Assembly: GCA_002710775.1 (NCBI GenBank)
Contig: PALX01000006.1
Span: forward strand, 1 to 40,245
DNA: 40,245 nucleotides
Reading direction: 5' to 3'
From: Micavibrio sp.
GTDB taxonomy: Bacteria > Pseudomonadota > Alphaproteobacteria > Micavibrionales > UBA9664
The stretch's first letter is position 1. Each line of letters opens with the position of its first letter. Under the pieces are notes generated by a model. That model searched no databases and was not told the origin of the DNA. It saw only the letters and a list, made by a program, of their open reading frames with translations. Of this stretch, positions 1 to 40,245 are shown piece by piece. The position numbers and the translations under genes are program-made.

Positions 1-258
1 TTAGCAACTAAAGTGACTATCACTGGCAGTGTAGTTGCCTCGTTTGGGGGCATGATACCAATCTTCGTACTAATGCTAACTACCAGCATATGGAGTAAAA
101 TCATGGAAACAAACAATCTAAGCGCGTGGGCTACCTTTGGAACGTTCCTGTGGAGACTGGTGTGTGTACCCCAAGCGAGAGACAATACATATGTATAAGA
201 ATAGCCACTGGACTAAGAGTGAACGTAGAGGGGGTTCGATTCCCCCTCCTCCACGCCA
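1..258 (+). ncRNA. ssrA: tmRNA (SsrA RNA), 3' part, 5' end outside window
   Basis: tmRNA rescues stalled ribosomes by acting first as a tRNA and then as a short mRNA. The 3' end shows the tRNA-like domain: a T-arm with GGGGG (230-234), a TTCGATT loop and CCCCC (242-246), then a tail ending in CCA at 256-258. Just upstream, GGACTAAG...GAACGTAGA matches the conserved block before the T-arm of one-piece tmRNAs. The segment 4-10 (GCAACTA) pairs with 33-39 (TAGTTGC), as expected for the helix after the tag. A TAG at 2-4 could be the tag stop codon, with base 1 the last base of an Ala codon, and its distance to the 3' end (about 250 nt) fits a one-piece tmRNA. The exact 3' end is uncertain because the acceptor strand appears one base long. 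The open frame at 13-198 is not a gene. Confidence 0.72.
230..258 (+). other. Candidate attachment site at the tmRNA 3' end
   Basis: Tyrosine recombinases often integrate into the 3' end of tRNA or tmRNA genes and leave that end intact. Here an intact recombinase gene ends 38 bases beyond the CCA and points toward it, the usual arrangement at one end of an integrated element. I found no second copy of the T-arm/acceptor segment elsewhere in the window, so the site is inferred from position only. Confidence 0.3.
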
Positions 259-295
259 CTATTGATAAATATAGATACACTCACTTAAACGGACG

Positions 296-1930
296 CTAAT
301 ATTTCAACTTCTCAATCGTGTCTTTAAGGATTTTTATGTGGTCTGGGCCAAAATGCGTATAAACGCTTGAGGTGACAGTTCCATCCTCATGCCCTGCTAG
401 AGATTTGATGTAAGAAGAATCTACCCCTGCAATGCTCAGGTTTGTAATGAAGCTATGCCTTAAACTATGTAACGTCTTACGTAGCTTTACCTTTAAGCCC
501 AGTTTCACAAGTAGGATGTTATTAAACCAATCCCCGAACTTGCGCCCCCACCCTGTATTCGGCTTATAGGATAAAGCAGGAAACAATCTGATTGAAGCAT
601 CTTGCTCTGCCAAAGCCTTACGCTCTTCGACAAACTTGATGAAGCCATGGTCAATAAGCTTCGAGTGTATTGGAACATAACGGTGAGAAGCCTCAGTTTT
701 AACTTTCTTTTGAGCCTCTATTTCATCCTCAATGCACACATACCAAATGCCCGTGTTTTCATCTTGCAATAAATCCTTAGGCATCAAAGAACAAAACTCA
801 TTCAGACGAGAGCCTGTGTAAACCGCAAGAAGCGTTCCCCAATAATTGCGCTGATCTTTAGGATTTTTACTATGCTTTAACGGCTCAAGGCTTTTCAAAA
901 TTTCCGCAATCTCTTCCCTCTTGAATTGGTCGCGCTTACCCCTTTTCTTATCTTCGAGATTCATGCTTTCAAAATAGTTCTTCTCAAGCTTGTAGTTATT
1001 CTTAATAAGCCATGACAAGAACTGTCTGTAAGCACCAAGGTATTTATTAACTGTACCGTTAGAGAGAACGTCAAAGCCCTCTGTTTCAAGCTGTTCACTA
1101 AGCGATAAACCTTTTAAATCTTTCTTCTTGTTTCTATTCGTTGGTGTTCTAAGAAGCGCATCTAAAACCTTCTGGGAAGTTTCACCATCGAAATTAACAA
1201 GGTTAAAGCCCTCACCTAATAGCTCCATGAGATACGCCATATGCACTTCTCGCTCTTCTTTGGCTTTATTGTCCAAATTGCCGTTACGTGCCTCATGCTC
1301 TAAGAATTTAGGTATAAGGATACTCAATCTATATTCAGGCTTAGGGAAAGCATTGTTCTTCTGAATTAAATCAAGGTAATCCTTCCTTGTGGTGAATAAG
1401 AACTCAGTTTGCTTTTGATTATGCGATAAAACCTTCTCACAGTAACCTCTATAGGCATGCTTATACTGATCTTTCAGCATTTGATATTCAGGGCTAGCTA
1501 CATCTATAGACACATCAAAACGGCTGAATATAGGCTGTACCCTCTCTGCCATTGCATCCATGTCCTGATCGTGTTCAATAGCCTTATTAGCGATTGAAAG
1601 CTCTTTCATAAGCGCATTAACGTCTTGCTGACTAAGTGGCCCTGATTTATGTATCTCAGCTTTCTTTTGATCTACCAGTTCATAGAAATACTCTTGGAGC
1701 ATATTTCTAATATCGCCAAACTCCATAAACTCGATGCCCTTCATTTGCATTATCAAGTAAGCATGATATTCCAGAATACTAGCTAACCGCAATGCTTCTT
1801 TAGGCTCTCTCGTACGCAATGATACCTTGATATGCCTCGAACGTCCTGATTCTTGAAGATATGGTGGCACAGGCCAACGGAAATAATAGATGTTGTGTCT
1901 AGAACGTATTAAGTAACTTGGATTTCGCAT
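296..1930 (-). CDS. Tyrosine recombinase/phage-type integrase
   Basis: Catalyses site-specific integration and excision of a mobile element. The C-terminal catalytic domain is complete. Counting from the ATG at 1930 (544 residues), the conserved residues are R375 in YTGSRLNEF, K411, H488 and R491 in HSLRHSF, H514 in AGHEDG, and the nucleophile Y524 in VYTHFG. The N-terminus (YLIRSRHNIYYFRWPVP) resembles the DUF6538-type domain of other alphaproteobacterial integrases, followed by a long helical region and a SAM-like DNA-binding segment. An in-frame GTG at 1960 would add ten residues; the ATG fits the family start better. It is flanked by tmRNA and tRNA-Leu, with no excisionase or cargo nearby. 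The frame is intact, so it may still be active. Confidence 0.9.
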   Translation of the reverse strand: MRNPSYLIRSRHNIYYFRWPVPPYLQESGRSRHIKVSLRTREPKEALRLASILEYHAYLIMQMKGIEFMEFGDIRNMLQEYFYELVDQKKAEIHKSGPLSQQDVNALMKELSIANKAIEHDQDMDAMAERVQPIFSRFDVSIDVASPEYQMLKDQYKHAYRGYCEKVLSHNQKQTEFLFTTRKDYLDLIQKNNAFPKPEYRLSILIPKFLEHEARNGNLDNKAKEEREVHMAYLMELLGEGFNLVNFDGETSQKVLDALLRTPTNRNKKKDLKGLSLSEQLETEGFDVLSNGTVNKYLGAYRQFLSWLIKNNYKLEKNYFESMNLEDKKRGKRDQFKREEIAEILKSLEPLKHSKNPKDQRNYWGTLLAVYTGSRLNEFCSLMPKDLLQDENTGIWYVCIEDEIEAQKKVKTEASHRYVPIHSKLIDHGFIKFVEERKALAEQDASIRLFPALSYKPNTGWGRKFGDWFNNILLVKLGLKVKLRKTLHSLRHSFITNLSIAGVDSSYIKSLAGHEDGTVTSSVYTHFGPDHIKILKDTIEKLKY

Positions 1931-2006
1931 GGTAAAAGTCCCACTTTTGTGGCTCACCACGAAAATCTAAATCTAAGTCACTGATATTTAATACCTTTTA
2001 AAGTAA

Positions 2007-2091
2007 TGGTAGCCCCGACCGGACTCGAACCGGTACGCCCGAAAGCTTGCGATTTTAAGTCGCATGCGTCTACCAATTCCGCCACGGGGCC
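2007..2091 (-). tRNA. tRNA-Leu (anticodon UAA)
   Basis: On the minus strand the sequence folds as a class II tRNA. The seven-base acceptor stem GGCCCCG pairs with CGGGGCT (one G-U). Next come TG at positions 8-9 and a D-arm with GGTAGACGC. The anticodon stem TGCGA/TCGCA has loop CTTAAAA, giving anticodon TAA at 2057-2055. A long variable arm and a T-arm with GGTTCGAGTCC follow. CCA is encoded at 2009-2007. The long variable arm and anticodon both specify leucine (UUA codons). Confidence 0.95.
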
Positions 2092-2161
2092 ATCCGAAAA
2101 GCACAGGTAGAAATCAAGAACTCTCAAAATACATAACCCGCCCGAAAAGTGAAGTAAAAAA

Positions 2162-2190
2162 TTGTAATAATTCATATTATTATGTATAAT
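2162..2190 (+). promoter_or_regulatory. Promoter for secreted protein gene, probably leaderless
   Basis: TTGTAA (2162-2167), a 17-nt spacer, then a perfect TATAAT (2185-2190). The GTG start at 2197 begins 6 nt after the -10 box, where transcription should start, and there is no ribosome binding site. An in-frame stop at 2191 rules out an earlier start. Confidence 0.6.
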
Positions 2191-2196
2191 TAAAAT

Positions 2197-3411
2197 GTGA
2201 GTTTTGCGGGAAAATATTTAAAAACGGGACTTAAATCTGCATTGATTGCTTTTGCAGGGGCAAGCGCTATGGGCAATCCTGCTGCTGCCCAAGAGAAGGC
2301 ACCAGTAGTTTCCGATGAAAACACCACACAACCAGTTTCTAATTTCCAAAAAATGATAGAGTACGGCTCACAAAGCAAAAGCATATCCATCATAATGGAT
2401 ATGAACCATGCCGAAATCGAAAAATACGCTTATTTCGTTGAGCAAGGACTCGATGAACTAAAAGCGAGTGGTCACACACAACTCTTGATGGAAATAGAAG
2501 CCAATAACCGAGACGATATTATCGCCCTTAATGAAGGGAAAATAACAGTTGCGGACTTCAGAGATCGCAATCCAGGCTTTAGTTTAAATTTTGGGAAAGA
2601 CTCTAAAACACGAGAAAGCGCAGCAAATGACTTCCTGCAAATAGTCGTTCGCGCAGGTAAGCTTGGCATAGAGGTACGCCCTATCGACAGCTTTCATGGA
2701 ATGGACCATTTCAATGGCACTGCGCCGAATATGTCGACAAAACTAAAAAAAGCACATGCGGATTTAGATAAAATTGGGGATGCGATACTCAACTATATTC
2801 AAGAAGAAATCGGCACAGACAATACCCCAGATAAATTAAGTGCCCAAGAGCGTGAACTATATACGAACGTTTTTTTCGCAAAATCCCCCGATGTTTATAC
2901 AAAGTTTCTAAACGCGGTACAGATACTCTCAGAAGAAACAATGCGTGTCCGTACCGATGATCGTCTAACAGCCCAAAATGCGATATCTGAAATAGAAGAG
3001 CATAGAAACCGCAACAATGCATCATATGGACGCACTGCAATTTTATATGGCGGCGGGCATATACTTCTCGACAGGAAAGAAGGCTTAGACGACATCCTCG
3101 AGAAAAAATATGGAGCAGATCAGGTTTCGACATACGGTTATTACGGAAACGCCCTACAGTTAAGTCTGGCGGCATATACGTATAAACAAGATAAGCTTGC
3201 CAACCGCTATGGGTACGATGCGGCGCAGTTCTCTTATATTCAAGATGAAGACACTGTTCTCAATAAAGATGGTCTAGAAATTTCTTTTTCCTCGAATAAC
3301 GAAATAGGCTCTACATCCCATTATAAGCACGAGCTTTACAGTGACAATAAAGTCGACAAGCCATGCACTGGTACACGCCGCCCAGGATCACGGAAATTCG
3401 GCTGTCGATAA
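2197..3411 (+). CDS. Secreted protein, possibly ChaN/Tiki/erythromycin-esterase-like fold
   Basis: I do not recognise a named family. The 404-residue product starts with a signal peptide (a basic MSFAGKYLKTGLKSA segment, a hydrophobic stretch, cleavage near PAAA-Q at about residue 31), so it is probably exported. Short motifs echo the ChaN/Tiki/EreA superfamily: DMNHAE near residue 68, LLMEIEANNRDD near 90, RTDDRLTAQNAI near 250 and AILYGGGHI near 280. In that superfamily an Arg-rich helix and a late Gly-His form the active centre. The C-terminus carries two cysteines (CTGTRRPG...GCR) that could form a disulfide. The GTG start is fixed by the upstream in-frame stop, the signal peptide and the adjacent promoter. 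It stands alone between tRNA-Leu and a convergent gene. Confidence 0.65.
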   Translation: MSFAGKYLKTGLKSALIAFAGASAMGNPAAAQEKAPVVSDENTTQPVSNFQKMIEYGSQSKSISIIMDMNHAEIEKYAYFVEQGLDELKASGHTQLLMEIEANNRDDIIALNEGKITVADFRDRNPGFSLNFGKDSKTRESAANDFLQIVVRAGKLGIEVRPIDSFHGMDHFNGTAPNMSTKLKKAHADLDKIGDAILNYIQEEIGTDNTPDKLSAQERELYTNVFFAKSPDVYTKFLNAVQILSEETMRVRTDDRLTAQNAISEIEEHRNRNNASYGRTAILYGGGHILLDRKEGLDDILEKKYGADQVSTYGYYGNALQLSLAAYTYKQDKLANRYGYDAAQFSYIQDEDTVLNKDGLEISFSSNNEIGSTSHYKHELYSDNKVDKPCTGTRRPGSRKFGCR

Positions 3412-3418
3412 GAACTGG

Positions 3419-4177
3419 CTAAAGCTCTTTTACCTCTAAAATAGAACCACCGAGGTCAATAAAAGCATGTTGCAATGCTTTTGATACATGTTCCAGCTTT
3501 TCTTTATCTGGGCCGCGAATAACGGCACTTACTTTACCAATACCATCTTTAAATGAGGGGTAAGAGCCAATTTCCACCCCATCATTATCTTCTTCCAGCT
3601 TTTGCAAGATATCGGCGATCTGGCTTTCAACCAGATTAACAGTAACCGAGATAGAATATATTTTAACGCCGCCAGCAAGGCTGGGAAGCAGGCTCTCAAC
3701 CATAGCCTGCATAATTTTCGGCACGCCCGCCATCGCATAGACATTCCCGATTTTAAAGCCTGGGGCGCCAGTGACTTTGTTAATGATCATATCAGAACCT
3801 TCCGGCAAATATGTCATTTTAAGACGGGCATCATTCAGTTTGCTCTCATCCTTATAATAATCAAGAAGCATCTGATACGCACTTTCATGTTGGACCAGTT
3901 TTACACCAAAGGCACGGGCGATGGCTTCGGCGCTCATATCATCATGCGTCGGACCGATACCACCCGTCGTAAAAACATAATCGTAACGCTCACGCATCAA
4001 ATTAACGGCTTCAATAATAAGATCAAAATCATCTGGCACAACCCGCGCTTCCGTAAGCTGTATCCCCTTCGCTGTCATAGCTTTGGCAATAAAATTTGTA
4101 TTCACGTCATGCGTGCGCCCTGAAAGGATTTCATTTCCGATAACGATTACTGCGGCTGTTTTCTTTTCCATTGCCAT
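3419..4177 (-). CDS. CinA-like/molybdopterin-binding domain protein
   Basis: The 253-residue product contains a MoCF-type fold as in the N-terminal half of CinA. Signature parts are VIVIGNEILSGRTHDVN near the start, TTGGIGPTHDDMSAEAIA near residue 70 and AGVPKIMQAM further on. In CinA proteins this domain has nucleotide (NMN/ADP-ribose) pyrophosphatase activity. The C-terminal NMN deamidase domain is absent, as is common for the short alphaproteobacterial paralogue. A longer frame reaches 4258 but would overlap the divergent map gene, so I start at the ATG at 4177 (MAMEKKTAAVI); ATG 4171 is also possible. No strong ribosome binding site is visible. Confidence 0.85.
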   Translation of the reverse strand: MAMEKKTAAVIVIGNEILSGRTHDVNTNFIAKAMTAKGIQLTEARVVPDDFDLIIEAVNLMRERYDYVFTTGGIGPTHDDMSAEAIARAFGVKLVQHESAYQMLLDYYKDESKLNDARLKMTYLPEGSDMIINKVTGAPGFKIGNVYAMAGVPKIMQAMVESLLPSLAGGVKIYSISVTVNLVESQIADILQKLEEDNDGVEIGSYPSFKDGIGKVSAVIRGPDKEKLEHVSKALQHAFIDLGGSILEVKEL

Positions 4178-4195
4178 ACTGTAAGTTTCTTTGTT

Positions 4196-5041
4196 ATGAA
4201 GAACAACATGAATATTGCAATAGATTACCCAAAAAACAATGATGGCATTCCCATCCATGATGAGGCGGCCTTTGAAGGCATGCGTAAAGCTGGACAGCTA
4301 GCGGCACAAACCCTTGATATGATTACCGATCATGTCAAGCCAGGCGTGACCACAGAAGAGCTAGACAAGCTATGTCATGACTTTATCACGAAGAACGGCG
4401 CTATCCCTGCACCGCTTGGTTATGGCGGTGATAAATGGCGCGAGCCTTTCCCAAAATCCATTTGCACATCCATCAATCACGTTATTTGCCACGGCATCCC
4501 AGGGCCAAAGAAACTAAGCAATGGGGATGTGATGAATATTGATGTGACCGTCATATTAGATGGCTGGCACGGCGACACATCTCGCATGTTCTATGTTGGG
4601 AACAAGATTCCTGTCAAAGCCCGCCGCCTTGTCGAAGTCACATACGAAGCAATGATGCGCGGTATTGAACAAGTTAAACCCGGCAATACGCTCGGCGATA
4701 TCGGCTACGCTATTCAAAGCTATGCCGAGGGTGAACGTTTTTCTGTCGTTCGTGATTTTTGCGGCCATGGCCTCGGCCAAGTTTTCCATACAGCCCCGCA
4801 AATTGTGCATTACGGACAACCTAAGACAGGCACCGTTTTGGAGCCCGGCATGTTCTTTACTATCGAGCCAATGCTGAATACGGGTACTTGGGAGATGAAG
4901 ATTTTGAATGATGGCTGGACAGCCGTCACCAGAGATCGCGGCTTGTCCGCCCAGTTTGAACACTCTATGGGTGTTACCGAAACAGGTGTGGAAATATTCA
5001 CCAAAAGCCCAAAGGGCTGGACCCTACCGCCCTATGACTGA
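4196..5041 (+). CDS. map: Methionine aminopeptidase, type I
   Basis: Removes the initiator methionine from nascent cytosolic proteins. The pita-bread fold metal ligands are all present: D116 (MNIDVT), D127 (HGDTS), H191 (GHGLGQVFH), E224 (FTIEPML) and E255 (QFEHSMGV). The substrate-contacting H99 in ICHGIPG is there too. At 281 residues the length fits type I enzymes with a short N-terminal extension. An alternative start at ATG 4208 would remove four residues. The end overlaps the radC start by 8 bases, which suggests coupled translation, and map-radC adjacency is common in alphaproteobacteria. Confidence 0.95.
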   Translation: MKNNMNIAIDYPKNNDGIPIHDEAAFEGMRKAGQLAAQTLDMITDHVKPGVTTEELDKLCHDFITKNGAIPAPLGYGGDKWREPFPKSICTSINHVICHGIPGPKKLSNGDVMNIDVTVILDGWHGDTSRMFYVGNKIPVKARRLVEVTYEAMMRGIEQVKPGNTLGDIGYAIQSYAEGERFSVVRDFCGHGLGQVFHTAPQIVHYGQPKTGTVLEPGMFFTIEPMLNTGTWEMKILNDGWTAVTRDRGLSAQFEHSMGVTETGVEIFTKSPKGWTLPPYD

Positions 5042-5750
5042 GTTGTTTGAAACCACACAACCAGACCTAAAAAAAGACAAACCCCACCATACGGGGCACA
5101 GAGACCGCCTTCGCCAGCGCTTTTTAAATAGCGGGGCTGATGCTCTCGCTGATTATGAATTGATGGAGCTTATTCTCTTTATCGCTATTCCACGCAAAGA
5201 TGTTAAGCCGCTCGCCAAAGACCTTATAGCCACTTTCGGTAGCTTCAACAAAGTCTTTCATGCCACGCGCGATGAACTCACCCGCGTTAAAGGCGTTTCA
5301 GAAAACACCGCCACAGCCCTGCTATCTGTGAAAGCCGCAGCAATGCGTCTTTTAAAGCAAGACCTGATGCACTCTGCTGTTCTAAGTAGCTGGCAGCAAC
5401 TGATGGATTACTGTCAGGCCAGCATGTCCCATGAAACAAAAGAGCATTTTCGCGTGCTGTTCCTAAACCGCAAAAATCATCTCATTGCTGATGAAATTCA
5501 AACCAGCGGCACAGTAGATCAATCCGCCGCGTATCCGCGCGAGATTGTTAAACGCGCACTAGACCTTGGCGCAACAGCCATGATCCTTGTTCATAACCAC
5601 CCTAGCGGCGACCCCAAACCATCGCAAGCCGATATTAATATCACCCAAGCCATCATCCGCGCGGCGACACCCATGGATATTGTTGTTCACGACCATGTCA
5701 TCGTTGCCAAATCCGGCGTCGAGTCGCTCCGTAATAGCGGTTTAATTTAG
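5034..5750 (+). CDS. radC: RadC family JAB-domain protein
   Basis: The 238-residue protein has the usual RadC layout. A helical N-terminal region carries a helix-hairpin-helix-like stretch (LTRVKGVSENTA, about 82-93). The C-terminal MPN/JAB metal-binding domain shows H187, H189 and D200 of the motif HNHPSGDPKPSQAD, plus E154 in DEIQTSGT. The older link to DNA repair is unproven; the domain resembles metal-dependent deubiquitinase-type hydrolases and its biochemical role is unsettled. The frame is open upstream inside map, but the ATG at 5034 (MTELFETTQ) gives the normal family length and overlaps the map stop. Confidence 0.93.
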   Translation: MTELFETTQPDLKKDKPHHTGHRDRLRQRFLNSGADALADYELMELILFIAIPRKDVKPLAKDLIATFGSFNKVFHATRDELTRVKGVSENTATALLSVKAAAMRLLKQDLMHSAVLSSWQQLMDYCQASMSHETKEHFRVLFLNRKNHLIADEIQTSGTVDQSAAYPREIVKRALDLGATAMILVHNHPSGDPKPSQADINITQAIIRAATPMDIVVHDHVIVAKSGVESLRNSGLI

Positions 5751-5764
5751 ATATTAGATAAAGG

Positions 5765-6088
5765 CTAGACTGAGAAAGAAACACCGCATCCGCAAGACGA
5801 AGATGCATTAGGGTTTGATACTTTAAAAGCCGCACCGACGAGTTCCTCCACGAAATCTATAGTCGAGCCGTCCAAATACTCTAACGAAATAGGATCGATC
5901 AGAAGTTTCTCACCATCTGTTTCAATCACAAGGTCATCTTCTTTGACCTCAGCCGATAGCTTCATTTCATATTGGAAGCCACTACAGCCGCCGCCCTTAA
6001 CCATGACACGGAAATATGGCTCATTCTCCGTTTTAATTTCGGATATGCGCTTAGCAGCATCAGATGTAAAAATAATGTTGTGACTCAT
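5765..6088 (-). CDS. erpA: Iron-sulfur cluster carrier, ErpA/IscA/HesB family
   Basis: Accepts iron-sulfur clusters from the assembly scaffold and delivers them to apoproteins in the cytosol. The 107-residue A-type carrier has its three cysteine ligands: C35 in GGGCSGFQY, and C99 and C101 in the C-terminal SSCGCGVSF. The start is ATG 6088 (MSHNIIF); the ten-residue upstream extension to 6118 does not fit the family. The gene is convergent with radC and divergent from dgt, the same arrangement seen in many alphaproteobacteria. I cannot separate ErpA from IscA by eye; the absence of isc genes nearby makes ErpA the better guess. Confidence 0.88.
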   Translation of the reverse strand: MSHNIIFTSDAAKRISEIKTENEPYFRVMVKGGGCSGFQYEMKLSAEVKEDDLVIETDGEKLLIDPISLEYLDGSTIDFVEELVGAAFKVSNPNASSSCGCGVSFSV

Positions 6089-6112
6089 GCTATTAATATA
6101 GCCCTTTAAACA

Positions 6113-6141
6113 TTGCATTTCCAGTCTTTGATGCCTATTCT
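6113..6141 (+). promoter_or_regulatory. Candidate dgt promoter, leaderless geometry
   Basis: TTGCAT (6113-6118), 17-nt spacer, TATTCT (6136-6141). The ATG at 6148 follows after 6 nt, at the expected transcription start. No ribosome binding site precedes it. The hexamers are only moderate matches to consensus. Confidence 0.4.
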
Positions 6142-6147
6142 ATGCGC

Positions 6148-7347
6148 ATGTCAACTGCAGTAGAAACCGATTACAATTATTGCTCCGTACCTTTAGCCGC
6201 TTATGCGTGTCGTCCGGATCAATCGAGAGGCCGTCTCCATGACGAGCCTGAAAGCAAAACACGCACTTGTTTCCAGCGCGATAAAGACCGCATCATTCAT
6301 GCGACAGCTTTTCGCCGCTTAAAATATAAAACACAAGTTTTTGTCTATCACGAAGGTGACCACTTCCGCACGCGCCTGACGCACACATTAGAAGTGGCAC
6401 AGATTGGCCGTTCTATCGCCCGCGCGCTCATGGTCAATGAAGATCTCACAGAAACCATTGCGCTGTCTCATGATATGGGCCACCCGCCCTTCGCGCATTT
6501 AGGCGAAGACGAGCTTGCCGTTCACATGAAACCCTTCCTCGGTTTTGAGCACAACGACCAAACACTGCGCCATGTTGTAAGACTGGAAGAAAAATATCCT
6601 GAATTTGATGGCCTTAACCTGACATGGGAAACACTAGAGGGTATCGTCAAACATAACGGCCCTGTCGAAGGCGAGCTTCCATACACGCTAGCGCGGTTCA
6701 ATAAAGAATTTGATCTAGAGCTAGATACGCATGCATCACTTGAGGCGCAAATTGCGGCTCTGGCCGATGATATCGCTTATAACAACCATGACTTAGAAGA
6801 TGGAATCAAAGCTGGCTTTTTTGATTTCGACGACATTCGCTCGATGGCGTTAGTCAAAGACCTTATGGTTCAATGCGAACGCGAATATCCAGACCTTGCG
6901 CCGCACAGATATTTATCCTATGTCATTCGCGAAATGATCGGCGAAATGGTATTCGATGTCATCACGGAAACACGCAAACGTATCAAGAGCATCAACCCGC
7001 AATCCCCTGAGGATGTGCGCAAATGCGGCCAACAGCTTGTTGATTTCTCACCTGAGATGCTCAAGAAAGTAAACGAGCTACGCAAATTCTTGCGCACCCG
7101 CATGTATAACAATCCTGCTGTACGCCGCACACGTTATAAATCACGCCAGATTGTTAAAGACCTGTTCATCGCATTTATGGATGATTATAAGTGTCTCCCA
7201 AAACGCTGGCAGGAAGAAATTGAAACAGCGCCTGAGGACATGAACAATAAAGCCCGCGCTATTGCCGATTATGTAGCAGGCATGACAGACCGTTACGCCA
7301 TCCGCGAACACCAGCGCCTGTTTGATCTATATGAAGATCACAGATAA
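6148..7347 (+). CDS. dgt: dGTP triphosphohydrolase-like protein (HD domain)
   Basis: Predicted to cut deoxynucleoside triphosphates into nucleoside and tripolyphosphate, shaping dNTP pools. The 399-residue protein carries the HD metal site: H79 in RLTHTLEVAQ, then H108 and D109 in ALSHDMGHPPFAHLG, and a later Asp in ALADDIAYNNHDLEDG. The N-terminal SRGRLHDEPESKTRTCFQRD and FRRLKYKTQVF motifs are characteristic of the dGTPase-like type 2 subfamily. An in-frame ATG at 6142 adds two residues; ATG 6148 is preferred because it sits exactly at the predicted transcription start. It lies 36 bases upstream of argS and may be co-transcribed with it. Confidence 0.92.
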   Translation: MSTAVETDYNYCSVPLAAYACRPDQSRGRLHDEPESKTRTCFQRDKDRIIHATAFRRLKYKTQVFVYHEGDHFRTRLTHTLEVAQIGRSIARALMVNEDLTETIALSHDMGHPPFAHLGEDELAVHMKPFLGFEHNDQTLRHVVRLEEKYPEFDGLNLTWETLEGIVKHNGPVEGELPYTLARFNKEFDLELDTHASLEAQIAALADDIAYNNHDLEDGIKAGFFDFDDIRSMALVKDLMVQCEREYPDLAPHRYLSYVIREMIGEMVFDVITETRKRIKSINPQSPEDVRKCGQQLVDFSPEMLKKVNELRKFLRTRMYNNPAVRRTRYKSRQIVKDLFIAFMDDYKCLPKRWQEEIETAPEDMNNKARAIADYVAGMTDRYAIREHQRLFDLYEDHR

Positions 7348-7383
7348 AAATAAATTATAAGACCAATAAGGACGATAAACGAA

Positions 7384-9138
7384 ATGACGATATTTAAACG
7401 CGTTGCAGATGAAATTGAAAAAGCCGTGAAGACCATAAATGCGGATGCCGATATTAGCCGCATGACGGTTGAAACGCCGCGCGATCCTTCCCATGGCGAC
7501 CTCGCGACCAATGCCGCCATGCTTATTGCAAAGCCAATGGGGATGAATCCTAGAGAACTTGCTCAGAAAATTATTGATACCCTTAGTACCTCAGAAATAT
7601 TTGAGAGCCTTGAAATTGCCGGACCAGGTTTCATAAATATGCGCCTGACACCTCAAAGCCTATGTCTAGATGTGAAAACTTGCCTTGAAACAGGAACAAA
7701 ATTTGGCGAAGTCAATGTTGGAAACGGCGAAAAAGTAAATATCGAATATGTATCCGTCAACCCAACTGGTCCGATGCATGCAGGCCATGTGCGCGGCGCT
7801 GTTGTGGGTGATACACTTGCGAGCCTTTTATCAAAAGCTGGCTACGATGTTACAAAGGAATATTACTTTAACGATGCTGGTAAACAAATTGAGGTTTTAG
7901 CGCATAGTACGTATCTCAGATACAAAGAAGCCTTGGGCGAAAATATCGGCGAAATTGCTGAAGGCCTATACCCTGGCGACTACCTAAAAGATGTCGCTAA
8001 AGCCTTGATTGAGAAAGACGGTGATAAATGGTTCAATGCAGATGAGGCAGAATGGTATGAACCCGTCAAAGATTTTGCCGTAAAAACAATAATTGAACTT
8101 ATCCGCGAAGACCTAAAACTCATTAATATCGAACATGATGTTTTTACGAATGAGCGTGTATTGATTGAAAACGGCACACTAGATAAATCATTTAAATTTT
8201 TAGAAGATAAAGACCTGATTTACACAGGCACACTTCCACCGCCTCGCGGCAAGGAAATGGAAGACTGGGAGCCAGTTCCTCTTACACTTTTCCGCTCAAG
8301 TAATTTTGGCGATGACGTTGACCGCCCCTTAAAGAAACGAGACGGAACATGGGCATACATTATGCCCGACATCGCTTATCACTATGATAAAATTCAGCGT
8401 GGTTTTAACCTGATGATTAACCTGCTCGGTAAAGACCATGGCGGTTACGAGCAACGCATTGGCCCTGTCGTCGATGCGTTTAGCGACGGCAAAGCAAGCC
8501 TTAAAGTTGTTTATAACGGCATGGTCAAAGTTTTAAAAAATGGTGTACCAGTAAAACTTTCGAAACGCTCAGGAAATCTCATCACACTGCGTGAAATGGT
8601 TGAAGAAGTTGGTGCAGATGCTGTCCGCTTTTTCATGATGACCAGAACCCCAGACTCAGAACTTGAATTTGATTTCACAAAAGTTATTGAACAGTCCAAA
8701 GACAACCCTGTTTTCTATGTTCAATATGCGCATGCGCGGTGCTGTTCAGTAATGCGGCACGCCGCAGACATGTTTGATGCGGCAAATATCACAGACGAAA
8801 AGCTAGCGCAGGTCGATATGTCTGTGCTCGGCGAGGCGGAGCTTGATGTTGTCAAGGTGCTGATTAACTGGCCACGTATTGTAGAACAAGCCGCGCAGGC
8901 TTTTGAGCCGCACCGCGTTGCTTTCTACCTACAAGATGTCGCCGCCGCATTCCATTCATGGTGGAACAAAGGGAAGGACGACACGACATTAAGGTTCTTG
9001 CAAGAAGACAAAAAAGACCTAACTCTAGCTAGACTTGCCGTGGTTCGCGCCGTTGCAACAACCATTGCTTCGGGTCTTGATGTCTTAGGCGTAGAACCCA
9101 TGGAAGAAATGAGATCGGAGGTCAGCGATGCCGCGTAA
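7384..9138 (+). CDS. argS: Arginine-tRNA ligase
   Basis: Charges tRNA-Arg with arginine in the cytosol. The 584-residue class I synthetase shows the HIGH motif as HAGH (132-135, in NPTGPMHAGHVRG) and a KMSKS equivalent KLSKR (391-395). The N-terminal Arg-tRNA synthetase domain (SHGDLATNAAM) and the C-terminal anticodon-binding DALR domain are both complete. A ribosome binding site AAGGACG precedes the ATG. It begins the long co-directional block running to 16976, and its end overlaps the SPOR gene by 11 bases. Confidence 0.96.
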   Translation: MTIFKRVADEIEKAVKTINADADISRMTVETPRDPSHGDLATNAAMLIAKPMGMNPRELAQKIIDTLSTSEIFESLEIAGPGFINMRLTPQSLCLDVKTCLETGTKFGEVNVGNGEKVNIEYVSVNPTGPMHAGHVRGAVVGDTLASLLSKAGYDVTKEYYFNDAGKQIEVLAHSTYLRYKEALGENIGEIAEGLYPGDYLKDVAKALIEKDGDKWFNADEAEWYEPVKDFAVKTIIELIREDLKLINIEHDVFTNERVLIENGTLDKSFKFLEDKDLIYTGTLPPPRGKEMEDWEPVPLTLFRSSNFGDDVDRPLKKRDGTWAYIMPDIAYHYDKIQRGFNLMINLLGKDHGGYEQRIGPVVDAFSDGKASLKVVYNGMVKVLKNGVPVKLSKRSGNLITLREMVEEVGADAVRFFMMTRTPDSELEFDFTKVIEQSKDNPVFYVQYAHARCCSVMRHAADMFDAANITDEKLAQVDMSVLGEAELDVVKVLINWPRIVEQAAQAFEPHRVAFYLQDVAAAFHSWWNKGKDDTTLRFLQEDKKDLTLARLAVVRAVATTIASGLDVLGVEPMEEMRSEVSDAA

Positions 9139-10090
9139 TGATAGTTTTGACAGCAATGATGGTGGAGTGTTCGGAAAATTGAAACGTTTCCGCAGGCCCC
9201 TCTCTCTAATCGGTTTTGTGCTTATTATTGGTTTTGTTTGGTATAGCTATTCCAGTTCAGGCGACAATAAATCAGCGCAAATCCCAATTATATATGCCGA
9301 AAAAGGCGACTATAAAATCAAACCCGAAAACCCCGGCGGATTGCAAATTCCGCACGAAGACAGTGCGGTGTTTAATGGTATGCGCGGCACAAATGACTGG
9401 GAAAGCTTTGACCCTGATGCTATTGATGACAGTGGCGCCGATGAAGAGCTTTATCAAACAAATTCAGCCGCAAACAGCGACGATGGTAGCGTGAAAGTTA
9501 GCGTTCAAGATTCTGAGAACACTAAAAAAGTAGAAAATCTATTCGACACTTTAAGTGAAAAACCCGGCCCTGAAATCGCAGCAGATGATACACCTGAACC
9601 TGACTTAGACAGCATCCCGCAACCTAAAGCGCTTGCAAAACCAGCCACAGAAGAAAAAGAAGAGACTAAGAAAGATATTAACGATGTGATTAAAGCCGTC
9701 GCTGAGACAAAGAAAACGGAAGTTATCACAGAAGCCAAGCCTGAGCCTGAGCCTGAGCCTGAACCAACACCTGCCCCCAAAGCTGTGCCGGAAGAAACCA
9801 CCACTGCAAAAACAATAGAGCCTGCAAAACCAGCACAAACGGATGGCACACATTTCATCCAGCTCGGTTCTTTTAGAACACAAGACGCCGCCAAAGAAGG
9901 CTATACCAATTTGGTTAAAAAATACGGCGAGGACATCAACACATTTGGTGTGCGTTATGTCGACATCACAATTGAAGGCAAAGGTGATTTTGTTCGCGTT
10001 CAGGCTGGCCCAGCGTCAAAAACTCAAGCTGACCAGAAATGCTCTCGCATCAAAGCTAAAGGAGGCGCATGCTATGTCGTTGCCAAATAA
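9128..10090 (+). CDS. SPOR domain membrane protein
   Basis: Predicted inner-membrane protein of 320 residues. A short cytoplasmic N-terminus is followed by one membrane helix (about 24-42) and a long, acidic, low-complexity periplasmic linker rich in Pro, Glu, Lys and Thr, including an EPEPEPEPTP run. A C-terminal SPOR domain (about 238-320, beginning THFIQLGSFRTQDAA) ends the protein. SPOR domains bind denuded glycan strands and usually target proteins to the division septum. Placement between argS and nagZ is the standard alphaproteobacterial order and suggests a role in cell-wall remodelling during division. The start ATG overlaps the end of argS. Confidence 0.88.
   Translation: MPRNDSFDSNDGGVFGKLKRFRRPLSLIGFVLIIGFVWYSYSSSGDNKSAQIPIIYAEKGDYKIKPENPGGLQIPHEDSAVFNGMRGTNDWESFDPDAIDDSGADEELYQTNSAANSDDGSVKVSVQDSENTKKVENLFDTLSEKPGPEIAADDTPEPDLDSIPQPKALAKPATEEKEETKKDINDVIKAVAETKKTEVITEAKPEPEPEPEPTPAPKAVPEETTTAKTIEPAKPAQTDGTHFIQLGSFRTQDAAKEGYTNLVKKYGEDINTFGVRYVDITIEGKGDFVRVQAGPASKTQADQKCSRIKAKGGACYVVAK
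9739..9762 (+). repeat. GCCTGA hexanucleotide repeat, four units
   Basis: Four perfect tandem copies of GCCTGA encode the Pro-Glu alternation in the SPOR protein linker. Copy-number change would lengthen or shorten the linker without shifting frame. Confidence 0.8.
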
Positions 10091-11138
10091 TATTTTAAAA
10101 CAAAGCTCTAGCGTCATTTATGGATGTGAAGGTTTAAAACTATCCGCTTCCGAACGTGATTTCTTTACTGATGTGAAGCCTGTTGGTTTCATCCTCTTCG
10201 CCCGCAATATTGACACCCCCGAACAAGTTAAAGTTTTGATTGAAGACTTGCGTGCAACTGTCGGATGGAAATGCCCTGTTCTTATCGATCAAGAAGGCGG
10301 GCGTGTTGAACGCCTCAAAGCACCATACTGGCTTTCCCATGCTCCAATGGCAGATTTTGGCGCGCTATATAAGGACGACCCTGAAGCCGCTATGCGTGCT
10401 TTGGGCCTTAACATCAAATCTATCTCTCATATGCTGTGGGAGCTTGGCGTCACCGTAAACTGTACACCCGTTTTAGATATTCCTGTTGAAGGCGCGCATG
10501 ACATTATCGGTGACCGCGCTTTTTCTTTTGATAAAGATATCGTTGCCGCCCTCGGTCAAGTCGTTGCTGACAGTTGCATCGACAGCGCTATTACCCCTGT
10601 TATCAAACATATTCCAGGGCATGGCCGCGCCTTCTCAGACTCGCATGAAGACCTCCCCATCGTTGAGACCTCTCGCGCCGAGTTGGATGACACAGACTTC
10701 ACAAGCTTTTGCGCCGTGAACGCACCGAGCTATTGGGGCATGACGGCACATGTCCTGTATAAAGATATAGATAAAGAATTACCCGCCACCCTTTCACCGC
10801 TTATCATTAAAGAAATTATCCGTGAGCAAATGAACTTCGACGGATTTTTGCTCGGCGATGATGTATTCATGAAAGCACTTGATCCTTATGGCGATCTCAC
10901 AGCGCGCGTGAAGGACTCGTTGGATGCTGGCTTGGACACAGCTCTTTTCTGTCATGGCGATGTAAAAGAAATGGAACTCGGCGCAAAAGGGGCTAGCCCG
11001 TTACGCGAAGACAGCATCAAACGCCTTATATGCGCTGAAGAAGCACGTCTTGCTAAAGAATCCGCATTCGCCGAAACAGATATCGCGGAAATTAGAAAAG
11101 AACTTCACAGCATCATTCCAAACAAGATGGTGGCGTAG
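10074..11138 (+). CDS. nagZ: Beta-N-acetylhexosaminidase (NagZ, GH3)
   Basis: Removes N-acetylglucosamine from anhydromuropeptides during peptidoglycan recycling in the cytosol. The 354-residue glycoside hydrolase family 3 protein has the substrate-binding motif KHIPGHG (178-184), the following DSHEDLP loop carrying the acid/base His-Asp pair, and the nucleophile region LLGDDVFM (Asp near 262-263). The EGGRVERL motif near residue 70 is also typical. The start is ATG 10074, with GGAGG at 10061-10065 as ribosome binding site; it overlaps the SPOR gene end by 17 bases. The frame is open further upstream but that part is not family sequence. Confidence 0.93.
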   Translation: MSLPNNILKQSSSVIYGCEGLKLSASERDFFTDVKPVGFILFARNIDTPEQVKVLIEDLRATVGWKCPVLIDQEGGRVERLKAPYWLSHAPMADFGALYKDDPEAAMRALGLNIKSISHMLWELGVTVNCTPVLDIPVEGAHDIIGDRAFSFDKDIVAALGQVVADSCIDSAITPVIKHIPGHGRAFSDSHEDLPIVETSRAELDDTDFTSFCAVNAPSYWGMTAHVLYKDIDKELPATLSPLIIKEIIREQMNFDGFLLGDDVFMKALDPYGDLTARVKDSLDAGLDTALFCHGDVKEMELGAKGASPLREDSIKRLICAEEARLAKESAFAETDIAEIRKELHSIIPNKMVA

Positions 11139-11174
11139 GATATAAAAAACAGCTTGAACCAAAAGGAGAAAATA

Positions 11175-11777
11175 ATGGCAAAAGCGCTTAATAAATCACG
11201 TATACAATACTCAAAACTCGCACTTCTAACCGCTATCGTACTTATGCTATTCGGACGAGAGTTTTGGGCTCACGAAACAGTCTGGCATGAAACGTTAGAT
11301 TTTACGGGCTATTTCCTGATCGCCATATGCGCTCTAGGTCGTTTATTTAGCACTGCTTTTTTGGGCGGTTTCAAAAACGATAATTTGATTACTTATGGCG
11401 CTTTTTCTGTTGTAAGGAACCCCTTATATTTCTTCTCTCTCATCGGGATTACAGGAATTGCTTTCATGACCAACCATATAGCCATCATTATCGGCCTGCC
11501 GCTTTTTTTCTACTTCCTTTACATCGCTCTAATCAAACGTGAAGAGAGCTTTCTCAAAGAAAAATTTGGAAAAAAATACGAAAAATACATGCAGGAAGCG
11601 CCCCGTCTCATTCCGAATTTCTCTTTATACCATGCACCTGAAAGCATTACTGTTTATCCAAACTTTCTTGTTAATGCTTTCAAAGATGCCATCTGGTGGT
11701 TTGCAGCCTTCCCGCTTGTAGAGCTTGCTGAAGCCTTGCACGATCTGAAGATCCTAAAAGAGGTTATTCCATTCTAA
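11175..11777 (+). CDS. Isoprenylcysteine carboxyl methyltransferase (ICMT)-like membrane protein
   Basis: The 200-residue integral membrane protein has the ICMT/phospholipid methyltransferase signature: VVRNPLYFFSL near residue 80 and the later EESFLKEKFGKKYEKYM...RLIP block. In related proteins these parts bind S-adenosylmethionine at the membrane face. About four or five hydrophobic helices are visible. The substrate cannot be told; bacterial members may methylate lipids or small molecules rather than prenylated proteins. The start ATG 11175 follows AAGGAG. The stop codon shares one base with the scpA start. It interrupts the usual nagZ-scpA adjacency, so it looks like a lineage-specific insertion. 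Confidence 0.8.
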   Translation: MAKALNKSRIQYSKLALLTAIVLMLFGREFWAHETVWHETLDFTGYFLIAICALGRLFSTAFLGGFKNDNLITYGAFSVVRNPLYFFSLIGITGIAFMTNHIAIIIGLPLFFYFLYIALIKREESFLKEKFGKKYEKYMQEAPRLIPNFSLYHAPESITVYPNFLVNAFKDAIWWFAAFPLVELAEALHDLKILKEVIPF

Positions 11778-12586
11778 TGAGCGACGAGACGTTTCAAGAA
11801 GATCAATGGCCTAAAGGAGAACATGAGGAGCATCCTCACGACTCTCTGCTGTTGAACCTTGAAGGGTTCGAAGGACCAATTGATGTTTTGCTTAATCTGG
11901 CGCGCGATCAGAAAGTAGACCTCACAAAAATATCTATTTTGGAACTTGTGAAGCAATATCTAGTATTTGTCGAACGTGCCAAACAAATACGTCTCGAACT
12001 TGCCGCTGATTATCTCGTTATGGCGGCATGGTTGGCTTATCTTAAATCACGTTTGCTTTTACCGAAGGAAGAAAAAGGGGAAGACGAACTCAGCGCCGAA
12101 GAAATGTCCGAGGCCCTAGCCTTCCAACTTAGACGCTTAGAAGCAATTCAAGATGTGGCTGAGCGCCTCTTTGCCCGCCCTCAACTTGGCCAGCAAGTTT
12201 TTTACCGCGGCATGCCTGAAGGCCTGTCTCGCTCCACCGACGCAACGTATGACGCCAGCTTCTACGATATTATCCAAGCCTATGGCGATATTCAAAGACG
12301 CAGTGATCATAGCTCTTATGAGATTAAACCTTTTAACCTTATGTCCCCTGATGAGGCAGTTGAACGCCTTTCACGCATGCTTGGTAAACTTCCCAAAAAA
12401 GGCGTGCATACTGTGTGGGCGACGCTAGACCAATTCCTGCCTGAAGATCTTGTGGATGCGCTCATGGCACGCTCAGCCACCGCCTCAACTTTTGTAGCCA
12501 GCCTTGAGCTTGTAAAACAAGGGCAAGTAGAAATCAGGCAAGATGGCGCTTTTAAACCTATTTACCTCCGCGGTAAAAGTGAGTAG
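11777..12586 (+). CDS. scpA: Segregation and condensation protein A
   Basis: Kleisin subunit of the SMC-ScpAB condensin that compacts and segregates the chromosome. The 269-residue protein shows the family's N-terminal signature LNLEGFEGPIDVLLNLARDQ, followed by ISILELVKQYLVFVE and the conserved ADYLVMAAWLAYLKSRLLLP helix that contacts the SMC neck. The C-terminal winged-helix part (FVASLELVKQGQVEIRQDGAF) contacts the SMC head. Length is normal. The partner scpB follows after 12 bases. Confidence 0.94.
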   Translation: MSDETFQEDQWPKGEHEEHPHDSLLLNLEGFEGPIDVLLNLARDQKVDLTKISILELVKQYLVFVERAKQIRLELAADYLVMAAWLAYLKSRLLLPKEEKGEDELSAEEMSEALAFQLRRLEAIQDVAERLFARPQLGQQVFYRGMPEGLSRSTDATYDASFYDIIQAYGDIQRRSDHSSYEIKPFNLMSPDEAVERLSRMLGKLPKKGVHTVWATLDQFLPEDLVDALMARSATASTFVASLELVKQGQVEIRQDGAFKPIYLRGKSE

Positions 12587-12598
12587 AGAATATATACT

Positions 12599-13330
12599 AT
12601 GAGTGAAGATACGACAGAAAACACAATAGAAGAAACTGGCAATATTGATGCATTGCGCAGGCTTGAAGCGCTCCTTTTCGCGGCTAAGAAACCACTCACC
12701 GTTGAAGAAATGGAAGAGCGTCTTGGTGTATCACAAGACAATAAAATTGATGTGCGCGCCTTGTTACGTGAGCTCAGCGACACTTATGAAAGCCGCGGCT
12801 TTAACCTTGTGAACACTGGCAATAACTGGGCTTTCAAAACAGCCGCCGATCTAGCCGACACACTGGAGCACCAACAAGAAGAAGAACGCACCCTCTCTCG
12901 CGCAGCAATGGAGACACTTTCAATCGTGGCGTACCACCAGCCCGTGACTCGCGCTGAAATTGAAAATATTCGCGGCGTCAGCACCAGCAAAGGCACACTT
13001 GATATATTAATAGAAGCGGGCTGGGTTAAGCCGGGCCGTCGCCGCCAGGTTCCGGGCAAACCGCTGACATGGATCACAACGGATGGATTTTTAGATCATT
13101 TTGGGTTACAAACATTAATGGAGCTACCCGGCCTCGAAGAGCTACAATCATCTGGTTTACTCGACAAACGTCCGGCCATCGAAACACTCCCCGGTACACC
13201 GGATATGTTTGAAGATGAAGAACGCATAGCTCAAGAGGAACAGGCTCAAGAAGAAGAGGCCGAAGCCCAGAGTGAGAACGAGACGGAAGACGAAACACAA
13301 GAACAAGCAGAAAAGGAAGCAACCTCATGA
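12599..13330 (+). CDS. scpB: Segregation and condensation protein B
   Basis: Dimeric partner of ScpA in the condensin complex. Two winged-helix domains are recognisable: LRRLEALLFAAKKPLTVEEM near the start, and LSIVAYHQPVTRAEIENIRG with the following VKPGRRRQVPGKPLTWITT. After about residue 195 the protein continues as a strongly acidic Glu/Gln-rich tail (AQEEEAEAQSENETEDE) that is probably disordered. The end overlaps the tatA start by four bases (ATGA), which suggests translational coupling. Confidence 0.93.
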   Translation: MSEDTTENTIEETGNIDALRRLEALLFAAKKPLTVEEMEERLGVSQDNKIDVRALLRELSDTYESRGFNLVNTGNNWAFKTAADLADTLEHQQEEERTLSRAAMETLSIVAYHQPVTRAEIENIRGVSTSKGTLDILIEAGWVKPGRRRQVPGKPLTWITTDGFLDHFGLQTLMELPGLEELQSSGLLDKRPAIETLPGTPDMFEDEERIAQEEQAQEEEAEAQSENETEDETQEQAEKEATS

Positions 13331-13557
13331 CCCCAGGACTATGGCAAATCTTAATTATCGCTGTTGTATTCATCGTGATCTTTGGCGGACGCGGTAAAAT
13401 CTCAGCAATCCTGTCCGACCTTGGCAAAGGCATTAAGAGCTTTAAAAAAGGCATGGAAGATGAAGAAAAGAACGAGCCCAAAACAATTGACCATACGCCA
13501 AGCCAATCAGCCGATGAAAAGGCTGAGGACACAGAATCCAAAACAAAAGGAAAGTAA
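13327..13557 (+). CDS. tatA: Sec-independent translocase subunit TatA
   Basis: Pore-forming subunit of the twin-arginine system that exports folded proteins across the inner membrane. The 76-residue protein has an N-terminal membrane helix (LWQILIIAVVFIVIFGG), the FGG hinge, and an amphipathic helix containing the typical LGKGIKSFKKGM. A charged tail follows. It is first of a tatA-tatB-tatC run placed after scpB, the standard alphaproteobacterial layout. Confidence 0.93.
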   Translation: MTPGLWQILIIAVVFIVIFGGRGKISAILSDLGKGIKSFKKGMEDEEKNEPKTIDHTPSQSADEKAEDTESKTKGK

Positions 13558-13560
13558 GCC

Positions 13561-13845
13561 ATGCTCTCCTTAGGCTGGCCCGAACTTATCATCATTGCCC
13601 TATTGGCCCTGTTTGTAATTGCGCCAAAAGACATCCCTAAAATGATGTATGGCCTTGGCAAGATTATGCGCCGGATCAGCTATATTCGCTATGCCTTCAC
13701 TCAACAATTCGAAGACTTCCTAAAAGAAACCGAACTCAAAGAGATGCAGAACAAAGCCGCCCAGCGCGAGGATCTTCCTGAGACAACGCCTCAAAACAAG
13801 ACAGCCAAAATTAAAGCGGCAGAAACGGATGAGGCTGATGAGTGA
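13561..13845 (+). CDS. tatB: Sec-independent translocase subunit TatB
   Basis: Works with TatC to recognise twin-arginine signal peptides. The 94-residue protein begins with the TatB-type helix LGWPELIIIALLALFVIAPKDIP, including the conserved Glu and the P-K-D-P segment, followed by an amphipathic helix (MMYGLGKIMRRISYIRYAFTQ) and a charged tail. It is at the short end for TatB. Position between tatA and tatC supports the call. Its end overlaps tatC by 8 bases. Confidence 0.9.
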   Translation: MLSLGWPELIIIALLALFVIAPKDIPKMMYGLGKIMRRISYIRYAFTQQFEDFLKETELKEMQNKAAQREDLPETTPQNKTAKIKAAETDEADE

Positions 13846-14614
13846 AGACCAGCAGACCCAAGAAGAAACAGGCAGTACGATTTTTGACCACATTAATGAG
13901 CTCAAAAAACGGGTTGGGTTTGCGCTTCTTATTTTGTTCATCGGCACAATTGCCGCATACTTTTTCGTCCAACCTATTTTTGATTTCATCATTGCGCCAC
14001 TGGCTAAGGCAATGGGCGAGGAAAGCACAAACCGCCTGATCTATACGCATCTAGCCGAAGGTTTTTTCACCTCCGTAAAGCTCGCCTTTTTTACCAGCCT
14101 TTACCTCACCATGCCTCTATGGCTAATACAAATATGGCGCTTTGTCGCACCGGGTTTGTACCGCAATGAAAAAAAAGCAATGCTCCCCTTTTTTATCGCA
14201 ACGCCTGTTTTATTCTATCTTGGCGGCGCCTTGGTTTACTACTTGGTCATGCCCTTTGCGTGGGAGTTTTTCCTAAGCTTCCAAACAGGATTCCAAGAAA
14301 CAACCCTCCCCATACAGCTTGAAGCACGTATCAGTGATTATCTAAGCCTCATCATTACCTTCGTTTTTGCCTTTGGGTTTTGTTTTGAACTTCCCATTCT
14401 CCTTGGCCTGCTCGGTCATGCCGGCATCATCAATAAAGGACAACTAAAGAGCGGGCGACGCTATGCTATTCTTCTAGCATTCATACTCGGCGCTTTTTTA
14501 ACCCCGCCTGATGTTATCAGCCAAATCACACTCGCGGGCGCTATCCTTATTCTATACGAAATTACCATTCTATTCATGCCGCAAACTTCCCCTAAAGAAG
14601 AGCTTGCCGCATGA
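13838..14614 (+). CDS. tatC: Sec-independent translocase subunit TatC
   Basis: Polytopic receptor of the twin-arginine translocase. The 258-residue protein has the TatC N-terminal signature (FDHINELKKRVGFALL), then six membrane segments, with the conserved VAPGLYRNEKKAMLPF loop and the FAFGFCFELPILLGLLG segment. The start could be ATG 13829 or ATG 13838; I use 13838 (MSEDQQTQ) because it lies closer to the conserved domain and overlaps tatB less. The end overlaps zapE by four bases (ATGA). Confidence 0.94.
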   Translation: MSEDQQTQEETGSTIFDHINELKKRVGFALLILFIGTIAAYFFVQPIFDFIIAPLAKAMGEESTNRLIYTHLAEGFFTSVKLAFFTSLYLTMPLWLIQIWRFVAPGLYRNEKKAMLPFFIATPVLFYLGGALVYYLVMPFAWEFFLSFQTGFQETTLPIQLEARISDYLSLIITFVFAFGFCFELPILLGLLGHAGIINKGQLKSGRRYAILLAFILGAFLTPPDVISQITLAGAILILYEITILFMPQTSPKEELAA

Positions 14615-15678
14615 GTGTCTTAGAAGCGTATAAAGACCTACTTAAAGACGGCACGATTGCGCCAGACCCCCATCAAGAAAGCGCGATAACGGCTCTTCAA
14701 GACATTGAGGTCGCGGCAGACGAAGAACAAAAAAAACGTGGTTTTTTTCGCAAAAAACAGACTTCAGATGTACGCGGAGTCTATATGTATGGCGGTGTCG
14801 GACGCGGTAAGTCCATGGTTATGGATTTGTTCTTTCATGAAAGTAATATCGATAAAAAGCGACGCATTCATTTTCATGAATTTATGATCGAAACTCATGA
14901 CTTCTTACACAAAGCTAAGGAAGATGACAGCGCCTTGATGTCTTACGCAAAAGAGATTGCAAGGAATACGAAGCTTTTATGCTTTGATGAATTTCATGTC
15001 ACCAATGTCGCCGATGCGATGATCTTATCTCGTCTTTTCACCGCCCTTTTGGAAAGCGGTATTTTTGTCATTGCGACCAGTAACTGGGCGCCAGATGATT
15101 TATATAAGGATGGCCTACAGCGTGTACGCTTTCTGCCCTTCATAGACTTGCTAAAAGAAAAACTCAATGTTGTACATTTATCTGGCGCAACGGATTACAG
15201 GCAGGAAGTCTTGATCGCCAACCCCACCTATTTCCACCCCTTCGGCCCCGAAGTGGAAAAAACCGTCGATGCGCTGTTTCAGAAACTAGCCGGCGGTGAA
15301 GCGCTTAATGCACAGGTTTTAACCGTCAAAGGACGCAAGCTTAAATTCCATGCGACACAAAATGGCATTGCCCGCGCCAGCTTTACCGAGCTGTGCGAAA
15401 AACCTTTGGGCGCTGAGGACTACATTACTTTTGTACAGGCTTTCCACACAGTTTTCCTCGAACATATCCCCAAGATGGGGTATGACCGCCGCAATGAAAT
15501 TAAACGCTTTATTACGCTCATAGACGCTTTGTATGAAGCTAAAACAAAAGTTATTTTCATGGCTGAGGCCTCTCCAGATAAGGTCTACAGCGGCAATGAC
15601 CATGCGTTCGAGTTTGAGCGCACACTCAGCCGCATCAATGAAATGCAGAGCACGGAATATTTGGAGAATGCTCAATAA
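14611..15678 (+). CDS. zapE: Cell division protein ZapE (AFG1-like ATPase)
   Basis: P-loop ATPase of the AFG1/ZapE family, linked to Z-ring dynamics during division and in mitochondria to protein quality control. In 355 residues it has a Walker A motif (GGVGRGKS, 61-68), the family motif RIHFHEFMIETHDFLH just after it, a Walker B LLCFDEFHV (122-130), and the sensor region VIATSNWAPDDLYKDGLQR. It overlaps tatC by four bases. In many alphaproteobacteria zapE sits directly before mdh-sucC-sucD; here sucC is 5.2 kb further on and mdh is not found. Confidence 0.92.
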   Translation: MSVLEAYKDLLKDGTIAPDPHQESAITALQDIEVAADEEQKKRGFFRKKQTSDVRGVYMYGGVGRGKSMVMDLFFHESNIDKKRRIHFHEFMIETHDFLHKAKEDDSALMSYAKEIARNTKLLCFDEFHVTNVADAMILSRLFTALLESGIFVIATSNWAPDDLYKDGLQRVRFLPFIDLLKEKLNVVHLSGATDYRQEVLIANPTYFHPFGPEVEKTVDALFQKLAGGEALNAQVLTVKGRKLKFHATQNGIARASFTELCEKPLGAEDYITFVQAFHTVFLEHIPKMGYDRRNEIKRFITLIDALYEAKTKVIFMAEASPDKVYSGNDHAFEFERTLSRINEMQSTEYLENAQ

Positions 15679-15695
15679 AAGAGTAGAATAAAAGG

Positions 15696-16976
15696 ATGTT
15701 CAATTTTCGAAAATCGAAAAGCAAAAACAACCCTCTGCTGAAAAAACCCAGAGATGATGAGCGCTATGCCAAAGAGCGTGAACTGATGCGGTCTGATAAA
15801 GTGTCCGAAAGGATGAAGCTCGCCAAATCAGAAAAAACACATCAGGAAATTCTCTACTATATGGCGGAGAATGATGAAGATGAAAATGTCCGTAAGGCCG
15901 TTGCCAAAAACCTGATGACACCGGTTCAGGCGTCAACCATTATAGCCCGCGATGAATGTGTTGATGTGCGTATCGCGCTGATAAAACGCCTTTCTAATCT
16001 ATTGCCGGATTTAACAGCAGATGAGTATAGCCAACTCTATGCCCATGCCGTGCAAGCACTTTCGATGCTGGCACTGGACGAAGTTCTGAAAGTACGTAAA
16101 GCTCTTGTTTCAAGCCTTAAAGATAAAGCATACTGCCCGCCGAAAGTTGCGACAGCTTTGGCTAAAGACTTGGAGCGCGAGATATCAGAGCCTATCCTTA
16201 AATATTGCGTCGCTATGCCCGATATCGATTTGATCGACATCTTGAAAGCCACGAAGAATGAGTGGGTCGCCCGCGCCATCGCCATGCGCGAACAAATCAA
16301 CAGTGACGTTTCAAAGGCCGTCATTGCCCGTAGTGATGATTTCCCCACAGCAGGTGAAGAACTTTTAAAAAACAAAGGCGCAAAAATCGACCATGAAACC
16401 ATGGGCTATATCATCGAAAAGGCCAAAACAATGCCAGCGTGGCAGAAATCTCTTGGTTACCGCCGAGACTTGCCGCCCGATATGGTACAAAAAATTTCTA
16501 AATTCGTGAGTTATAAACTCCGTAAAAAAATCCAGAAAAATAATAAGATGGATCAGGCAACAGCAATGGATGTTGAGGACGCTGCCAAACGCCGCATGAA
16601 TTTCTTTACGGACGAAGCGGGTAAGAAAATCTCGCCAACTCAAAAACTACAACAACTGATCCGCGAGAACAGACTGGATGAAGAGGCTGTCAGCGATGCC
16701 TTGGCGATGAATGAAAAGGAATTCGTGATCGGCGCTCTTGCCCATCTTGCCAATGTGAAACCGGAAAACGCCGCCAAAATGGTTCTAACAAAAGCCCCAA
16801 AAGCCGTTGTCGCCCTTTCATGGCGTGCCAAACTCTCGATGCGTTTTGCTGTTGAACTCCAAAAACAACTCGCTCAGATCCCGCCAAAAGAGCTGATCTA
16901 CCCTAAAAGCGGACAGGCTTACCCACTTAGCGAAGACGCTATGTTGTTCCAACTCGACTATTTTGAAGACGCTTAG
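15696..16976 (+). CDS. DUF2336 domain protein
   Basis: The 426-residue protein fits the DUF2336 family, found mainly in alphaproteobacteria. The body is built of helical pairs resembling HEAT repeats, for example EDENVRKAVAKNLMTP, DECVDVRIALIKRLSNLLP and DEVLKVRKALVSSL at spacings of about 38 to 55 residues in the first third. The N-terminus is very basic and has no signal peptide, so it is probably cytosolic. Function is not established for the family; such repeats usually bind proteins. A ribosome binding site AAAAGG lies directly before the ATG. It is the last gene of the co-directional block and is convergent with the next gene, 6 bases away. Confidence 0.8.
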   Translation: MFNFRKSKSKNNPLLKKPRDDERYAKERELMRSDKVSERMKLAKSEKTHQEILYYMAENDEDENVRKAVAKNLMTPVQASTIIARDECVDVRIALIKRLSNLLPDLTADEYSQLYAHAVQALSMLALDEVLKVRKALVSSLKDKAYCPPKVATALAKDLEREISEPILKYCVAMPDIDLIDILKATKNEWVARAIAMREQINSDVSKAVIARSDDFPTAGEELLKNKGAKIDHETMGYIIEKAKTMPAWQKSLGYRRDLPPDMVQKISKFVSYKLRKKIQKNNKMDQATAMDVEDAAKRRMNFFTDEAGKKISPTQKLQQLIRENRLDEEAVSDALAMNEKEFVIGALAHLANVKPENAAKMVLTKAPKAVVALSWRAKLSMRFAVELQKQLAQIPPKELIYPKSGQAYPLSEDAMLFQLDYFEDA

Positions 16977-16982
16977 ACTTTA

Positions 16983-19253
16983 TTAGCTTGGACCATTTGG
17001 TCTTTGCTCTAACTGACGACGTGTTTCTGGCGACAATTTTCTTTCTAATGAAGGCAGTCTTGTCCTCTCTGATGAAGACACATTGTAGTTCTCCTGATGC
17101 CAGCGCATTAATTCAACAGCGAACACCAGTTGTTCTTGAGACCAGTTCCCCGCATTTGTTCCATCTTGGAAATACCAGCCAATATTAGTATTTGCCAAAT
17201 CCGGATTGCTATCATAGCTCGAGGCAAAAACACGAGCATTCTGTTCCGGAATACCATTTTCAATCAGATAGGTGGCTAAAGCACTGCGTGATTCTTCAGA
17301 AACACCAGAACTGACAAACAAATCAACTTGCTCTGTGACATTAATTGGTTGCTCATCATCCGCTTGTTCAGCAATAGGCTCCACATCATTACCCGAAATC
17401 ATATCTTGAATTGGCGTTACCACATCAGTTCTTTGCGCTAAGTCAAAAAACCCTGAGTAAGCACCATCAATAATATCTATAGAAGCATTTCCCGTGGCCT
17501 TAGCTAATGGCGACCACCCTTCTTGCTCGTTAAAAAATTGCGACACAGCAACGATAGGTGCACCAAGTTGACTTCTAGCCGGATTATTTTCCAATGAATA
17601 TCTATCACGATTTTCCTCTGGTCCAGAATAATAGATCATGTAGCTATCGTCATTCACACGATCTAAGCTTTCCTCCGTGACCATAACCTCTTGCGCGAAA
17701 CGAAGCCCTTGCGCATAAAAATCATCATAAGCCTGCTTCAGTGTCTTTGGTTTGCTTGTATCACCGTTTACATACCAATCCCATTCATTACCTACTGGGC
17801 TATAATCAGCCACACTGGTATCCCATGAGAGGTCACCTCTTTCGGCGCGCGCAAACGCGGCGGCAATACGGTAATTTCCCTGTTGCCACCTTGGATAAGA
17901 TAAAGCAAATGTTCTGGCCCAGTCAGCCGCCGTATAATCTGCTGTTTCACTTGTCGTGATGGATATTCTTTGCCATTCAGGAAGATAAGCCCTATTAAAA
18001 CGAGCTATATTATCTTGTGCGTTATTTCCAAACAAAACACCAAGCGTCGTTGGATTAGACAGAAGTCCTTGCAAGCTTTCCGTCAACGTATCTCGTCCCT
18101 GTATCTCCATAAAAGTATTTTTGTTACTATAAAGACGCGCATAATGATTGTACCCAGAGTGCAACCCTTCTGCCACAACCCTTACGTTCGGATAAATACT
18201 ATAATCCCCTAAACCTCTTTCTAATTGGCCATTGTTGTATTGTCTAACAAGCACATCCAGCGCTGTTGATGGTGTATATTGGAACTGTGTCCGCGTATTT
18301 GAAATACCACCAGTATCAAGCCTTTCTTGCGCACGGCCTCCGTCTGCGCCATCCATATATGCGCGTTCTTTCCGTGAAAACATATATGAGAAAACAGGGT
18401 TTACTTCCGGCCCTGAAAGAGCCGCACTCATAACAGCTTCCAGTCTTATGACAGCATTTGGAGAAGCATCATAATTTTGCAGGAAATATGCGCGAATATA
18501 ATCAGAACTATTCTCATGTGTAATAGGGTCTATTTCCGCAAAAATATCCAAATAATTGCCATCTGCTTTCATACGTTCTATGGCATTAAGCTGAGGTTCT
18601 CTTGGATAAGCTTGTGCAACCCACTCAAACGGATCTTCTATTGTCTCTTCAATAACATCCAAACGATCCGCCGTATCAACATTCTTATTCGCCCATGACA
18701 AAAGATGTGATCCATTCCCAACAATAATTGCCAATGCGAGTACAGAAACACTAAAATTTTTCACAAAATTCGCACTGGTAATCAGCATATTCAAACCAAA
18801 AACCGGAGAATCTTCAAATTTAACGCGCTCTCCTTCTTCCGCCTTAAATTTTGCAAGATTTGTCGCTGCCATAAAGAAACCCAAAGCGCCAATAAGCGTA
18901 TGCCCGCTCATGGATAAAAATCGATATGGAAGGTGAAGAGGATAATCCACAAACTTTCTTCCCATGCTTCGATTATTCATAAAAAGAAGTTCTTTACCAC
19001 GCGTGGCAGCCAATCGAAAATCCTCTAGAAAGTCTTTTTTCATCCACGCCTTATTTTCAAACTTAAATTTAGTCTTCGTTTTTTTTCTACGCGTCGTTTT
19101 TCCACGCGACTTCTCACCTGCTTCTACATAGGCAGGGTGCAACTCTGCTGCCGATGGTGTTTCTGACTCCGAGCCTGAGCGCGCCGCTTCATCCGCCGCC
19201 GCACCATCTCTAAACAAATCCTCCAATGTTCCTGATTCTGATATATCGCTCAT
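16983..19253 (-). CDS. Large membrane-anchored protein, faint lytic-transglycosylase-like pattern
   Basis: No family is recognised with confidence. The 756-residue product has an acidic then basic cytoplasmic N-terminus (TTRRKKTKTKFKF), two hydrophobic segments near residues 105-130 (LSMSGHTLIGALGFFMAATN) and 150-180 (NFSVSVLALAIIVG), and a large remainder probably in the periplasm. Within that remainder, EAVMSAALSGPEVNPVFSYM, then RKERAYMD, then TQFQYTPSTALDVLVRQY echo the order of blocks in alphaproteobacterial lytic transglycosylases. A later block, LLSNPTTLGVLFGNNAQDN followed by TAADWARTFALSYP, continues the echo. If so, the Glu of RKER would be catalytic. The start is ATG 19253 rather than the GTG at 19268. 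It shares a promoter region with a divergent unknown gene. Confidence 0.7.
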   Translation of the reverse strand: MSDISESGTLEDLFRDGAAADEAARSGSESETPSAAELHPAYVEAGEKSRGKTTRRKKTKTKFKFENKAWMKKDFLEDFRLAATRGKELLFMNNRSMGRKFVDYPLHLPYRFLSMSGHTLIGALGFFMAATNLAKFKAEEGERVKFEDSPVFGLNMLITSANFVKNFSVSVLALAIIVGNGSHLLSWANKNVDTADRLDVIEETIEDPFEWVAQAYPREPQLNAIERMKADGNYLDIFAEIDPITHENSSDYIRAYFLQNYDASPNAVIRLEAVMSAALSGPEVNPVFSYMFSRKERAYMDGADGGRAQERLDTGGISNTRTQFQYTPSTALDVLVRQYNNGQLERGLGDYSIYPNVRVVAEGLHSGYNHYARLYSNKNTFMEIQGRDTLTESLQGLLSNPTTLGVLFGNNAQDNIARFNRAYLPEWQRISITTSETADYTAADWARTFALSYPRWQQGNYRIAAAFARAERGDLSWDTSVADYSPVGNEWDWYVNGDTSKPKTLKQAYDDFYAQGLRFAQEVMVTEESLDRVNDDSYMIYYSGPEENRDRYSLENNPARSQLGAPIVAVSQFFNEQEGWSPLAKATGNASIDIIDGAYSGFFDLAQRTDVVTPIQDMISGNDVEPIAEQADDEQPINVTEQVDLFVSSGVSEESRSALATYLIENGIPEQNARVFASSYDSNPDLANTNIGWYFQDGTNAGNWSQEQLVFAVELMRWHQENYNVSSSERTRLPSLERKLSPETRRQLEQRPNGPS

Positions 19254-19297
19254 CGTTTTTACACCCACATTAGTCTTAATATCGTCAACCTAACATC

Positions 19298-19326
19298 TAT
19301 TTACATAATAACAATATTTTTGTCAA
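19298..19326 (-). promoter_or_regulatory. Candidate promoter for the large membrane protein gene
   Basis: On the minus strand a perfect TTGACA (19326-19321) is followed after 17 nt by TAAATA (19303-19298). Transcription would start near 19291, giving a leader of about 38 nt before the ATG at 19253. Confidence 0.5.
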
Positions 19327-19339
19327 GCTTTTTGCGCCC

Positions 19340-19361
19340 TATATAGCCGATTTTATATAGC
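19340..19361. repeat. Direct repeat TATATAGC, two copies
   Basis: TATATAGC occurs at 19340-19347 and 19354-19361, 14 bases start to start. It lies between two divergent unknown genes, upstream of the TTGACA box, so it could be a regulator binding site. Chance is possible in AT-rich DNA. Confidence 0.35.
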
Positions 19362-19398
19362 ATTAACAAAGAAATTATTAAGATTAGTCATAAAAATA

Positions 19399-19420
19399 TT
19401 GCGCGACATAAAGTTGCGCG
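19399..19420. repeat. Direct repeat TTGCGCG, two copies
   Basis: TTGCGCG occurs at 19399-19405 and 19414-19420, 15 bases start to start, upstream of the TATAAT box for the rightward gene. GC-rich words stand out in this AT-rich stretch, which makes an operator plausible. Confidence 0.4.
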
Positions 19421-19439
19421 TTACTGTAAACAAAAAACA

Positions 19440-19445
19440 TATAAT
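19440..19445 (+). promoter_or_regulatory. Candidate -10 box (TATAAT) for the rightward unknown gene
   Basis: A perfect TATAAT at 19440-19445 lies 34 bases before the ATG at 19480. No good -35 is found at the normal spacing; TTGCGC at 19414 is 20 nt away. The missing -35 together with the repeats would suit an activated promoter. Confidence 0.4.
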
Positions 19446-19479
19446 AACAATAAAAAGAAGTTTGAAGACAGGGAAATCC

Positions 19480-20763
19480 ATGGCCGTAGCCCCACAACCA
19501 TACAAAAAGCCACGCGAAGAAGACTTCGCCGCTATGTTGGGCGAATCAAGCGAGGCGAAACTCCTCAATCTGGCGGATATAGAAAATCAAATTTTTGACC
19601 ATATAAAACCTCGTGAAACCGTCTTTATGGTCATACGTGATGTGCTAGAAGTCTCACTCAGTGAAGTTGCCGAATCGCTTGGAATGTCAGAAAAGGAATA
19701 TAAACGCTATGAACGACAGCCAGAAACATTTCCCCTTGGCGCTCTCATGCAATTATCGGGCTTTTATACGAAAATCTGCGCCGAAAACGGCTGGAATATT
19801 ATTGTGCCTCCTTCTATCTTTCAATTTGACGAGGGCGCTCCGGCACCGCTTAACATTTTAAAAGCCACGCGCGTCTTCCTTCAAACATGCGACCTTAAAT
19901 ATTCGGATGGCTATAAGCATGCTTGCGCCTTTCTTTTCAAACAAATGGCCGCAGGGAGAGAGCTTGCAGGCAAACAAGGATCCGGTAATAAAACATATGA
20001 ACGTGCCACAGCCTCTGCGACACTTATGGACAGCGTTTTTAAAGGGATCACAATCCCGCCCCTTACCGCCGAATGGAGCAAAACGGACACCCAAGACGCC
20101 TTAGAGAGATACCTTGATATTTTGCACAGACACATTGATGAAACACGAGAAGCAATCAAACAAGCGAATCGTGATGAGAGAACCAGTTTTGCTCAATGCC
20201 TGCGTATCGCCAAAAAATTCGTAGGAGAAACAGGAAAATATAACCTTGTAAACGGCGTGATCGAAGAAATTGACTATTTCTTTAAAGAACGTTTCGCCCC
20301 AGATTGTCCTGAGCGCCGAGAAGACCCAAGCTATATTATAACAGACCGCCTATGCGAGATGGATGACGACACCATGGCGGAAGCTATCATAGACAATATT
20401 CCTAATCTGGAAAAAATAAAGCCAAAGCACTATACGGATGTACGGCAGTTTGCCAAAGAAATTCGCCGTCATTATGCAACAAGGCTCCAAAAGGCTTTCT
20501 TGCCAAGGCTTTTAACCACCTTAAAGGGAGAGCTTAAAGAGTTTAACGAGATGTTAGAGCTTTCAACTATTGAACAATGCGCCGCTCATATTGATAATTT
20601 CCGTCAACTCGGCGGGGAGCGAGGATATGCCCGCGCCTATGAAGACCATCAAAAATACGTCAAAGGCTATAATCTGCCAGCTATCGTACCTAAACAAAAT
20701 ACAGCTCTTGTCGTATGGAACCCTACCAATATCTTTTTTGGCCCAGTTAGAAAACCAAAATAG
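19480..20763 (+). CDS. Unknown protein with possible helix-turn-helix near the N-terminus
   Basis: Not recognised. The 427-residue, probably cytosolic protein has no signal peptide or membrane helix. Residues of about 47-75 (VIRDVLEVSLSEVAESLG, then MSEKEYKRYERQ) read like an XRE-type helix-turn-helix, so DNA binding is possible. The rest is helical and charged, with a region RYLDILHRHIDETREAIKQA in the middle and EIRRHYATRLQKAFLPRLL later. The start is ATG 19480, preceded by AGGGA; a longer frame to 19399 would read into the promoter. It is divergent from the large membrane protein gene and may regulate it or itself through the repeats between them. Confidence 0.7.
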   Translation: MAVAPQPYKKPREEDFAAMLGESSEAKLLNLADIENQIFDHIKPRETVFMVIRDVLEVSLSEVAESLGMSEKEYKRYERQPETFPLGALMQLSGFYTKICAENGWNIIVPPSIFQFDEGAPAPLNILKATRVFLQTCDLKYSDGYKHACAFLFKQMAAGRELAGKQGSGNKTYERATASATLMDSVFKGITIPPLTAEWSKTDTQDALERYLDILHRHIDETREAIKQANRDERTSFAQCLRIAKKFVGETGKYNLVNGVIEEIDYFFKERFAPDCPERREDPSYIITDRLCEMDDDTMAEAIIDNIPNLEKIKPKHYTDVRQFAKEIRRHYATRLQKAFLPRLLTTLKGELKEFNEMLELSTIEQCAAHIDNFRQLGGERGYARAYEDHQKYVKGYNLPAIVPKQNTALVVWNPTNIFFGPVRKPK

Positions 20764-20876
20764 TTAATCAAAAAAATCTATCGCTAAGCGGGGAATAAAT
20801 TCCCTTATAAGGTTTGCATTCATCGCGCGGCGTGGTAAAAAAGGTGCATCGCAAAAAAATATGGGAGCACCTATAC

Positions 20877-22079
20877 ATGAATATCCATGAGTATCAAGCA
20901 AAAGAACTCTTAGAAAAATACAATGTAGCCGTACCAAAAGGTATCGCCGCTATGAGCGTTGCAGACGCGGTAAAAGCGGCTGAAGAGCTACCAGGCCCGC
21001 TTTATGTCGTTAAAGCACAAATCCACGCAGGTGGACGCGGCGCCGGTCACTTCACAAATAATCCTGAAGGCAAAGGCGGTGTCCGTCTATGCAAAACAAC
21101 AGATGACGTAAAAGAAGCGGCTGAGGCTATGCTCGGTAATGTTTTGGTGACAAAACAAACTGGGCCAGAAGGTAAGGAAGTTCAGCGCCTATATGTTACA
21201 GACGGCGTAGACATTGAAAAAGAATATTACTGTTCCGTTGTTCTGGACCGTGCAACATCACGTGTTATATTCATGGTATCCACCGAAGGCGGTATGGATA
21301 TTGAAGAAGTGGCTGAAAAGACACCAGAGAAAATTACACATGTATCGATCAATCCAGCGACTGGCATGATGCCTTTCCACGCAAGAGAGCTTGCTTTCTC
21401 GCTTGGCCTATCTGGTGATGCCTTCAAGTCAGCGCTTAAGTTCTTCATGAACCTATATAAAGCTTATGTTGAACTTGATGCCGCTATCGTTGAGATTAAC
21501 CCAATGATCGTAACAGATAAGAACGAAGTTATGGCCTTGGATGCAAAAATGAACTTCGATGAAAACGCTCTCTTCCGCCAAAAAGCAATCGAAGGCATGC
21601 GCGACACGACAGAAGAAGATGAAAATGAACGTGAAGCCACAGACTGGGGCCTTTCATATGTTCGTCTTGATGGCGATATTGGCTGTATGGTGAATGGCGC
21701 AGGTCTGGCGATGTCTACAATGGACATTATCAAGCTTTATGGCGGTGAGCCAGCAAACTTCCTTGATGTTGGCGGCGGCGCTACAGCAGAGCGTGTAACA
21801 GCGGCCTTCAAAATCATTCTTTCGGATCCAAATGTTAAAGGTGTTCTTGTGAACATCTTTGGCGGAATCATGAAATGTGACGTTATTGCCGAAGGTGTTA
21901 TCGCCGCGGCAAAAGAAGTGGAACTTTCAGTACCGCTTGTCGTTCGCCTCGAAGGAACGAATGTTGAGAAAGGAAAAGAGCTGATGGCGAATTCAGGTCT
22001 ACCAATTATCTCAGCCGACAACCTTGCAGATGCAGCACAAAAAGTCGTTGATGCGACAAAAGAAGCGAAGGCGGCCTAA
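20877..22079 (+). CDS. sucC: Succinate-CoA ligase (ADP-forming) subunit beta
   Basis: Forms succinyl-CoA synthetase with SucD in the tricarboxylic acid cycle. The 400-residue protein begins [20 protein letters not shown], the classic ATP-grasp start, and carries the nucleotide-binding [14 protein letters not shown], the metal-site EINPM and [12 protein letters not shown], and the C-terminal [16 protein letters not shown] CoA-ligase block. The start at 20877 has GGGAG at 20863-20867 as ribosome binding site; an open extension to 20814 is not family sequence. The operon is unusual: a sodC gene separates it from sucD, and mdh and zapE are not directly upstream. Confidence 0.96.
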
Positions 22080-22080
22080 T

Positions 22081-22623
22081 ATGAGAAAGCTGTTAACCAC
22101 ATCCTTGCTCTGCACGGCGTTGGTTTCTTTCAGTGCCCAAGCAGAAACACCAATGGCAAGCGCTAACGTAATCAATAATGCAGGCAACAGCATTGGTAAG
22201 ATTGACATTCAACAAGGACCAGAAGGCATCTTGATGCATGTGAATTTAAAAGACTTACCAGCGGGCAAGCATGGTTTTCACATTCATAGTGTTGGCGATT
22301 GTAGCGACCATGACCATTTCAAAAATGCGTCAGGACACGTTAGAGAAAGTGATCAACTACACGGTTTGTTAAATCCAAATGGCCCTGAACTTGGCGATCT
22401 ACCCAATCTTATTGTTCCTGAAAATGGCAATGTGGAAATTGAACTCTATGCAGACGAGCTAGAGCTCGTAAGCCATGACGGTGAAGTCGAAGAAGAAACA
22501 CTTCTTGATGCCGATGGTTCCGCGTTCATGATCCATGCTGATCCGGACGACCATGTAACTCAGCCTATCGGCGGCGCTGGCGCACGTATTGCTTGCGGCG
22601 TTATCAAAAAAATTAACCAGTAA
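22081..22623 (+). CDS. sodC: Superoxide dismutase [Cu-Zn], periplasmic
   Basis: Converts superoxide to hydrogen peroxide and oxygen in the periplasm. The 180-residue protein has a signal peptide (cleavage near SAQA-E, residue 21), the copper ligands H67 and H69 in [10 protein letters not shown], bridging H86 in SGH, and H152 in IHADPDD. The disulfide pair is C74 and C172. For zinc, H94 (QLHGLLNP) and D106 (GDLPNL) are present, but the usual third His in GPHAGD is Glu (E103, GPELGD). Start ATG 22081 comes one base after the sucC stop, with GAAGG upstream, so it is translated within the suc operon. Such a gene is not expected between sucC and sucD. Confidence 0.9.
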
Positions 22624-22637
22624 AAGGACTTAAAAAT

Positions 22638-23513
22638 ATGTCAGTACTCGTAAATAAAGACACTAAAGTAATTTGTCAGGGCTTCACAGGCTCACAAGGC
22701 ACATTCCACTCAGAACAAGCAATGGCTTACGGCACAAAAATGGTTGGCGGCGTTACCCCAGGTAAAGGCGGCCAAGACCATCTAGGCCTGCCTGTGTTCA
22801 ACACTGTCTTAGATGCAAGAAAAGCAACAGACGCCAATGCTTCTGTAATTTATGTTCCCCCGCCATTCGCGGCAGACTCAATTTTGGAAGCCATTGAAGC
22901 GGAGATGGAACTCGTGATTTGTATCACTGAAGGTATTCCTGTTTTGGACATGGTTCGTGTGAAAGCAGCGCTGAACGGTTCAAGAACACGCCTTATCGGC
23001 CCAAACTGTCCGGGCGTTATCACACCGGATGAGTGTAAAATTGGTATTATGCCAGGCCACATTCACAGACGCGGTAAGGTGGGTGTTGTTTCTCGCTCAG
23101 GTACACTAACATACGAAGCCGTGGCACAAACAGCCGAAGACGGTCTAGGCCAGTCAACATGTATCGGTATTGGCGGCGACCCTGTCAACGGTACAAACTT
23201 CATTGATTGCCTTGAAATGTTCCACGATGACCCTGAAACAGAAGCTATTCTGATGATTGGCGAAATCGGCGGAACAGCAGAGATTGAAGCGGCTGAATAC
23301 TATGCAGGCCTTAAAAACAAAAAGCCTATCGCGGGCTTCATTGCAGGCCGTACAGCGCCTCCAGGTAAACGTATGGGCCATGCCGGTGCGATTATCTCAG
23401 GCGGCGATGACACAGCTGATGCCAAAGTAAAAGCAATGGAAAAGGCCGGTTTTGCTGTGGCTGAGAGCCCTGCGGGTCTTGGCGATGCTGTTAAGAAAGC
23501 AATCGCGGCTTAA
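22638..23513 (+). CDS. sucD: Succinate-CoA ligase (ADP-forming) subunit alpha
   Basis: CoA-binding subunit that carries the phosphohistidine intermediate of succinyl-CoA synthetase. The 291-residue protein has the CoA-binding region ([20 protein letters not shown]), the [11 protein letters not shown] motif, and the active-site H248 in [11 protein letters not shown]. Ribosome binding site AAAAGGA precedes the ATG. Its partner sucC lies upstream beyond sodC. No sucA or sucB follows, unlike the usual extended cluster. Confidence 0.96.
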
Positions 23514-23540
23514 ACTTAAAGCATAGAGAACAAATCTGTT

Positions 23541-24089
23541 TTGGAATTAAGTTTTTCTTTATCGACAGATTTCATAATTGCACAAATTCTAGGGGCATTT
23601 GCTTTATTATTTGGCCTGTTGGCGCTCGGCAATAAAAATGATCGCTTTCTTCGGCCTTTAATGGCGTTGCAGAGCTTCACTTTAGCGGTACATTATTTCT
23701 TTTTGCAAGGGGGAATAGGTACCGCATCTGCCATGTCTGCCGTATCAGGTGCCCGAAACGTATCGTCGATATTTACGACGTTAAAAATCCTCGCTCCCAT
23801 TTTCATATTCGTATATATTGCCTTTGGCTTTTACACTTATAAAGCCCCTATAGACTTACTAACTCCCATAGCGTCTTGTATCTCAACCTATGCCTATTTT
23901 TATTTAAAAGGCTTCCATTTGAGAGTTGCATTACTCATCGTAAGTTTTTTATGGCTTTTAAATAATATATTTTTGATTTCTATCGCGCCCGCACTTATGG
24001 AACTCGCTCTTGTTTTGACAAGTATGGTAACAATCTATCGTATCATCGCCGCTGATGAAGAAGACTATTATAATAACATGTTTAAGTAG
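23541..24089 (+). CDS. YgjV-like inner membrane protein
   Basis: A 182-residue protein made almost wholly of hydrophobic segments, about six membrane helices. The pattern IIAQILGAFALLFGLLALG, then RFLRPLMALQSFTLAVHYFF, then ARNVSSIF matches the YgjV family of small inner-membrane proteins, whose function is unknown. It ends with an acidic tail. The start is taken as TTG 23541, since no in-frame ATG precedes residue 41 and the first helix is needed; this start is uncertain. It lies 27 bases after sucD and could be co-transcribed. Confidence 0.7.
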   Translation: MELSFSLSTDFIIAQILGAFALLFGLLALGNKNDRFLRPLMALQSFTLAVHYFFLQGGIGTASAMSAVSGARNVSSIFTTLKILAPIFIFVYIAFGFYTYKAPIDLLTPIASCISTYAYFYLKGFHLRVALLIVSFLWLLNNIFLISIAPALMELALVLTSMVTIYRIIAADEEDYYNNMFK

Positions 24090-24129
24090 TAAAAATACTA
24101 TAGCTGTTTTTTAGGTATAAACAGATGAG

Positions 24130-24335
24130 TCAGGCTGCTTTTGTTTTGCCTTCTAGGTTTGCATAAACTTCTGGCGCGACACGGTTATTACACCCAATCG
24201 CCAGCGTGTGCGGCACACATTTTCTGCGCCAATATCTCATCCACGACGACATAGCCTTTGTGGTTCAGTTAAGCAACAATGTCTTCCCAATCAATAGTTC
24301 TAATATTTTCGTTGTATGTGATTGTTATTTCTAAC
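24130..24335 (-). pseudogene. Internally deleted 2OG-Fe(II) oxygenase remnant
   Basis: On the minus strand one frame reads TIDWEDIVA, a stop codon, then LNHKGYVVVDEILAQKMC. This matches the start of the intact oxygenase just upstream (DIDFDNVRMQLDAQGFAIIP, then RLLNRSEC). A second frame overlaps and reads CVPHTLAIGCNNRVAPEVY and on to a stop at 24130. Its HTLAIG matches TTLAIGFHG at the intact gene's C-terminus. The two ends are fused, with the central part carrying the metal-binding residues missing and the frame shifted at the junction. No start codon remains. This looks like a tandem paralogue that decayed by deletion. Confidence 0.65.
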
Positions 24336-24351
24336 CTAAGAGATTTTCTAT

Positions 24352-25113
24352 TTAAGGCGCAGGACGTCCATGAAAACCAATCGCTAATGTTGTACGGCAG
24401 AACCCTGTATATCCTTCGCCAATATTTTGCTTAAGTGGTTCTACACCGTGCTTTATGAGCGTTACTTTGTAATCCCCACCTTCATACCCTCGGTCTACAC
24501 GATACTCACTAGGAAAAATTATAGCGTCCCCTTGCTTAAGATCGATATATTGCGGCTCCTTGCCTTCTTCTTGTAATGTAAAACGTCCCCCTTCAAATTC
24601 ATTTTCATCATTCAGCAGAACACAGCACTGAAAAGGAAAAGTTACCGCTTTACCGCTTTGGTCTTGGTGCATAGCATTCCCCTTACCTTCCTCGTATTGA
24701 ATTATGGCGCTGAAGGGGTGCGTTAGCCCTTGTTCAGCAGAGAAAGCTTTAAATTCTTTGAAAGTACTCGGATATGCATAACCATCCTTGCCGAAATGAG
24801 CATTCACTAGATATGCCCACAAACTCGCCATTGTAAATAAACCTTCGTATAGCGTCTCTCTTAAGTACTCAACTAACTCAGGCAAAACCAGCGTTTCAGG
24901 GAAGTCAGTATCGCCTTTGCCAAAATGCTTGTATTCAGCCTCAACAGCCTCATCACCCCATTCTCGCATATCCGTATATGTATAGAATCGGCTGTCATCT
25001 TTATATAGCGCCGCTGTTTCCTGACATTCAGACCTATTCAAAAGGCGCGGGATAATTGCGAAACCTTGCGCATCTAATTGCATGCGAACATTGTCAAAAT
25101 CTATATCTCTCAT
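24352..25113 (-). CDS. 2OG-Fe(II) oxygenase family protein
   Basis: Predicted iron- and 2-oxoglutarate-dependent oxygenase of 253 residues. The iron site is H149-x-D151 (AMHQDQSG) plus a distal His, most likely H222 in LIKHGV. The blocks FPFQCCVLLNDENEFEGGRF, LKQGDAIIFPS and the C-terminal TTLAIGFHG follow the order of a proteobacterial family annotated as 2OG-Fe(II) or proline hydroxylase, whose members usually end in HTLGIIFHDA. The substrate is unknown. It lies downstream of the GNAT gene in the same direction but has its own promoter-like sequence. A decayed paralogue follows directly. Confidence 0.8.
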   Translation of the reverse strand: MRDIDFDNVRMQLDAQGFAIIPRLLNRSECQETAALYKDDSRFYTYTDMREWGDEAVEAEYKHFGKGDTDFPETLVLPELVEYLRETLYEGLFTMASLWAYLVNAHFGKDGYAYPSTFKEFKAFSAEQGLTHPFSAIIQYEEGKGNAMHQDQSGKAVTFPFQCCVLLNDENEFEGGRFTLQEEGKEPQYIDLKQGDAIIFPSEYRVDRGYEGGDYKVTLIKHGVEPLKQNIGEGYTGFCRTTLAIGFHGRPAP

Positions 25114-25121
25114 AAGGGCAG

Positions 25122-25151
25122 TTTATACGACATCACATCAGTATTATGCAA
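25122..25151 (-). promoter_or_regulatory. Candidate promoter for the 2OG-Fe(II) oxygenase gene
   Basis: On the minus strand TTGCAT (25151-25146), an 18-nt spacer, then TATAAA (25127-25122). The ATG at 25113 follows after 8 nt, so the transcript would have almost no leader. No ribosome binding site is seen. Confidence 0.4.
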
Positions 25152-25632
25152 ACTTTTTAATGAGCATTATGCATAAATCATCATCAATCGGCATAGTATC
25201 GTCTGGGTCTACAGGCTGGCGGTCATAGGTTACGCCATAGCCATCGGGCATATAGCCTAATTTCGCGTATAATCTTTGTGCGGGTCCAGCATCTTTGTGA
25301 AGCGCTACACTAATCCCCACATAATCACAATTTTTATTGTTAATGATGTTCTCACATTCGCTAATCAAAGCTGTAGCCAAGCCCTGCTGTCGAAAATCAT
25401 GGAAAATAAAAACATCCTGTATCTCTGGTATATCAAGTTTTTTATATAAACTATACCGAGGAGACCAACTGATGAGCGCATACCCCGTCACCTCGTCATT
25501 CTTTTTAACAATATAAATTGTTTTATCGTGTGCCAGACACTGCTCAAAATAACCCTCCTCAACATCAAACACATCCAGAACAGACAATTGTCCCAAGCAT
25601 ACTTCCTGCACACTTATACCATTTTCCGTCAT
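25144..25632 (-). CDS. GNAT family N-acetyltransferase
   Basis: Transfers an acetyl group from acetyl-CoA to an unknown substrate. The 162-residue protein shows the GNAT core: strand VTGYALISWSPRYSLY, then IQDVFIFHDFRQQGLATALI with the acetyl-CoA-binding QQGLAT loop, and later AGPAQRLYAKLGYMPDGYG. The start ATG overlaps the stop of the methyltransferase gene by four bases, so the two are probably translated together. Nothing in the sequence identifies the substrate. Confidence 0.85.
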   Translation of the reverse strand: MTENGISVQEVCLGQLSVLDVFDVEEGYFEQCLAHDKTIYIVKKNDEVTGYALISWSPRYSLYKKLDIPEIQDVFIFHDFRQQGLATALISECENIINNKNCDYVGISVALHKDAGPAQRLYAKLGYMPDGYGVTYDRQPVDPDDTMPIDDDLCIMLIKKFA

Positions 25633-26384
25633 GGTCTGAGCGCCTCACCACCGCGCAACACTTTAAGCGCATCTTCAGAATAGCCGCCCTCACCATTCCC
25701 GTGCACAATCAAACCGCGGCGCATCATGCTCGGCGCGCGACTTCCCTTGATCGCACGCACAACGATACGCTTTGCTGGCTCGCCTTCGCGCGAATAAAGC
25801 GGGATAACTTCAATACCGCCAAATTTGCTGCCCAAGGACAAAATGATACGTTGCAAATAATCCGCACGATGCACCATCACAAACAATCCGCCCGGCTTGA
25901 GCGCTCTATTAGCAACATGCAACCAGTCATCCAGACTAATAGAGCCAATCGCCTGATTCTTAGCTGTGTCAGGGGAATGCTTATACGTCCCGTTTTCCAT
26001 GTATGGCGGATTGGTCACAACAACATCATAGTTAATTTCCTTAAAAGCCATGACATCTTGCTCAATAAGCGTGAAACTCTCTTCACATTTATTTAATTTG
26101 ATATTCTCCGCCGCCAAAGACGCGTAGACAGATTGAAGCTCAATACCTGTGACATGAACGTCACCCAAGCGTTCCAGCAAGCACATGCCGATACCGCCAA
26201 CACCTGCCCCCATGTCTAATATACGATCCCCAGCCGACGCCCTCACTGCCGCCGCAACAAAAACTGTATCCGTCCCAACACGAAAGCCTTTTTCAGGCTG
26301 GTACAATTTTACAGCCCCATCAAGCAACGTGTTATAGCCCAATCCAGATTTTTTGGTGACTAAAATTTCTTTCGTACCGTCCAT
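25629..26384 (-). CDS. tRNA1(Val) (adenine(37)-N6)-methyltransferase-like (TrmN6)
   Basis: S-adenosylmethionine-dependent N6-adenine methyltransferase of about 252 residues. It has the glycine-rich motif ILDMGAGVGGIGMCLLERLG, an acidic ligand in VTGIELQSVY, and the catalytic NPPY motif (VVTNPPYMENG) of the adenine methyltransferases. The fold and length match TrmN6/YfiC, which methylates A37 of tRNA-Val; other N6-adenine targets are possible. The start is ATG 26384 (MDGTKEIL), with AGGGA upstream; a longer frame to 26435 would overlap the preceding gene. Confidence 0.8.
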   Translation of the reverse strand: MDGTKEILVTKKSGLGYNTLLDGAVKLYQPEKGFRVGTDTVFVAAAVRASAGDRILDMGAGVGGIGMCLLERLGDVHVTGIELQSVYASLAAENIKLNKCEESFTLIEQDVMAFKEINYDVVVTNPPYMENGTYKHSPDTAKNQAIGSISLDDWLHVANRALKPGGLFVMVHRADYLQRIILSLGSKFGGIEVIPLYSREGEPAKRIVVRAIKGSRAPSMMRRGLIVHGNGEGGYSEDALKVLRGGEALRP

Positions 26385-26418
26385 CGCGTCCCTTTTGTAA
26401 AATTTGCCACAATAGAGG

Positions 26419-26736
26419 CTAAATAACAAACCCAAAAGAAAATACTAAACGCGGCTTCGTCACTTTTTCTACACCGTGTTCATATTTATCAGGACGAAAG
26501 AATTTTATCGGGCCAAAATCAAACAAGCATTTTTCTGCGTAAAAGCGCCCTATACCCGCCAACACAATGTTTAAACGAAAGTGACGTCCATGCTCAACAG
26601 GGTCTTTATGGGGCGGTAACTCAAAGCCTTCTGGATAGCGCAGCAAATAACAATCAGCACGGTTAAATATTTGGAAAAGCTTGAGCTTCTCATATCCCCC
26701 ACCTTGCCTACCTTTCTCCCATCGCCACAACGCCAT
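26419..26736 (-). CDS. Small 2OG-Fe(II) oxygenase-like protein
   Basis: The 105-residue protein is a short double-stranded beta-helix candidate. PPHKDPVEHG supplies H43-x-D45, EHGVEKVTKPRLVFSFG supplies the distal H87, and R96 could bind 2-oxoglutarate. This matches the minimal pattern of aspartyl beta-hydroxylase or 2OG-oxygenase folds, but the protein is shorter than usual and may be a specialised or non-catalytic form. AAGGAG precedes the ATG. It is first in a leftward series with the methyltransferase and GNAT genes. Confidence 0.65.
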   Translation of the reverse strand: MALWRWEKGRQGGGYEKLKLFQIFNRADCYLLRYPEGFELPPHKDPVEHGRHFRLNIVLAGIGRFYAEKCLFDFGPIKFFRPDKYEHGVEKVTKPRLVFSFGFVI

Positions 26737-26759
26737 GCCTATTCTCCTTGTGCTATATC

Positions 26760-26790
26760 ATTATAAACGCGTATTTTTACATATAGTCAA
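26760..26790 (-). promoter_or_regulatory. Candidate promoter for the leftward oxygenase-methyltransferase-GNAT series
   Basis: On the minus strand TTGACT (26790-26785) and a perfect TATAAT (26765-26760) are separated by 19 nt, slightly long. The first gene starts at 26736, with AAGGAG in the leader. Confidence 0.45.
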
Positions 26791-26847
26791 GCCACTGGCG
26801 CAACCATGCAATTGTGCTTGAGCCGCCCCACAATAAGGTGTAAATCT

Positions 26848-27864
26848 ATGAACATGAGTGCACAAACCAACACAGCCGCCGCAAATCCATCCCCCTATGA
26901 TGCTATCGCGGCCCATTTCCAAAACGATATGATGGAGGTTAACCGCCTGATTATCGACCACATGGATTCTTCTGTGCCGCTCGTTAAACAAGTAGCCACC
27001 TACCTCATCGCCGCTGGCGGTAAACGTATTCGCCCGCTTCTAACCATTGCCTTTTCAGACCTTGCCGGTAGCGTAAACGATAATGCCTATAAACTAGGCG
27101 CCGCTGTTGAATTTATTCATACCGCCACACTGCTTCACGACGATGTCGTCGATGAAAGCGCCCAGCGCCGCGGCAAAGCCTCCGCCAATCAAAACTTTGG
27201 CAATAAAACACCAATCCTCGTTGGCGATTTTCTATTCTCACGCTCTTTTCAGCTCATGGTTGGTACAAACAACATTGAAGCCCTGCGAATCCTATCAGAC
27301 GCCGCGGCCATTATCGCCGAAGGCGAAGTGCTCCAGCTTTCCGTTCACGGCAAACTTGATATTGAGCGCGACACACATTTAAAAGTCCTTGAGGGCAAGA
27401 CCGCAGCCCTATTCGCCGCGGCCTGTGAAAGCGGCGCTCTTGTTGGCGACGCAGGTAACGAAACGCAGCAAGCCGCACGTAACTTTGGCCTGCACATGGG
27501 GCTTTGCTTCCAAATTATTGATGATTTGATCGACTATAATGAAACAAAGGAAAGCTCTGGCAAAAATCAGGGCGACGATTTCTTTGAAGGAAAAATCACT
27601 CTCCCCGTCTTTATTGCTTATGAAAACGGTAGCGATGAAGAAAAAACATTTTGGGAAAATGTTTTTAGAAAAGAAACGCGCGATGCCGAAGATTTTGACA
27701 AAGCATACACCCTCATCCAAAAGCATGATGCTTTAAACAAAACCTATGAAATAGCAAAAGAATATCATGCCTCAGCGCAAAAACAGCTCTCCAGCTTTGC
27801 CAATAGCGCAACCAACAAAATGCTCCAAGCCTTGCTAGACTTCACACTCAATCGTCATTTTTAA
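26848..27864 (+). CDS. ispB: Polyprenyl diphosphate synthase (octaprenyl type)
   Basis: Builds the long isoprenoid chain used for ubiquinone from farnesyl and isopentenyl diphosphates. The 338-residue protein carries both aspartate-rich motifs, LLHDDVVDES and QIIDDLIDY, which bind magnesium diphosphate, together with GGKRIRPLL and the KTAALFAAACESGA segment. Product length cannot be read directly; the small residues before the first motif favour a long-chain enzyme such as the octa- or decaprenyl type. The start is ATG 26848 with AAGG at 26835-26838. It is divergent from the oxygenase-like gene. Confidence 0.88.
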   Translation: MNMSAQTNTAAANPSPYDAIAAHFQNDMMEVNRLIIDHMDSSVPLVKQVATYLIAAGGKRIRPLLTIAFSDLAGSVNDNAYKLGAAVEFIHTATLLHDDVVDESAQRRGKASANQNFGNKTPILVGDFLFSRSFQLMVGTNNIEALRILSDAAAIIAEGEVLQLSVHGKLDIERDTHLKVLEGKTAALFAAACESGALVGDAGNETQQAARNFGLHMGLCFQIIDDLIDYNETKESSGKNQGDDFFEGKITLPVFIAYENGSDEEKTFWENVFRKETRDAEDFDKAYTLIQKHDALNKTYEIAKEYHASAQKQLSSFANSATNKMLQALLDFTLNRHF

Positions 27865-27886
27865 TAATAGATAAGAAACTCAGGAT

Positions 27887-28222
27887 TTATTCGTCATTCA
27901 CATGAGACATTGTCTCATAGGAACGCACCGCGTTCATTTGACGCACATTGCCAAGATCCTGCTCAGCCGCCGCCTGACCGATCCAGGCCGACATATTTGT
28001 TACCGAACCAGCGCCGCGATATACAGGTGTCTTAGGACCACGCATATCATCAACACCGCCCATAACATCAGCAAGACGCTTTTCAAGGTCGAACATACGC
28101 TGCGCACGGATATCGTATTCATCCCAACTTGCTTGGTCGAATGCATCGGCTCTGTCTTTACTTCTTACGCGCTCTTTTTTGCTTTTAACGGCTGGCGCGT
28201 AGTATTGTCCAATAATATCCAT
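27887..28222 (-). CDS. Small uncharacterised protein under a CtrA/GANTC-type control region
   Basis: Not recognised. The 111-residue protein is basic near the N-terminus (VKSKKERVRSKDRAD) with a helical middle (RAQRMFDLEKRLADVM) and a C-terminal half containing NMSAWIGQAAAEQDLGNVRQ. It has no signal peptide or membrane helix. It is judged real from a clear ribosome binding site (AAGGAG, 12 nt before ATG) and from the regulatory sequence upstream: a perfect TTAA-N7-TTAA box and two GANTC sites, the marks of cell-cycle-controlled genes in alphaproteobacteria. Confidence 0.7.
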   Translation of the reverse strand: MDIIGQYYAPAVKSKKERVRSKDRADAFDQASWDEYDIRAQRMFDLEKRLADVMGGVDDMRGPKTPVYRGAGSVTNMSAWIGQAAAEQDLGNVRQMNAVRSYETMSHVNDE

Positions 28223-28249
28223 GACACTTATATACTCCTTTTTTACTCT

Positions 28250-28278
28250 CGAATCAAGATTCGTTAATCATTTATTAA
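28250..28278 (-). promoter_or_regulatory. Candidate CtrA box with paired GANTC methylation sites
   Basis: TTAA (28264-28267), seven bases, TTAA (28275-28278) is a perfect CtrA consensus, and the plus-strand half site TTAATCAT differs from TTAACCAT by one base. Beside it CGAATC-AA-GATTCG (28250-28263) is a perfect dyad holding GAATC and GATTC, the targets of the cell-cycle methylase CcrM. The patch lies 28 to 56 bases upstream of the leftward gene's ATG, as expected for a -35-overlapping CtrA site. Confidence 0.55.
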
Positions 28279-28397
28279 TAAATTCAATATAATTCTTTAC
28301 TTATTTCCCAAAAAATGATAGGAATATAATCATAAACAGGCGAGTTATGCCTATATTTCATACCAACGCCCCTTCTTGCAAAAGGTTCCCACCAATT

Positions 28398-28664
28398 ATG
28401 AATTTTTTAGAACTGGATATCTTAAGCCTGCCCACCGTGGCGGCTTTTTTTATTATGATCATTGTGAATGCCGCCGTCACAAGCGTGACGCTTAAAGGCA
28501 TCAAGACTGAAGTTGAGAAGCTTGAGAAAAAGCTTGATCAATTACATACGCAACTCCTGAAGATTGCCGTCCTTGAAGTGCGCCTTGGCCATCTTGAAAA
28601 AGATTTAAACAAGACAAGCGCCCGCCTCGACACTATCGAGCAGACTATTGTGTTCAAAGTATAA
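28398..28664 (+). CDS. Small membrane protein with coiled coil
   Basis: Not recognised. The 88-residue product has one N-terminal membrane helix (about 11-30, PTVAAFFIMIIVNAAVTSV), then a charged coiled-coil region of about 50 residues with heptad-like Leu spacing (VEKLEKKLDQLHTQLLKIAV and on). Such proteins are often structural or division-associated, but nothing here proves a role. The start is ATG 28398, with AAAGG 14 nt upstream; an earlier in-frame ATG at 28347 lacks a site and would bury the helix. It is divergent from the CtrA-linked small gene. Confidence 0.65.
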   Translation: MNFLELDILSLPTVAAFFIMIIVNAAVTSVTLKGIKTEVEKLEKKLDQLHTQLLKIAVLEVRLGHLEKDLNKTSARLDTIEQTIVFKV

Positions 28665-28672
28665 AGAAATAG

Positions 28673-29782
28673 CTATTTGTTCTTAAGCTGCTCTAGCACT
28701 GCAAAAGGGGAGTCTGAATTATCATCCTGATCACCCTTAATCGAAACCGTGATTGATTTCGGCGCCTGAGACTTGGGCTTGCCCCCAGATTTCCCATTAG
28801 GCTTTCCTTTAGCTTTATCGCCCTTTTTAGGCTTTCTAGCTTTAGGCTTGCTGAATTTCGGCTTTTCCTTAGCCTTACCAGACATCTTACCGCGGCGAAG
28901 CTCAAACATATCCAAGCCAGGCAATCCAGTACCACCCTCGACTTTTTCGCCCGACGGCACTTCTTCAGCGCCGTTTGCTTTTTCAGGCTCCGCACCACTT
29001 TCTTCAGACGCTTGCTCATCTGACACAATCCGCTTATGCCCCAAAGCCTCAAGAATTTTATACAGATCCTCAATCGTACAGCCAAGCCATTCACAATATT
29101 GATGCTTAGCCTGAAACTTCCAATCTTTTGAACTGTCATATATATCAACAACAACACGGTCCAGCATATCAATACGCATCGCACGCGGACCATATACCGG
29201 ATAACCAATCATTTGGTACAAATCTTTATCAATCTGCTTACCCTCAATATTTTCAGAAACAATACCATCCGCAGGAAGCTGTACAGGCAGGTCATGGCCA
29301 TGCCAGATAGCCCATAATATTGCACGCAGTCTTATCGCCGCAGGCTTATTAAGCAGTGGAATAAATGCCAAGATCGGGCCGAGACGTATTTTCTTAAAGC
29401 GTAATTGAGAGCGGCCTTGCTCATCCAGCGCGGCGATTTGATCTTCCAATTCAGCGCGCGGGACAACACCCATCGCCGCATGGAGCTTTTTACAAATCTC
29501 CGCAGGCGCGCCCGTCAAATTAGGATCATCCAGCGCCGTTAACAATTCCAGCTTTTCCGTTATATGTTGATTAAGCCAGCGATTAAGATGCTTCTCAGAC
29601 GCCTCTTTAAGATCATCACTTTCCCACTCAGCTTCAAGCAAAGCTACATTTGGCTCAAATAGAGCATCTCCCTTAACAATCTTAGCCACGGGAACGCCAG
29701 GCAGCGGGTTGTTTTTAACCGATTGCCATAAAATTTCACCGTTATCGTTTAAAGATAGCTGATTATTATCAAACTTACTCAT
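28673..29782 (-). CDS. Free-standing C-terminal region of alphaproteobacterial Suv3-like helicase
   Basis: The 369-residue protein matches the region after the helicase core in the large alphaproteobacterial Suv3/MgpS-type RNA helicases. Diagnostic blocks are LPGVPVAKIVKG, WLNQHITEKLELLTAL, LRFKKIRLGPILAFIPLLNK, LRAILWAIWHG and YGPRAMRIDMLDRVV. No P-loop or DEAD-like motif is present, and only 126 bases separate the ATG from a divergent gene, so the helicase domains are missing here rather than overlooked. The last 120 residues are Lys/Pro/Gly-rich (KPKFSKPKARKPKKGDKAK), likely an RNA-binding tail. It may act alone or with a helicase encoded elsewhere. Confidence 0.75.
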   Translation of the reverse strand: MSKFDNNQLSLNDNGEILWQSVKNNPLPGVPVAKIVKGDALFEPNVALLEAEWESDDLKEASEKHLNRWLNQHITEKLELLTALDDPNLTGAPAEICKKLHAAMGVVPRAELEDQIAALDEQGRSQLRFKKIRLGPILAFIPLLNKPAAIRLRAILWAIWHGHDLPVQLPADGIVSENIEGKQIDKDLYQMIGYPVYGPRAMRIDMLDRVVVDIYDSSKDWKFQAKHQYCEWLGCTIEDLYKILEALGHKRIVSDEQASEESGAEPEKANGAEEVPSGEKVEGGTGLPGLDMFELRRGKMSGKAKEKPKFSKPKARKPKKGDKAKGKPNGKSGGKPKSQAPKSITVSIKGDQDDNSDSPFAVLEQLKNK

Positions 29783-29908
29783 TTTTATTCTTTAGTCCTT
29801 TTTTCGCTCCCCGTTTATGCGATACCCAATGTTTTAAGGGTTTTTAACCTGTTTGACAATGGCAATTATTGCTTTACTACCCTGTGATTAGCGCTTAATC
29901 TGCCTGCT

Positions 29909-31459
29909 ATGAAATTTATTGCCTTTTGCCTACTATGCCTATCTTTTTCTTTCTCTGCGTTCGCCGACCAGACGAAAACGCTTGAGAAGCAAATGCAAAA
30001 GTCCCTAGATAGGTTCCAGTGCACTCTTGCCTTGCATGGCGTTACCGCTAATTTTGAGGGCGCACTTATCATTGAAAAAGCAGACACATATTACGCAATA
30101 ACGCTACCCGACATAAGCATCGATTATCCGGGTCAGTCGCATCTGGACATTGGCATCATCTCGATTAACGCCCTGCCATCAAAGGATAAAGGTTTATGGC
30201 GCATGCGCGTTGCCTTACCAACACCTATGCGCGTAACAAACCCACTTAAAAACGAAAGCTTTAATATTCACCTGCCAGCACAAAATATAGAAGCTTTCTG
30301 GCACGGCGAAACAGACCTCATCACATCTTTGCATGCCGATTTCCAAAACATCCGACTAGAAGACGCTGTTTCTAATCAGCAAATTACTATTGGCAATGCC
30401 AATTTCAATCACGGTGTTAGCAACCCTGACCTTGGAAAGCTTGCTGAATACAGGAAAGCCCAAGACAAATGGCTTGCGCGTACAGAACAAAACAACCACG
30501 CCCTGACCGAAGAAGATATGAAAACAGCAGAAAGCCTGTTTAATTTCTATGTTGGTGACTACGCCCAAAGTCAAGAAAGTAGCCTCAAACTCTCCGACGT
30601 TAAAATCAGAGAAGGCGAAAAAACACGCCTAAACATTAATGATGTTGATATTCTTGCTTCATTAAAATCCGTCGATGGCGGGCTTCTCGACGTTTTATCA
30701 CACACAGAAATGAACGGCATAACGCCTTCACAAACACCCACTGCACCCACTGATAAGGCTGGCTTGCCAAGCTACGCAAAAAGCACCATGCACCTCACGA
30801 AGCTTCCAAAGAATGAAACGCTTTCTTTCTTAAAAGAAAATGCCATGAACAACCTTGCCTTAGCTATATTCCTGAACAACCCCACGACCACCGCTGAGCA
30901 ATTAAAAAAGCAAGTTCAAACGAGCCAGCAGTCACAGCAAAAAATGGCGCAAAAATTCACCACATTGAAAAACGCCCTTGCTTCAGCAGGTAGTGAAGCA
31001 GCACTGTCTTTAGAAACAGGCACAGCAGACGACTACACCATCTCTTTGAACATGGCGCTTAAAGGTGACGAAACAGCCAAACAAAAAGGAACAGGCGAAG
31101 TTAAAATAAGCCTACAAGGTTACGATAAATTCAAAAAAGCCAGCATTATCGAGTCCAAGGCTTTACAAGAAAAAATGAAACAGGAAAATCCGCAAAGTCC
31201 TGCTACTGCACTACCCCCGGAAATGCTATTCAGTATCTTAGAGACTATAGGCCAGTACACCATGGGCGAAGACGGCACATCGTCATTGGATATCATTGCC
31301 GCTTTAAGTAAAGAAGGAATCCTGACGATTAACGAGCAAGATGTTAAAGCCTATATGGCACTCGTCCTACCTGTCTTTATGCTGATGTCACAACAATTTA
31401 GCCTTCAGCAAGAACAAGAAGAAGCTACCGAGCAGAACATAACAGCACCAACAGAGTAA
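29909..31459 (+). CDS. Secreted protein of unknown function
   Basis: Not recognised. The 516-residue product has a clear signal peptide (MKFIAFCLLCLSFSFSAFA, cleaved before D20), so it is probably periplasmic or outer-membrane associated. The first half alternates beta-like strands (ADTYYAITLPDISIDYPGQ, LWRMRVALPTPMRV), the second has long helical Gln/Lys-rich stretches (TTAEQLKKQVQTSQQSQQKM), and a hydrophobic segment near residue 490 (YMALVLPVFMLMS) precedes an acidic tail. DUF945-like lipid or envelope proteins are a possible comparison only. A TTTACT-17-TAATCT pair ends 7 nt before the ATG. It is convergent with hemW. Confidence 0.7.
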   Translation: MKFIAFCLLCLSFSFSAFADQTKTLEKQMQKSLDRFQCTLALHGVTANFEGALIIEKADTYYAITLPDISIDYPGQSHLDIGIISINALPSKDKGLWRMRVALPTPMRVTNPLKNESFNIHLPAQNIEAFWHGETDLITSLHADFQNIRLEDAVSNQQITIGNANFNHGVSNPDLGKLAEYRKAQDKWLARTEQNNHALTEEDMKTAESLFNFYVGDYAQSQESSLKLSDVKIREGEKTRLNINDVDILASLKSVDGGLLDVLSHTEMNGITPSQTPTAPTDKAGLPSYAKSTMHLTKLPKNETLSFLKENAMNNLALAIFLNNPTTTAEQLKKQVQTSQQSQQKMAQKFTTLKNALASAGSEAALSLETGTADDYTISLNMALKGDETAKQKGTGEVKISLQGYDKFKKASIIESKALQEKMKQENPQSPATALPPEMLFSILETIGQYTMGEDGTSSLDIIAALSKEGILTINEQDVKAYMALVLPVFMLMSQQFSLQQEQEEATEQNITAPTE

Positions 31460-31467
31460 GTCCGCTT

Positions 31468-32628
31468 CTATCCCAACAGATAAAGCAGTAAACTATTCAA
31501 AGTCTTTATGCCTTGCATAGTGCAAGTAACTCTTTCTAGATCGTAAGATATATACCCTTCATCAATGAGCTGGCTTAACTTACGCTGATCAATATAATCC
31601 TCAAATTTTCGGCCTGTTTTTTCTTCCAAGTGCATGACATCAACGCCTTCGCTTAAACGTAACCCTACCATCAGCGCTTCTTCAAAAGCCGTATTAGCAT
31701 CTATGCTTTCTGTTCTATAACCGCAATCAGTACCATTTCCCACATATCCACCATTTGCTTTGTCTAACCAGACCTCAGGTGCCTTGTGGCCACGTGTTGT
31801 CATACGCTTGCCACCTGAGACAAAGCGGCCATGCGCACCCGGCCCTATCCCCACATAATCATCATAGCGCCAGTAGCTCATATTATGTCGGCTTTGTTCA
31901 CCTTGTTTTGCATGGTTAGAGACTTCGTAGGCAGGCAGACCTGCCGTACCCAGTACATCTTGTGTCAGATCATAAAACTGCGCCTCAACATCCGCCTCAG
32001 GCATTATAAAATCACCCCGTTGATGCTGTGTATGAAACTGCGTCCCTTCCTCAATCGTCAACTGATAAACCGATATATGATCAGGATTAAAGGCAAGCGC
32101 TTGCTCCAGCTCACCGCGCCATTGATCCAGTGATTGTTCAGGCCGCCCATAGATCAGATCGAATGAAGCACGAGGGAATATATCTCGCGCCATAGCAATA
32201 GCATCCTTCGCTTCCTCGGCAGAATGCTCCCTACCTAAAAACTTTAGCGCCTCATTATCAAAAGACTGTACCCCAACCGAGATACGGTTAACGCCTGCCT
32301 CTCGAAAAGCCTCGAACTTTTTTGCCGCTGAAGATGTAGGGTTTGCCTCAAACGTTACTTCAAAATCATTGGATGCTTGCCAATTAGCCTGCACCGCTTG
32401 AATACATGTGGCGATTGTATCCGCCTCCATCATTGAAGGCGTCCCACCACCAAAGAAAACAGAACTCACCTGCTTTTCATCTGTAAGACGTGCAAAGCTT
32501 TCAATATTAGCCTTCAGCACCTCTGCCCAACGCTTATGATCGACAGCATCGGACACATGCGAATTAAAATCGCAATACGGGCATTTCTTTTTACAAAAAG
32601 GCCAGTGAATATAAACCGCTAATGACAC
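31468..32628 (-). CDS. hemW: HemW, radical SAM haem chaperone (coproporphyrinogen III oxidase-like)
   Basis: Binds haem and a 4Fe-4S cluster and is thought to deliver haem to respiratory enzymes. In the 386-residue protein the radical SAM motif C12-x3-C16-x2-C19 lies in HWPFCKKKCPYCDFNSH, followed by FFGGGTPSMM, ANPTS and VGVQSFDNEALKFLGR. HemW lacks the extra N-terminal cysteine of true HemN, and none is seen here, so the HemW call is preferred. GIGPGAHGRF in the C-terminal half is also typical. It is divergent from chpT, with 71 bases between. Confidence 0.92.
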   Translation of the reverse strand: MSLAVYIHWPFCKKKCPYCDFNSHVSDAVDHKRWAEVLKANIESFARLTDEKQVSSVFFGGGTPSMMEADTIATCIQAVQANWQASNDFEVTFEANPTSSAAKKFEAFREAGVNRISVGVQSFDNEALKFLGREHSAEEAKDAIAMARDIFPRASFDLIYGRPEQSLDQWRGELEQALAFNPDHISVYQLTIEEGTQFHTQHQRGDFIMPEADVEAQFYDLTQDVLGTAGLPAYEVSNHAKQGEQSRHNMSYWRYDDYVGIGPGAHGRFVSGGKRMTTRGHKAPEVWLDKANGGYVGNGTDCGYRTESIDANTAFEEALMVGLRLSEGVDVMHLEEKTGRKFEDYIDQRKLSQLIDEGYISYDLERVTCTMQGIKTLNSLLLYLLG

Positions 32629-32664
32629 TTATTTTTCCTTAAAAATCATCCATATCGCCATCGC

Positions 32665-32693
32665 TTGACGCATTGCGATAGGTAGCATATCTT
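32665..32693 (+). promoter_or_regulatory. Candidate chpT promoter, leaderless geometry
   Basis: TTGACG (32665-32670), 17-nt spacer, TATCTT (32688-32693). The ATG at 32700 begins 6 nt later, at the expected transcription start, and there is no ribosome binding site before it. Confidence 0.5.
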
Positions 32694-32699
32694 TGATGC

Positions 32700-33344
32700 A
32701 TGAGTAAATATCCTATCACAGCGCAAACGCTTGAAATCTTGTCTTCCCGCATCTGTCACGACCTTATCGGCCCAGTAAGCGCCGTTAATAATGGTGTCGA
32801 GTTTTGGGAAGAAATGGGCGCTGATGCTGGTGACGATGCCATTGGCCTTATTGGCCATAGCGCGGCGCAAGCCTCATACAAATTACAGCTATTTCGCCTC
32901 GCTTACGCATCTGGCGGCGCTGAAATTCACGTTAAGCTCGACGATATCAAAGCCGCTTTTTCAAACTTTATAGAAGAATTACGCGCAGAGCTTGTATGGG
33001 AACTCCCAGAAGCGGCATATGAAGGCGCCCTCCCCAAAGGTTTTTGTAAAGTAGCCCTAAACCTGATGATGGTGGGTGTTGATATGCTTCCTAAAGGTGG
33101 CAATATTGTCGTTAAAGATTCTAGCACTGGAGAAAATCACAAAATTCACATCTCTTTGGAAGGTGAAGACCTAGCCGTCAATATCGACTACAAAGACGCA
33201 TTGGACGGAAAAACAAAACCTGAAAATCTTTCTCCAAAAACAGTGCATCCTTACATGACCATGGCCTATGCCGAGCAATATGGTTTACGCGTTGATATTG
33301 AACCTACAGATGCTGGTGTTTGTTTTAGCATTTCCAAAGCTTAA
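32700..33344 (+). CDS. chpT: Histidine phosphotransferase ChpT
   Basis: Passes phosphate from the hybrid kinase CckA to CtrA and CpdR in the alphaproteobacterial cell-cycle relay. The 214-residue protein has the dimerisation and phosphorylation helix SSRICHDLIGPVSAVNNGVE with the phospho-accepting H20, followed by the degenerate ATPase-like domain that marks ChpT. Its presence supports the class assignment and makes the CtrA-type box at 28264 more meaningful, because the relay that activates CtrA is encoded 4.4 kb away. Confidence 0.88.
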   Translation: MSKYPITAQTLEILSSRICHDLIGPVSAVNNGVEFWEEMGADAGDDAIGLIGHSAAQASYKLQLFRLAYASGGAEIHVKLDDIKAAFSNFIEELRAELVWELPEAAYEGALPKGFCKVALNLMMVGVDMLPKGGNIVVKDSSTGENHKIHISLEGEDLAVNIDYKDALDGKTKPENLSPKTVHPYMTMAYAEQYGLRVDIEPTDAGVCFSISKA

Positions 33345-33381
33345 ATCTTTCTTGTGACTTAATTGCGATTTATTGCCTTTA

Positions 33382-33398
33382 TGCCATTGATAATGGCA
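33382..33398. promoter_or_regulatory. Inverted repeat upstream of purH
   Basis: TGCCATT-GAT-AATGGCA is a perfect 7-base inverted repeat with a 3-base centre, 26 bases before the purH ATG. The short loop and position suit an operator rather than a terminator. The binding protein is unknown. Confidence 0.4.
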
Positions 33399-33423
33399 CG
33401 GCTGTACTTTAAAAATATGAGGC

Positions 33424-35034
33424 ATGAAACCTGCACTCTCCCCCTCAAAACCATCCTCAATTCACCCCAAATGCGCTTTGATTTCCGTTTCCGATAAAAG
33501 CGGTATTCTGGACTTCGCCAAAGCACTTCAGGAAAATTATGATCTCATGCTTCTGTCAACGGGCGGCACATATAAACACCTTAAAGAAGGTGGACTGGAA
33601 GTTATCGAAGTGTCGGAGCACACAGGATTTCCAGAGATTATGGATGGACGTGTAAAGACACTCCACCCCACTATTCATGGTGGCATCTTGTCTTTACGAG
33701 ACAATGAAGCACATGAAAAATCCATGCAACAACACGGCATTCGTGGCATTGATATGGTCATTACCAATCTATATCCCTTTATTGAAACAATCAAAAGCGG
33801 CAAGGATTACGCAACATGCGTAGAAAACATTGATATCGGTGGTCCTGCCATGATCCGCGCCGCCGCGAAGAACCATAAATTTGTTAGCGTCATTACCAAC
33901 CCGCAAGATTATGATGCCGTGCTTAGCGATTTGAAGAAACATGACGGCGCCATCACATATGAACTACGCCAAAGCCTTGCGCAAAAAGCATTCGCATTAA
34001 CCGCCAGCTATGACAGCGCTATTACAAACTGGTTCGCACAGCAGGACGAGAAAAACGATTATCCAGAAACAATTTTAAGCGCCGGCACATTAAAGCAATC
34101 ACTGCGCTACGGCGAAAACCCGCATCAAAGTGCCGCTGTCTATAGCGACGGATCTAAACGTGCGGGCGTATTGGCCTCAACTCAGCACCAAGGCAAAGAA
34201 CTCAGTTACAACAACATCAATGATACAGATGCAGCTTTCGAACTTGTTAGCGAGTTTGACGCCCCGACTGTGGCGATCATTAAACACGCCAATCCATGCG
34301 GCGTCGCCACCCATGACAACATCGAAACCGCTTACGATCTCGCCCTGAGATGCGATCCTGTGAGCGCCTTCGGCGGTATCATTGCCGTAAACAGACCTGT
34401 CACAACAGCTTTGGCAGAGAAAATATCCAAAGTTTTTACCGAAGTTATTATCGCACCTTCTATTGAAAACGGCGCTTTGGACGCCCTTAAAGCCAAGAAG
34501 AACTTGCGCATTTTAACAACGGATTCTATGGCCGATCCATCTCAGCCGCGCCGTCTGATTAAATCCATCGCCGGCGGTTTTCTTGTGCAAGACGCCGATA
34601 GCGGTATCGTGACACAAGACATGCTGGAAATCGTAACAAAGAGAAAACCCAGCCTTCAGGAACTTGAAGACATGCTATTCGCCTTTAAGGTCGGCAAACA
34701 CGTTAAATCCAACGCGATTATCTATGCCAAAGACTTGGCAACTGTTGGTATTGGGGCAGGACAGATGAGCCGCCTCGACTCCGCCCGTATCGCTGTTTCA
34801 AAATCTGAGTTTGCCAGCAAAGAAGCAGGCATAGAAGAAACACTAACTAAAGGGTCAGTGGTTGCTTCGGACGCTTTCTTCCCCTTCGCCGATGGCTTAA
34901 TCGCCGCCGCTGAAGCTGGTGTTACAGCTGTCATTCAGCCGGGTGGCTCTATCCGCGATGATGAAGTTATTGCCGCCGCCGATGAACGTGACCTAGCCAT
35001 GGTATTCACCAAAATGCGGCACTTTAGACATTAA
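33424..35034 (+). CDS. purH: Bifunctional AICAR transformylase/IMP cyclohydrolase
   Basis: Catalyses the last two steps of inosine monophosphate synthesis. The 536-residue protein has the N-terminal cyclohydrolase domain ([18 protein letters not shown], the [11 protein letters not shown] loop, [19 protein letters not shown]) and the C-terminal transformylase domain ([27 protein letters not shown] with the catalytic Lys-His, and the terminal [20 protein letters not shown]). Length is normal. No convincing ribosome binding site is found. It is followed by an EamA transporter gene 12 bases on. Confidence 0.97.
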
Positions 35035-35046
35035 CCAAGATAGAAA

Positions 35047-35955
35047 ATGAAAAACCTGTTCAAGACGTATTTTGCCATCTTCGCTATTTTGATCGGCGAT
35101 TTATGCATTGTGTTGATGGGCGCTTTTTCAAAAGATTTGAGCGATATTTACTCTGCGCTTGAGATCGCCTTTATCCGTAACTTTGTCGCTTTTCTCGCCA
35201 TCACCGCATGGATTATTGGCACGAGGCAATATCACTTGATGCGCACGACACGCTTAAAAGGACAAATATTACGCGCCGCTATCGGCAATATGGACATCGT
35301 GCTTGTTTTTTGGGCTTATGCCCTAATCCCGCTTGCCATGGTTACGACAATTCTTTTTGTCGTCCCGATCCTGACCCTTGCCATGTCGATATTATTCCTA
35401 AAAGAAAAAGCAGGTATTTTCCGATGGAGCGCTGTTATTGCGGGCTTTATCGCCATGCTCGTTATTTCCTACCCAGCCTTAAACGGCTCAGGCGAACAAA
35501 GCATCTCAATGCTCGGCGTCACCGTCGCATTTATAGCTGCGACAGGTGCAGCCTTTGTGCAGATATTATTGCGATCTATGGGCAAAGAAGGTGAACCACC
35601 GCTTACCACGATTTTTTATTTCCTTGGCCTAGGGAGTGTGTTTTTGGGCATCCCTGTACTTCTCAATGGCTTGAGCGTAAGCACTATCGTCATCGGTTCT
35701 ATTATCGGCCTTTGCCTAACAGGTCTAGGCAACCAGGTCTTCAAAACCATTGCGTATCAAAAGGCTGAAGCCTCCCTCCTCGCTCCATTTCGCTATGTCG
35801 CCCTCATATGGGCGGCGCTTGTCGGCTACATCGTTTGGCAGGAAATCCCCAATACAGAAACGCTAATCGGTGCCTTCATCATCGTTGCCGCCAATGCCGT
35901 GCTTATCATACGCGAACGCATGGATAAGAAAATTTCTGAGAAAGAAATTTTGTAG
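35047..35955 (+). CDS. EamA/DMT-family transporter
   Basis: Inner-membrane protein of 302 residues with about ten hydrophobic helices arranged as two EamA repeats. Repeat one includes ALEIAFIRNFVAFLAITAW and ALIPLAMVTTILFVVPILTL; repeat two includes KAEASLLAPFRYVALIWAAL. These are standard motifs of the drug/metabolite transporter superfamily. The substrate cannot be predicted. It follows purH closely in the same direction and may be co-transcribed, though the two need not be functionally linked. Confidence 0.85.
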   Translation: MKNLFKTYFAIFAILIGDLCIVLMGAFSKDLSDIYSALEIAFIRNFVAFLAITAWIIGTRQYHLMRTTRLKGQILRAAIGNMDIVLVFWAYALIPLAMVTTILFVVPILTLAMSILFLKEKAGIFRWSAVIAGFIAMLVISYPALNGSGEQSISMLGVTVAFIAATGAAFVQILLRSMGKEGEPPLTTIFYFLGLGSVFLGIPVLLNGLSVSTIVIGSIIGLCLTGLGNQVFKTIAYQKAEASLLAPFRYVALIWAALVGYIVWQEIPNTETLIGAFIIVAANAVLIIRERMDKKISEKEIL

Positions 35956-35967
35956 CAGGCTTACTAT

Positions 35968-37479
35968 TTAAAGTGTAAGTGAACGTAACTGAGGTGTAAA
36001 CTTTAGAACAATACCCGTCACCATTTGCTTAACAGGCCCGACAGGTTTCACCGTTTGATCAGCATTTATAAGATACACAGCACTGCGAATTTGCAAATCC
36101 ATATCAGATGCGAGCACCTTATGCGTCAAATCATATATCTCCTGATCCAGAATGATTTCATCACCCCAAAAATATTGCGGATCAAGAAGCATATTAAGGC
36201 CGAGGAGATGATCTGCACGGTCTTCACTGCGCAGCAAATCTTTTACAACATTATCTATGGACATATCCATTATCGCCGCTACAGAAGGCGCTAGATCTTC
36301 TTGAATAAAGGCTTCCAATTGCTTTTGGATATCTTCCTCAAGCAAAGCAGCGCTAGGACCATCGCGCCGTGACGTAACATCAGATAACAAACAATCCTCA
36401 TTAAAATCATCCAAGCCCGTCACTGGTTTAAAAGGATATTTGTAATATGTGCCATGTATTTTAAAATCATATGCCGCATCACTCCCCTCATTACTCGGCA
36501 CAGCAGAGACTACAGCGCGAATAACAGGCCGATAGAACTTATTCATATCAACATAAGGATTGGCGCCAATTTTGCCTACCGACGCTTCCGGATTATCGCG
36601 GTTTTCTTCATAGGCTCTAATCTCCGCTTCCCAATCGCGTGTCAGATCAGGAACCAACTTTGCTTTTACACATTCCTGCACCACAAAATGTGGGAACATC
36701 TGATGGCTCATCTGGCATCTTGAGCTATTTGAAGAAATACTATCAGAGCCAAATTTCGTATCAGTAAAGCGTTTACGCGCCCATAAAATATTCGGTGTTT
36801 CTTGCCCTGCTTTCAAATCTGACATTCTAATAAAATAAACATTATGCCCAGCACAAGACGAAGCATCCTTAAGCACCAATTCTTCCACGCCCTTAAAATC
36901 TTCTTTGATGCGTTCAACCAGCGCATCCCACTCTTCCATATGGCCATACACTTTTTGCTTTGGTGTGTACCGTCCCAAACTATCGATGCGCTCAGCCAAT
37001 CTCGCAAAAAAGGCTTTATCGAAATAGGCCGCCCAAAGTACGCTATAGCCATCCAAAAGGGCTGAATTCGTCTTGTCTGCCAACGTACAAAACTCATCCG
37101 TTATTACATCACCGACCATCAAAGCATTTCGTAGCTTGTCCGGATCTTTGAGCTCTCGAATAGGTTTTGAACGGCCCAGCATGTGTTCTTTGCCATACCA
37201 TTTCACATGCATCTTATTGGCATCGGCAAAATCAAAAATAAGGGGCTTTAAACTATTCTTCCAAAGGTCCGCACCAGCTTCTTCACCGCCCGTCGCCATG
37301 CGGTATCCTTCATAGCCGGAGTCGAGGCCGCGATTAAGTTCTAACACTTTAAAAGTGCCGTCTTCTTGCTGGATTAAATCAACAGAAAATATAGCTGGTG
37401 CTTTTCTCATGCAATTATTTAACATAAAACTTAAGTCGAGCGCAAATTTATTAGCACTCAAAGCCCAACAATTTAACAC
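35968..37479 (-). CDS. Unknown protein with ATP-grasp-like motifs
   Basis: No named family is recognised. In the 503-residue protein, IFSVDLIQQEDGTFKVLELN resembles the metal-binding Glu-x-Asn strand of ATP-grasp ligases, GVEELVLKDASSCAGHNVYF resembles the Lys-bearing nucleotide strand and glycine loop, and HFVVQECVKAKLVP resembles the adenine-contact strand. The Glu-x-Asn part comes first, as in circularly permuted ATP-grasp proteins such as glutathionylspermidine synthases. The C-terminal 150 residues are helical. The start is uncertain: GTG 37479 keeps a helix leading into the first strand, while ATG 37425 and ATG 37410 are alternatives. No ribosome binding site is seen. It is divergent from lepA. 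Confidence 0.65.
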   Translation of the reverse strand: MLNCWALSANKFALDLSFMLNNCMRKAPAIFSVDLIQQEDGTFKVLELNRGLDSGYEGYRMATGGEEAGADLWKNSLKPLIFDFADANKMHVKWYGKEHMLGRSKPIRELKDPDKLRNALMVGDVITDEFCTLADKTNSALLDGYSVLWAAYFDKAFFARLAERIDSLGRYTPKQKVYGHMEEWDALVERIKEDFKGVEELVLKDASSCAGHNVYFIRMSDLKAGQETPNILWARKRFTDTKFGSDSISSNSSRCQMSHQMFPHFVVQECVKAKLVPDLTRDWEAEIRAYEENRDNPEASVGKIGANPYVDMNKFYRPVIRAVVSAVPSNEGSDAAYDFKIHGTYYKYPFKPVTGLDDFNEDCLLSDVTSRRDGPSAALLEEDIQKQLEAFIQEDLAPSVAAIMDMSIDNVVKDLLRSEDRADHLLGLNMLLDPQYFWGDEIILDQEIYDLTHKVLASDMDLQIRSAVYLINADQTVKPVGPVKQMVTGIVLKFTPQLRSLTL

Positions 37480-37497
37480 GCAACATCAAAACATATC

Positions 37498-37526
37498 TGG
37501 ACATAGCCCCTTAAAAATAATAACAA
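37498..37526 (+). promoter_or_regulatory. Candidate lepA promoter, leaderless geometry
   Basis: TGGACA (37498-37503), 17-nt spacer, TAACAA (37521-37526), then 6 nt to the ATG at 37533. The -10 is a poor match, but no ribosome binding site is present. Confidence 0.3.
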
Positions 37527-37532
37527 TCTTGC

Positions 37533-39338
37533 ATGACAAAACAGGATAAAATCAGAAACTTTGCAATCATCGCCCATATCGACCACGGTAAGTCGACACT
37601 GGCGGACCGCCTTATTCAAACATGCGGCGGCCTGACGGATCGCGAGATGAAAGAACAAGTGCTTGATAGCATGGATATTGAGCGCGAACGCGGCATCACG
37701 ATTAAAGCACAAACAGTGCGCTTGAATTACAAAGCCAAAGACGGCGAAACCTATCAACTGAACATCATGGATACACCCGGCCATGTGGACTTTGCCTATG
37801 AAGTATCACGCTCCCTCGCCGCCTGTGAAGGCTCACTCTTGATCGTTGACTCCACACAAGGCGTGGAAGCCCAAACCCTCGCCAATGTGTATCAGGCCAT
37901 CGACCATGACCATGAGATTATCCCTGTGATGAACAAGGTGGACTTACCCGCGTCCGACCTTGACCGCACAGCGCAGCAAATTGAAGACGTTATCGGCCTT
38001 GATGCGACAGATGCTCTCGCTGTTTCAGGCAAATCAGGCATTGGTATTGAAGATTTACTGGAAGCCATTGTACACAGACTACCCGCGCCAAAGGGTGATG
38101 CTGATGCACCGCTTAAAGCCCTGCTCGTTGATAGCTGGTATGACATTTATCTTGGCGTTGTTGTCCTTGTCCGCGTTTTCGAAGGCACGCTCAAGAAAGG
38201 TGACAAACTCAAATTCATCAACGGTAAAGCAACCAGAGACGCCGAGCGCGTTGGTATTTTCACCCCGAAACAAGTCGAGGTTGACGCTTTATATCCCGGC
38301 GAGATGGGCTTTATCACCGCAGGCATCAAGGATATTTCCGACACCAAAGTTGGTGACACGATCACCCATGAGAAAAAACCATGTGACACACCTCTGGCAG
38401 GCTTTAAACCATCTATTCCGATGGTATTTTGCTCGCTCTTTCCTGCCGATGCAGGCGAGTTTGAATCGCTACGTGATGCCTTAGGAAAGCTCGCACTCAA
38501 TGATGCCTCATTGCATTACGAGCCTGAGAACTCCCAAGCACTTGGCCTTGGTTTCCGCTGTGGCTTCCTTGGTCTTTTGCACATGGAAATTATTCAAGAG
38601 CGCTTAGGGCGTGAGTTTGACCTTGATCTGATCCCGACAGCGCCCAGCGTTGTTTATAAGATCAATATGACGGATGGAGAACAGATCGACCTCTATAACC
38701 CTGTCGATATGCCGGAAGTTCAAAAGATTAAATCGATTGAAGAACCAATTATCAAAGCAACCATCCTCGTCCCCGATGAATATCTCGGCGGCTTGCTACA
38801 GCTTTGCCAGGAACGCCGCGGTGAGCAAATCGAGCTAACCTATGCCGGCAACCGCGCCATGATGGTTTACCGCCTGCCGCTCAACGAAGTCGTCTTTGAC
38901 TTTTATGACCGCTTGAAGTCTATCTCTCGCGGCTATGCCAGTTTCGATTACGCCCTTGATGGCTATCAGGAAAACAAGCTGGTGAAAATGGATATCCTCG
39001 TTAATGGTGATCAGGTTGATGCGCTATCTATGGTTTGTCACGTTGATCAGGCCGAGCGCCGTGGGCGTCAGCTCTGTGAGCGTCTCAAAGACCTCATCCC
39101 GCGCCAGATGTTCAAGATCGCTATTCAAGCCGCGGTTGGTGGCCGCATTGTCGCCCGTGAAACGCTTAGTGCCATGCGTAAAGACGTAACCGCCAAGTGT
39201 TACGGCGGTGATATCACGCGTAAGAAGAAGCTGCTCGAGAAGCAGAAAAAAGGTAAAGCCAAGATGCGCGAATACGGCAACGTCTCCATCCCACAATCAG
39301 CCTTCATCGAAGCCCTAAAAATGGGGGATGATAAGTAA
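37533..39338 (+). CDS. lepA: Elongation factor 4 (LepA)
   Basis: Ribosome-associated GTPase linked to translation under stress and to ribosome biogenesis. The 601-residue protein has the full G domain ([14 protein letters not shown] for G1, ERGITIKAQ for the G2 region, DTPGHVDF for G3, NKVDLP for G4), the beta-barrel domain, two EF-G-like domains, and the LepA-specific C-terminal block [20 protein letters not shown]. Start [20 protein letters not shown] is standard. Confidence 0.97.
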
Positions 39339-39361
39339 GAGCTCCCAGCCCATACAATTTA

Positions 39362-39390
39362 TGGAAATAAAAATTTAGATGCGCTATGCA
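39362..39390 (+). promoter_or_regulatory. Candidate promoter, leaderless geometry
   Basis: TGGAAA (39362-39367), 17-nt spacer, TATGCA (39385-39390), then 6 nt to the ATG at 39397. Both boxes are weak; the interest is the repeated geometry. Confidence 0.28.
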
Positions 39391-39396
39391 TAAGTG

Positions 39397-40143
39397 ATGT
39401 CAGATCAATACACCCTTGAGAATTTAAAGAAGTTAAAGACTGCGGAGACAATCAAAGACGTTATGTCTTTGCCCTTTCCGCTTGAACTTGGGGACATCCA
39501 AAACGTTGAAGCCTATCAAAAACCACAAGATGCTAAGATGCTGTTCCAAGATCACATCGTCAAAGGTGGACGCATGCGTTCATTAGAGCACGGCCTTCGC
39601 ATGAACAATCCCATGTTAGCAGAATTTTATGATACCCTCAGAGCATATGAAAACGCCATCAGTACAGATGGAGTTAACAAATTCACAAAAAAAGCCTGTA
39701 TTAATATCTCCAATCTATTTTCAATGCAGGCCAATCCGAACGAAATAATCCATTTCGACGCGCCAAAGAAACCAACAGCACGCATCTATACAGGGGCGAT
39801 TTATAAACCAACTCTTGTTGTACCAAACCAAGTTGTTCTCGAAATTTTAAAACAATTTGCCTTTGCACAGTTCATAGACTCACGCCTTGATAGTATAGAA
39901 GGTCATACGATCCTCCACGCCCTTGAGAACACATACATGTTCAAAGGTGATCATGCACGCTTAATCGAAGGTGAAAACCGCAAAGACCGTTTAGAAATGA
40001 TGCGCCGTATCCAAGAAGAACTGCGCCCAATGCAAACAAAAACATTTAACGTTATGTCAGGCATTACATTTCACCAACGTAGCCACAGCATTACCCGCGC
40101 AAGAAATTTTATGCGTGGGCAAGTACTCGATAACAATCACTAG
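39397..40143 (+). CDS. Uncharacterised protein
   Basis: Not recognised. The 248-residue product lacks a signal peptide and membrane helices and appears cytosolic, mixed alpha/beta. Segments that stand out are RMRSLEHGLRMNNPMLAEFY, IHFDAPKKPTARIYTGAIYK and the basic C-terminus FHQRSHSITRARNFMRGQ. Its codon use looks like that of its neighbours. A GTG directly before the ATG gives an alternative start at 39394. No ribosome binding site is present. Confidence 0.65.
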   Translation: MSDQYTLENLKKLKTAETIKDVMSLPFPLELGDIQNVEAYQKPQDAKMLFQDHIVKGGRMRSLEHGLRMNNPMLAEFYDTLRAYENAISTDGVNKFTKKACINISNLFSMQANPNEIIHFDAPKKPTARIYTGAIYKPTLVVPNQVVLEILKQFAFAQFIDSRLDSIEGHTILHALENTYMFKGDHARLIEGENRKDRLEMMRRIQEELRPMQTKTFNVMSGITFHQRSHSITRARNFMRGQVLDNNH

Positions 40144-40203
40144 CCCCCTACCATTTCGCTCATTTTAGTATAGGCTAAAGGGATAACATGATATTGAATT
40201 GAT

Positions 40204-40245
40204 ATGCTCGAAACCGAACGCTTGCGCATTCGCCCCTTACAAAAA
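40204..40245 (+). CDS. GNAT family N-acetyltransferase, N-terminal fragment cut by window end
   Basis: The last 42 bases encode MLETERLRIRPLQK. The pattern L-x-T-E-R-L-x-I-R-P-L opens most RimJ/RimL-type acetyltransferases. The gene continues past the window. An ATG at 40188 runs into a stop after four codons, so 40204 is the start. Confidence 0.6.
   Translation, partial: MLETERLRIRPLQK

Follow-up and report, generated by a model that had tools for sequence, protein, structure and literature searches.

Promoters of Caulobacter are the closest described counterparts of the locus reported here. In the passages of a promoter study that concern them (PMC4287350), the P2 promoter of Caulobacter ctrA is activated by a full CtrA box at −39, podJ P1 has one N6 box at −49, and transcription starts with a GANTC between −10 and −35 make up one timed class; at both ctrA and podJ, the GANTC is associated with a different start from that of the box. 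The same passages describe the two elements close together at P2 of the Caulobacter crescentus CCNA_00877-00875 operon, with TTAC-N7-TTCA at −39 and GANTC at −35. Methylation-dependent binding of GcrA has been shown for Caulobacter promoters, according to the relevant part of PMC3667746. An extended GANTC motif, YGAKTCK (which includes TGATTCG), has been proposed for activation by GcrA in Caulobacter, and the sections of PMC7987155 that make this proposal also state that no such preference of GcrA for the extended motif or TGATTCG was seen in Brevundimonas. CtrA regulons of other alphaproteobacteria have been predicted from the position of boxes upstream of genes, as described in portions of PMC2877005, and our inference is of the same kind. 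The word Micavibrio is absent from that survey, so that the order is not covered there under that name, and we found no paper among openly licensed PMC papers in which Micavibrio and CtrA appear together. The pertinent parts of PMC9296519, a study of another metagenome, report methylated GANTC in Micavibrionaceae contigs and CcrM homologues in the alphaproteobacterial genomes.

The window analysed here is a stretch of 40,245 nucleotides from a Micavibrio sp. genome. Within it, a 175-base spacer (28223-28397) separates two divergent genes: a gene of 111 amino acids on the minus strand (27887-28222, with its ATG at 28222), which is the probable target of the promoter, and a gene of 88 amino acids on the plus strand (28398-28664), which encodes a coiled-coil-like protein and is a possible second target. 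The preliminary description had reported a perfect TTAA-N7-TTAA beside two GANTC sites, 28 to 56 bases ahead of the start of a small gene, and this is what the spacer holds: the CtrA box, TTAATCATTTATTAA, occupies 28264-28278, 42-56 bases from the ATG of the 111-amino-acid gene, and the GANTC sites begin at 28251 and 28258. A distance of one base between the box and a 14-base dyad had also been given; it holds for the box-proximal GATTC (28258-28262) but not for the full 14 bases (28250-28263, CGAATC-AA-GATTCG), which form two perfect 6-base arms around a non-palindromic two-base centre and abut the box. The second GANTC (GAATC at 28251-28255) is separated from the box by eight bases and lies within a TGATTCG on the minus strand (28250-28256), which fits the extended motif YGAKTCK. 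Closer to the gene, an AGGAG on the minus strand (28235-28239) is a probable ribosome binding site; it had been called strong, which is slightly generous because its 12-base spacer to the ATG is rather long. A search of 28150-28450 for sigma-70-like promoters found none, compared with 1.2 in shuffled sequences.

This arrangement is like that described for CCNA_00877-00875 P2 in the passages cited above, in that a full CtrA motif and a GANTC lie close together upstream of one gene. It differs in that the box is perfect, the transcription start is inferred and the gene is small and genus-specific.

The 111-amino-acid gene was found in 2 of the 142 genomes of the order, which are both genomes of one genus (of 54 genera); the 88-amino-acid gene has the same distribution. 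Between the window genome and this single relative, the 111-amino-acid protein is 51% identical. The description of the gene as uncharacterized was borne out by searches with the protein, which matched no Pfam family up to an E value of 1, nothing in PHROG up to 0.1 and a single NCBIfam model at 0.058, far under the cut-off of that model; a scan of viral contigs and genome contigs recovered no relatives. A profile built from the two sequences reached nine more genomes (E values of 0.02-0.1) over only 27-60 of the 111 positions, and we took these matches as chance. The structure model of the protein is helical and, with a mean pLDDT of 59.8 and a pTM of 0.24, too weak for use; the protein is probably small, largely helical and lineage-specific. 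For the 88-amino-acid protein, family searches returned only sub-cut-off matches of the coiled-coil type. Beyond the pair lies a gene of 369 amino acids (28673-29782) that was found in 110 of the 142 genomes of the order. Thirty loci were fetched for this gene, and the 28 from outside the genus held no match to either the 111- or the 88-amino-acid protein; in 8 of these, in which a prenyl synthase gene was also in view, other reading frames fill the intervening space. As both proteins are missing from the out-of-genus loci and other frames lie between the flanking genes, the pair looks like a gain in this genus, loss elsewhere being possible.

The spacer of the relative contains a GAATC (L006:1833-1837) followed by a box, TTAACCTTTTGTTAA (L006:1846-1860), and in both genomes the start of the GAATC lies 13 bases from the start of the box. 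The distance from the start of the box to the start of the minus-strand gene is 56 bases in the window and 57 in the relative. We placed the box of the relative by direct reading of the spacer; the MAFFT alignment misplaces it. A stretch of the minus strand, TTGATTCG, is kept in both genomes, and the box, TGATTCG and the spacing between them persist while most of the spacer diverges. Conservation of the box ahead of orthologues, which had been named as a check, is therefore found at the one orthologue available (1 of 1, in the same genus), where the box and one GANTC are kept at the same spacing. The palindromic GANTC pair, which had been put forward as a unit, is not conserved as such: the box-proximal site is absent from the spacer of the relative, which retains only the gene-proximal TGATTCG on the minus strand. 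As a chance baseline for the kept box and GANTC, we used 20000 Markov-sampled sequences modelled on the spacer of the relative. A box occurred anywhere in 2111 of these; in 235 it fell no more than 10 bases from the corresponding position, in 114 it had a GANTC at most 12 bases away, and in 1 it had a GANTC at the same spacing.

A second block, TAGGAATATAxTCATAAACAGGCGAxxxxGCCTATATTTC (28319-28359, plus strand), is also kept in the relative, ahead of the 88-amino-acid gene. Its 41 bases are conserved at least as well as the CtrA box and include an AGGCG/YGCCT inverted repeat. In the window, the predicted hairpin folds no better than shuffled sequences do (z = −0.38); for the relative, the advantage is slight (z = −1.65, with 13 of 200 shuffles as good). 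The hairpin also scores as terminator-like on both strands. The block may combine the core promoter of the 88-amino-acid gene with a short hairpin in its leader; alternatively, it may be a terminator-like hairpin.

We looked for an absence of ctrA or ccrM, which the preliminary description had listed as counting against a cell-cycle promoter, and found both genes present, together with that for GcrA. CtrA (L017) matches NF045991 with 408.9 bits (cut-off, 350), and its receiver domain matches PDB 4qpj. The CcrM homologue scores 527.8 bits to PDB 6pbd and 609 bits against a Caulobacter-specific model, under the cut-off of 830 for that model; GcrA scores above the Pfam cut-off. The statement that chpT lies in the same window proved correct: the gene for this histidine phosphotransferase of the CtrA phosphorelay is at 32700-33344 on the plus strand (PF10090, E = 4.6e-27), and its product scores 148.2 and 119.6 bits against two ChpT models, under their cut-offs of 240 and 225. 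The upstream region of ctrA itself contains TTAATAAAGGTTAA and TTAATAAATGTTAA as well as AGATTCG (L017, G000:C43, upstream of base 1069). These two boxes, 33 bases apart (L059:8068 and 8101), are TTAA-N6-TTAA and not N7, which suggests that this genus may use N6 spacing as well as N7. The gene divergent from ctrA resembles, we presume, fliI. Upstream of the longest frame of ccrM there are four GANTC sites within 70 bases (L022, G000:C34, upstream of base 1366), even though few GANTC occur in the genome sample.

On these grounds we consider it fairly probable that the spacer contains a CtrA-bound, CcrM/GcrA-sensitive, cell-cycle-timed promoter of the genus-specific 111-amino-acid gene. Phosphorylated CtrA would bind the TTAA-N7-TTAA box and recruit RNA polymerase to the gene, and ChpT, encoded 4.5 kb away, would feed the phosphorylation of CtrA. 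CcrM would methylate the GANTC between the box and the gene and GcrA would read its methylation state, which would confine transcription of the gene to a particular part of the cell cycle. We would expect CtrA to activate rather than repress at 28264-28278. Setting the first base of the box at −39, by analogy with Caulobacter ctrA P2, would place the transcription start at 28239, 17 bases ahead of the ATG, and the conserved GANTC at −12 to −16. A position between −10 and −35 follows only if the box begins near −39, and the spacer has no sigma-70-like match. With that placement the locus would be like the GcrA/CcrM promoters of Caulobacter as portrayed in the cited passages, with a conserved TGATTCG and homologues of CcrM and GcrA encoded in the genome; unlike at those promoters, GcrA binding and methylation are here predictions from the DNA sequence. 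The proposed mechanism departs in nothing from what is known in Caulobacter, and the control that probably times the 111-amino-acid gene to the cell cycle is of a known type. The earlier reading of the motifs as marking such a promoter is supported in part, by the presence of CtrA, CcrM and GcrA and by the kept box and single GANTC; for the palindromic pair as a unit there is no support.

Motif statistics bear on this reading in both directions. TTAA-N7-TTAA occurs once in the window compared with 1.68 expected, and at least once in 86 of 100 shuffles. GANTC occurs 48 times compared with a mean of 139.6 (s.d. 10.8, 100 shuffles), a threefold depletion; of the eight patterns of this form that we counted there, it is the scarcest (48 versus 77-185). 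Given so strong a depletion, it is unusual for two GANTC sites to lie 7 bases apart next to a box. An enrichment of N7 boxes across the genome was ruled out, as the 36 found show no excess over the 50 boxes with N10 and 58 with N4. We compared their locations in a 343,905-base sample chosen around the N7 boxes, in which counts for other spacings therefore represent part of the genome. Intergenic boxes make up 25 of the 36 with N7 and 86 of the 205 with other spacings (P = 0.002), on the basis of gene calls from a simple caller of our own with approximate starts. A GANTC lies at most 12 bases from 6 of the 25 intergenic N7 boxes and from 4 of the 86 intergenic boxes with other spacings (P = 0.008), a count from which coding boxes lacking GANTC neighbours were left out by design. 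The proportion is 5 of 24 without the box of the window itself (P = 0.02), and it becomes 6 of 36 versus 16 of 205 once coding boxes are counted in (P = 0.09). A reversed control of the composite pattern gave 8 + 3 matches on the two strands compared with 6 + 2, and the parts of this control are commoner (68 versus 36 boxes; 942 CTNAG versus 546 GANTC). The extended motif YGAKTCK is common, with 128 occurrences in the 343,905 bases, 11 of them TGATTCG.

In 8 of the 36 gene pairs compared, which represent five intergenic regions, a box stands ahead of the gene in both genomes. The sample of the relative comprised stretches around part of its 79 boxes; because both samples were picked for N7 boxes, the computed expectation for shared boxes does not serve as a fair control, and these pairs allow no comparison with other spacings. 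N7 boxes are also found upstream of the genes for FliF, FtsK and a PAS histidine kinase, of a gene for an SRP54-type GTPase that reads like FlhF, and before those for an ATP synthase subunit, an MlaA lipoprotein and several proteins without a family. For many other N7 boxes, the gene that follows is no classical CtrA target or belongs to no family, and the evidence on the meaning of the N7 motif in this genome is mixed. A 199-amino-acid gene and a divergent Mg-chelatase/ComM-like gene (L034:4352-6665, L075) have a common CtrA box with GATTCG directly after it, at the same distances in both genomes (62 and 47 bases before the 199-amino-acid gene); the 199-amino-acid protein has no Pfam family.

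Several of these results count against a promoter at 28264-28278: the single orthologue comes from the same genus, the genome shows no excess of N7 boxes, many of which precede genes outside the classical CtrA targets, the search for sigma-70-like promoters found none, the boxes of ctrA are N6, CcrM falls below the cut-off of the Caulobacter model, the association with GANTC weakens to 6 of 36 versus 16 of 205 when coding boxes are counted, and the reversed control, though made of commoner parts, gave more matches than the composite pattern. The lack of a TGATTCG preference of GcrA in Brevundimonas counts on the same side. In a spacer rich in A+T, the box could have arisen by chance and the GANTC pair by coincidence, as the expectation of 1.68 boxes per window, the missing genome-wide excess and the presence of a box somewhere in about one in ten modelled spacers would allow. 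We nevertheless regard this as very improbable, given that the relative retains the box and one GANTC at the same spacing in a spacer that has otherwise mostly changed, that the arrangement of box and GANTC recurs at other intergenic boxes and that GANTC is depleted in the window.

If the box is functional, its symmetry means that it could mainly serve the divergent 88-amino-acid gene, or both genes, since the plus strand also has a perfect TATAAT (28288-28293) whose distance from the box start is 24 bases. The equally narrow distribution of the 88-amino-acid gene fits this assignment. However, the TATAAT is not kept in the relative, and the distance from the box to the start of the 88-amino-acid gene differs between the genomes (134 versus 168 bases), whereas that to the 111-amino-acid gene barely does. 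The separate conserved block at 28319-28359 is nearer the 88-amino-acid gene and contains the only sigma-70-like match of the relative (1 found versus 0.9 in shuffles). Service to the 88-amino-acid gene thus appears unlikely to us. A similarly doubtful possibility is that CtrA represses here, or mainly shields the adjoining GANTC from CcrM and so sets the local methylation state. A synthetic Caulobacter promoter in which three GANTC sites overlap two CtrA boxes is only partly methylated, as stated in the relevant portion of PMC5172544, and the GANTC at 28258-28262 is one base from the box. Yet this nearest GANTC is the one that is not conserved, and the conserved GANTC is eight bases off the box. 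Activation of the 111-amino-acid gene by CtrA remains the reading that we prefer.

A bolder extension, which we hold to be decidedly improbable, is that the pair of genes arose in or entered one Micavibrio-like genus and was wired to CtrA, GcrA and CcrM through a composite box-TGATTCG switch, at which CtrA binding and methylation would act together. The proteins of the pair would then have a lineage-specific job timed to the cell cycle, for example, as markers of the cell pole or of a predator's attack phase. On the reading that we prefer, the locus would already be a case of an old master regulator acting on a young gene. Together with the boxes at the four other intergenic regions common to both genomes and those of ctrA, the site provides a testable shortlist of predicted CtrA targets for the order.

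The 369-amino-acid gene next to the pair has no Pfam or NCBIfam match. Its match in several genomes is an open frame of more than 900 amino acids, so what is part of a longer protein there may be a gene of its own here. A TTAA-N6-TTAA lies between this gene and the next, at 29834-29847.
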